This document shows, piece after piece, positions 1-64,000 of a stretch of DNA of 64,000 nt. The position numbers and the translations under genes are program-made. The stretch covers positions 3,319,001-3,383,000 of the forward strand of contig CP141149.1 of assembly GCA_035235625.1 (NCBI GenBank), read 5' to 3'. The notes beneath the pieces were generated by a model. It was not told the DNA's origin, ran no database searches, and saw only the letters and a list, made by a program, of their open reading frames with translations. The stretch comes from Saururus chinensis. Its lineage: Eukaryota > Streptophyta > Magnoliopsida > Piperales > Saururaceae. The number at the start of each line of letters is the position of its first letter. Position 1 is the stretch's first letter.

Positions 1-2266
1 CCACCCAAAACCGCCAAGTACCATCTTTGTTCGAACTAGCAACACCGGAGATGAGTAGGAGCTCATGCTAGGGCAGATGATACCGGACTGAAGTATGCCA
101 GCCACAAGATGCTCAATCTCGAACTTCTAGATGTGAGGATAATGGTAAGGGCAGACATTGGCTAGTGACACCCCAGGAATGATGGGGATATGGTGGTCAT
201 GAGGCCACACTGGAAGATGTCCCAGTGGTTCCGCAAATACATCCCGATGCTCTGCCAATAACTCATGGAGATCCGGGGGCTGCTCATCTTGAGGCACCTC
301 GGCTGTAGCCTGCTGCTGTAAGAGGAACCGTTGAGGGGTGAACCAAAAGAAAGAACTCTCCAACTAGACTAAGAGGAGGGTGCCCAGCCGGGACCCTACA
401 ATATGAACCCGCTGCCCCTGAACTTCAAAATCAACAACCATGTCCTTGAAGTTCCAAACTACGTCACCTAACTCCTAGAGCCACTGAACCCCTAACACAA
501 CATCTACCCCCTTTGTGGGCAGTAGGAAGAGGTCGGTCATGAAGGTGTGGCCCTGAATGGCAAAGGCCGCCTGAGCACAAATGCCCGAGCTCCTGAGATC
601 CTTCCCATCTCCGATCAGCACATCAAAGGGCTTCGAATCCGACACGAAGCAACCAAGCCACCGACCACCTTGTCATTAATGAAGTTGTGGGTAGACCCAC
701 TGTCAACTAAGATGGCCACTTGTTGCCACTTGAGGTGGCCTTGAACCCTCATTGTGCGAGGAATGCTCTCGAGAAGGCATGGACAAAAATCTCGAGCTGC
801 ATGTCATCATAGTGGGATGAGTCCGCCTTGTTCTCTGCATCCTCCACCTCAATATCCTCCACGAGGAGGCTGCCCTTGATGAAACAACGGTGTCCTGGAA
901 TAAACTTCTCATCACAATGAAAACATAGTCCCCTATATTGACACTCCTCCATCTATGCTGGCATAAGATGCCGGACAATCGGGCGTGGCGGCGATGCTGG
1001 CTAGCTAGGTTGGCCTAGCATTGGGCTATTGTTTAGGCTGGCAAGGGGACCAGCTCTGACATTGGAACGTGGGAATGTCCCAAGCTGCCTCCCTCAATTC
1101 GTGCATGGCGCACAATGTCTTGCATTCTAGAGCACGCGAAGTGGCGCATCTCTTCAGAAATCGTGGGTTGGAGACCTCTCTTGAATGCACCCACCAAGGC
1201 GGCCACCGGCCAGTCAGGAAGGCAATTTGCCACCTTCATGAACTCCATGTAATAGGCCCAGATGGTGGTGGTTTGGCTTAGTGTGGACAGCATCTCGTTG
1301 AAGTCTTGAAACTCGTTTGGCCCAAGCAGGATGCACAACTCGTCATAGAAGGTGGCCCAAGTGGGGTAGCACACCTCCTTTTTGAAACTTTGGAACCACA
1401 CAGAAGCTTCCCATTCGAGGTGGAAGGCCACTATGCATAGTCGCTCAGCCTCCGAATGTGTTCCTTGGTAGGAGATGAACTTTTACGCCTTGTACAGCCA
1501 TTCCACTAGGTCATCATCCCCATTGTTGCCTGGGAACTGTAGGCGGGACAAACAAAGTTCAGCCCCTCCTCGTGGTCCGCCATAGGGTCTTGAGTAATCC
1601 TCCCATTCGTCCTCCATCTCCAGAAATAAGTTTCTAGGAGGCGGCATCATTGGGACATTTTCAAGAACATCTGGCCTGCCTTGCATATCCCAGGCCTGGA
1701 GCCTCCTATCCATGGCTTGGTCAACTGTGCCAAAACACATAGGACCTTGGGGAAAGCACAAATCCTTGTCTGGTGGTGATGGGAGGTAAGAGGCGTGCAG
1801 TTCAGGGGCATGGGATGGACCCCCCTTCTCCATGATAGCAGTTGGCGGCCTAGGCAACAACACACTAAGCGCTCTGCCTAAAGCTGAGCCATGGCCAAGC
1901 TCAAAGCATCGACCTTGGCCACGCCTATGCTCAAGGACTGAATTGCTACCATGAGTTACGACAGAGTAGGCTTGCCGGTGGTCTCTGGAACTATCTTCGG
2001 GCTGTCCGCTAAGGAGAGAGCCTCTTTCTCAGGTAGAACTTCTTTGGCCGCGGTAGCTTGCTTGCCTCATGCCGTGGATGGGGATTGTAAAAGCTCCGAG
2101 AGAACTGATGTGCCCGAAGTGGGACAGTCGGTACCTTGGAGTTTCACACAGGGAAATGGAAAGAAGAAAGAAGAAAGGATAGAGGAAATTGAATATCAAT
2201 GGTATAAACCCAACCAAGGGAGGGGACGACCCTCTTATGGGAAGAGTTAAGTGAAAGTGCACAACA
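1..2266 (-). mobile_element. Reina-like Ty3/gypsy element, 5' half, cut by window start
   Basis: Fossil chromovirus-type gypsy element read on the minus strand. In element order it has a short LTR (2266-2106), a gag region (about 1865-1030), a zinc-knuckle stretch with the pattern GLCFHCDEKFIPGHRC (about 950-880), an aspartic protease region (about 750-420) and the linker into reverse transcriptase (about 360-1). The gag text matches that of the other Reina-like copies in this window (DDDLVEWLYKAEKF-type block, NEFQDFNEMLSTL block). It is broken, with several interruptions. The rest of pol lies left of the window. Assignment to Reina rests on the small size, the short LTR and integrase wording in sister copies, not on a tree. 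Confidence 0.85.
2106..2266 (-). repeat. 5' LTR of the left-edge Reina-like element, shortened
   Basis: It runs from TGATGTGCCC to GTGCACAACA on the plus strand, the same tips as the other Reina-like LTRs here. At about 160 bp it is half the length of its relatives (314-342 bp). A primer-binding-site-like stretch (AGCTCCGAGAGAAC) lies immediately beside it inside the element. Confidence 0.7.
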
Positions 2267-3640
2267 TGAACCTTTATGGCATACAAATGTATAGCAAGTG
2301 AGTCCTAAGTGAGGTCAAAATATTTATGAAATCATATAAAAGCATGTATGGGTGATAAGCTTATGTTTCTTGTGTTCTATCATATTGATGGAAATTATTG
2401 AAAATAATAGTTGCTCACAATGAGATGATGTAATGCATGTTAGTACATGTGTGGCAATATGTATTGTATTGACTTATTTTGGTGAACAAAACAATGTCAA
2501 ATTGATGCACAATTTTAGCCATAGGATTGAATGCTTACTAATGAAGATCACTTGGTGAACATGAAGTAAATTGGAAGGCTCGGAAGTTTTTCACAAGTAA
2601 AAATACGCACACACATCACATTCATAGGCTTAGGATAAAGGGTTGATCATAGTAGAGTGTAAGAAAAAGAATAAGTGGAAAATGTGTAAAATATTACATA
2701 TGTAAAATTTTCATCTGAGATTAATCAAAATAAGAAAGGGATTAACTGGAAAGATTTTTGAATTTCGATATTGTAGCAACACAATAGCAAATTACTATAT
2801 CAGTACTATAGCAAGTTACTATTCATTGATCAACTAGTAACTATAGCAACTGATTGTTGGAGTGTGCAACTTCCCAAAATAGGCCATTTTGAGTTGATTT
2901 TGATTCCTATTCAAGGTTTAGAACCTAAAAGGGGCATTTTGAATAGGAGAATAGAAGAGGAAAACCATTGTGAGCATAGAGAGATTGATGAGTCTACTCT
3001 TTTGTGTTTTAAGAGTATAGAACTTAACCTTTGCTACATGCTTTGAATATCAATTCAATTAGCCAAAAGTAAAATAAAATTCACAACACAACACACAAAA
3101 GAGCTTGAGGAGTTGCAGCAAAGTTCTTCATCAGGGAGTGATTGAAGAAGGTCAAAGGAAGATCAACAATCAATTTAGGAGTCTTTGATTGCACCTCTAA
3201 AAAAAGACTAAGATGGAATAAGTAGAGGGAAAGTTTGAAGGGTTCATCAGAGGGAGAAACTTGAAGGAAAACAATAAAACGGATTGCACAAAGAAAAAGA
3301 GTTTTAATTTGTGTCAAGTTAAGAGGTTTGTTGGTGGTTCTCTAGTCTTATATGTTTTTGATTACTAGTACATTAATTTGGCTTTGTGTGGCTATCATGG
3401 TTTTTTTCCCTATTTGGGGTTTTCCACATTAAATCCTTGTGTGATCTTGCATACTTTAGATTTGGTTGCTAATAGATTAACCATGAATGACCCATAGTGA
3501 TTGTGTTTTTATTGTTTCCACTGCTGATTAAATTCATATGCATAGAAGCAAGAAGTCTTAATTCTTACTTGTTAATGTACTAGTTTTAAATCAATCTAGT
3601 AATTCACTAAGTTGATTAGATGGATATTAAACTCTAAAGT
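2267..3640 (+). repeat. Sirevirus-like copia LTR, left copy
   Basis: AT-rich non-coding stretch. Its last 300 bases match the end of the LTR at 23068-24608 (shared phrases: a TACTAGTTTTAA block, GTCGATTAGATG-like block, ATTAAACTCT end). The earlier part also has the TAGCAA/CTATAGCAA repeats common in Sirevirus LTRs but aligns poorly by eye to the right copy. The 5' limit is not resolved; the Reina-like LTR at 2266 abuts it. The two LTRs may belong to one old element or to two relatives. Confidence 0.5.
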
Positions 3641-4790
3641 GTTAGCTAAAGTTTTTGATTAAGTATTTATGAGCTTTCATTATATCTATCAAGTTTCCCA
3701 TGCATATCCGTGTTAGTGTTGACCAATTCCTCTTAGAGTTGCTCAATCTTATTAAAAGTGTTTTTGGTGATTTTGTGTGTTTGTTTAAACTTTTTTCTTT
3801 TGGCTTGATTTTGTAACCATGTCTAGTTCTTATTCTTTTATTGTTGATGAGGATTTTGATATTTAAAATCATTTTACACAAGTCACTGAAAGTAGTCAAA
3901 AATGTGAGATGTTAGAGAAGATTGTCAAATTAAATGAGTAGTTTAATTTTCACTCGAGAAAGAGGTAAAAACCTTGAGGAGTGAACTTGGGAAAGAGAGA
4001 AAGAAATCTAGATCTTTAGAAAATGAACTTAACTCTGCTAATGAGAAGTTTGATGCCTTCAAATCTGAGAAAAATAATCTTCCAGGTAAGATAAAATTCT
4101 TATAGAATGAGGTTCATGAGAAATTAGAGACAAATAAGTCATGTCTAAAAAAAGATTCAAGATCGTAATGATTTAAAGCTTCTCAAGAAAAATTAAAAAT
4201 CTTCACCTTAGGGCAAGAAAATTTGGATAATATGGTGATCATGGGAAAGGATTCTAGTGATAAAAGAGGACTTTGTTTAAATGAGACAAATTCCATAAAG
4301 TTTAAAGGTGTCATAAAGTTTTTCAAAGCTAAATAACCTATGCCCCCTAGGAAAAATGATGACAAGATAAACCAAAATAAATTCTTATGAATCAAAGTTC
4401 AAAATTTAAATATATGAAGATACATCACACAAGAGAAAATTATGAGTCTTCCTTAATTAGACAAATTGAAGCAATGAAATTCAACCTAAAATACCTTAGT
4501 AAACAAGCCATGAACAAAATCCAATGCTAAGAAAATTTGGTATCTTCTAACTTCAATATATTACCTAAGAAGTCAACAAGAACCCAAATGAATTCTCAAT
4601 ATAATGAACCAAGAAACAAGAAAATTTGGGTCAATAAACATTCTCCACAGATGAACACATCTAAGTAGAGTACTTAAGACAATGAAAAGAAAACCTTGAA
4701 AATTTTGAAGAGAAATGATGACTTAGAGAACCTTCTTTTCCAAATTGACAGTGTGTGCAAGTCCTCCTCAGGTTTCTAATACACTAAAAT
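3641..4790 (+). mobile_element. Sirevirus-like gag remnant
   Basis: Plus-strand sequence downstream of the LTR reads as a Lys/Glu/Leu-rich coiled-coil (SRSLENELNSANEKFDAFKS) followed by a GQENLDNM...RGLCLNETNS block. That is the usual wording of the C-terminal half of Sirevirus/copia gag before the zinc knuckle. The fossil is broken with many interruptions. No pol region follows before the next element. Confidence 0.55.
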
Positions 4791-5334
4791 AATGTTCAAT
4801 TAGATATTTTAAAATACTGAATTAAAATCCTATTTTGAATTAATTCACTGCTTATTTGGGCCATTTATATTTTGAATAGGTGAGTTGGACTCTGTTGTAT
4901 TTACATGTCCAAATGGGCTTCGATAGGATCCAAGTGGAAGAGGAAGTGAAACCTAACTACCTAAAATTATTCAATGGTAAAAAATGGGATCTTAATAGTC
5001 TAAGAATGCATTGAATGGTCAAACACAACCTTGTGGACCCATTGGATTTCAGATTTACATCAAGGGAACCAAATTTAGGAAGAAACTGAGTTAGACATAT
5101 TGACATAGACTGAGGATTTCGGTCATATCTTTCTATGTATAAATCAAATTGATATGATTTTGATGCAATTAGATAGAAGACTTTTGTGGCTACAATCACT
5201 ATTTCAAGAAAAAATGCACATTTCCAAAGATATATGGGTTAAATCTAACATGCAAATCAATAGCTAGTTAATTGGATTGAGGCCAATACATGGAGGATCG
5301 TTTTACTAGTTGTGATTGATATAAATAGGGAAAG
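4791..5334. other. unassigned AT-rich stretch
   Basis: No convincing reading frame, LTR end or repeat was recognised. It lies between a copia gag remnant and the left LTR of the chimeric gypsy element, so it is probably degraded copia interior or older repeat sequence. Confidence 0.4.
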
Positions 5335-5656
5335 TGTTGTGCTTGGTGTAGGTACAAACGGTACCTCAAACTCTCACGTAGGAAAGGGAAGAGAGGAAGA
5401 AGAAAGGGGAGAGAAATCTGACTAATTCTATTGCATAAAAAGAAAACAAGGTAGGGGACGACCATTAGAGGGAGTCGCGCGCTCTGTCCTAGGGAACCGC
5501 ACTAGCTAGTGGGTTCGGCTATCCCGTGGGCCACTAGCTGGCCCAATATAGTTATTTATCCTATTACATAAGTAAATACAACGGAAATATAAAAGAAAGT
5601 AACATAATACAATGCAATAAAAGGAAAATAAGAAGTCTTGGTGATTGTGCATAGCA
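5335..5656 (-). repeat. 3' LTR of the chimeric Reina-like element
   Basis: 322 bp, starting TGTTGTGCTTGG on the plus strand. Internal blocks are shared with the LTR at 14636-14949: CGGTACCTC, TTCTATTGCATAA, CTAGCTAGTGGGT. The pol tail adjoins it on the right. Confidence 0.75.
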
Positions 5657-8600
5657 CTCCACCACGCTTCCTCTATTTGCCTTATCCTCAAAGCGACCAA
5701 GCCGGGTAGCAAGCCATGAACTTGTCCTTAGAGATCAATGTGGAATCCTCAAGGGGCTAGCCCTGCCAAGAAACAAGAGCCTTTGTAATGATACGACCCG
5801 AACAGTGGACCCGACGCTTATCAAGCACTGAGGCTGGAACAGGATCGGAAGGCTAGACCAGTCCCATCAAAGGAGGTGGTGGAACATTAGTGGCGAGGGA
5901 GGTGTCACCTATGTATCAACGGAGCCTAGAGACATGGAAGACAGGGTGGACTAAGGAGCCAGGCGATAGAGCAAGGTGATAAGCCACCCAGCCGATACAC
6001 TCCACCACAGCATATGGACCATGGAAATGGGGGGCGAGCTTCAAATGCTCGAGCTGAAACAAGGATGTCTGGCGCTAAGGGAGAATAGAGACATAAACCA
6101 AGTTGCCCACCACAAACTCTCTATTAGTGTGATGGCCATCATAAAATTGCTTCATCCGGTTTTGAGCAAAGGACAAGTTCTCCTTAAGCTGGCAAAGAAC
6201 CTCATCCCATGACTATAGCATATAATCCACCTCGGCCACAGAGGAGCAGTGAGGTACATAAGATAACACGGTCGGCGGTGGGCGGCCATACAACACCTCA
6301 AAAATAGTAAAGCCCGTGCAATTGTGAAAGGCAGTGTTATATGACCACTCCACCCATGGAAGAAGCTGGAGCCACCGGCAAGGTTGAGACATAGTGAAAC
6401 AACGGAGATTCTGCTCCAAACAACGATTCACCACCTCCGTCTGACCATCTATTTGTGGGTGATAAGTGGTACTCATGTGTAGAGAGGTGCTCTGTAAAGT
6501 GAAGAACTCCTGCCAAAACTGAGAGATGAAGATCCTATCTCAGTACGAAATGATAGTGTGAGGCCATGGAGTTTGGCCACCTCCCTCACATAGAGCTCTG
6601 CCACTACCTTGGCGGTGAATGGGTGGCCCAAAGCACAAAAGTGAGTGTACTTGGACAGCTGATCCACCACCACTAGAATCACCTACTTGCCTTGCACCAC
6701 GAGCAAGGCTTCCACAAAGTCCATCAAAACATCCTCCCAAATCTTGTTAGGAATGGGTAATGGCTGTAGCAAGCTGGCAGGGCACGTCGTGGCAGCCCTA
6801 GCTCTCTAACATATATCACAAATGGCAACATACTCTTGTACCGCCCATCGAATACCCTGCCACATAAAGCTCTGGCTGACCCACTTATATGTGCGGAATG
6901 CCCATTTATGATCACATACTGGAGTGTCATGGAAGTGGGAAAGAATGTGCTTGTGAAGATCAGCAACATCAGGTACCCAAAGGCAGTCCTTCCAAAAGAG
7001 AGGGTTATCCCTCCACAAAAAGAAGGGAGGACCTGCAGGGTCGGCCTGGAGAGCTGTAACCAAGGTCTGCATCAAAGGATCCTCAACGTAGGCCCACCTC
7101 AACTCAGCAATGTAGGGGAAGGATGGAGTAGAAAGAGCCAGGCACAGACCGACGGTAGAGCAGCGAGAAAGGGTGTCGGCCATACGTTGTCCGACCCATT
7201 CTTGTAAACAACCTCATAATCATAACCAAGCAACTTATTGACCCACCGCAGCTATGCTAGAGTGGACAACCTCTACTCAAGGAAGTACTTCAGGGGCTGG
7301 TGGTCAGTGCAGATCAGAAACCGGCAGCCAAGCAAGTAGGGATGCCATTTGTCGATGGAAAGAACAATAGCGAGCATCTCCTTCTCATAAACGGACAAGG
7401 ACAAGGAGTGACCAGCCAAAGCCTTGCTGAAGTAGGCAATGGGGTGCTCGTCCTGCAATAATACCACCCCTAGGCCCATCTCTGAAGCATCCATTTCAAC
7501 CACGAATAGGCGGCTGAAATCAGGGGGGATAAGAATAGGGGCGGAGGCCATCAACTATTTCAGCTCGTCAAAGGCCACTTGGGCAGCCTCAGTCCAATGG
7601 AGCATACCCTTCTTCAGAAGCTTTGTAAGGGGCAGAGTAATCTCTCCATATCAGCTAATGAACCTCTGATAGTAGCCTGTGAGTCCCAAAAAACCTCATA
7701 GAGCCTAGAAGCAAGAAGGCAGTGGCCAAGAGAGCATGGCGGCCACCTTTGATGGGTTAGTGGCAACCCCAACCCGAGAGATGATGTGTCCCAAATAATC
7801 AACCTTTAGGCTACCAAAAGAACACTTTGAACTCTTAAGAAATAATGAGTTATTTCTCATAACAGACAAGACAGACCTGAGGTGCTCCAAGTGGTCTACC
7901 CAGGAGTTGCTACAGACAAGGATATCGTCAAAGAAGACCAAGAGGAATCGATAGAGGAAGGGCTTGAAGAGGTCGTTCATGAGGCTCTGAAAGGTGGATG
8001 GGGCGTTGTTCAGCCCGATTGGCATGACGAGGAACTCAAAATGGCCATCATGAGTTCGAAAGGGGTCTTGTGCACATCGGTTGGCTGCACCCGAATCTAA
8101 CGGTAACCCGATCGGAGATCGCGTTTACAAATGACTGTCGCACCAGCCAGCTCGTCTAAAAGCTGCTCTATCAGAAGAATGGGGTACTTGTCCTTGACGG
8201 TGATGGCATTCAAAGCTTGATAGTTGACATAGAACCGCCAAGTACCATCCTTCTTAAGAAGAAGCAACACAGGAGAGGAGAAGGAGCTAGTTTTATGGCA
8301 GATGATACTGGACTAAAGCATGTTGGCCATGAGGCACTCTATCTCCGACTTCTGAATGTGAGGATATCAGTAAGGGTAGACATTGGCCAGAGAGGCCCCG
8401 GGGTTATAGGAATAGTGTGGTCATGAGGCAGCACTGGTGGAAGGCCCTTCGCCTCAGCAAACACATCTGTATGTTCCTCCAATAAGTCAAGAAGATCTGA
8501 AGGCAGCTCATCTTGATGTACATCGACCGCTGCCCACTGCTGAAGGAGAAACTCCTAGGGTGAGAACCGGAAGAAGGAACTCACAAGTTGGGCTAAAAGG

Positions 8601-10287
8601 AGGGTGCCCGGCGGAGATCCTTGAATCCGAACCTGCTATCCCTCAATCTCGAAGTCCATAACCATGTCTCTGAAGTTCCAAACCTTGTCCCCAAGATCCT
8701 GTAGCCATTGGACCCCTAGCACCACGTCGGCCCCCTTTGTGGACAGCAAGAAAAGATCGGTGATAAAGGTGTGGCCTTGGATGGAGAGGGCGGCCTGAGC
8801 ACATACTCCGGAACTTTTGAGATGCTTCCCGTCACCGATCAAAACATCAAAGGGCTTCAAATCTGACATGAATCAGCCAAGCCACTAAGCCACCTTGTCA
8901 TTGATGAAGTTGTGGGTGGAACCGCTGTCGATCAAGATGGCCATGTGCTGCCGCTTGAGGTGGCCATCAAGTTGCATCGTACGAGGAGTAAATGCCCCCG
9001 GAAGGCATGCACAAAGATCTTGGGTAGCACATTGTCATAGTGGGAAGAGTCCGATCTGTCCACCACGTCCTCCTCCTTGATATCCTCCACGATGAGGCTG
9101 CCCTTGATGGAACAACGGTGCCCTAGGATGAACTTTTCATCACAGCGGAAGCATAGCCCCTTGGACTGACGTTCCTCCATCTAGGCCGGTGTGAGATGAT
9201 GGACAATCTGGCCTGGCGGAGGGGGCTATTGGCCAAGGTGGCCTGGCACTGAGGGGCTGGTCGGGGTGGAAAGGGGACTAGCACTGATAGTAGAATATGG
9301 GAGGGGACCAAGCCACCCCCCTCTCCGCTGCCTAGCCAATTTTTCCCCCTCAATTCGTGCATGCCGCATGACATCCCACATACTAGCTCAAGGGAAGTGG
9401 CACACACCCTTCGATATCTGCAGCTTGATCCCCCTCTTGAACGTCCCCACTAAGGCTGCCACCGGCCAATCAAGAAGGTGATTGGCAACCTTCATGAACT
9501 CCGAGTAGTAGGCCTGAATGGTGGTGGTTTGTCGCAGCATTGAGAGCTTCTCATTGAAGTCCTGGAATTCGTTGGGGGCAAACTGGATGCACAGTTCATT
9601 AGAGAAGGTGGCCCAAATGGGGTAGCGAACCTCCTTCTCAAAACTCTAGAACCAAACAGAAGTGTTACCGTCCAGATGGAACACGGTTATCTGCAGTCGT
9701 TCAACCTCGGAGTGCGTTCCCTAGTAGGTAAAAAACTTCTCAGCCTTGTACAACCACTTTACTAGGTCGTCGTCCCCATTGCAGCGTGGGAATTGTAGCT
9801 GGCCAAACGGGGCTCAGCTCCTCCCCATGGCCCTCCGCGATGCCCCGAGTACTCCTCCGAGTCATCCTCCATATTCTGAAACAAGTTTATGGGGGGTAGC
9901 TCCATTGAGGCATTCTCCCGAACACCTGGCAAACCTCGTATATCCCAAGTTTGGCTCCTCCCTTCTCCAGCATGGTCAATGGTGCCAAAGCGCAGACGAG
10001 CATGTCGAACACACATCTCCCAATCCACCTTTGCCTGGATGCCTAGGCAGCCCTGTTCCGATGCCTACAAATTTTCTCTCTTCTCCATGTTATAGACAGG
10101 TGGTCTGGATAGGAGTGGCACTGATGGCATTGAAGGTCCTGCCTGTAGCTGTGCAACGGCCATGATCAGGGACTTGATCTTGTCCATAAGTTGTGTCAGG
10201 GTAGGAGCATTGATGGTCTCTGAGACAGTTTTGGGGCTTTTCGCTGAAGCTTCAGCCTCCTTCTCGTGCTAATCTTCTGGGGCAGTA
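5657..10287 (-). mobile_element. Unit A gag-pol body of the chimeric element
   Basis: Read right to left: gag (about 10030-9250), zinc knuckle (about 9180-9110, GLCFRCDEKFILGHRC), protease (about 8870-8640), reverse transcriptase (about 8430-7700, with FDDILV and DYLGHIISR blocks), RNase H (about 7560-7190, VVEMDASEMGLGVVLLQ and CTDHQPLKYFLE), integrase with its zinc finger and core (about 7180-6210) and a tail to 5657. Fossil with many interruptions. Confidence 0.85.
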
Positions 10288-13200
10288 GTGGGTGAACCAA
10301 TGAGCCAGGCGGTAGAGTAAAGACGATAAGCCACCAAGCCAATGCGTTCACACACCATGGAATCGGGGGGTGAGCTTGGAATGCTCTAGCAGAAACAATG
10401 TGGTCTGATGCTAAGGAGGGATGGAGTCATAGACCAAGTCGCCCACGGTGAACTCCCGATTAGTGTGCTGTCTGTCAAAGATCTGTTTCATCCGGTTTTG
10501 AGCTGCGGCAAGGTTCAGCTTGAGTTGACGGAGAACCTCATCTCTTGTCTGTAGCATGTAATCTACCTCGGCAATAGAAGAGAGCTGAGGAGCATATGAT
10601 AACACAGTCGAAAGTGGGTGGCCATACATTACCTCAAAAGGAGTGAACCATGTGCGAGTGTGAAAGTCGATGTTCTATGACCACTCCACCCATGGAAGAA
10701 GCTAGAGCCACTGGTGGGGCTGAGACATGGTGAAACAGTGGAGGCATTGTTCCAATCAATGGATACCCACCTCGGTCTGGTAGTCCATCTGTTGATGATA
10801 GGCTGTGCTCATGTGGAGAGTAGTGCCCTATAATGCAAAGAACTACTGCCAAAACTGAGATATAAAAATCCTATCACAATCAAACATAATAGTGCGAGAC
10901 CTCCTGAACATATATCTCTGCCACCATCTTTGCGTGAAGGGGTGCCCTAGGGCAATGAAATGCGTGTACTTGGACAACCGATCCACCACCACAAGGATCA
11001 CCGACTTACCTTGCACCAAGGGCAAGGCCTCCGCGAAGTCTATCGAAACATCCTCCCAAACCTTGTCAGGAATGGGTAAGGTTGGAGTAATCTGACAAGG
11101 GATGTCGTGGCAGCCTTGGCTCTCTGACATACGTCGCAGGCGACAACATAGTCCTGAACAGCCTGTCGAATGCCCTACAACAAAAAGTTCTAGCTGACTC
11201 TCTTATAGGTACAGAATGCTCCTTTGTGACCGACCAGGGGAGTGTCAGGGAAGTGGGAGAGAATGCGCTAGTGTAGGTCATCAACATTGGGCACCCATAG
11301 GCGGTCCTTCCAGAATAGAAGGTCTTCTCGCCACACAAAGAAAGGGTGGCCAGGAGGGTCTACCTGGAGAGATGCAATCAATGTCTTTGTGGATGGATCC
11401 TCACAGTACACTCTTCTTAACTCGGAAATAATGGGATAGGATGGGGTACAGAGAGCCATGTAAGAACTAGAGGTAGAGCTACCAGAAAGGGCATTAGCCA
11501 CAATGTTGTCCGACCCTTTCTTGTACACCACCTCATAGTCATATCCCAGCAATTTATTGATCCACCTCTCCTGTGCTAGAGTGGACACCCATTGCTAAAG
11601 GAAGTACTTCAATAGCTGGTGGTCAATGTGGATGAGTAAGCAGCGGCCGAGCAAGTAGGGTCTACATTTATCGATGGCAAGGATGATGGCTAGCATCTCC
11701 TTCTCATAAATGGACATGGACAAGGAACGGCCTGCCAAAGCCTTGCTAAAGTAGGCAATGGATCCTTCACCCTTCAAGAGCACCACCCCAAGGCTCCCCT
11801 TCGAAGCATCTGTTTCAAACACAAAAAGGCGGCTGAAATTTGGTAGAATGAGTATGGGGGCGAAGGCCATAGACTGCTTCAGCGCATCAAAAGCAGCTTG
11901 GGCAACTTTTGTCCAATTGAATCCACCCATTTTTAGGAGCTCTGTGAGGGGCCGTGTGATCTCACAATAGCAGCTGATAAACCTTTGGTAATAGCCAATG
12001 AGGCCCAAGAAGCCTCATAGTGCACGGACACAGGTAGGCGTTGGCCAAGAGAGCATGGCGAACACCTTAGATGGGTTAGTATTTACCCTACCCCGAGATA
12101 TGATGTTGCCTAGATAGTCAACCTGTGGGCTGACAAAAGAACACTTCAAATGCCTAATAAATAAGGAATTATCTCTCAAAATGGAGAAGACAGACCTGAG
12201 ATGTTCCAAGTGCTCCGCCCATGACTTGTTGTAGACAAGGATGTCATTGAAGAAAACAAATATGAAGCGGCGGAGGAAGGGCCTGAAGAGATCGATCATA
12301 AGGCTTTGAAAGGTGGATGAGGTGTTGGTCAGCCCAAATAGTAGAACGAGAAATGCGAAATGGCCGTCGTGAGTGTGGAAGGTAGTCTTGTGCACATCGG
12401 CTGGCTACACCCGAATCTGAGGGAAACCCGATCAAAGATCGAGTTTACTGAAGATTGTTGCGCCAACCAACTTGTTGAGGAGCACCTCAATCACGGGAAT
12501 GGGGTACTTGTCTTTGACTGTGATAGCGTTCACGGCCCGGTAGTAGACATAGAACTGCCAAGTACCATCCTTCTTACGAACGAGTGGTACAGGAGAAGAC
12601 AAGGAGCTTGTGCTAGCATGGATGATGCTGGACTGAAGCATATCAGCGATGAGGTGCTTGATCTTCGTCTTCTAGATGTGAGGGTAGCGATAAGGATGGA
12701 CATTGGCCGGAGATGCCCCAAAAATGATGGGAATGTGTTGGTTATGAGGTAGCACTGGTGAAAGGCCCATGGGCTCGGCAAACATATCACTGTGGCCCAT
12801 TAGTAAATCAAGAAGATCCTTAGGCAGCTCATCTTGGTGTACCTTGACCACTGTCCATTGTTGCAGGAGAAACCCCTAGGGTGAGAACCAGAAGAAGGAG
12901 CTCGCTGATTGGGTGGAAAGAAGGGTGCCCCGCTGAGACCCTTGAATTTGTACCCACTATCCTTGAACCTCGAAATCCATAATCATCTCTCTGAAGTTCC
13001 ATACCACATCCCCAAGCTTCTGTAGCCACTGAACCCCTAACACCATGTCCTCTCCTTTTGTGGATAGCAAGAAGAGGTTAGTGATGAAGATGTGGCCTTA
13101 GATAGAGAGGGCGGCCTGAGCACATACTCTAGACTCCTTAGATACTTTGCGTCACTAATCAAGACATCGAATGGCTTCGAATCGGACACAAAACAGCCTA

Positions 13201-14635
13201 GTCTCTGGGCCACCTTATCGTTCATAAAGTTGTGGGTGGAGGCACTATAGATAAGGATGGCCACTTGCTGATGCTTGAGGTGGCCTCTTAACTGCAACGT
13301 GGGAGGGGTGAATGCCCCCGACATGGCATGGACTGAGATCAGGCAGCACGTCGTCGTAGTGGGAGGAATTAGCCATGTCCACCAAATTCTCCTCTTCTTT
13401 GACCTCCTCCACGAGAAGGCTACGTTTGACGGAACAACGATGTCCTGGATCAAACCTCTCGTCACATCTGAAACACAGCCCCTTGGACCGTAGTTCCTCC
13501 ATCTGTGCAGTGTGAGATGATGAACAAGCAGACTTGGTGGAGGGGGTTGTTGGCCAGGTCAGCCTAAGACTGAGCTGCTGGCCGGGGTGGATAGGGGGCT
13601 TGCGCCAAGAGGAGGCCGTGGGAAGGATCAAAGCCTGGGCCGCTCCGCTGTCTAGTGAATTTCTCCTCCTCAATTCGTGCATGCCACATGACTTCCTGCA
13701 TACTAGAGCATGGAAAATGATGCATCTCCTTTGATATCTCCAGTTTGGGCCATCTCTTGAACGTCCCAACCAAGGCTGCCACCGGCCAATCTGGAAGGCG
13801 GTTGGAAACCTTCATGAATTTCATATAATAGGCCCGGACGGTGGTGGTTTGGTATAGTGTAGAGAGCATCTCATTGAAGTCTTGGAACTTGTTGGGGCCA
13901 AATTGGATGCACAATTCATGAGAGAAGGTAGCCGAGGTGGGGTAATGAACCTCCTTCTCAAAGCTCTAGAACCAAATAGAAGCGTCGCCGTCCAAGTGGA
14001 ATGCGGCTATACGCAATCGTTTAGCCTCGGAGTGCGTCCCTTGGTTGGTGAAGAACTTCTCCGCTTTGTACAACCACTCTACTGGATCTTCGTCCCCATT
14101 GTAGAGTGGGAACTGTAGGCGAGCCAAATGTTGATTAGCATGTCCTTGTGGCCCTCCATGAGACCCCGAGCACTCCTCCTAGTCATCCTCCATCTTCTAA
14201 AAGAGGTTTCAGGTGGGTGGCAACATTGGAGCATTATCTTGAACACTTGGTGGGCCTCGCATATCCTAGGTCTAGAGTCTCCCATCTACAACCAGGTCAA
14301 CTGTGCCAAAGCATACAGGGCCTGGGGGAAGCATGCGGCCTTGTCTGCTTTTACTTGAGAGCCAAGGCAGCGCAGTTCAAGGGCCTAGGATAGCTCTCCC
14401 TTCTCCACACTAGCTAGCTGCAGCCTGGGAAACAATGGTGCTTAGGGTGTTGAGGGCTCTGCCTAAAGTTGACCCATGGCCATAGTCAAGGACTCAATTT
14501 TGGCAAGGAATTGCACTAGTGCAGGAGCGCTTTTTCGGCTGTACACCAAGACTTCAACCTCCTTCTCAGGTTGAACTTCAGGGGCCACAGTTGGCTGCTT
14601 GCCTTGTGCTATAGCCGGAGATTGAGATGACTCAG
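10288..14635 (-). mobile_element. Unit B gag-pol body of the chimeric element
   Basis: Read right to left: gag (about 14460-13560), zinc knuckle (about 13500-13430, GLCFRCDERFDPGHRC), protease (about 13330-12960), reverse transcriptase (about 12640-12015, FNDILVYNKS and DYLGNIISR), RNase H (about 11900-11500) and integrase (about 11400-10410, VWEDVSIDFAEALPLVQGKS). It begins at the integrase tail, so its own 3' tail and LTR are absent. Fossil with many interruptions. Confidence 0.85.
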
Positions 14636-14949
14636 TGTTGTGCCCAGTTTGGGCACAATCGGTACCTCGCTTAGTCACGCAAGAAAGTGGAAGGAAGGAA
14701 GAAGAGAGGGGATAAGAATTAAATTTTCTATTGCATAACCAGAACAAAGGAGGAAAGGGACAACCCATATAGGGAAACACACCTTCTCCTTTGGAGTCGT
14801 GCTAGCTAGTGGGTCTACTAGCTGATCCGTTACACATAAATGTCATACTACCAACTTATTCCATAAGCAAATACGAAATAAAGTACCCTAATGCAATCAA
14901 ATAAAAGGTAAGTAGAGGGGAAAGAAAGCCCGGGTGAACGTGCACAACA
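14636..14949 (-). repeat. 5' LTR of the chimeric Reina-like element
   Basis: 314 bp. On the plus strand it starts TGTTGTGCCC and ends GTGCACAACA. Gag of unit B adjoins on the left. No well-kept primer binding site is visible next to it. Confidence 0.75.
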
Positions 14950-15201
14950 TTACCCTAGACTCGTTAGGTAGTGGTATGCATCACTCCATTTAGAGGATGA
15001 TGGTGAACTTGTAGGAGTTGATGGAGGAGTTCAAGCGTGAATTACACCTAACATTATTTCCATTATTATTGGATGTGAGAGGAGGAGCTCACATTTTCAA
15101 TTGGTGGATATGCCTTTCCACCTAGCAGTGAGTTATCTGCAATTTTACTTGGATTATCATGTGGTCTAGAGCTTGAGGTCTGATTACCTACACATTCAAA
15201 T
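14950..15201 (+). mobile_element. Copia-like interior flank between two insertions
   Basis: A short stretch interrupted on its right by the non-coding LTR element; the sequence from 22360 onward appears to be its continuation. No domain is identified with confidence. Assigned to the surrounding copia territory by position. Confidence 0.35.
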
Positions 15202-17323
15202 TGTAACGCCCCGACCCAAATCGGGGCCTAGAAAATCTCTTAATAAAAAATTTTCTTCCTTAAGCCAGGAATCATCATTTGTGTGTGAGAGGTACAACGT
15301 TCATCTACGCACTATGGTGCTTCAAAGCTTCCTGGTACGTAGACTTAGGTTGCAACGATCATTTACACACAACGAAGATTCATAATTTGTCATGTGTAAA
15401 TCAGAATAAAACTCATTATTATAATTAATTTGGATCAGGCCAATGTTGCCTTACCATTGGTTGCCTTCATACGTATTGAATATTATTCCAATACAATCGG
15501 ATCTAAATGTAGTTCTGCCTAATGGCTACTACCTACATCAGGCATCACAAAATCATATATGTTAAAATACATATATACTAATATCCAATCGAAATCATAC
15601 TGAAATTTGTAATCTATCCGAGTTAAGCATAAATTAATAAATCAACGAAATCGTACATCTCACTCTACCAGAGAGCGGGATGAAGCACATACACATGTCT
15701 CACTCTACCATTGAGCTGAGACCAAACAACACACACCATAGGTCTTGCTCTATCGTAGAGCAAGACGGAATATAACAAGTTACATCAAAGCATAGAAAAT
15801 TAGAATACAAAACATCAAAGCATGGCATGACACTTCACATCATATAAGATAAAGCATAACAAAGTAATTCAAATAAGAACATATTAAATCATAACAATTC
15901 ATACATCTTAATTAGTACATTATTATCACTAATTAAGATATGTAAGCATTTAAATAATTTAACATCCTAAATTAACTACATAGGATGTAAACATATTCTC
16001 ATACTGAAGATCAGGTATACTTACCTATAGAAGACATCGGAAGCAGCAACATTTAGAGCTATTCATTTCTACAGAGCATCCTCCTTTCTGATGCGGATAT
16101 GGTAGGCAGAATCTCCTTCAAAGTAGGAAGACATATCATCCTTTAACTTGGGGACGTTCCTTACTTCCCATACTCGGAGCTGACGGATAGGATGTCCTCT
16201 TTTTAGAAACATCTTTCTCCTTTTGTGTTTGTGAACTATGGGCGGAGTCTCCCATTAGCTCGGGGATGCCTTTCTGACTGGGTGGTGGAGGATAGGGCCT
16301 CCTGGACTCTAGATTGATTCTCTCGTTGTGACCTGGCAACTACAGAGAAAACCTTGTCTAATTCCTGGCCCATTTTTCTTTCTCTTGTGCTCGAGGATGA
16401 CAGTTAGGGCCTCTCCTTTTATCAGGGATTTCCCTCCTCGTACGATTGGTAACCCATAGAATGGACCACTCGATTGAGTAGAACACACTCGATTTGGTCA
16501 AGAACGCCTCTTGAACAGACTAAATCGGAGTTAAGACGGTCAAAAATGGAGAAGAAGATGTTTGTCGGTGCTTGAGGATAACGGGAAGAACCTATCCTTC
16601 TCTTGGGGTGTTTCCTCCTTATTTGGTCTCGAACTCGAAGACAGGACCATTCCAATGTGTAGAGCAGACTTGATTTACTTAAGAACGCCTCCTAAATAGC
16701 CTTAATCAAACTCAAAATAATCAGAAAAGGGGGAGAAGAAGATCTGGTCTAAAAAAGGAGCAGAATGAGATATTTATAGCCCATGGAGCAGCCATTTTAA
16801 AACCACGGCACTGCACTGCGCTGAACTTCGGTGCTAGCCATTTCACAAGCCGCGCGTGCATGGCACGTCGCCCGCACGAAACATGCGTGGCAATTGTGCA
16901 TCGCTGTTGAGCATTACGTGTGCCACAGTCGTGCTTGCATCGCACACACCTTATTTTATTTTATTATTATTATTCTTTTTAAAACAAATTTTTAAACGCA
17001 TGTAACTTCCTACCCCGGATTCGAATTTACGTGTTTTTGGTATTGTTGGACTCGTATCAACAAGCCCTTTGATACTATCCCACTTAAAGTAGTATATCAT
17101 GCTCTTTCCAAGTAGGTCCTGCCTATTTTCCATGTTTCTCGAGGTTGTAAATTATGTCCCCGACCTCTGTTTCACACATTGTTTGATTTGTTATGCTCGT
17201 TTCTTCGAGCTCTACGCATATACGGAGGTTTCAAGCTTTGAAACCCTCTAAGACTCATTGAAAGGTTATCGAATTACCTCTAACCCCGGTGGCTAAACTT
17301 AATTTGAAATACGGGGTGTTACA
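15202..17323 (-). repeat. 3' LTR of the LARD-type element (2.1 kb)
   Basis: Direct repeat partner of 20252-22359. On its right, in minus-strand sense, lies a purine run (GGGTGAAAGAA) that fits a polypurine tract. It contains three short hairpins in series at 15658-15766. Confidence 0.85.
15658..15766 (-). repeat. Three short hairpins in series inside the LTR
   Basis: Hairpins at 15658-15680, 15698-15721 and 15742-15766. The third is perfect: GTCTTGCTCTA, 3-base loop, TAGAGCAAGAC. The same three recur at the matching place in the other LTR, where the third is 20792-20816 and still perfect although its loop differs. Confidence 0.7.
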
Positions 17324-20237
17324 TTCTTTCACCCTAAAATGAATTGCGTCCTCGCAATTCACCCAAAATACTATTCAAAACACATCTAATTCAAAATAAT
17401 ATCTAACAAACTCGGATATGTTATTGGATAAGTAATTGTTAATAGAGTTTAATAGTTCATAATCAAATAAGTCATATATAAATAGAATCCAATCTTAAAA
17501 TTTTATGAAACATTCACAAACAATATCTGATAATTTATAATCACATAAAATATTTAAAACAAAATCTGATTATTAATTTAAAATTGGATAAATCATATTG
17601 TACAAAATTTGATATTTATACCAGAGTCAAATAAATCATCGTTAAGAAATCTGATATGTCATTCAAAATCAGACATATCATTCTTTCAAAATTCAATAAT
17701 TCAATCATTCATTTAAATCTAATAAATCGTTCATAAACGAAATCCGATAGTTAATTCAAAATTAGATAAATTATTGTTCAAAAATCTGATGTTATTAAAA
17801 ATTAGACATATCGTTCATTTGAAAAGTTGATAAAACAATCTTAAATCAGAGTGTCGTGATGCCTAATGGCTTACTTCTGCACTCATGGGAACACAAAAGA
17901 CAGAAGGCTAAGAGCCTTCCTATGATAGAAGCTTTCCCATGATGCTCCACACCTGTGCGTGCTAGAACTGAGTGTTTCTCTCGGTGGGTATCCTTATTTA
18001 AATCCATGATACTGAATGGCTTACCCCGACACTCATGGGGACACAGAGGCCAAAATGATAGGAGCTTTCCCATGATGCTCCATACCTGTGCACGCTAGAA
18101 CCGATGATATATTTCAGTAGGTATCCAAAATCGATAGCTTTTGGGCTTTATACCAAATAACTATCCAAAGAGTTTGAAGACCCAAATCATCAAAATATTC
18201 ATCGTCAAATCAAATTCAAAACAAATGTTTCTGCTTAAACTAGGTTTTAAATCGAAATTCATTTCAATACACAAGTGGATTCAACTTTGAAGCTATCCAC
18301 TAACACCTCGTGTCCCATACCATGGGTGTTTGATGGTTTCTTCTTAGAAATTCCACAGGCAATTGAGATAAATTTACTAAATTTTAAATTCATTTTCAAA
18401 TAATAGAGGATTTGAAATTAAATTTCATATCAAATTCATCAGTAGATTCAACCTTATAGCAATCAACTAATGCCTGATATTTCATATCACGGGTATTTAG
18501 TGATTTCTCTTCGGGATTTCCACCATTTTTCAAAAAAGATTTTAAATAGAACTTTCAAAATATTGACATTTCAAAATTAAATTTTGTATCAATATATCAG
18601 TAGGATTTACCATAGAGTTATCCACTAACACCTCACCTTCTATACCGTGGGTGTTCGATGGTTACTCTGAATTGGCTCCACCGCCTTTGAAAATAAATTT
18701 ATTTCTAAAACAAAAATAGTTTCTAAAATAAATAATTGAAAATCAAATTTTTTTTCAATACACTGGTAGAATTAACTATAGAGTTTTCCACTAGCATCTC
18801 ATGTCCCATACTATGAACGTTTTGTGGTTACTCCTTAGTGATTCTACCACCTCTGAAAACAATTTAATTTTACAATAAAAAATATTTTTCAAAATTGAAT
18901 AGTCCAAAATCAAAATTTTGTTTTAATACCGTGCTAGAATTAACTGTAGACATTCTACTAGTGTATCATATCCCATACCATGAACGTTCGGTAGTTACTC
19001 TTAGGTATTTCTACTGCTGTTGAAAACAAGTTCATATGTGAATAAAATAATAATTTTTATATTAATACCCAAGTAGAATTAACCGAAGAGTTTTCCACTC
19101 ACGCCTCTGTCCAATTCCATGAGCGGTTGGTGGTTACCCCGTAGTAATTCTACTGCCTATGAAAAAAATTAATTTCTGAATCAAAATTATTTTCACAAAT
19201 GAACATTCAAAATCAAATTTTATTTCAATACTTAAGTAGAATTAACTGTAGAGTTTTCCACTAGCGCCTCATGTCCCACACCATGAGCGGGTAGTGGTTA
19301 CCCCGTGGTAATTCTACCATAGTTTAAAACATATTTGAAATCGTAGCTGTTGAAAACATTTTAAAAAACATCATGTAATGAATTCAAAACAACATTTTTG
19401 ATTGAATGAAATTCAAAATATAATGAAATAAAATTGTAAAGTATGAGTTTCAGGTTAAATCGAAAGCCACACGTGCAAAACTAAATTTCAATTCATTCTC
19501 GATGAAAATTGAAATTTGGATAAATTTAAATCCATCTGAAATTCAATGTAACACATGCAGATCAAAATTTTAAATCATATCCAATTTAAGGTTTGCATCA
19601 AACCCAATATAACACATGTTGAATAAAAATTTTGAATGATTCTTCAATTGAAATTCATGCTAAATTAGATGCAAAATATTCAAAAATCTCAAATCAATTC
19701 TAATATAAAATTTAAGATTTGCAAAGCCTAAGTTTGCCATTAATAGATTACACATATGTAGGATAAAATTTAAAATTACTTCTAATTAAACAAATTAAAA
19801 TTTCGTAAAGTTTGATTCAATTTTAATATCACACCAGCAAGATAGAATTATAAGACAAATCCTATAACACTTATTCATAACTACATATTCAAATCATTCT
19901 TTATTTAAGATCAAAATTCATAAAATTTATCTTTGTATCAAATCTATGATGCCACATGCAAACAATGATGTCAATTTTAAATACACAATAGAATCAAAGT
20001 TCAAAAAATAGAAGTCCATATTAAATTAAAAAAAATATCGGTGCAGAACCAAAATTCAAAATTAGAGTTTGTTCTAAATTCGATAACACATAGGCATAAC
20101 CAAAAGTTGAAAATCATAATTTATTTCAAAACAATCACAACACTTTCAAAACAGAAATTTCCAATTATTTCCAAATTAAAATAAAAATTCTTATTAAATT
20201 AATAATTAAAATATCAAACTCTTGCATATAGATCAAT
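17324..20237 (-). other. Non-coding AT-rich interior of the LARD-type element
   Basis: No gag or pol similarity and no long reading frame in any direction. The region is strongly AT-rich. It holds a duplicated block of about 140 bp (17855-18130, phrase CTTTCCCATGATGCTCCA twice) and then a series of seven hairpin units. Confidence 0.75.
18275..19317 (-). repeat. Seven tandem hairpin units, period about 160 bp
   Basis: Hairpin spans are about 18275-18356, 18442-18523, 18600-18681, 18765-18848, 18933-19014, 19073-19154 and 19236-19317. Each is about 82 bp, separated by AT-rich spacer. Each has an outer stem (for example GTAGAATTAAC with GGTAATTCTAC) and an inner stem (CCACTAGCGCCTCATG with CATGAGCGGGTAGTGG). 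In unit 1 the outer arms are GTGG and CCAC, in later units GTAG and CTAC, so paired positions change together. The hairpins keep their shape while the spacers vary. Confidence 0.75.
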
Positions 20238-20249
20238 GCTCCGATACCA
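20238..20249 (-). other. Primer binding site of the LARD-type element
   Basis: GCTCCGATACCA on the plus strand, TGGTATCGGAGC in element sense. It is complementary to the 3' end of plant initiator Met-tRNA with about one difference from the usual TGGTATCAGAGC. It sits two bases from the 5' LTR, as expected. Confidence 0.85.
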
Positions 20250-20251
20250 TT

Positions 20252-22359
20252 TGTAATGCCCCGACCCGAACCGGGGCCCAAAAAATCTCTTTATAAATAT
20301 TTTTCTTCCTTAAGCCAGGAATCAATTTCTATGTATGAGAGGTACAAGGTTCATCTACGCACTATGGTGCTTCAAAGCTTCCCGGTACGTAGACTTAGGT
20401 CATAATGATCATTTACACACAACGAAGATTCATAATTCGTCACGTGTAAATCAGAATAAAATTTATTATTATAATTAATTTGGAAAAGGCCAACGTTGCC
20501 TTACAATTGGTTGCCTACATACGTATTGAATATTATTCCAATGCAATTGGATCTGAACGTAGTTCTGCCTAATGGCAACTACATACATAAGGCATCACAA
20601 AATTATATACCTTAAAATACATATATACTGATATCCAATCGAAATCATACTGAAATTTGTAATCTATCAGAGTTAAGCATAAATTAATAAATCAATGAAA
20701 TCGTACATCTCGCTCTACCAGAGAGCGGGATGAAGCACATACACATGTCTCGCTCTATCATTGAGCTGAGACCGAACAGCACACACCACAGGTCTTGCTC
20801 TATTGTAGAGCAAGACAGAACATAACAAGTTACATCAAAGCATAGAAAATTAGAATACAATACATCAAAGCATGGCATGACACTTCACATCATATAAGAT
20901 AAAGCATAACAAAGTAATTCAAATCAGAACATATTAAATCATAACAATTCATACATCTTAATTAGTACATTATTATCACTAATTAAGATATGTAAGCATT
21001 TAAATAATTTAACATCCTAAATTAACTACTTAGGATGTAAACGTATTATTATGTAGAAGATCAGGTATACTTACCCATAGAAGACATCAGAAGCAGCAAC
21101 ATTTAGAGCTATTCATTTCTTCAGAGCATCCTCCTTTCTAATGCGGAAATGGAAGGTAGAATCTTCTTTGAAGTAGGCTGATGTAGCATCCCTTAACTTC
21201 GGGATGTTCCTTACTTCCCGTACTCGGAGCTGACGAAAAGGACATTCTCATTTTGGAGACATCCTTGTCTTTTCGTGCTTGTGAACTATGAGTGGAGTGT
21301 CCCTTTAGCTCAGGGATGCCTCTCTTACTAGGTGGTGGAGAGCAGGGCCTCCCGGACTCTAGATGGATTCTCTCGTTGTGACTCGGCAACTGTAGACAGA
21401 ACCTCATCTTATTCGTGGCCTCTCCTTATTTTGGGGCGTTTCCTCCTCATACGGTCGCTAACCTATAGAATGGACCCCTCCATTGTATAGAACACACTCA
21501 ATTTAGTCAAGAATGCCTCTTGAACTGACTAAATCAGAGTTAAGACAGTCAAAAATGGAGAAGAAGAGGTTTGTCAGTGCTCAAGGACAACGGGCAGGGC
21601 CTCTCATTCTCTAGGGGCATTTCCTCCTTATACGATCTCCAACTCAAAGAAAGGACCGCTCCAATGCGTACAGCATGCACGATTTACTTATGAATGCCTC
21701 TTAAACGGCCTTCATCAGACTCAAAACGCTTAGAAATGAGGGAGAAGAAGATCTAGTCTCAAAATGGAGCAGAATGAGGTATTTATAGCCCCCCAAGCCA
21801 CCGTTGTAAAACCACAGCACTACACTGAATTGTGGAGCCGCCAGAAACAACAGTGCCCATTGTTTCACGCGTTGCGCATGTGATGCGTCGCCCATGCGTA
21901 AGTACATAGCAACTGTGCCTTGCAGCTGTGCATTATGCTTGCCACGGTCGTGAGTGCTACTCGTGCTTCCATTGCACATGTGCCTTAGTTTATTTTATTT
22001 TATTTTTTTTCTTTTCAAAACAAAGATTAAAACGTGTGTAACTTTCTACCCTAGATTCAGATTTGCACGTTCTTGGTACCCTTGGGCTCATATCGACAAG
22101 ACCTTTGATACTAACCCACTCAAAGTTGTATATCGTGATCTTTCTGAGTGGGTCCCACCTATTTTCCATACTTCTCTAGGTCATAAATTTCGGTCCTGAC
22201 CTCCATTTCGCGTATTGTTTGATTTAGTACGCTTGTTTCTTTGAGCTTTACTCATATACTGAGGTTTCAACCATTGAAATCCTCTAAGACTCATTGAAAA
22301 GTTATCTAATTACCTCTAACCCGAGTGGCTAAATGTAATTAGAAATGCGGGGTGATGCA
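20252..22359 (-). repeat. 5' LTR of the LARD-type element (2.1 kb)
   Basis: Direct repeat partner of 15202-17323, with the same tips and the same hairpin trio. Its neighbour on the left is the primer binding site. Confidence 0.85.
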
Positions 22360-23067
22360 CTAATGCCTGGGACTTTTGTTTACTTCATGTGATTTCTCAA
22401 TATGACGTGATTTTCATCTAGGAAGGAGTGACTGGAAGGATTGATGACAAGATTGCTACACCTCCTAGCCGACCCTCAGTTAGTGTTTGATTTACACTAT
22501 TATCTTTGGGAGGATCATGGAGTTCAAACATGGCCACACTCATGAGATGTTGCCATATCCATATATTCTATGATGAATTTTTACAGCAATACATGTGAGA
22601 GTACCATAAATGAAGTCTACTATGATTGAGACGTTACCTATAAACCTTGGAGTGGTTCGACATATGCTATCTCACAATCAGGGTGATGATCATGAGCCCT
22701 AGGGAGCACAGGATGTTGTGTTAGAAAGATTTACAGACCTTGATCACTTGATCATATATTGCTATCCATGAGCAGATAGTGAGGAACATAGTGGAGATGA
22801 TGATGTAGCTAATGATTGATGAGTTTAGTTTCTTATCACTTATCATGTATTCCTTGTTTTGGAACATGTTTAGTTGATTTATGTTTCATTATGATGATGA
22901 GGGTTATTGTTGAAACTAGTTTTACTGTGGAATATGTGTTGGATGTGTTTAATTATTGGTTTTATTTACCTTCTTATCTTTGTGTGATGATTATAACTTG
23001 ATGGAGATATTATTTTGTTATCTTTTACTTTAACATTTTGTATATGTATTTCACAAAGGGGGAGAAG
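22360..23067 (+). mobile_element. Sirevirus-like copia 3' interior with polypurine tract
   Basis: Degraded sequence ending in AAAGGGGGAGAAG (23055-23067), the polypurine tract wording typical of Sireviruses, directly before the LTR start. No domain survives clearly. A reading frame at 22816-23001 is hydrophobic and probably fortuitous. Fossil, broken. Confidence 0.6.
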
Positions 23068-24608
23068 TGGTTAATGAAAATTAAAGTTCTTATATTTATA
23101 ATTGACTAGACAGTGCTATGCAAACCAATTTGAGTTTAAGTGTGCAAAATAAGTACAAGTTTATACAAGGCTTTTCAAGCTCAATTCCAAATTAATGAGT
23201 TTACATTAATTGAGTCTATGTTGAGTCTTTGTAGGGTCAAGTTATTCTGTAAATTTTAAAGTCAATGAACTATGTCAAGGGTTGAAATTTTATTTCTATA
23301 TTCAAATAAATAGTATTATGACAAGAAATAGTCTAAGGAGGAGATTATAAGAACATATGTGTCACATGTTTAGTTTATTGGCTAATATCTTTGTCAAAAT
23401 TATGTCAAGAAATTGTATGCATGTCAGAAGTCTTTGCATATGATTTGATGTTGTTGTGGTTGAGTCAAATTTTGAATTGACAAACTTGAAAAATTGAAGC
23501 ATACCTGTTCTTGTAGATCAAGGTGAAAGATTGAAGAATGTGAAGGGTTTTAAAGTTTATCAAGATCACATTGGCATGCATAAATCACTTGGAAAAGGTT
23601 AAAAGTGACCATAGTGATTTTTAAAGGTTTTTGGATAAAAAAGGAAAAAATATACAAAAAATAGGCAAAATGATCGTTCACTGCAAATTATGAAAGAGAG
23701 AACAATCGATCACTTGTTGATTCAGCTGTGTGAAAAAAAAAGTTCAGAGTTATTGATTGACTACTTTCGCAATTAATTGATCATTTGAAGAATCGCACAT
23801 ATTAAAAATAGTTATTGATTGATTGCTATTTAAAATGACTGATCATTTCAAGAACAATGTACTATATTAAGACCTTCTGATTTCTATTTCATTCCTTAAA
23901 TAAGTTCAAGTCCTAAATAGACTTAATGATCTATGTATGGGCCATGAAATAGCAAAATTGGAGAGAGGAAAACCCAGACAAGAAAAGATAAAGAGGTTTA
24001 CACCTTTGCTTATTGTTCTCCAAAGGGAGAATTCACTTTAGCAATGTATTGAAGATCTATGGTGAATTGAAAAAGACAATCCACAAAGTTAATACACAGA
24101 GAACTCAAAGAGTAGTTATAGCATGTCTTAAATGGAAGACTGAAGATTTCCTGAAGGCTAAAGTCAAGACAACATGAGATGCTTGTCGAAGACTAGGAGG
24201 AGGTGAACATAAGGCAAGAAGGAGAAAGTTTTAAGTGTTTGGAGAAGGCTTGAAGGCCAACAACAACGATCTAAACAAGAGGAAATTGTGTTAGAGTTTA
24301 AACAAGGTTGGTGGTTTGTGTGTGTGCATGTAAAAATCTTGGTTTCTAGTGGATTAATTTTGTTCTTTTAAAACTACTATGGTTTTTTACCCCAGTTAGG
24401 GTTTTACACATAAATTATTGTGTACATGTGTGGATTGATTAATGGATGATTGATTAATATTTTGAGATTAAAATTTGAGTGAATATTAAGTTTAAATTAT
24501 TTTTGCTTAATAAAAAAGTTTTGCGTAGAACACTTAATTCTTGAAAGTACTAGTTTTAAGAGCAATCTACTGATCCGCTAGGTCGATTAGATGAACATTA
24601 AACTCTCA
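23068..24608 (+). repeat. Sirevirus-like copia 3' LTR
   Basis: About 1540 bp, from TGGTTAATGAAAATT just after the polypurine tract to ATTAAACTCTCA. Its last 300 bases match the end of the LTR at 2267-3640. The next element starts immediately at 24609. Confidence 0.65.
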
Positions 24609-27600
24609 TTGATCAGATCCACAAAGGAGGTGATCTAGCTTGGGGGAATGAGGTCCCCTAAGTGTTTGAGATGTGCCACAATGAACCAAAACTTTCAAAA
24701 CTTGGCCAGGCAATTTGAGGAGGACGGGGAGGACTTCACCTATTCTTGTGGGTGAATGGTGGTGCCAAACCCCGTTTAGCCTAGCTTCAGTTCCCTCGCT
24801 ATAATAGGGATAATGACCTAGTGGAGTGGCTGCATAATGTGGAGAAGTTTTACCTACCAAGGGAGTGTTTTAAATGATGAGTGCATACACATTGCCACCT
24901 TCCAGATGGATGGCGATGCGTGTTAGTTCTAGAGTTATGAGAAGGAGGTCTGCTTTCTAACATGAGTATCATTTCTCTAGCGAGCTCTTTGTTTAGTTAG
25001 ACCCTAATGAATTCTAAGACTACAATGAGATGCTTTCCACTCTCTGCCATACGACCACTGTATGCACTTACTATTCTAAGTGTATGAAGATTGCTAATTG
25101 GCTGCCATATTTTCTAGTTGTGGTCTTGGTCAAAACACTCAAGAGGGGGCTTAAACAAGAGATTTCAGATTAGATCGTCACTTCCACTACAATTCTATGT
25201 GAGAGATGGTGAGACACTCTAGCATTTAGGAGGAGAAACTAGCTGTCCAGAGTAGGAGAGGGAGGCCTAGGTCCTTCCAATGGCTAACATCCTTCCCCCT
25301 TAGCACCAGGGCTGAGTACCATCCGGGCTAGCCCAAACACCTCTTCTCTAGCCCCTCCAGTTTGCCTCCTCACACTATCCTAGATGGAGGAGCAGCGATC
25401 TAAGGGCCTTTACTTCAAATGTGAGTAGAAGTTCATCCCCGGCCACCGTTGCACCATCCATGGAAGTTTGCTTGTCAAGGAAGTAGAAGAGGATGATCAC
25501 TATGTTGTTTTGGTGGAGCCATTTTCTTATGATTATTTGTACCTATGATTTCTGTGCAGGCTTTCTATGCAGCATTCACACCTCGCACCATGAGTATCCA
25601 AGGTCATCTGAAGTGGCAACAGATGGCCATCTTAATTGATCGTGGCTCCACCCATAACTTCATCAACAATTAAGTAGCACAATTCTTGGGGTGCATGGTC
25701 TCTGATTCCAAAACCTTTTACATATTGATTGGTGACGGTAAACAACTCCAGAGAGCTGGGGTGTGTGCTCAAGTGTCTCTTCTTATCCAAGGTCACACCC
25801 TTGTCACTGACTTGCTCCTTTAGCCCACGAAGGGGGCAAACATGGTTCTTGGCTTGCAGTGGCTCTGGGAGTTGAGGGATGTGATTTGTAACTTTTGAGA
25901 CATGACAATGGATTTTGAGGCATAGGGACAGTGCGTCTGACTCCATGGGTCACTCCTAGGCACCCTTCAGACAGCCCAAGTCGTTGGCTCCTTCAGGTAC
26001 ACACCTCAGGGTTTTTTTGCTGCCGCGTGCCATTGATGACATGATGCTGCCCCCTATTCCTGCTGCTTCACTGTCGATCCTCGACGAGTACAAGGGTATC
26101 TTTGACGAGCCCTTCACACTACCACTGGTCCAACAACATGACCACTGTGTGCTGATCATTCCAGGCACCCCACCAGCCAATGTGTGGCCCTATCAATACT
26201 GTCATGTCTAGAAGACGGAGATTGAACAATTGGTTACAGAGATGCTCGCCTCAGGTGTCATTCAGTCCAGCACAAGTGCTTAGTCCTTGTCGGTCCTCTT
26301 AGTCTAGAAGAAGGACGGCTCCTAAATGTTCTGTGTCAATTATCCAGCCCTCAATGCCACCACAGTGAAAGACAAGTACCTCATTCCAGTGATCAAAGAG
26401 CTTTTGGATGGGTTGACTAGTGCTTGTATCTTTAGTAAGCTAGACCTCCACTCCGGCTACCATCAGATTCACGAGGATGTCCATAAGAGCACCTTCTACA
26501 CACTTGACTGTCATTATGAGTTTCTTAAGATGCCCTTCTAGATGATCAACACCCCCTCCACTTTCCAGAGTCTGGTGAATGATCTATTCCAGCCTCATCC
26601 ATGGGCCATTCTTAGTTTTCTTCAATGACATCTTGGCCTATAGCTCCACATGAGAGGAAAAATTGGCATGCCACAGGTCTGTTTTCACCATACTTTGCAC
26701 TCATTCCTAATTTCTAAAGCATTCCAAATGTTGCTTTGGATGCAAATAGGTGGAGTACTTGGGCCACATTATCTCCAGTGAAGGGGTGTCTAGTAACTAG
26801 GCCAAGGTGGAGGTGCTCTTGTCATGGCCTCATCGAACTACTCCTAAGGCGCTAAGGGTTTCTTGGGGTTGACGGATTACTACTGCTACTTCATCTTGCA
26901 TTATAGCATGATTGACCCCCTCACTACCCTATTGAAAAGGGGGCCTTCTGGTGGCCGTTCGAGGCCTACAGAGGCTTTATGTGGCTTCAACATTACACGG
27001 CGGTGGCCCTAGTTATAGATCTACCTGACTTTACTCAGCTGTTTGTGATCGAGTCAGATGCATTTGATGGATGGTTAGGGGCTATGCTTCTCCAGCATGA
27101 GCGTCGGATAGTATTCTTCAGTAAGACTCTTTTTGACTGATCTCTTCTCATTGTTTCATATGATTGAGAGATATTGGCTGTTGTGTGTGTCATCACTAGG
27201 TGGCAGCCTTATCTCTTGGGCAGGCAGTTCTTGATCTTGACTAACCACAAGCTGCTGAAGTACTTCTTGGATCACTAGGTTTCGACTCCAACACAGTAGT
27301 GGCAGGTGAGTAAGCTCCTTACATATGACTATGAGGTAGTCTACAAGAATGGGAGCGATAACACACTGGTGGATGCCATGTCCCAGCCATTCCGTGACAA
27401 CTCTTGTCTTTCTCTATCATTGCCCACATGTCCTTCCCTCAATGAGGTGCACTAGGTCTATGTGGGTTATTCCATGGCCTAGGATTTGCTGCTCTACCTC
27501 CGGACAGTCCCATCAGGCTTACCACTATTCATTTTGCAACATGACTTGATTATTAAGAGGGGGTGATTTTGGGTGCCCAATGACTCTGCCCTCCATCCAA

Positions 27601-28860
27601 AGATTATCTCTAACTTCCATGACACACCCTTTGCAAGCAATGAGGGGCCCTTTTGGACTTACAAATGGTGAGTTCCAGCTTCATATGGAGGGGAATGAAG
27701 AGGGTGGTCCAACAGTATGTGGATATGTTTGACGCATTCCTACACACCAAGGCGGCCACCACACCGCCTGTTGATCTCCTTCAACCCATGCCCATTCTTA
27801 ATAGGGTGTGGGAGGATGTCTCGATAGACTTCGTAGAGGCACTACCGGCCATCCAAGGCAAGATGGTTATTATGGTCGTGGTGGACAGGCTGTCCAAGTA
27901 TGCCAATTTCTATGCATTAGGACACCATTACACTGCTCACGGAGTTGACGAGCTCTATGTCAAGGAGGTTGCCAAGCTCCATGACATGTCACAACGATTG
28001 CGTCTGACAAGGATCAAGTGTTCACGTCTCTTTTTACACTTCATGGCACTTCCCTCCACATGAGCACGTCTACCACCCTCAGACGGACAACAATACGGAG
28101 GTGGTTAATCACTTCTTACAGTAGTATCTTCTCTCGTTTGTAGGTGACCAGCTCCGCCGGGCGTTACAACCTTGGGCGGAGTGTCATATAACACAGCATA
28201 CCATATAGCTAAAAGTTTAACTCCATTTCAGGTAGTGTATGGTCGCTCACCCAGAACTTCCTAGCCTATGTCAATGGAGGGCCATTGCAAAGGTCAACCA
28301 TCTCCTCAAGAGCCACGATGAGGTTCACCGCAAGCGAAAGGTCATCCTCGCAGCCACTCAGAACTATATGAACCAGGTCTATGACAAGCTCTAATGAGAC
28401 CATGAGTTTCTAGTGGGTGATTGGGTCTATGTCACTGTGCTCCCTCAACGCCAAACATCCCTTTATCAACCTGCTCACTTAAAGCTCCTGCATCACTTCC
28501 ATGGACCCTACTTTATTATAGAATGGTTTGGCCCCGTGGCTTATCAATTGGAGCTCCCTGTGGATGCTTTAGTTCACCCAATCTTCCATGTCTTTCAAAT
28601 TTGAAGTACATCAGCGATCAGTCGGCCTTGACATCTACTCCACCTCCACTACCACCTAAAACCATCTAGCCTACCTTGCCTACCTTGGTTCCTGCAGCCA
28701 TGGTTTATAAATGGTGTGTTCATCATGCTGGTCATTTTATTACGGAGGTTCTTGTGACTTAGCATGTTTGTCCGCTTGAGAAGGCAACATTGGGGTCTGA
28801 AGATGGTTTGCACCTTAGCTTTCCTTTTTGGTCGTCTTGTGGACAAGGTGATAGAAGAGC
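24609..28860 (+). mobile_element. Reina-like Ty3/gypsy remnant, LTRs not found
   Basis: Plus-strand fossil of the same family as the units at 5657-14635. Parts in order: gag (about 24700-25370), zinc knuckle (about 25385-25460), protease (about 25610-25900, LIDRGSTHNFINN), reverse transcriptase (about 25980-26830, [13 protein letters not shown]), RNase H (about 27000-27300), integrase (about 27560-28390, VWEDVSIDFVEALPAIQGKM) and a chromodomain-like tail (about 28400-28860). Neither LTR nor a primer binding site was seen. It is heavily broken, with more interruptions than the minus-strand relatives. Confidence 0.85.
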
Positions 28861-29130
28861 GTGGCAGAGTGTGTGTACTGCTACCGCCTTTATTATTCAG
28901 TGTCGTAGGCCTTGTAGGCATGTAGGTTATGATTCATGTTTAATGTTGATTGCAGATGTAATTAGGGGGATGAATTTATTGTAATTGTATGTTGATTATG
29001 TATGGGGCAATATTAGGAGGGTGCACACCAAGCTCTTGGAGCCACTATTTGTAAGTGGCATGAAGGCCATTTTCCTCAGCTAGATATTCAAATTATTTTC
29101 CCATCTTCTTTTCCTCTTCTTCATCTTAAT
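28861..29130. other. unassigned stretch between two gypsy remnants
   Basis: No frame, LTR tip or repeat recognised. It may be the remains of the missing LTRs of one or both neighbours. Confidence 0.4.
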
Positions 29131-32100
29131 GGGTTAAAGTACAATTATTTTTCGCATTGGAATACATCACATACAAAAATAATAAGTATCACATCCTTTG
29201 CTCTTTGAAGAAATTTTGGTCACTCACCAACAAATAGGTGGGGATAGGCCTTTTTGAACTCAACATATACCTCCTAAGTCATTTCCTCAAAAGTTTGACT
29301 TCTCCATAGAACTTTCACCATAGGTATTTCTTATTCCTTAAGGTTCATATGTTTCAATCTATAATCACCACCGACTCTTCCTTGTAAGTTAAATCGGGTC
29401 AAAGCTCCCCACTTGACATATCAATCACATGTATAGGATAGGGAATATTAGTCGTAATAAAAAATACATGGCAAACATTATGCATATCAGCAAGGTTAGT
29501 AGACAAAACAAGTTCGAAGGTTGTCAATCCTATTCTTTGCAACATTTCAAATGTACCAATATACCTTGGGCTCAATTTGCCTTTTTTTATCAAATCTCGT
29601 TACTCCTTTAGTGGGTGAAACCCTAAAAAATGCATGATCTCCTACTTTGAATTTCCATTCTCTTCTTATCAAATCAAGATATTTCTTTTGTCAGCTTTGA
29701 ACTATGAGAAGGCTTTGTTTGATGTCTTAAATTTTCTCCAGACATTGGCCTATCAATTCCTCTTTACACGGTTGTTTTTCCCCAACTTCATTCTAATTTA
29801 TGAGAGAATGACATTATCGACCATACAATGCCTCAAAAGATGACATCTTAATGCTAAAATGATAACTATTATTGTACAAAAATTCTATGATATTAAAAAT
29901 TCATCAAATATCCTTTCCATTATAGCACTTAAGCACAAATCATGTCTTCCAAAGTTTGAATCATTCATTCGGATTGCCCATCTATTTGTGAATGAAAAGT
30001 TATACTAAATTATAACTTAATTCCAAAAGTATTTTGTATACTACTCCAATATTTAGATGGAAATTTAGGATCACTATTAGATACAATAGACAATGGTGTT
30101 CCCTGTAGCCTTACAACTTCTTGAATGTGTAGCCTAGCCAAGCTCTCAGGAAATTATGTCCTAATTAGTAAGAATTTAGCAAATTTGGTTAATCTTTTCA
30201 TTATTACCCATATGAAGTCATTCTTCTTTTGAGTTTTAGGATATCCGACCACAAAATCCATTTTAACATCTTCCCATTTCAATTATGGAATTTTTAGAAG
30301 ATAAAGAGTTTAGTCTTTCATGTTCCGCTTTCACTTGTTGAAAAGTCACACATTTAGATGCAAAATTCATTCAATTCCACCAAAATCCTACTTCAAATCT
30401 CTCTACATCTTGGTTCCTCCCAAGTGGATGTTATATTGGGAGAGATGAGCAATTGCCAATGATTCTTGCTTTAGCTCCTCATTATTGGGGACCTCTAACC
30501 ATTCCTATACCTTCACAAAATCTTTCAATCCTTCTAAACTTTGAACTTCTTCACTGAGAAGATGTATTTCTAAAAAATTTTGTACTACATGAGACTTAAT
30601 ATTAGAGTTGGCTATTAATGGTTTTCTCAATCAAATATCATTCTTTCAACATAAGGTCTGCCACCACAACTTCCATTTTCCTTCTAAATTAATTTTATTA
30701 GGGTGATAGGAATGGTGAATCATAACATCTTTGACTCATATTCAACTCTTTTGGAGAAGTGACATATTTTATGCTTTGATGATTGGTAAAAACTAGAAAA
30801 GTTACTCCATATAGATAGTATCTCCAAAATTTCAAGGCAAACACTATATCAGCCAATTTAAGATCATGTGTTGATAGTTTTCTCTTATGTGTGCTAGCTG
30901 CCACTAATCATAAGCAACTACTCTTCAATTTTGCATCAATACACATCTAAGTCCTTACTTTGATGTGTCACATTATATTACAAACCTTCTTCTCCTTCCA
31001 ATAACGCCAAGACTGGAGCACTTTTGAGTTATTCCTTTAGTTTTTGAAAAACTTTCTTCACATTCTTCAATCCACTCAATCTTTATATTCTTCTGAGTCA
31101 GCTTAGCCATTCAAAGAGCAATAGATGAGAATCCCTCCATGAACCTTTCGTAATATCCTGCCAATCTCAAAAAACTCCTAACCTTTGTTATGTTCCTTGG
31201 CCTTTCCCAAATCAAAATGGCTTCTACTTTATGAGGTCAACTAACACACCCTCCTTTGAAATAATATGCCCCAAGTAGTTAATGCTTTCAAACATGAATT
31301 GCACTTACTAAGCTTAGCATAAAGTTGGTGTTTGCTAAGTACAACAAGTGTCTCTCTATTATGAATCTTGTGTTCCTCAATTGATGGTGAGTAAATAAGT
31401 ATGTCATCAACAAAAGCAATAACAATCTTAACCAATGAAAATATGTAATTGGGATTCATTAAAACCATAAATATCATCGGGGCATTGATGAGCCCAAAAG
31501 ACATTACCAAAAATTCATAATGATTGTATCTTGTTTGGAAAGAGTTCTTAGATATATCCTCTTGTTTAATCCTTCATTGGTGATGTCCATAGATTAGATA
31601 AATCCAAGGGAACAAATTTGGAGCTTGTAATTGGTCAAACAAATTATCAATACAAGGTAGTGGATATTTGTTTTTTATAGTGACTTGGTTCATCATCGTA
31701 ATGTCATTGCACAACCTTATTAACCATTTTTCTTCTTGAACAACAGAACCGATGTACCCCAAGGTGAGACACTCGGTCTAATAAACTCAAATAATTTACA
31801 GAGTTGAGTCCAGACTACTTAGAAGTCTGCCGAAGACACTCGGGATCCTTTGAAATGGGTAATGTTCTAGGAATTTAATCTATAGTGAAATCTGCTTCTC
31901 TCCTTGTAGGTGGACTTGATAGATCCTCCGGAAAGACATCTAGATATTCTCTTACACTAATATCCCTTCCAACCTACACTTCACTTTATTTACTTCCATC
32001 ACACTAGCCAAAAAATAAATATATCCTTTTGATATTAATATTTGAGCTGTGGTAGAGAAAATAACAAAAGATTTTACTCTTCTAATCATTCCTTAAATTT

Positions 32101-33751
32101 TGATTGTCTTATCCCCCGATACACATAAGTCTATTTTTTTCAAATCAGTAAAAGGGCAATCCATACCCAAGGTAATATCATTATCTACTATTTCATGTAG
32201 AGTGAAGTCAAATAAAATATTTCCTCCAAATTCAAAAAACCCACCTTTCAAATATTCATCCACTAAGATTACTTTTCCATGTAGAGTGAAGTCAACAAAC
32301 AACACATCTAATATACTTTTAGGATGTTGAACATCTTCCACAAATACTTTCGAAAAGAATGAATATGATGTACATGGGTCATAAAAAAATCTAGCTTACT
32401 GATTAAAGATTGAGTCGATACCTTCAAGAAGTACATTCTCCCTTGCATCTTCTATGGTGAAAGTAAAGACTTGCACACTAGCCCTCTTCTTCCCCTCTTC
32501 ACTTGGATTTTCTTGATGTCCATATAGACAATGATGGGCCATGTGTCCAAGTTTCTTGCATGTGTAACATAATTTGATTTCTCCTTTAGAAGTCTTGCCT
32601 AGGTGATTATGTCCACACATCCTGCACTTTCATTCAACCCTCTTTTTTTTTTCGAATGGCACAAGTTCGTCACTAGCAATTCAACATTCTTCATTTTTTT
32701 GAATGGTCGATTGTCATTCCTATTGCCACTCTTTCCCCCTTTTTTTATCCCCACTTACATAGTTTTTATTGTGATCAGTTTTCTTTGCAAGTGCTCGAGA
32801 TCGATTGAATTCCTCCAAAGTAGAAGCTTGAGCCACAGCATCCATGAGGGAAATAGGTCTCGATGCAAATACTTTGTACATAAGTCCCTTCTCAAACCCC
32901 ACACAAAATGTTTCACTTGCTTTTCTTGGGTAGGGATAACATATTGTGCAAATCACTGAAGTTGCACTAACTTGTTTACATATTTAATCATAGAAAATTA
33001 CTTATGCTGGGGATCAAAGAATTCCATCTCTTTACGTCTCCAAATGTGGGAGGAAATTTCTACTTAATGAATGTTTCAAGAAACTCCTCCCTTGTGACCA
33101 CTTCCTTGTCATTGAACATTGAATTCCTTACCATTTTCCACTAGCAAATGCCTCTCTATTCATAACACAGGTGGCCATGCTTACTTTTTTGCTTGGCTTC
33201 ACATACATATCTTCGAATATTTTCTCCAATTCTTCAATCCATTTTTTCACCTCCTCTGGTTCACCTTCTCCATTAAATGATAGAGTCATCTTCTTAAACC
33301 TTTTCAAGGTTGTAGAATTTACGTTATCACTTCCATTCTTCTGCTTCTCCTTAAGGTTATTTATATCCATTTAGGCCTGAAGTAAATTTTGAATAGTCCG
33401 AGTCTGAGCTGGGAGAGTTTGAGTCATATTATGGAACATATTCATTATCTCCGTGGGGGTCAAAATGCAATTTGTTACTCTTGATGATGATGTAGCAGAA
33501 TTATTTAAGTGGTTCCCTTGTTGTACACCCCTAACCAAGATGGGTGTTGCAGCTGTAGTAGCAACAACCTTTGTAGTTGATAGGTCTCCTGCCATGCTTT
33601 GATCGTCACCACCTACCTTACACAATTTATGGTTTTGGGTGTCATTGAATTTTACAAGTTCAAAGGTAGATATTAAGTTGTAACTCATACCCCATCCAAT
33701 CATTTACAAATGTAATACATTACGGTTCTAGACGTAGACGGATTAAACCTT

Positions 33752-33767
33752 GCCTCTTATACAAAGT
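33752..33767 (-). other. Primer-binding-site-like stretch of the Tekay/Del-like remnant
   Basis: It reads ACTTTGTATAAGAGGC in element sense, beside the 5' LTR, and resembles the Met-tRNA binding site TGGTATCAGAGC in an eroded form. Confidence 0.5.
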
Positions 33768-34229
33768 TGTCACACTGCGAGATTTTAAAACTTATTTTTC
33801 ATAAGTCATTCAGTGGAAATGAATTTTTCAAAAACTTTTATCAATCTATGACAAAATATCTCGGGGGTGATCCACTCGTTTTTGAACATACACATATTCT
33901 AACCTGAATAATATAATAAACAAGGTCAAACCATACTACAAGCTTACAATGTCTTGCCTGAGTACATGTAATATGTACATAACATACAACAACCATAAGT
34001 AATTGGCACTCAAATGCCTATGTTCAATTATACATATTAAAAGTGAACTAATAAAGTGTAGAAACCCTACATCTAAGTACAAAGAAGTCATTTGTGATTT
34101 CTAAGCACTACAGTCCCCACCGGTCATTCTTCTTGTGAACTTGCATCACAAAGATGTTCAATATATGAATATGCTCAGTGAGATGGCTAAACAAGTAACA
34201 AAAATATAAAATGCATTCATGTTGTGACA
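33768..34229 (-). repeat. 5' LTR of the Tekay/Del-like remnant
   Basis: 462 bp. On the plus strand it begins TGTCACACTGCG and ends GTTGTGACA. Position beside the primer-site-like stretch and before gag supports the call. No partner LTR lies in the window. Confidence 0.6.
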
Positions 34230-35830
34230 ACCCGGATTTTTGGTACGTTCTTTTTAACCAATAATATGATTTTAATATATGTTCTTGATAGAGTACTGTT
34301 TCGGAGTTGGTACCTAAAGAGTTGTGGCAGAAATCTAAGAGATTATCATAACGGCTTTTGAATCATTTAAAACGGACATTGGAGCCATAAGTATTGATTG
34401 TGGGAAGCGTGCTTCATCGACAGAACCCATGGTAAAACTGTGGTAAAACCTATCCTTTAGTATCCTTGTTTAGAAGGGCTTGTTGATATGAGTCCATTGG
34501 TACCAAGAACGCATAATTCCGATTTATGGTTAAAAAGTTATGTCGGCTTTAAATTTTAAAATGGAAAAGAACAAAAATAATGTTTTGGTCCGCTGACGCA
34601 AGCATTGCATTAGCCGACCTGAGCTGCTACACGGTGTCACGGTGCGACATCATGCAGCTGGACCGCACGAAGTGCAGTCCGCATGTCAGGCCCGTGTGAA
34701 TCAGGCCATCCACTCAACACGCGGGACCCGCATGTTGGGTCCCATGGTGCCACATGAAACCACGCCGCATGTGATGCCAACACGATGCATGTTGGACACA
34801 TGTTGCACATCGAGCAGTTTGTCTCTACTATAAATAATTTTCATTTTTTTTTCACAATTTCCATTCTACCATGTGTTAAAACTTCTGACCCTCCATTCTG
34901 AGTTATTTTAAGTCTAAATCAAGCCGTTCAAAAGGCGTTTTTAGCTAAATTGACTGTGCTGAACATTGTGACAGGGCCAGTTTTTCTATTTGAGTTGTCT
35001 ACAACCATGAATTTTCCACCCAAAATCTAAGGGGGTCTTAAACTCTAGCTTATGTTCTGCTCCTATGGTTGACTTTTTATGCACCATTTTTATTCCGTTA
35101 TGTTATATGTGTGCCATGTTTTACCCACATGAAATTATGTTACGATGTGTGTATGTTCTTGATGATTCTGGGATTAAACCTAGCATTGTCATATTTTGTC
35201 TAAATACCTACCGAGGAATTAATCAGTATTTGGAGCACACACATAGGTGTAGAGTGTCATGGGAAAACTCCTACTTTATGAGCTTCCAGTTGCTACATGA
35301 GCATTAGGAGGAATGCTATTCAGTATCATAGGTCTGGATTTATCATCATCGGACAAACCGTTGTTTTTCTTGAATTATTTCTGAATTCATTTCTAAATTA
35401 TATTCTATTTTAGCAAAAATTATTACCTTAATAAGTATTTATACTTAGCATTAAATTATATTTTAAGGAAACCTACTGAGCATAAAAATACTCACCCACC
35501 TCGAGAGTCTGCAGAAATCAAACCAGAGGTGACGGCTAAGGAATTTTCTACATAATTTCCTTGAATGTTTTAGCAAAATTTTGTAATATTATGACTTTTA
35601 TGTAAAGGCTTGTTGTGCCTATATTTGGTTATCTGACTGCTCTACAAATGATGTACATATGTTATGTCCTAATTTGACTTTATTTTGTTAAAACATGCAT
35701 TATTGTGTTATGTAAAATTTTGGTTGTGCATCAACTCTAAGTTTTTATAAATTATGTTATTTTATGTGGCGCTATTTTGCCTTGATGCATACTGATGACC
35801 ATCACATTCGGTTATGCGTGTGATGTAATA
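34225..35830 (+). repeat. Gypsy LTR-like sequence, probably solo
   Basis: It begins TGTGACAACCCGGATTTTTGG and contains blocks shared with other gypsy LTRs here: ACCAAGAACGCAT near the front, and TACTGAGCATAAAAATACTC with CTGCAG near 35474-35513. It ends near GTGTGATGTAATA. No coding sequence. The right limit and any target duplication are uncertain because the left tip overlaps the neighbouring LTR. Confidence 0.5.
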
Positions 35831-36430
35831 CATACCGAGCGGAATAATAATTATATGTATTATGTCATATATTATTTAATGATAGTTGACACACATGTAC
35901 CAAAGGAGATATCTTGTACATGCAAACTCAAGATGCAAACAACTAAAACACACATCCCAACAATGAACAACAACGAAATAATAAAGAAACTCCAAATTTT
36001 TATAGGTAAACATCAGCAAACTAACAATTCAAACAGTATGTGACTTTAGTTACCATATGCCAAGGTGTGAGACTCCTATATGGTGCCTTTAAGTTTCTAA
36101 TTACTAAGTAGAAGTTGAAAAATGAGGAAAGTGTGTTTAAATAATCATCATCAATGAAATGTCATAAAACTTAATTTTCTTTTACATATGTTAGTTTAGA
36201 AGTTATTCTTTTAACTTAAAATGTAGCTAATCAAAAGGAGTAGATTTTTCTCTCATTTCAAAGTGTTTTGTATGATAATTAAGAAATTGCAAAGTTATGG
36301 GTTGTGATCTCTTGCTCTCATGACAACAAGGTAAATAGATGCATTACTTTCTTCTAGGTCGAAATGCAAAATAAAACCACAAAACACAATTGAACAAAAA
36401 AAAATTGAAAATCCACACCCCCACTCCCCT
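35831..36430. other. unassigned AT-rich stretch
   Basis: A frame at 35795-36043 has no recognisable domain and biased AT-rich codons. Nothing else was recognised. Confidence 0.4.
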
Positions 36431-36900
36431 ATTTATTGGCTCAAAGTCGTGAGCCTCGTCAATGCACTGGTCTCATAGTGTGTTGCTTCAACTCACTGCA
36501 CCACATGATGCAGATTGACGCAGCTGCATGTTTGTGTGATTATTTTATTATTTTTTTCTTTTTATAAACACTCAAAATTTTAAAATGCCTTAACTTTTTT
36601 CCCCGAGGTCCAATTTGGACGTTCTTCGTACCGTTGAATTTGTGTTGATCAGCTTAAATCAGTCCCCTAATGGGTAGGTTTTCCTTTGCTTTTTAAGTGA
36701 GTCTTGCCTATGTGACAAACCCTTCAAGGTCATACTCATGACCCCGATATCATTTTTTTGCGATTCAACTCATTGCACTTGTTTTAAGAGCTCTTCCATA
36801 ACTCCAAGGAAGCTCATTAAGTAAAAACTTCTAAACAAATAAAAAAAATTAAAATATTTATTAAATCAAGAAAATATTCTCAAAAGTTCAGAGTCATTAC
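36431..36900 (-). repeat. Fragment of a LARD-type LTR
   Basis: It resembles the right third of the LTR at 15202-17323: a Pu/Py run, then a CCCCGAGGTCCAATTTGGACG-type block, a TTCTTCGTACCGTTG block and a CTCATTG...CTTGT block in the same order. It ends where the 3.4 kb Tekay-like LTR begins. Confidence 0.5.
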
Positions 36901-39900
36901 TATCACGACTTGGATTTTTAAAAGTATTTTTAAAAAGCACGAATGGTAAGTAGAGAGAAATTTTTTTTCTTTAAATACAAAATAAACCCTTCAATTAAAT
37001 ATCCAGGTCATGATAATCGAGGTCCACAAATACGAATATCAAATCATATGATATTATTTAATGTCTGAAAATTCATAAAGACTAGCTCATCCATCTAAGT
37101 ACAAGTCTGTCACCCGTCTAAAAATAAATAACAAGTTGACTCTCATGCTTAAGGTACACTTACGTACCAGAGTTGCAGAAATGCGGAAACCTCTCGTGCT
37201 CGCCTGCCTTGGTCTCACTTGTCATCACCTAGAGAATCTGCAACAAAGTAAACCAAATAACAACCACAATGGAGCATCTCCACCTTCAGGAGAAGAGCTT
37301 CTAAAGGACAAAAGTTTTTATTAATATTTTTCAGATTAGGCCAACATCACCCGATATTAGTTGCCTACGTACTCATCAAACAACATCTCCAATGTTTCCA
37401 ACAAGATCGGATCCAGACGTAGTTCTGCCTAATGCTACACTATACTAAGAAGCATAGCATCACACATGCAATGCTTAAGTATTTTTATGCAACCTACATT
37501 TTATGCAAGTCCTTTAATCCTTCCACTTGTTCTAATTAAACAAGCAATATCAATCAATGTTAGTAATTATCTCTCGAACCATTGTTCGATAATTAATATC
37601 CCTATCTAATCCCAATGACAGACAGACTTATCAGATGTCAACCTAAGTGACAAATGACAATGAAACACCCTGGAAACCACCAGGAAGTACCATCACCCTC
37701 ATCAGATGTCAACCTAAGTGACAAATGATAACAAAACACCCTGGAATCAACTAGGAAGTACCATTACCCCTCTAAGCCCAAGAAGGACCTGACCGAAGTG
37801 GAAGGGCATGGCCCACAACTGCACCTGAACAGAAGTGGCGGAAAAAGCCAACCAAGCAGGATGTCAGCTAATCCAATTGCGTGTACACTAAAAGATCCTC
37901 AATAGATCTGCGGTAAGCTCGGCTCACATAGAACTCCCTCCAATGAGGATGTGCAACTACGCGGTCAAATCAGCGGCTCCTCAAAAGAGCTAAAAATCAA
38001 GAAACCATTCTGAACCCTATCTGGCTCATCTATAAGTCAGGATTCTGAATGACTATCCCAAACCCTATTAGTCCTTTATAGACTAAGGTTTACAACTCGA
38101 GGCTTGTCACCGGTTCATCAACCAAAGCAAATCATTAGGTCAAAGGCTTTGTCCAGTGTATGAACGAGTCCTAGACCCCTTTGAGGTATTTTAGTCGTTA
38201 TCTTGATTAGGTGTTCTCGCCCAATCCAAAGCTATCAAACCCCATTAATTAATCTTTCAATAATCTTAAGATAGTGATAAATTACTAACACAACATTAAT
38301 ATCAAAAATCAAAACAAAGAATAACATAAACCATCAGAACTACACAGGTCCAAGCAGATCATAATATCAATAATAAAATTCATTAACGATATAAGAATTA
38401 TATGAGCTCTCATGCCCTAACCCTCCTTGAGTTATCTTAATAAATCTTTATGAAACTGGTCGTAATCCACCTAAGGACATTAGAGTAATTATCCAACATT
38501 GGATACAGTCTTCTCTGCACTCCGGTAAGTCTTTAACCTCTCAAAATGTTTTAGTATCACATTGGCCCATTAACAACATCCACGCGAATGCAGGCCAGTT
38601 TGCATAGGGGTAGTTCTATCATTTGGTTTAAGGCCTTAATGACATCCAACAGGTCCAAAATTGAACTTAAGCATACTACTTGACTTCATGGACTCTGTGT
38701 AATTTTCCTGGCATGTGACGGGGTTGTGAACCCTTTGAACCGACCCAGGTTTCTTTAATAGTTTACGATTAAACCTAGGCGCAAAAAGGTCAATTACCCA
38801 CTCACTGGGATTTTTTCACACCAAAAGGTCTAGCCTATAATTTGGTTACCCATTAAACTCTCACTGAGAAATTTCTCAATTTTTAGATCAACTCATAGGC
38901 TCCTAAACCGGAGCCCCTAATTCTAGTCCCTAATCAATATTTTACACTTCAACTCACAAGGGTAGTTTAGTCATTTTAAAGACATTGGGAATTTTCCCCC
39001 TATTTGAAACTTGGGTACCACACTCAGAATACATTTGTGGTCATTCGCAATTGTTTCCAAATTTTTATGAATAATCTAACTCACTGAACCGGACCAGGTT
39101 CAGTTAGTGTACAATTTTTTTTTTAAAGGCCAGACTGAACCAGGTTGGGTTAGCCAACCTGGTCCGGGGAGCACAGATGACCTGCGGGGTCATCTTCCCC
39201 AAGACCGGCCAGAGGCCGCAGTGCCGCTCCTCACTAAGGTGGAGGGCTGGGCCGCACACAGCCCTCCGACCGGCAGAACTGACAAGCTCGATCCTGCTAC
39301 TATCCGGTGGCTGGCCGGCTGCCAAAACGCCGCTTTTTCTCTCCATCCTATTTTTTAAAAAAAAAACTTAGCGGCAGAGGTAGCAGCTTCTGATACCACT
39401 GTGACCATGGTTGGCTCGGCCATGTTCAGCATGACAAGGGCCTGTGTGGCCGTGGTCGGCATAGTCACAGTCGGTGCAACCATGACCGGCACAGCCATAG
39501 TGCGGACAAAGCTGCCCCCCTTTTTTTATGACCGGCCGGGCGCCCTGCTTGGCGGCCGCCGCATACCAGTGCCTGGCCCTCCGATGAAAGAAGCCAGACC
39601 TAAAGTACGAGCCGGTCATCGGCCAGCTACTGGCCGTCAGCCATCAAACAGTCGGCAGGGCTGCAGAGATCACTGTTCATCGTAATTACAATGAACGGTA
39701 TTTGCAGAGAAATTAAACTATTTGCGGAACACACTGTTAACATAATTTTTAATAAAATTAGCCAACAATTCCCCAGTAATCTCAACTCGAAATCCTACCT
39801 TAATGGCCAAGTTGTTGTCGATCCACCGCCACCAACGCTTCGCCGGAGTCTCGCCAAAAAATTCCCTTAACAACTCCTCCTTTCCTTCCCGTCCAAAGCC

Positions 39901-40289
39901 CCCCTCAAAAGCCCTAATTAATTCTTTTTATAGGCATGGGATTATGGCTCCTAATCCCATAAGAAATTAGGCCCTAAAAACACAATTTCGGAATAGTAAA
40001 TAATCGGGCTCACAAAACAACTTAAACGGCCTAGTTGCACATTTAAATCAGGTAAATAGGCTTTAAGCAATATACTTAACTTCGAATGGTCGTATCTCCC
40101 TCATCCGAACTCCGATTCGTGCATTCTTGGTGGCGTTGCGAAGCTCTTTCTGTCTACTTTCCATCCATATACATTTCAGATACTAATTCTAAGCATTGAT
40201 TAAGTTATTATAATGAGAATATCAAAGGGTCCAAAACCCTAATTTCCCATGGTTAACTTCAGGAATTTAGAAAATTCCCGGACGTTACA
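36901..40289 (-). repeat. Tekay-like 3' LTR (3.4 kb), copy 1
   Basis: On the plus strand it runs from TATCACGACTTGGATTTTT to CCCGGACGTTACA. It is an inverted copy of the solo LTR at 50330-53679 along nearly its full length, and more distantly related to 58569-61421. The pol tail and purine-rich stretch at 40290-40425 adjoin it, so this is a 3' LTR of a truncated element. It includes a GC-rich island (39170-39690). Confidence 0.8.
37631..37772. repeat. 71 bp tandem duplication inside the Tekay-like LTR
   Basis: The block beginning TCAGATGTCAACCTAAGTGA occurs at 37631 and again at 37702. The related LTR at 50330-53679 has the block once (near 52900-52960), so the duplication is specific to this copy. 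Confidence 0.75.
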
Positions 40290-40425
40290 GTTACAATCTA
40301 TTCCATTTAAAGAAATTTCACCCTCGAAATTTGTTTCCTTCAATCATTGTAAACTTTAAGATACTTCCTTGACATTTCACTTTCCAACTCCCAAGTAGCC
40401 TCTTCTAATGTATTCGGCTAAATAA
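40290..40425 (-). mobile_element. 3' tail of Tekay-like pol, chromodomain end
   Basis: Minus-strand sequence reading EEATWELESEM, the usual end of a chromodomain-bearing integrase in Tekay-type elements, followed by a purine-rich stretch and the LTR at 40289. All upstream pol is lost. Confidence 0.7.
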
Positions 40426-41307
40426 GCAAGTTTATTTTTATTTATGCATGATTATGTTAGTGTGTTTAAGATACTTTACAGACATGATGAATGTTTATGA
40501 TTGAGTATGATTATGCATGATATGGTTAGTGTGTTTGAAACACTATTCATGCAGGATGAATGTTTATGAATGAAAATCATTATGCATGATTTGGTTAGTA
40601 TGTTTGAGACACTTTACATGTAGGATGAATGCTTATGAATGAGGATGGTTATGAAGATTATGGTTAGTATGTTAGAGACACTTCTTATGCAAGATGAAAG
40701 AAAACACTGGGAAGGGTGATAAAAAATGAGATGATAATATGTTATGTTTTATGTGATATAATGTGTGTGAAATGCCTATGATGATTTAAGATTTATCGTC
40801 TCAAGTAAAAAACCTTGCTGAGTATTTTACTCAGCCCACTTTCTCGTGTGTTTTTTGTTTTGGGGCTGCATGGTATAATATGTAGACAACCAATACCCTC
40901 TCTATGAGGAGCAATTAGCAAGTGGTCTTGAGTAGGCAAGGGTGTCTAGAGGCCCTACGCTCTTTGCTTGTATATTTAGCTTGTTCTTTAGAGTTTTATG
41001 TCTTAATGAGTTTATCATATACTTTGTTGGTCCTGATGGCCTTAAACTCATTTTTACATTGACTTAAGCCGCACATAAGGTCTTAGTAACTTTTAGATGT
41101 GGGTACTTGTTGAGGACTTATTATGATTATGTTGTAATTTATTTCCTTATTTCTCTTGTACAAAGTAATTAGGCGTGCTACTCTGTGTTGTGTCACCCAA
41201 CTATGGGGTTAAGTCTCCCATTAGTTTTATCTTTCATCGCCCCTGTGCGTGCGAACCTTCCCTTGGACTGGGTTCGGTTTGGGTAGGGTAGCCATTGGGG
41301 CGTGACA
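40426..41307 (+). repeat. LTR fragment with minisatellite, gypsy type
   Basis: It ends in GGGGCGTGACA, an LTR tip, and contains the CTGAGTATTTTACTCAGCC block (40818-40836) followed by a GGCTGCATGG block, as in other gypsy LTRs of the window. The left part is a 69 bp tandem repeat. The 5' tip is not seen. Confidence 0.5.
40441..40700 (+). repeat. 69 bp minisatellite, about 3.7 copies
   Basis: The phrase GTTAGTRTGTT recurs at 40456, 40525, 40594 and 40663, exactly 69 bp apart each time. Each unit also carries a GATGAATGYTTATGA block. Units differ at several positions. Confidence 0.85.
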
Positions 41308-41611
41308 AACCACATGCTATAGAAGCACCTTCACACAGTGCATGCAGCAAACCAACGTTATGGAAATGCTCTCACATAAGACAGAGATGAAAATCCAGAG
41401 AAGGATGATGTAAAAAACAATTTTCACTCATATAGGAAATCTTGTTGGAGATAATTCATCCCATTCAAATGGATGCGTCCATTTGTTAACAAACACATTT
41501 TGGTATAAAAAATTGGATAAATTTTGGGTTAAGAGAAAACAAAATGAATTTGTCCCAACCAATCCCGACTTGGCGAGCTACACGTGCGAACTGAACTAAG
41601 AGGTGGCGGCG
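41308..41611 (-). repeat. Copia LTR, left part, interrupted by insertion
   Basis: It continues across the insertion with 45725-46090: the two pieces meet at the CGGCG target duplication. In minus-strand sense the sequence matches the copia LTR on the plus strand starting near 54105 (GCCAAGTCGGGATTGGTTGGG-type block against GGCAAAATCGGGTTCAATCAA). Confidence 0.6.
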
Positions 41612-41953
41612 TGATGTGGACGGTTATCCACAAGCATGGAGTGGTGCAAGGAGACAAGGAAAGGGGAGAGGGGATGGCATGACCATCAGACAGAAAGGGG
41701 AGAAGCACAGAAGAAAGGGAAGAAGATCAGACAATTAATCATTCACTAATAAACTTTGGGCGTGGCCCTTACATTTAAATAGGCTAACTAATGGGCTCAC
41801 TAACAAGCACCTAGGGCCCATTAGCATAATTAACATAAATAACTAATTACCTAATTAACTAAATTACTTAAATACTCTTATTTTATAATACTAATTAAAG
41901 CACTAATTACCCTAGCATGTGGCTCTAGTGGCAGCCTTAGAACGTGCACAACA
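41612..41953 (-). repeat. 3' LTR of the gene-carrying element
   Basis: 342 bp. On the plus strand it starts TGATGTGGAC and ends GTGCACAACA, and it pairs with 45361-45702 at about 94 percent. Confidence 0.9.
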
Positions 41954-41969
41954 TTCCACCCCACTTCCG

Positions 41970-43110
41970 CATCACCTCATCCTCGAGGTGACCTTCAACT
42001 CGCACCCATGGGCCCACCACAGCTTCGCTTTGAGCAGCCAGTCCGAAACGGAGGGGAATGCAGTTCATGCTGCTGGAATCTGGAAATAGAGGATCTTCGT
42101 CTTTGAACGTCCACTCACATAACTTCGTCTGCACTTGTTCCAGCTGGAGCCGCATAATACTATTAATCTGCTCCCGGTTCAAAGGAAAAAATACAAGATA
42201 CTCGCTCCTGCTGTCCAGAAATTCATGACGGAAAAGTGCCCTAGCAGCTTCCATGACCCTCCCATCATCTAATATCCAAAGAGATACATTAAACACATCG
42301 GAGTGAGCTTGCACTATTTCATCAAGCAAGAATATCACTGCATATGGCCACTTTCGAATTGTTTCAATAAATTGTACACCATCTTCATAGCCCACATAGC
42401 CAGAAAGTGCCCTTATCAGTCCAGAAACATCATGCTCGGTATTGAACATGCGAGCAGCCAGAGCCGTCACGAGCTCGGTTTTCCCCACTCCAGTGGAACA
42501 CATGAACATAGGACTTGCACAAGGGCGATGTTGATCTGAAAGAATGGCCCTGGATTTCTGGATGGCCTCATCTACCACTCGCACAACAGGTCCGTGGCCC
42601 ACTACATGTTTATGGAGCTCATCGTCTAAAGGCAGTAGTTGTTCTCTCGTAGATTGTTGTAACTCAGAAACAGGAATGTCAGTCCACTTACTAACAATGT
42701 CAGCTATACCATCACCAATAACCTCTTCCCTCAGCATGGATTTGCCAGAACTCCTATATCCATCCAAGTCTGTTTCTGCAACTTCTAGCTGTCGCCAGTC
42801 AAGCTCTTCCTTTATGGATTGCATGCGGTACATCACTAATTGCTCATGCTCACATTGCTCAGTCAAGTGAGCTTGCCTAGCTTTTAAAAGAGAAAAATCC
42901 ACGTGTTGATGGTTCAACATATCCCTTGCAGCCGTATCTGTAGTATCTGTAAGAGAGAGGCACCCCATCTTCCACTTATTAATCTCAGGAAGAACAATTG
43001 GCACTGATTTCTCATCATCCCTGCCAATGTCTGGATCAATCTTCCCACCTCGAGCCAGTCCTGTCCGTTCTTGCCCATATTTCTTCTTGGATTTCAGCAC
43101 AACACAGTGA
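41970..43110 (-). pseudogene. Carried fragment of an organellar-type ClpB/HSP100 chaperone
   Basis: Minus-strand sequence inside the retroelement, in element sense. Recognisable ClpB blocks in order: the start of the first ATPase domain (GKIDPDIGRDDE), the coiled-coil middle domain (INKWKMGCLSLTDTTDTAAR, KARQAHLTEQCEHE), the linker GKSMLREEV...DIVSKWTDIPVSELQQS, then the second ATPase domain with TGVGKTEL, YVGYEDGVQFIE and AHSDVFNVSLWILDDGRV, and an EFLDSR...REQINSI block. The middle-domain wording (LSLT-DTD) is that of plant plastid or mitochondrial ClpB (ClpB3/ClpB4), not cytosolic HSP101. Most of the first ATPase domain and parts of the others are absent, and no intron is evident, as expected from a spliced RNA copy. 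Not expected to work as a chaperone. Confidence 0.85.
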
Positions 43111-43149
43111 AAATGGTAGCACTGATTTTCATTTTCAACAGTCAACACC

Positions 43150-43655
43150 GACCCACTAAGAACACTGGTGATGGTGTAATGGTCAGTGCAGATTTTGGCC
43201 CACAGGATAGTTTCAAAAGCAAAATGTTTATCAGGAATTCTCTCCCAATAGACTTCATTCTCACAGAGGTTTCGCCATTCCAGGAATCATTCTCTAATGA
43301 TGCTATCAAATTGGGACTGGATTGGTAGCTTGTCTCTGTTAGTCTAAAACCAGTCGGCTATAACAACAACAAGGGCTATGCATGCACTTTCACCTGCAGC
43401 CCGCTCACTCCTTTGATCAATGGAAGCAAAAATGATTTCAGTGGAGAGCTGCACGTGCCCATCTTGGCTACTGCCTTCTTTCTGCTCCCAATTTCCAATA
43501 GCAAAATTATCATTGACCAAATTCATATACTGATTACCTGGTGCTTCTTCATCAAACTTCTGCCGCCCTAAACCGAAATATTCCTCAGAGGAACTCAGCT
43601 CCCGACAATCAAAATTAATATCATTATAGGTGGTGGCTTGGAAACTCTGGAGCAA
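43150..43655 (-). pseudogene. Carried fragment resembling a plant NT-C2 (EEIG1/EHBP1-type) protein
   Basis: Minus-strand stretch upstream of the ClpB piece, same sense. The wording STEIIFASIDQRSERAAGES followed by CIALVVVIADWF and, further on, a Phe-Asp-Ser...Glu-Trp-Arg-Asn-Leu-Cys-Glu-Asn block matches from memory a conserved C-terminal region of plant proteins with an N-terminal C2 domain of the EEIG1/EHBP1 type. The family assignment is from recall and needs a search. That it is host coding sequence and not retroelement is fairly clear from its composition and from the lack of gag or pol likeness. Confidence 0.55.
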
Positions 43656-43659
43656 TTCG

Positions 43660-44570
43660 TTGAACAGTTGGTGGCGTAGAGAACGCCCCCCATGGTCGAC
43701 GTCGAATTGACCCAGACAGAATTCCTGGCAAAGTTGAGCAACATGTGGCTTGTCCCGTAGGCATGAGGGAAGGATTTGTTGCGGAACAATGGATGATCAT
43801 TGGGTGGCTGGCAGGCTTCCATTTCCATCAGACATAGTTTGCTAAAGACAACCCAGTAGCATGCGATGCAGGAGCAGAGGACTTTGGCTGGGAGTGCATT
43901 GAAATCTTCGACAAAATGTGGGGATAGAAGTCCAGCCCAGATGACTGAAGCCTGGGCCAGTGGCAGCAGACGGTGCTGGGTGGTGGCCATCAGCTGTCCC
44001 ATGGCGAAAGTCACAGCGACCTGGAGTGGGGAAAGGCCACCTCCCCTGCTCGGACCAGAGTAGCGAATCCCCCGTACATTCTGCTGGGAATAGAAATCCT
44101 TCCACACTAACCAAAATTGACTGAGATTATCCCTTACAAAAATCCAAGGATGCAGAGCAATACCGATGGAAAGGAGCACAACGTCTTGTAGCAGAAGCCT
44201 GGTGCAAACAGAGATACTGGCCATGATTTTCGCCAGGGGAGAAGGGAAGGTGGGTCGCAATATGGGTATTACTGGATCAGAATTGAGGAATCTGGGGCAC
44301 GCACCAGAATTCCAGCAATCCCGGAATCCCCTACGCTGGTGAATCGCCAGAGATCTCCTGGAAGAAAATCCCGCATCATCAGGGCTATCTCCGGGAAGCA
44401 AATCCCAATTCGCAGCTTGCGACGCTCCTCTGTTCTCTGTCCATGGCGTCCACCGGAGACACCCAGGCAGCAGACAGGTTCTCCAGAAAGCAGGAAAATT
44501 CCAGCAGACTTAGCTTGAAACGACGACAGTGGCTAGATGGTGGTGCCAGTTAATCAGGGGGTGAATTCTG
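43660..44570 (-). pseudogene. Carried sequence of unknown origin
   Basis: It contains a long open stretch on the minus strand (43595-44401) that matches no family I can name: neither gag nor pol, and not obviously ClpB or NT-C2. It could be a further carried host exon, an untranslated leader of a carried gene, or non-coding filler with a chance frame. Confidence 0.4.
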
Positions 44571-44890
44571 GCTAGGAGTGGGTGGAGCCCAACCGGCGCC
44601 TGGGCCAGTGGCGTGGCGGAAGGCGAGAGAGATGACGGGTGGAGGAGAAGAAGGCGGCCAGGGTTCTGGCGGATGGCGGAGCACTGAAGGAGGTGGGAGG
44701 CGATGAGGTCAGAGGTGAAGTCCGGAAGGCGGGTGCCGTGAGGGGGCTGGGACGGCGGCGTGGCGTTGGGGTCGCCACCATGGGGAAACTAGAATGGGGG
44801 CTCGATGCGGAGCTGGCGCTTGCGTCAGCGGCGTTCGGCGGTGGCCTCTTTGGCGGAGGAGAAGGCAAGGGAACGCAAGCTGGCCAGGAT
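44570..44890 (-). pseudogene. Carried fragment resembling the N-terminus of a GRP23-like PPR protein
   Basis: Minus-strand sequence with an AFSSAKEATAERR block followed by RKRQLRIEPP and, a little later, a Pro-rich stretch with RLPDFTSDLI. From recall this is the order found at the N-terminus of plant GRP23-type pentatricopeptide proteins (Ser-rich leader, Arg-rich helix, then the RLPDSTS-type block). The fragment stops before any PPR repeat. The strand opposite also has open frames here, which I read as shadows of GC-rich coding sequence. Confidence 0.45.
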
Positions 44891-45119
44891 GGGGATCTGC
44901 AAGGCTGGAACATCACGAAGGTTGTATCCACCTTGTCCTGTTCCTCATGGCTGGGTGCGATGTCTTCCCATGTGAACACAGCAGCCTTAAGCTCCTTTCT
45001 GCTGATTGCTCCTGCACTCCTCCCGTCTGGTGAGTGAGCAGTTGGGCTGGGCAGAACCGGCAAGAGTGGTGGTGGGTGGGGCAGCTCCTTCGCTGGCTGA
45101 ACATTGGGCAACCATGGTG

Positions 45120-45340
45120 GTAGAATAGGAGTGATGCGCGCTTTCAGGGCAGCCTGCTGTACCTTCATGCTAGCGAAGTCTGCAGTAAGGGTTTGCACCG
45201 CCAAGAGGATCTTTGACAGCTTAGTGTCGCTGACCACGAAATTGGCCTTCGGGCTGTCCGCTGATGATGGCGCTGGTGCCTCCTTCTCTAAAGGTGCCTC
45301 TTGCACAACAACCTGTTTGCCATGAGCCATGGCCGGGGAT
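45120..45340 (-). mobile_element. Reina-like gag N-terminal piece of the gene-carrying element
   Basis: It reads AMAHGKQVVVQEAPLEKEAPA and LSKILLAVQTLTADFASMKVQ in element sense, aligning with the gag start of the chimeric element (AIAQGKQPTVAPEVQPEKE, about 14640-14560). This ties the gene-carrying element to the Reina-like family. The piece ends where the host-like sequence begins. Confidence 0.75.
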
Positions 45341-45347
45341 CGCAAAA

Positions 45348-45360
45348 GCTCCAATACCAA
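45348..45360 (-). other. Primer binding site of the gene-carrying element
   Basis: GCTCCAATACCAA on the plus strand, TTGGTATTGGAGC in element sense, directly beside the 5' LTR. It is complementary to initiator Met-tRNA with small differences from TGGTATCAGAGC. Confidence 0.8.
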
Positions 45361-45724
45361 TGATGTGGATAGTTGTCCACAAGCATGGAGCGGTGCAGGG
45401 AGACAGGGAAAGGGGAGAGGGGATGGCATAGCCATCAGACAGAAAGGGGAGAAGCACAAAAAAAAGGGAAGAAGATCAGATAATTAATCATTCACTAATC
45501 AACTTAAGGCGTAGCCCTTACATTTAAATAGGCTAACTAATGGGCCCACTAACAAGCACCTAAGGCCCATTGGCATAATTAACATAAATAACTAATTACC
45601 TAATTAACCAAATTACTTAAATACCCTTATTTTACAATACTAATTAAAGCACTAATTACCCTAGCATGTGGCTCTAGTGGCAGCCTTAGAACGTGCACAA
45701 CAGAGCCCTAGAATGTGCACAACA
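45361..45724 (-). repeat. 5' LTR of the gene-carrying element with extra 22 bp tip
   Basis: Positions 45361-45702 pair with 41612-41953. The outer 22 bp (45703-45724) repeat the LTR tip once more with about three differences, so this LTR starts (minus strand) with two successive TGTTGTGCAC tips. The target duplication lies outside the second tip. Confidence 0.85.
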
Positions 45725-46090
45725 CGGCGGTGGCACGTGCATATGGGTTAGCCCACCTAGGTGCATGGTTCCAATATGTATCTCCCCCACAAAAGAGGGG
45801 TGGCCCAAGGACCTACCTTGAAATACCCAACTTATGCCTTATATACCAACATCATCACCTTTTTGTAGGCGATGTGAGACTATTCACTCTTTCAACCAAT
45901 TCACATGTGTAATTCTCATTCACTTTAAAGTGGGCTTGGGCTCTCAATACCCATATGGGGGCTTAACCAATATAAACCCACTTCTAGCAATCCCACATAT
46001 GAATGAGAATATACTGGATAACTACCCAAAATAATGCAGATAAAATGTGAGAGCAATCATTAAAAATTTCATGCATGGGGGAAGGTAGCT
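45725..46090 (-). repeat. Copia LTR, right part
   Basis: In minus-strand sense it starts CTTCCCCCATGCATG and matches the plus-strand copia LTR at 54105-54450 block by block (GAGAGCCCAAGCCC, ATTACACATGTGAATT, ATAGT.TCACATC). The remainder lies left of the insertion at 41308-41611. Confidence 0.7.
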
Positions 46091-47047
46091 TTTCTCTTAA
46101 ATATCCACTTGTATCCTAGATGTTTTCATCCTTGTGGCAGGTCCATCAGCTCCCGAGTATGAATTTACATAATAGATTTAATTTCATTATTTACAATCTC
46201 TTTCTAATATTGTGTTTTAGGAGATGACATGGCTTCTTTAAAGCATTGAGGTACATTTTCTAACAAATAAGTCAGAAAGTCTAAACCAAAGGTTTTTGAT
46301 GTTCCAGCACATTTACTACGTCTTGGTTCATCATCTTATCCCTCTTGGTCTTAAATATTATCCTGTGCAACATCCAAAGTTCTTTCTAAAGAACCTTCCT
46401 CTTGTGTAGAATTTTACGGAAAAATATGTTCAAGAAATGAATTATTCCTAAATTCAATCACAGTATTAACATTTAAATAAGGAATCTCCGGCTTGTGAAT
46501 AAGAAAGTGATATGCACTACTATTATTGTCAAAACAAATAAATACACAATAAATGGTCATTGGTCTAATCTTAATCTTCTTAGGATTAGGGACCACCACT
46601 TTCGCCAAACACCTTCAAACCTTTAATAATTTGTAGAAAGCCTTTCAACCTTTCTATAATTCATACGGTGTCTTCAAGGTTTTTTAATTAGGTATTTTGT
46701 TGAGAATATAATTTGTTGAAAGCAAAGCTTCCCCCCTCATATTTAGGGTAAATCAAGAACTTATTGACATGACATTCACCATCTCGTTTTGAGTTCAATT
46801 TTTATGTTCAACAACTCCATTTTGCTAAGGTGAATAGGGTGTTGTAGTTTAGTATATAATACCATATTGTGAATAGATTTCACCAAAAGATGATTCATAT
46901 TCCCCACCTCTATTACTTCTTAGAACTTTTATTTTCTTGTCATGTTGATTCTCAACCTCTATTTTGTATAATACTAACATGTCTATACCCTCATCCTTAC
47001 TTCTCAGCAAGTACACATAACAATATCAAGTGCAATCATCGATGACT
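46091..47047 (-). mobile_element. Ty1/copia integrase remnant, minus strand
   Basis: It reads VPNPKKIKIRPMTIYCVFIC and NSSAYHFLIHKPEIPYLNV, the block after the integrase core in plant copia elements, and further right the core itself (YLLRSKDEG-type text). Its LTR follows directly, so the reverse transcriptase and RNase H region is absent. Broken fossil. Confidence 0.75.
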
Positions 47048-47306
47048 CAAGAGATTCTAAGCAACCTCTTGAGTTAATTCAGAGTGATGTTTGTGACTTA
47101 AAACTTATTCAAACAAGAAGAGATAAAAAATACTTTATTACATTTATTGATAATTGTACTTGATATTATTATGTGTACTTGCTGAGAAGTAAGGATGATG
47201 GTATAGACATGTTTGTACTATACAAAATAGAGATTGAGAATCAACATGACAAGAAAATAAAAGTTATAAGGAGTGATAGGCATGGGGAATATGAATCACC
47301 TTGGCA
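46888..47306. repeat. Inverted repeat made by two head-to-head copia fragments
   Basis: Left arm about 46888-47047 and right arm about 47140-47306, separated by about 90 bp. In the best 113 bp the arms differ at about six positions. Both arms are copia integrase core. Confidence 0.8.
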
Positions 47307-48808
47307 TTACACTATACCTGCCACAACAAGCTAGTCTAACTAGCCACAGGCTAGTCTGTGGCTAGTTTGACTTGCACTGCAAGAGCTGTTTCGACTCCTG
47401 CAGCCACCAGATGCGCAACACATGTCACACATCTAGAAAGCCTCTCAGCCTATATAAGGGGAGGGAATGGGGAGGTGCAACTCGCCCCATTCTTTCCTCC
47501 CATCATTTCCTTTGATGTAACGTGCATTTTTAAGCTTTAAACATTCATTCCTTCACTGTCCTTTGCTAGTTTAAAATTTGTTCTTACCTAATTCGAGGGT
47601 GCTCGACGTCGTGAGAGGGTCCATTTTTCGAGATAGACTCCCTAAAAGGTGGGAATAACAAGGCAAGAAGAGGCCCTTTTTGGCACCCTCAGGCTAAAAA
47701 TGAAGACTATCCCAGTGCTAGGGGAGGTTCTACCCTTTTTACCGGAGCCGGACGAGGTGACTATCCCAATGCTAGGGGTGGCTTTGCCCGCCTCACCCGA
47801 GCCGAATGAAGAGTAGGTGGTTTTAAGCTCTAATTTCGTGCTACGACTAGGCATTATATTTAATAATTTATTTGTCTATTAAATAAATTATTATTTTAAA
47901 ATGGATAGGATTCATGTGCTAAAATAATAGCGTCGTGCACACCTCTTAGTTGGATTTTGTTATTATACATCTATTAAAATATTGTTATTATTTGGAATTA
48001 TTTTTATGAATGATTTGACCGGATTTGAAGGGTAGTTATTTGGTATAAAGCCCAAAAACTATGATCGGTTTTGACGGTTAGCTATTTAGTATAAAGCCCA
48101 AAAGCTATCGGAGTTATGACTCGTAGGTACCGCCTATTATGGTCTATGGTGTGACCATGAAATTGGATGGCATGGGAAGATCCTCTTCATTCTGAGCCCG
48201 TTGCCCTACGAGTACGGGTGTATATCGCTCATGTATCGGCAACATTCTATGAATGATGTTTTATCCAATTTTGAATTATTTATCAGATTTTGTCTACGAA
48301 CGAATTATCCGAGTTTACCAGATTCTGCAAAGAACTATTTTGTCTGGACTTTTCATATAAGAAGTGCGTTGGATTTGGTTAGTTGATAATATTATTTAAA
48401 GTCGACTTTTGAATATTAATTATTATGAGAATATTTTATACATATTTAATTATGCTTTACTTTTTAGCATGCTAATTTGACTCTATCTACTGAGTATAGT
48501 TATACTCACCCACCCCTAGACGTTGCAGGTCTGACCGAAGAAGATGATATTAATGAAGATTGTCCATAGACTTCTAAAGATCTATGTATTTTTACTTACT
48601 TTATTATAGTATTTTGTTATGTATTAATTTTGGATGTGCACGACTTTAATCTTGTTAAGGCATGATAGTCTTTATTTTGTAAAATTTTTGTAATTACATG
48701 AATTAATTAATAGTTACTCTTCTCTACATGGTTGATCTTGGCCCGCTTTTAATTACGAATTGGCGGCACTCCGACATTTAAAGTAATTTAAACAGTTGGT
48801 GTGTAACA
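47303..48808 (+). repeat. Gypsy-type solo LTR in copia pol
   Basis: About 1.5 kb without coding sequence, interrupting copia pol. It contains a TATA box (47451), the CTACTGAGTATAGTTATACTC block (48488-48508) followed by GTTGCAGG, and ends GTGTGTAACA. The left tip and the target duplication are not resolved, so it could be an LTR fragment. Confidence 0.6.
47451..47460 (+). promoter_or_regulatory. TATA box of the solo LTR
   Basis: TATATAAGGG about 150 bp into the LTR, in a locally GC-richer stretch. This is the usual place of the U3 promoter of a gypsy LTR. Confidence 0.6.
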
Positions 48809-50329
48809 CTGGTGGACCTTCCGTAAGGAAGTAAACCTCAAGAATACAAGTGGATATTCAAGAGGAAGGTAGAGGTTGATGGATCAATTAAAAATGTAAA
48901 GCCAGACTTGTTATTAAAGGATATAAGTAAAAGGAAGGTCAATATTACTATGATACCTATTCACCAGTTACTAGGATAATTTCCATTAGGATGTTAATCT
49001 ATATTGTTGCTTTGTATAATCTTAAAATGTATCAAATTGATGTGAAAACCGCATTCTTGATTGGTGACTTGAATGAAAAAATATATATGCAATAACCTAA
49101 AGGGTTTGTTCTACCTAGTCAAGAAAACAAAGCATGTAGACTTGTTAAATCTATCTATGAGCTTAAACAAGTATCAAAGCAGTAGCATAAAATTTTTGAC
49201 AAAATGATGATGTAAAATGGATTCAAAATCAGTGAATGTGACAAATGTGTTTGTCAAAGAAAGACCTAATGCTATGTTATTTTATGTCTATATGTGAACG
49301 ATATGCTTATTATTGGTTGCAATGATGATATCATTAAAGCTAATAAAAGGATGTTAAACAAACAGTTTGACATTAAAAATATGGGTATTACTGATGTCAT
49401 ACTAAGGATGAAAATCACCAAAATATCTAATAGATATGCATTGTCTCAATCTCATTATATTGAGAAAATCCTACAAAAAGTCAATAAGAATGATAATTGT
49501 CTTGAGAAAACACCTATGGATGTGACTATTGTACTTAAGCAAAAACACTGGTGAAAGCATGTAACAACTTTAATATTTCTAAATTATTGTCAATCTCAAT
49601 TACATATATAATGAATTGTACGAGACTGGATATAGTATACTTAGTAAATAAACTGAGTAGATAAAATAGCCACCCAAAGGAAGACCACTAAAAGGTTGTA
49701 GTTAGGGTTCCTAGATATCTATGATATACCAAGAACTATGGACACCATTATGCATGACATCTAGCAGTACTAGAGGGTTACTGGAATGCAAAATGAATAT
49801 CTTATATAAAAGACTCAAAATCCACAAGTGGGTATGTCTTTACTCATAGAGGTGTAGCAATATCTTAGAAATCCTCTAAACAAATGTGTATAACATGACA
49901 ATAAAATTTAAATTTATTGCACTTGATAGAGTAAGCAAGAGGCTAAGTGATTTCATCAATTTTAGAAGATATTCCAATGTGGGGGAAACATGTGACACTT
50001 GCATCCATTGTGATAGTCAATCAGTTATAGGAAGGGCACATAGTAACTTATATAATGGTAAGTCTCAACATATACATTGAAGGCATAATACCATAAAATA
50101 ATTATATCTAGTAGAATAATTTTCATTGAGCATGTTAGATTAAAATAAAATATTGCGAATCCGCTTAATAAGGATTTGGCCAAAGAACAAATGAGCAATT
50201 CATTAAGGGGAATGAGCTTGAAGCCTATGCATGGAGAGTCACCAAAATAACAACCCAACCTAGTTGACTAGAGATCCCAAGATCTAGGTTCAAATGAACA
50301 ACTGAATTATGGGCGATTTAAGGGTAATT

Positions 50330-53300
50330 TGTAATATCCCTAATTTTCCCGAGTTTCAAAATTTAAATACGTGGAAATTATGGTGTTTGACCTATTGACA
50401 TTCTTATTAGAATAACTTTATCCTTAGATAGAATTTTGGGCTGAAACTAATTCTATTGGAAAGTAGACGGAAAGATCTTCGAAACGCCACCAAGAACGCA
50501 TGAATCGGAGTCTGGATGAGGGAGAAACGACCATTTGAAGTTGAACATATCGTGCAGGACCCGTTTACCCGAACTGAACGTGGGAATTGTCCGTTTAAGT
50601 CACTATTTGGGCCCGATCAATTAGCATTCCGAATTGGTGTTTTTAGGGCTCAATTTGGTTGCTAAATTGAAGAGGTTTTAACGAAATTCTTATGGGATTA
50701 GGGCTCCTAATCCCATGCCTATAAAAGGAGAATTAGGGTTAATAGAAGGGGGGTCTTTTGGCCCGATTGGGGGAGCTTTTGACAGAAAGGAAGAAATTTC
50801 CCGGTGAGACTCCGGCGAAGCATTGGCCATGGTGGATCGACAACAACTCAACCGTAGAGGTAAAACTTTGATTTGAGAGCAATAGAGATGTATTAATTAA
50901 TTTTAATAAAAATTTTATTGGTCTCTGCAATTACTGTTCACGTAATTGTGTGAACAGTAATTGATTTTTTTCCCGTCGCCGGAACAATAGCGGCCTGACC
51001 CGGGACGCGGTGGCCCTTGCTTTGGCTGTGGCGGCCCTCACTTTGGCCGTGGCGGCCTGGGCTCCGGCGGCTGAGGCAGCGGCGGATTGCCGCTGCGCAG
51101 ACCGCCGGATCTCTGCTTGAGAAAAAAAAAGGGATCGGAGCGGCGGCTTGGCATAGCTTCGGCCGGAGGCGGGTCCTGGCTGGACGGAATCACCGGAAGG
51201 TGGCAATCCAGTCAGGCCAGGCCCATCGGCCAGCCATGGTGGCCTGCCATCGCAGCGCCTCTGACGGATTAAAAAAAAAGGAATAAAAAGAGGCCGCTTT
51301 GTCCCCGGCCAGCCACCGGACGGAGGCAAGGCCAAGTCCTTCAGATTCGCCGGGCGACGGCGATCCGACTGGCCTCGGCCCACCCGTTGGGATGCCTGGG
51401 GGAAAAATGGCACTGCCAGAGGCCGTTTCGCCTCTGGTCGGTAGCGGGGAAGATGACCCTCGGGGTCGTCTGCTCCCTGGACCGGGTCGGGTAACCAAAC
51501 CCGATCCGGTCCGGTCCTGTAAAAAAAACATAATTTATATTCTCAGAACCGGGTCTGGTTCAGGGGGTTAATTGTGTCAAAAAAATCCTAAAAAGATTAT
51601 TATTGGACCTGGAGAGGTTTGGGATTATTCTGACCGAGTTTCAGCTAGGGGAAAAATCCCAGAGATTATGAAATAACCTTTTTACCCCTGGTAGTTAAGT
51701 TATCGTGTGAAAATCACTTACCTGATTTAGAGGCTCCGGTTCAAAGGCCTATGAGTTGATCTAAAAAGTGGAAAAATTCTCAGTGATAGTTTAATGTGTA
51801 AACTAATTATAGGCCAAACCTCTTAGTGAGGAAAAATCCCAGTGAGTGGATAATTGACCCTTTTGTCCTTAGGGTTTATAGTAAACCGTTAAGCAAACCT
51901 GGGTCGGTTCAAGGAGTTCATGACCCCGTTACATGCCAAGAAAATTACACAGAGTCCATGATGGCCAGTAGTACCCTTGAGTTGAATTTTAGACCCATTG
52001 GATATCATTAAGGCCTTAAACCAAATGACAAAAATACCCCTATGCAAACCTGCCCGCATTCACGTGGATGTTCTTAACGGGCCAAGGTGATATTGAAACC
52101 TTTTTAGAGGTTAAAGACTTACCCGAGTGCAGAGATGACTGCATCCAATGTTGGATAATTACTCTAATGCCCTTAGGTGCATTACGACCAGTTTCATAAA
52201 GATTTATTAAGATAACCTAAGGAGGGTTAGGGCATGAGTGCTCGAATAATTCTTATATCATTAATGAATTTTATTATTGATATTATGATATGCTTAGACC
52301 TGTGTAGTTCTTATGGTTTATGTTGTTCTTTGTTTCGATTTTTGATATTGATGTTGTGATAGTAATTTATCATTATCTTTAAATTATTGAAAGAATAATT
52401 ATTTAGGATTTGATAGCTTTGGATTGGGCAAGAACACCTAATCAAGATAAAGACTAAAATACCTCAGAGGGGTCTGGGACTAGTTCATACAGTGAACAAA
52501 GCCTTTGACCTGACGATTTGCCTTGGTTGATGAACCGATGGCATGTCTCAAGTTGTAAACCTTAGTCTAGAAGGGACTATTATGGTTTGGGATAGTCATT
52601 CGGAATCTTGGTTTATAGATGAGCAAGCTAGGGTTCAGAATAGTTTCCTAAGTTTTAGCTCTATTGAAGAGCCGCTGATTTGACCATGTAGTTGCACCTC
52701 CCTATTGGAGGGAGTTCTTTGTGAGCCGGGCTCACCGCAGATCTATTGAGGATCTTTTAGTGTACACGCAATTAGGATCGCTGACATCCTGCTTGCTTTG
52801 CGTGTCTGACCACTTCTGTTCAGGTGCAGTTGTGGGCCATGCCCTTCCACTCCGGTTAGGTCCTTATGGGCTAGGTTAGGAAATGACACTTCCTGGTGGA
52901 TTCCAGGGTGTTTCTTATCATTTGTCACTTAGGTTGACATCTGATGTGTCTGTCTGTCTTTGGGATTAGACGGGAATATTAATTATCGAACAATGGTTCG
53001 AGAAATAATTAATAACATTGATTGATATTGCTTGTTTAATTAGAACAAGTGGAACAATTAAAGGACTTGCATTAAATGTAGGTTGCTTGAAAATACTTAA
53101 GCATTGCATGGGTGATGCTATGCTTCTTAGTATAGTGTAGTTTTTAGGCAGAACTACGTCTGGATCCGATCTTGTTGGAAACATTAGAGATGTTGTCTGA
53201 TGAGTACGTAGGCAACTAACATCGGGTAATGTTAGCCCGATCCGAAAAATATTAATAAAACCATTTGTCCTTTGGAAGCTCTTCTCCTGAAAGCGAAGAG

Positions 53301-53679
53301 ATTCCATTGTTGTTGTTGTGGTTGTTTTGTTTGCCATGTTGTAGATTCTCCAGACAACGACAAGTCAGACCAAGGCAGGCAAGTTAAAGAGGTTTCTGCA
53401 TTTTTTAAACTCCGATACATAAGTGTACCTTAAATGTGAGAGTCAACTTGTTATTTATTTTCAGATGGGTGACAGACTTGTACTTAGATGGATGAGCTGG
53501 TCTTTATGAATTTTCAGATGTTAAATAATATCATATGATTTGATATTCGTATTTGTGAACCCTAGTTATCATGACCTGGATATTTAATTGAAGAGTTTGT
53601 TTTGTATTTAAAGAAAAAAAAATTTCGCTACCTACCATTTGTGCTATTTAAAATGTTTTGAAAAATCCGGGTCATGACA
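50330..53679 (+). repeat. Tekay-like solo LTR (3.35 kb) with target duplication
   Basis: It starts TGTAATATCCC and ends CCGGGTCATGACA. Flanks are TAATT at 50325-50329 and TAATT at 53680-53684, a perfect 5 bp duplication, so this is a solo LTR left by recombination between the two LTRs of a full insertion. It is inverted relative to the copy at 36901-40289. It contains a GC-rich island (about 50985-51540). Long frames inside the island on both strands are not supported as genes. Confidence 0.9.
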
Positions 53680-54104
53680 TAATTACTATTGAGATAGCAT
53701 CTCATCTCTATTCATGTGATGAGATAGTGATGCTTGTAAAGTGAATCAGGATAAGCTTTGCTTTCAATTATTTTTATAGCTAGAATTAATTAAAGTGGGG
53801 TATGATAGGATACTCTTAATAAGAATCTCATATATGAATGTAAAGGGCCCACCTTTATGAGGATTTTAAGGCTAAATCTTCTGGAACACTCATGAAAACA
53901 TGGTTTGTTGAGAGATGAAATGAAACTCATAAAAACATGGTTTGTTGAGGGATGAAATGAACACAGTCATGAGAACCATGTTATGTCTAAGAAGTAATTG
54001 TATGAATTCTATTATTTTGGTTTATACAAACGGCTAAATAGTTCAGGACATCACATTCACTAATTAGCTAGTAGACCCGATGGTTTTTACAAAATAATAT
54101 TTAA
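53680..54104 (+). mobile_element. Copia 3' tail beyond the solo LTR
   Basis: Non-coding continuation of the copia element: the sequence reads straight on from 50324 when the solo LTR and one TAATT are set aside. It contains a 37 bp near-duplication (AAAACATGGTTTGTTGAG at 53895 and 53932). Confidence 0.6.
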
Positions 54105-54600
54105 AGCTAAATGATACCTTCCCCCATGCGCAAACTTTTAATATTTGTTCTCATGTTTTATTTGCATTATTTTGTGATTATTAAAAAATGAGAATAAAGA
54201 GGCTAAGCCCATTTTGGTATTAAGAGCCCAAGCCCGAAAATTACACATGTGAATTAATTAAAAGTTGTGAATAGTTTCACATCCCCTAAAAAAAAATGAT
54301 AGTGTTGATACAAAAGACATAAGTTTAACTTTTCAAGTTAAGCCCTTAGACAACCCTACTTATAAAAAAATATATATTAAATCTATACACCTAAGTGAGC
54401 TAACCCATAAGTATGTACACGCCACATGTCTAGTTGGCTCAGCTCAATTCGTAACAGGCAAAATCGGGTTCAATCAACAAGATAAATATTTTTAAGACAA
54501 ATTTATTTGATTCTTTTACCTTTCTAATTTTCCTTTTAACAAAATAGTTATTTTTTCATTAGAATAGTTATTTTTAAAATAAATTCATTTATTTCTCTCT
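54105..54600 (+). repeat. Copia 3' LTR, plus strand, right end eroded
   Basis: It starts near TACCTTCCCCCATGC and matches the minus-strand copia LTR (46090 down to 45725, then 41611 down). Similarity fades into AT-rich sequence near 54550-54650. Confidence 0.6.
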
Positions 54601-55036
54601 TCGCCCTTCTAATTTTCTTTTTTTTTAAAAAAAAATTCATCAAAATATATCCATATTCTTTTCATACATATATTTCTTTTAAAATAATAAAAATTATTTT
54701 CTATATCATCCTTTACTAAATTATCGTCTTCATCTTATAAAATAGTAAAAATCATTTTTTATCATCCACTACTAACTTTTACATTTTTACATTTTCGTCT
54801 CGTCTTCTAGATCGTCTAATTTATCGTCTTACCTTAAGATTACCTTAAGATAAGAGAGAGACGCATAAGTAAATCTTTAACACCAATAGTTATTCAATCA
54901 TCTATCATATTCCTGTGCAACACTTACTATAGAACAAAAATAACAGAAACAAACTAATTCTAAAATCCACTCCACTCAACGAACTTGCTAGTTCAATGCT
55001 CTCACCACTTGGAAGGGTTCATGAACTTGCCACCCC
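54601..55036. other. AT-rich intergenic DNA downstream of the LEA gene
   Basis: No frame or known repeat recognised. It must hold the 3' untranslated region and polyadenylation signal of the LEA gene (transcribed leftward), but no clear AATAAA in gene sense was found. Confidence 0.5.
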
Positions 55037-57061
55037 TTACAGCTCCTCTACCGCACCCATGGTAGCCCCGACCTGGCCAGCAGCATGTGACAGCTTCTCC
55101 TTGGTAGCCTCGTAATTGGACTTGGCCTGGTGCGACATGGTGTTTTTGGCCGTCTCATATGCCTCCCCAGCCTTGTGCTTGCCATCCTCGTATGCCTTTG
55201 GAGCTGAGTCTGCTACTTTGTCTTTCTGCTCCTCCAACTTCCTACCCATCTCATGAGCCTTCTCCGATGCATAGCTCGCTCCTCCTGTGGAAAAATGGCA
55301 AATTAACAAAAGCATCAGTACCTTTTTGATGTCTATCTAACTAATAAAATAAGAGGGTGTCTAGCGAGCCGTTCTTGCTAATTTTTTCCGTAAAACAAAA
55401 AATATGTTTATCGTAATACTAATAGATACATAAATATTTTCTCCACATTAAAATCTTAATTTTTTTTTAACAAAACAAGAAGATTTGAACAAAAAGAAAA
55501 TAAGCACATTGTTTTTAAAAAAATATTTAAGGGAACTATTTTATAATATTTATTTAAAAATTATTTGTTTTACTTCCTTGATCGCATATTAATAACTCTA
55601 TTTCATTTTTTTAAAGTAAGTTAAAATTATTATATTAATAAAATTATTAATGCGATAAAGAAAAAATATATACGTAATATATAGCAAAAGATTGAGCCCA
55701 AAAATATATTTTTCGCAATTAATTTTCTTAAGTTTGCCGCAAGAAGAGTTCTAAATTCAAAATTGGTTGCCTGTCATGTACAATAGATCCAAGCACTACA
55801 TGCAATTATGAGAAATGATCTAATCGTAAAAATTTAAGAACATAAAATATACAGGTCATATTAATCATTCTAGATAACACATTGATTTGTGCCTCCCATC
55901 TAATTTCCATGTACACTTCAATCTACAACCATTATTAGCTAAGATACATAAGGGCGAAAGAAATGAACAAAGTTGATACTAAGATCGTAAAACAGAAATG
56001 AACAAAGTTGATACTAGGATGATGTTTTGTGTAAGCTGTTTTCAATTGAAATTACTTTTTAGAAAACAAAATAAAAGTTAAGATATATATTATAAAAAAT
56101 TAACTTTTTAAGATATTATTTAGGTAGCCATTGTATTATATATTATTATCTATTATAAAAAATATGTCTATAAATAATTAAAAAAAAGTGCGGTAGAGGA
56201 GGGTGGTAACGAGGGTTTTCAATTAATAGTGAACAAAGGTAGTCATGAAAAAAAAAATGATCATGGTAAAAAAATAACGGGTCTACTGCTGACGAGGGAA
56301 AAAACGAGCATGGACGAAAAAAATGAACAGAGTAGAAAACTTTAAAGGAAAAGCTAATACGTGGCCAGCGACGAGTCATCAGATCGTCATCCAATCTGAT
56401 GGCTCGAGTCAGATAAGGGGTCAGCTGGGTGATACATTCGGTGCATGCCACACGTCAACATGTCGGCGCATACTAACGGCATTTTTTCTCAAATTATTGT
56501 AAATGGTCACCTGTAAAATCTCCCAAGAAGGCTTATACTCCAATAGAGCCAGTCACCGAGTGGATTTGAATGCAAGAAAAAATCATCAAAACTTTCACAG
56601 TGAACAGTGCTATGGAGACATATTACCAGACGCAGCATTGTTGAACGCATCCCTTGTCTTCCCAGCAGCATCTCCAGCCTTGTCCTTCATCTTGTGTGCT
56701 GTTTCCTTCCCACCATCCTTTCCCAGCCCAAGCCCCCTGCCAGCCGGAAACAGTACAAAAAATTTGTCACAGAAAGAACTCTTCTCCTAAATGGTCGCAT
56801 AACACAACAAACTAAATTGGCACCCAACTGTGAGGCCTTGTCTCTTGCCCAACCCGCCCATGACTCGGCCTTCTCCTTCCAGTCGTGCACCCCTTCGTCC
56901 GCGTTCACCCTCATCTCCTCCGCCCTGGCCTTGGCACCATCAGCAGCGATCCCCGCTCGATCCTTGGTGTGCCCCGCAGTGCTTCCCCAGTCAGAAGCCA
57001 GGGCCACCGGCGACCCGACCACGAGAATGGCCATCAGCAGATGAAACACCCCTTTCGCCAT
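55037..57061 (-). CDS. LEA protein (LEA_4-type) with signal peptide, three exons
   Basis: Host gene on the minus strand. Exons are 57061-56829, 56736-56627 and 55284-55037, with GT donors and AG acceptors at both introns (92 bp and 1342 bp). The exon lengths sum to 591 bases, in frame from ATG to TAA, giving 196 residues. Residues 1-22 (MAKGVFHLLMAILVVGSPVA) form a hydrophobic signal peptide, so the protein should enter the secretory pathway. The mature part is hydrophilic, Ala/Lys/Glu-rich and helix-forming, with the degenerate 11-residue pattern of group 3/LEA_4 proteins (for example AHKMKDKAGDAAGKTRDAF, YEDGKHKAGEAYETAKN, SNYEATKEKLSHAAGQV). Such proteins protect membranes and proteins during drying, typically in seeds or under ABA. 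Two ACGTGTC motifs upstream fit this. The gene looks intact; the exact subfamily is not certain. Confidence 0.88.
55960..56016. repeat. 35 bp near-duplication in LEA intron 2
   Basis: GAAATGAACAAAGTTGATAC occurs at 55960 and 55995. Confidence 0.8.
56359..56365 (+). promoter_or_regulatory. ACGTGGC motif (ABRE/G-box-like) in LEA intron 2
   Basis: ACGTGGC, the core bound by ABA-responsive bZIP factors, lies in the large intron about 260 bp from its donor. Intronic ABRE motifs can act as enhancers; here this is inference from the motif alone. Confidence 0.35.
56373..56405. repeat. 12 bp inverted repeat in LEA intron 2
   Basis: GAGTCATCAGAT (56373-56384) pairs with ATCTGATGGCTC (56394-56405) at 11 of 12 positions around a 9-base loop. 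It lies just downstream of the ACGTGGC motif. Confidence 0.6.
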
Positions 57062-57223
57062 ACTTCTCCCCTGTACGAAAAGATTAGAAGCTTATCTATC
57101 AGTGCTAGACTATCACCGTTCCTCTCTGTAATGTATCAATGATACACCGGAGATTTTGTTGAGGAAGAAGAAATGCGAATTAAAATAGTTACTGAAGTGA
57201 ATTCAGTTGGAGTGGTTAAAAGA

Positions 57224-57230
57224 ACGTGTC
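57224..57230 (+). promoter_or_regulatory. ABRE-like ACGTGTC, proximal
   Basis: ACGTGTC about 165 bp upstream of the LEA start codon. Together with the second copy 36 bp further out it forms the paired arrangement common in ABA-induced LEA promoters. Confidence 0.55.
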
Positions 57231-57259
57231 GTGTCCTGCTGCGAGGTTTTGGTTCAGCT

Positions 57260-57266
57260 ACGTGTC
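57260..57266 (+). promoter_or_regulatory. ABRE-like ACGTGTC, distal
   Basis: Second ACGTGTC, about 200 bp upstream of the LEA start codon, same orientation as the proximal one. Confidence 0.55.
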
Positions 57267-57269
57267 TCA

Positions 57270-58043
57270 GAGTGGGCTTCGACAAAGGCCAAGTGGGTCG
57301 TGGGTATTACACGTTGAAGGGTTGGTCTGGTTGAGTTCGCTGCGTTCCTTTGTCATGCAGTCCGGACTCTCCGGACAATGAAAGAAAAATGTGCGTAAAA
57401 TGCTACTAAATTTTTTGCGTTTTAGCAGCATTGGTCGGATCGGACAACGACCCGGCAAGTGTGGTCTGGTGGATAACTAATTAGTGACCGCGTAGAAGAA
57501 GTTTACTTGCGTATGAGGACTTCATGAAAAAATGTCCGACCTCAATCTCTCATTTGTGGTTATGGGGCACTAGATTAAACTTAATCCTCATATTACAAAA
57601 TATACGTAGAACTCGTCTATTTTTCTAATAAGTTTTTTTAATATTATTTCTTGACTTTTTGAGTTTGTTCCTTGATTACCTGTCATTAAATAATTTTTTT
57701 GTTTATTTTCTTCTAAAATTTTGTTATTACGGTCATTTCAACCTTTGGATTATTTTTTTTCTTTATTAGGTAGATAGCTTTTGGCTCAATTTTTTCTACA
57801 TATAAAAAGTGAGAAATCGTATTAGTACATACACGATATGTAAATTAATTATGTTTTGAATGATACGATGTGTCACTATCATATTGACAGAAATACACAT
57901 ATATGTATTATCGTCGATCACACGAGCACAACCATATCGTTATCTTAATTAATGACTCTTTGTATTTTTGTGTGATCTATTACACGATCATCCCCAAACG
58001 AACACGATAACGATAAATATTGTGTTCTTGTAATTATACTTAC
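57270..58043. other. AT-rich intergenic or intronic DNA
   Basis: Upstream region of the LEA gene and, if the orphan exon is real, its intron. Short frames here have no recognisable domain. No TATA box was assigned with confidence. Confidence 0.5.
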
Positions 58044-58250
58044 GCAAAATAAAATCTTCGTCGACAGACTGAGGGACAGATACTGATTGCTCTTGAAGAG
58101 CAAATTGGTGAACAACTTCTCTAAATTTGGAAGTTCTAAACTTGACCGGAACTAATGGCTCTCGTCCGGTTCTTGACAGAGGGGTTGCTACATGAGGGAC
58201 TTCTGGTTGAGGGAGTTCATGCGGGTACTCTATCTCCGCTTCTGGTGGGG
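58044..58250 (-). pseudogene. Orphan exon-like frame ending in a canonical splice donor
   Basis: The minus-strand frame reads PPEAEIEYPHELPQPEVPHV, then PLSRTGREPLVPVKF and FALQEQSVSVPQSVDEDFIL, and meets a consensus donor GTAAGTAT at 58043. It begins exactly where a CACTA terminus starts (58251), so the 5' part of the gene would lie beyond the transposon. No family recognised; the Pro-rich, REPLVP wording loosely recalls linker regions of copia pol, so a transposon origin is possible. No partner exon was found to the left. Confidence 0.4.
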
Positions 58251-58568
58251 CACTACAAAAATAAGACTTATAGCGGAACATATACAGTGGGGGTATTTAC
58301 AAACCTCTGTAAAAAATGTAGAATTAGAGGTGGTTTTATACTGGCCTCCACCGTTTTACTCACTGGCCAAAGTGGAGGCTTGAGACCTATGTCTTTTGGA
58401 GGCAACTTGTGAAACTCCCCTCCAGAGATCCGATCAAATCCTAGTTCCCGAAATTATCTCCCACTACACACAATCACCAACGCCTTCACCAAAACCACCC
58501 ACTAATCTCTCCTGCCTTTTTTTGTCCTCTCTGTTGAAATTGGCTTTGCACATAGAGCACTACCAAAC
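58251..58568 (+). mobile_element. CACTA (En/Spm) transposon terminus, truncated
   Basis: It starts CACTACAAAAATAAGAC, the terminal motif of plant CACTA DNA transposons, reading into the element rightward, with GGG just outside as a possible 3 bp target copy. Short GTGGAGGC-type subterminal repeats follow (near 58329, 58343 and 58369). No transposase is seen, and the element is cut by the LTR at 58569, so the other terminus is out of view or lost. Confidence 0.75.
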
Positions 58569-61421
<2,853 letters not shown>

Positions 61422-64000
61422 TTCTTTCCCCTTAAAAAAAGAATTTTGTCCCCAAACTTCAGGTAGTCTCATCCACAAATAGCTCTGGATAGGAATGACA
61501 CATTTCAACTTCTGGCTCCCATGTTTGTTCTTCAAAAGCCTGACTCTGCCACAAAACTTTGACCAATGGAATCGTCTTGCTTCTTAAGACTTGATTCTTT
61601 TTATCCAATATTTTCACAGGCTTTTCTGCAAAGGTGAGATCAGGTTATAGCTCAACCAAATTGTGGTCAATTATATGTGATGGATCCTGCATATACTTCC
61701 TCAACATTGGCACATGGAAAACATTATGGACCTCAGCCAAGTTAGGGGGCAAAGCAAGCCGGTAAGCAGCTAGGCCAATCCGTTCAAGGATCTCAAAAGG
61801 TCCAACATAACGCGGACTAAGCTTGCCCCTTTTTCCAAATCGTATAACTCCCTTGGTTGGTGAGACCTTTAGGAATACATGATCACCAATCTGGAATTCT
61901 AACTCCCACCGCCTCTGATCTGCATAATTCTTCTGCCTACTCTATGCCGTCAACAATTTATGTTTGATTTCCTTAACCTTGTCTGCACATTGTTGTATAA
62001 TTTCAAACTTGAAAATCCTCCGCTCACCTACTTCATCCCAGCATGTAGGAGAATAACATGGTCGTCCATAAAGGGCTTCATAAGTTGCCATGTCAATGCT
62101 AGAATGATAGCTGTTATTGTAGGCGAACTCAATCAAGGGTAGGAACTCATCCCAATTACCTTTCCAATCCAAGATGCATGCCCGGAGCATATCCTCTAGA
62201 ACTTGGATGGTACACTTTGACTGGCCATCAGTTTGTGGATGGAAAGCTGTGCTATAATTTAATTTTGTCTCTAAGGCTTCTAGCACACTTTTCCAATATC
62301 TAGAAGTGAAACGTGGATCCCTATCAGAGACAATCGATGTTGGAGTGCCATGGAGTCTCATAATTTCTCTAACATAAAGTTGAGCCAAACCCTCTGGTGA
62401 CTACTTCCACTTGATGGGTAAGAAGTGCACAGTCTTTGTCAACCTATCCACCACAACCCATACTGCACCATTGTGCTTCTGTGTCTTAGGCAGTCCTACA
62501 ACAAAGTCCATTGTGATATGCTCCCATTTCCACTGAGGGATTTCTAAGGGATTCAGTAAACCTGCAGGTCTCTCATGCTCTGCCTTAACCTGCTGGCAAG
62601 TCAAACATTTTAACACAAATTCCCCGATGTCTCTCTTCATGCCTTCCCACCAAAAACTCCGTTTTAAGTCCTGTTACATTTTATTTCCTCCTGGATGTAT
62701 CGTGTATTTGGAATGTTGGGCTTCACATAGTAGTTCCTACCTTAAGTCAGGGATGATGGGAACCACTAGCCTTCCTCTAAAATGCACACCTGCATCAGTC
62801 CCTTGAGAAAACTTCGGTCTTTCTACCAATTTTAGAACCTGATCATTTGTTTGTTGAGCTGCAATGATCCCTCCACAAGTACTGATTGGTTAGAAAAGTT
62901 GGCCAAAATTGGCCTTCCTCTTTTAGAAGGAACTTCAATATAAAGACTGGCCATACTTTGTAACAATTCTCATTCCTTAATCATCATATGAGCCACCATG
63001 GTTTCAGATTTTCTACTTAGAGCATCTGCCACCACGTTTGCTTTTCCAGGGTGATACAAAATTGTAAAGTCATAGTCCTTCAAATACTCAAGCCATCTTC
63101 TTTGCCTCATATTTAAGTCCTTCTGTGAAAACACATACTTTAAGCTTTTGTGATCAGTATAAACTTCGAAAGTTTCACCATAGAGGTAATGTCGCCAAAT
63201 CTTCAGAGAAAAAACCACAGCAGCCAATTCTAGATCATGAGTAAGATAATTCTGCTCATGAACCTTCAATTGCCTAGATGCATATGCTATGACCTTGCCT
63301 CGCTGCATTAACACGCAACCCAACCCCTTACTAGAGGCATCACTGTAAATCACAAACCCCCCTTCCCCTAATGGTAAGGTAAGAATAGGGGCACTGGTCA
63401 GTCTTCTCTTCAAAACCTGAAAATTGTTCTCACATGTTTCATCCCATGTAAACCTAACACCCTTCCTAGTTAGCTTGGTCATGGGTAAGGCCAAAGTAGA
63501 AAATCCTTCAATGAACCTCCTGTAATACCCTGCTAAACCATGGAAACTATGAATTTCAGTAACAGATTTAAGTCTTTCCCATCTCATCACAACCTCTACT
63601 TTTGAAGGGTTGATTGATACTCCCTCCTTGGATATGACATGTCCCAAGAAGTGGATGCTTTCTAACCAAAAGTGACATTTGCTGAATTTAGCATACAACT
63701 TATGCTCCCTCAACACCTGTAATACATGTCTTAAGTGTGCCCTATGCTCTTGAATATAATTAGAATAGATAAGAATATCATCCACAAATACTATAACAAA
63801 ATGATCTAACCATGGCTGATAGATTCTATTCATAAGGTCCATAAAAGTTGCAGGAACATTGAGCAAACCAAAGGGCATCACTAAGAACTCATAATGGCCA
63901 TACCTTTTTCTGAAAGCAGTTTTAGGAATGTCCTCATCCCAAATTCTGAGTTGATGATAGCCAGATCACAGGTCAATGTGAGAGAAGACTTTTGCTGAAT
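61422..64000 (-). mobile_element. Tekay-like Ty3/gypsy pol, 3' part, cut by window end
   Basis: Minus-strand fossil. From the LTR outward: polypurine tract (about 61422-61442), chromodomain end (about 61450-61600, EEQTWEPEVEMCHSYPELF), integrase (about 61900-62640, [20 protein letters not shown] and WVVVDRLTKTVHFLPI), RNase H (about 63000-63400, [17 protein letters not shown]) and reverse transcriptase (about 63400-64000, [10 protein letters not shown]). The 303-codon open stretch at 62970-63881 is the longest uninterrupted retroelement coding stretch in the window, so this copy is among the younger gypsy copies here. It has a few breaks in the visible part. Confidence 0.9.

Follow-up and report, generated by a model that had tools for sequence, protein, structure and literature searches.

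A complete-ended, non-autonomous LTR retrotransposon occupies positions 41607–45729 of the window (the whole 64-kb stretch of Saururus chinensis DNA that was analyzed), with its sense on the minus strand. It has the paired TG...CA LTRs and short target-site duplication (TSD) of an LTR retrotransposon, and a primer binding site (PBS) and a polypurine tract (PPT) adjoin the LTRs. Its parts are as follows.

41607–41611, no strand: TSD CGGCG, left copy (perfect, 5 bp)
41612–41953, minus strand: 3′ LTR, 342 bp, TG...CA
41954–41970, minus strand: PPT and adjoining bases, beside the 3′ LTR
42110–43084, minus strand: organellar ClpB piece (NBD1 start followed by the middle and D2 regions), with introns spliced out and an internal deletion; outer limit approximate
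43079–43197, minus strand: PPR gene piece, probably from C2:2336521-2336814; meets ClpB at a common AGAAAT
43191–43624, minus strand: C-terminal portion of an NT-C2 gene, probably derived from L035; meets the PPR piece at a common CAAAATC
43625–44580, minus strand: stretch common in parts to other family members
44690–44875, minus strand: GRP23-like PPR gene piece, 85.5% identical over 186 bp to its likely source, C6:27631761-27632114
45119–45330, minus strand: gag start, ATG at 45330, common to the gag-pol elements L029 and L030
45348–45360, minus strand: PBS TTGGTATTGGAGC
45361–45724, minus strand: 5′ LTR, 364 bp, whose outer end carries a 22-bp near-repeat of the LTR start
45725–45729, no strand: TSD CGGCG, right copy (perfect, 5 bp)

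The first-pass annotation had described complete ends, matching LTRs, a PBS, a Reina-like gag start, and the CGGCG duplication, and had seen neither a reverse transcriptase nor an integrase. All of the structural parts are present, the 5′ LTR having 22 extra outer bases, and a Pfam search of six interior ORFs gave no match to reverse transcriptase or integrase. The LTRs diverge by a K2P distance of 0.065 (342 sites; 19 transitions, 2 transversions). The PPT together with the start of the LTR recurs at 545 places genome-wide (≤2 mismatches; control, 0). We take the PBS to resemble the end of the initiator tRNA-Met. Scanning the window against Rfam at gathering scores returned 0 matches.

The element shares its gag start and PBS with Reina-type (Ty3) chromovirus elements. 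Across 45119–45367 (~249 bp), it is 92.8% identical to L029 and 92.0% identical to L030, two elements of the same genome with gag-pol ORFs. This is a relatedness of 92–93% over about 249 bp to chromodomain gag-pol elements, although the chromodomain match of L029 reaches only E 8.5e-4, below the Pfam curated cut-off. The copy studied here differs from both in that no pol was found in it and in that its LTR is largely different, with short matches only. The name Reina for the lineage comes from the first-pass annotation, and we presume that it applies.

Host gene pieces and their likely sources

Pieces of four host genes lie in the element, all oriented in its sense. Pfam, PDB, and own-genome searches identified the three that had been reported earlier (GRP23-like PPR, NT-C2-type, and organellar ClpB) and a fourth, the second PPR piece at 43079–43197. 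Searching the genome for parent genes and sister copies, as had been proposed, yielded sister copies and a likely source for each piece. The second PPR piece is 89.9% identical to its likely source. The ClpB piece has a best PDB match of E 9e-53, and its likely source (L031) was found by DNA search of the genome. The host GRP23-like gene L043, which is GC-rich, gives a PPR match in a Pfam scan; the same scan gave no PPR match for the GRP23-like module in the sisters L041 and L040. The four likely sources are located on C2, C6, and two far-apart places on C7, which speaks against read-through of neighboring genes.

About 0.95 kb (43625–44580) has no source gene found, and this counts against the capture account that we favor below. 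The part searched, 44130–44580, gave 46 matches in the genome (best 40 of 72 candidates scored), which were scattered partial blocks, none of them settled as a source.

Introns of the likely sources are missing from the element. For the intron-bearing likely sources, NT-C2 and ClpB, all three exon joins examined are precisely spliced (GT-AG), in line with the earlier claim of intronless capture from spliced RNA. The NT-C2 source reads TTTAGGG|GT...AG|TGGCAG and is contiguous in the element, the intron being missing near 43565; the ClpB source joins AAGGAAGAG|GT...AG|ATTGAC and CTACAG|GT...AG|CTGGAAC are likewise contiguous. Loss of introns compared with the source gene, a mark of LTR-captured retrogenes, is seen at three joins in two genes. 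A point against the capture account is the ClpB exon A/B join, where only about six bases of exon B are left before a further coding deletion.

Short repeats mark the three junctions that were assessed: two joins between gene pieces and a deletion inside one of them carry microhomologies of 6–9 nt. The deletion is a 135-base gap in ClpB relative to its source (L031, 6041–6176), a loss of coding sequence at the 9-nt repeat GGAGGGTAA. The sisters L013 and L015 contain further ClpB blocks that are distant from each other within the source gene.

A family of copies with varying modules

The element is one member of a family, and its host modules recur in other copies in other combinations. All of the 20 best interior matches elsewhere in the genome carry its LTR. 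Seventeen copies have paired LTRs (15 of them are this copy or were found via it), with the host modules located between the LTRs; 9/17 have an exact 5-bp TSD, each one different. At least two recognizable host genes, in varying combinations, are present in 13 of the 17. Many copies have this LTR in common, and the host gene pieces among them are of about a dozen kinds, four of which are in the copy studied here. The genome DNA searches scored the best 40 of 790, the best 40 of 1258, and the best 40 of 649 candidates, so counts drawn from them are lower bounds.

Module content differs among sisters. The order NT-C2/PPR/ClpB is common to our copy and L009, while L013 and L015 have PPR/ClpB without NT-C2, and L012 has NT-C2 without ClpB, next to another gene piece. 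When ≤2 mismatches are allowed, the PPR/ClpB join is present at 15 places; one further place has 3 mismatches (control, 0).

Among the loci compared, the closest relative shifts along the element. It is L029/L030 at the gag start (88–94%), L026 for 45129–44630 (89–95%), L024/L034/L023 for 44529–44230, and L009/L012/L010 for most of 43929–42530. Trees of ClpB and of the 3′ LTR from 13 copies broadly agree, with no obvious conflict, so reassortment is not visible at the ClpB/3′ LTR boundary, a point against the account favored below. For these trees, L021 was excluded because its ClpB piece is on the opposite strand, and the 5′ LTR of L022 was used because no downstream LTR was found.

Discussion

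Sequence comparison indicates that the interior of this Reina-like element is very probably a mosaic of captured host cDNA from four unrelated plant genes. The account that we favor for its origin is serial capture of spliced mRNA via template switching and later reassortment among co-packaged family RNAs. Autonomous relatives would have supplied virus-like particles into which element RNA was packaged together with spliced host mRNAs; there, a reverse transcriptase switching templates at short microhomologies would add host pieces one by one. The chimeric RNAs would then be reverse-copied and inserted like ordinary family members, and jumps between co-packaged family RNAs would reassort the modules to give the copy at 41607–45729. 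Packaging in trans, the capture order, and template switching are what we infer in this account.

Three other explanations need to be weighed. It is extremely improbable that the LTRs only flank a duplicated genomic segment or that the pieces were taken at the DNA level. Pack-type DNA elements and Helitrons do collect gene fragments (PMC13317346), but here three exon joins are spliced and occur together with LTR-bounded TSDs, the likely sources are spread over three chromosomes, and the sister copies have LTR pairs, 9/17 with an exact TSD of their own. The first-pass annotation had named retained introns, or host stretches extending beyond the LTRs in sister loci, as signs of such a segment; no parental intron is present at the three joins, and the modules lie inside the LTRs in the 17 paired-LTR copies. 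Alternatively, the chimera could have been assembled independently of the element, as LINE-type retroposition of a fused transcript might do, and then been captured once as a pre-formed retrogene. The order shared with L009 and the identical PPR/ClpB join at 15–16 places suggest that one fusion was amplified, yet the absence of NT-C2 from L013 and L015 and of ClpB from L012 fits stepwise capture inside the family, and we regard a single pre-formed capture as very unlikely.

It is also very unlikely, as far as the coding sequences indicate, that the chimeric ORF would be a new host or element gene under selection, as in Bs1. A 449-codon frame (43286–41940) does stay open across the NT-C2 end, the PPR piece, and ClpB, each in its parental frame, and between-copy dN/dS for NT-C2 is 0.61 (21 pairs, 7 copies). 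However, the value for ClpB is 0.87 (78 pairs, 13 copies), stops are present in 11/13 ClpB and 6/7 NT-C2 copies, including two in the NT-C2 piece of our copy, and the GRP23-like piece lies in a different frame and has two stops. These ratios omit stop-bearing codons; of the 14 ClpB copies entered, L021 gave 0 codons and 13 were used. The captured frames show no clear sign of being maintained.

Comparable LTR elements are known from other plants. Multi-gene capture by LTR elements had been called uncommon in the first-pass annotation, which fits one survey: in maize, 0/425 LTR elements with gene fragments contained two or more standard nuclear genes (PMC2774510). The known exception is Bs1 of maize, which carries three genes (PMC13317346), and two or three genes within single LTR elements are mentioned for pepper (PMC5664825). 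Like our element, Bs1 is an LTR element with host gene pieces, three in number, which in Bs1 form a hybrid ORF (PMC13317346), but it is described as low-copy (PMC2774510), whereas here many copies with one LTR carry about a dozen kinds of gene piece in varying combinations. The surveys of maize, rice, sorghum, and pepper likewise report host genes within LTR elements, with intron loss shown in pepper; the excerpts available make no mention of exchange of captured modules among copies (PMC2774510, PMC3726574, PMC5664825). In Arabidopsis, RNAs of Onsen family members reportedly recombine when packaged together, and mosaic new copies are attributed to reverse transcription of two such RNAs (PMC5668417). 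Element sequence is exchanged there; here, captured host modules would be exchanged too, as judged only from static genome copies.

We lean slightly toward a broader reading, in which the Reina-like lineage is a long-running gene-shuffling line. About a dozen host genes unrelated to one another would have contributed spliced RNA to it in series, its many copies would swap modules via co-packaged RNAs, and new multi-gene chimeras would keep arising and inserting. Exon shuffling by retrotransposons has mostly been argued from lone cases such as Bs1, which to our knowledge is not of the Reina lineage. In this family, modules are shared in varied combinations and the likely source genes are still in the genome; thus, the capture order, the joins, and the frequency with which modules move between elements can be read. 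A family with the same host modules recombined differently would make chimeric gene assembly directly testable, and it may represent a natural route for shuffling genes together.

Structure and age of the element

The first-pass annotation placed complete LTR ends, a primer binding site (PBS) and a CGGCG target site duplication (TSD) at 41607-45729, and all are upheld. The TSD flanks both ends, and the PBS and polypurine tract (PPT) lie in the expected place. Of 342 aligned LTR sites, 21 are mismatched (K2P 0.065), which gives an age of ~2.5 million years at the rate of 1.3e-8 taken from PMC5664825.

Features of the window copy
41607-45729, minus strand: whole element (LTR pair, TSD, PBS, PPT)
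41612-41953, minus strand: 3' LTR (LTR pair alignment)
45361-45724, minus strand: 5' LTR (LTR pair alignment)

At the start of the 5' LTR (45703-45724) is a 22-bp near-repeat of that LTR's own first bases, absent from the 3' LTR; several other copies have it in one or both LTRs.

As annotated, no reverse transcriptase or integrase was found among the six interior ORFs scanned with Pfam, where AAA_2 in the ClpB piece is the sole family above the curated cut-off. The gag start (45119-45367) is 92.8% and 92.0% identical to two Reina-like elements, L029 and L030. Both have gag-pol ORFs, and L029 has a chromodomain match under the curated cut-off (E 8.5e-4). Their LTRs are largely unlike that of the window copy, with short matches only, in L029.

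Captured genes and their joins

The ClpB, NT-C2 and PPR pieces named from sequence alone have likely source genes in the same genome, and a second PPR gene is the likely source of a fourth piece. The ClpB piece has ClpB as its closest solved relative (E 9e-53), and an intron-bearing host gene lies at C7:39.2 Mb. The NT-C2 piece is the C-terminal part of its gene, whose likely source is at C7:30.54 Mb (NT-C2 match E 2.7e-5, slightly below cut-off). One PPR piece (44690-44875) aligns over 186 bp, at 85.5% identity, with a gene at C6:27.63 Mb that has an open frame of 602 residues with PPR matches; the label GRP23-like comes from the first-pass annotation, and Pfam supports PPR alone. The other (43079-43197) shares 89.9% identity with a PPR gene at C2:2.336 Mb, which has an open frame of 695 residues. 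Family-wide, just four of the captured genes have been traced to a source, and splicing was tested in two. The module at 44130-44580 has many scattered partial relatives, several split near its middle.

Parental introns are missing at the joins examined, as had been claimed.

Source versus element (slashes mark joins)
NT-C2: TTTAGGG/GTATGT...TTTGCAG/TGGCAG versus TTTAGGG/CGGCAG
ClpB, first: AAGGAAGAG/GTAATA...GTGCAG/ATTGAC versus AAGGAAGAG/CTTGAC, followed by a coding deletion
ClpB, second: GGCTACAG/GTATGC...TTTGGCAG/CTGGAAC versus GGCTCCAG/CTGGAAC

In L013 and L015, additional ClpB source blocks (2514-2680, 3408-3460, 4209-4446 and 4590-4857) that lie apart within the source gene are brought close together, as judged by block-level matching rather than base-by-base reading. 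Three joins were assessed for short matches: NT-C2/PPR sits on CAAAATC, PPR/ClpB on AGAAAT, and the 135-base deletion within the ClpB piece on GGAGGGTAA. Template switching, the inferred route, would be expected to exploit short matches of this kind.

A family of gene-bearing copies

The genome (516 Mb in 11 contigs; window at C10:3319001-3383000) was searched with the interior. LTR matches are present in all of the 20 best loci fetched from 77 matches listed. LTR pairs bound 17 copies: the window copy, 14 of these 20 (including L010) and two of four loci fetched through a PPT-LTR motif. The stretches examined of L011, L014, L016, L018, L019 and L022 yielded no pair. An exact 5-bp TSD flanks 9 of the 17, and none was found for L010, L012, L013, L023, L025, L026 (incompletely bounded), L037 or L039 (for the last two, the stretch examined stops at the LTR).

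At least two recognisable host genes occur in 13 of the 17 copies, which is not a family-wide rate, since 15 of them were retrieved through likeness to the window copy or are that copy itself.

Host genes in copies with paired LTRs
At least two: window copy (four), L009, L010, L012, L013, L015, L021, L023, L024, L025, L026, L027, L039
One: L017, L020 (plus a module with no gene recognised), L028
None recognised between the LTRs: L037

Pfam names behind the gene counts, with AAA_2 and PPR
Epimerase: L015, E 7e-5
NAD_binding_2: L012, E 2.7e-8
14-3-3: L039, E 2.5e-56
Cupin_1: L039, E 3.3e-5
Importin beta repeats: L026, E 2e-24
F-box and LRR: L027
TIP49: L027, E 4e-16
PK: L034, E 2e-40 (one LTR only within the stretch examined)

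Genes in L021, L023-L025 and others were assigned by local tblastn matches to these Pfam-named pieces; the PK piece of L021 is enclosed by an LTR pair.

Genome-wide, 545 places match the PPT-LTR motif (≤2 mismatches; control 0), a count that describes a wider clade because it may include related autonomous elements. Among the four loci chosen from 30 exact ones (4 of the 545), one, L039, has several host genes; L036, in our reading, carries an integrase fragment, and nothing was recognised in L037 or L038.

Several loci have further features. L036 419-949 has frames resembling antisense pol, adjoining a same-LTR copy with the integrase fragment, and we read them as perhaps an oppositely oriented neighbouring element. 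L039 316-1374 (minus strand) is a single 353-codon frame with 14-3-3, cupin and weak NAD-binding matches. In L021 (4597-5298, LTR-sense orientation), an antisense ClpB piece adjoins the 5' LTR, followed by pyruvate kinase and NAD-binding pieces in sense. Beside the element in L012 (7356-8759, LTR-sense orientation) lie two further 333-bp direct repeats, which are 94% alike and separated by ~1.1 kb. Long AT-rich repeated blocks, possibly satellite, lie either side of L010 (1-717 and 8133-9798, turned).

Mosaic relationships and selection

Among the loci retrieved, the closest relative shifts along the window copy.

Nearest relatives by segment
Gag start: L029/L030 (L010/L011 copies just 73-74%)
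45129-44630: L026
44529-44230: L024/L034/L023
44129-43930: L011/L027/L012
Most of 43929-42530: L009/L012/L010
42229-42030: L028/L017/L009/L019

By contrast, the ClpB and 3' LTR trees (13 copies) broadly agree, so that signs of exchange lie chiefly in the 5' half. Elements sharing the PPR/ClpB join are seen at 15 places if ≤2 mismatches are allowed, and at one more with 3 (control 0). The NT-C2/PPR pattern occurs at 8 places with ≤2 mismatches and three with 3 (control 0); one of these three is the PPR source gene itself, and some places may be PPR pieces without NT-C2.

The captured frames do not clearly behave as a maintained gene. Between copies, dN/dS is 0.87 for ClpB (78 pairs) and 0.61 for NT-C2 (21 pairs); against the sources it is 0.43-0.80 and 0.32-0.60, respectively. 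Stop codons interrupt 11 of 13 ClpB and 6 of 7 NT-C2 copies, with none in the ClpB piece of the window copy and two in its NT-C2 piece. Synonymous divergence of the ClpB copies from their source (dS 0.18-0.30) exceeds the LTR divergence of the window copy (0.065), so that capture likely predates that insertion.

Comparison with known elements

Single-gene capture by LTR elements is well known from PMC3726574, PMC2774510 and PMC5664825, the last of which mentions two or three genes within one pepper element. Among the titles listed in searches of open-licence PMC texts, none concerns a Reina-like family whose copies share and recombine host modules. The window copy carries four host gene pieces, whereas none of 425 gene-capturing maize LTR elements had more than one standard nuclear gene, as given in PMC2774510. 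It resembles Bs1, an LTR element for which capture of multiple genes is known from PMC13317346.
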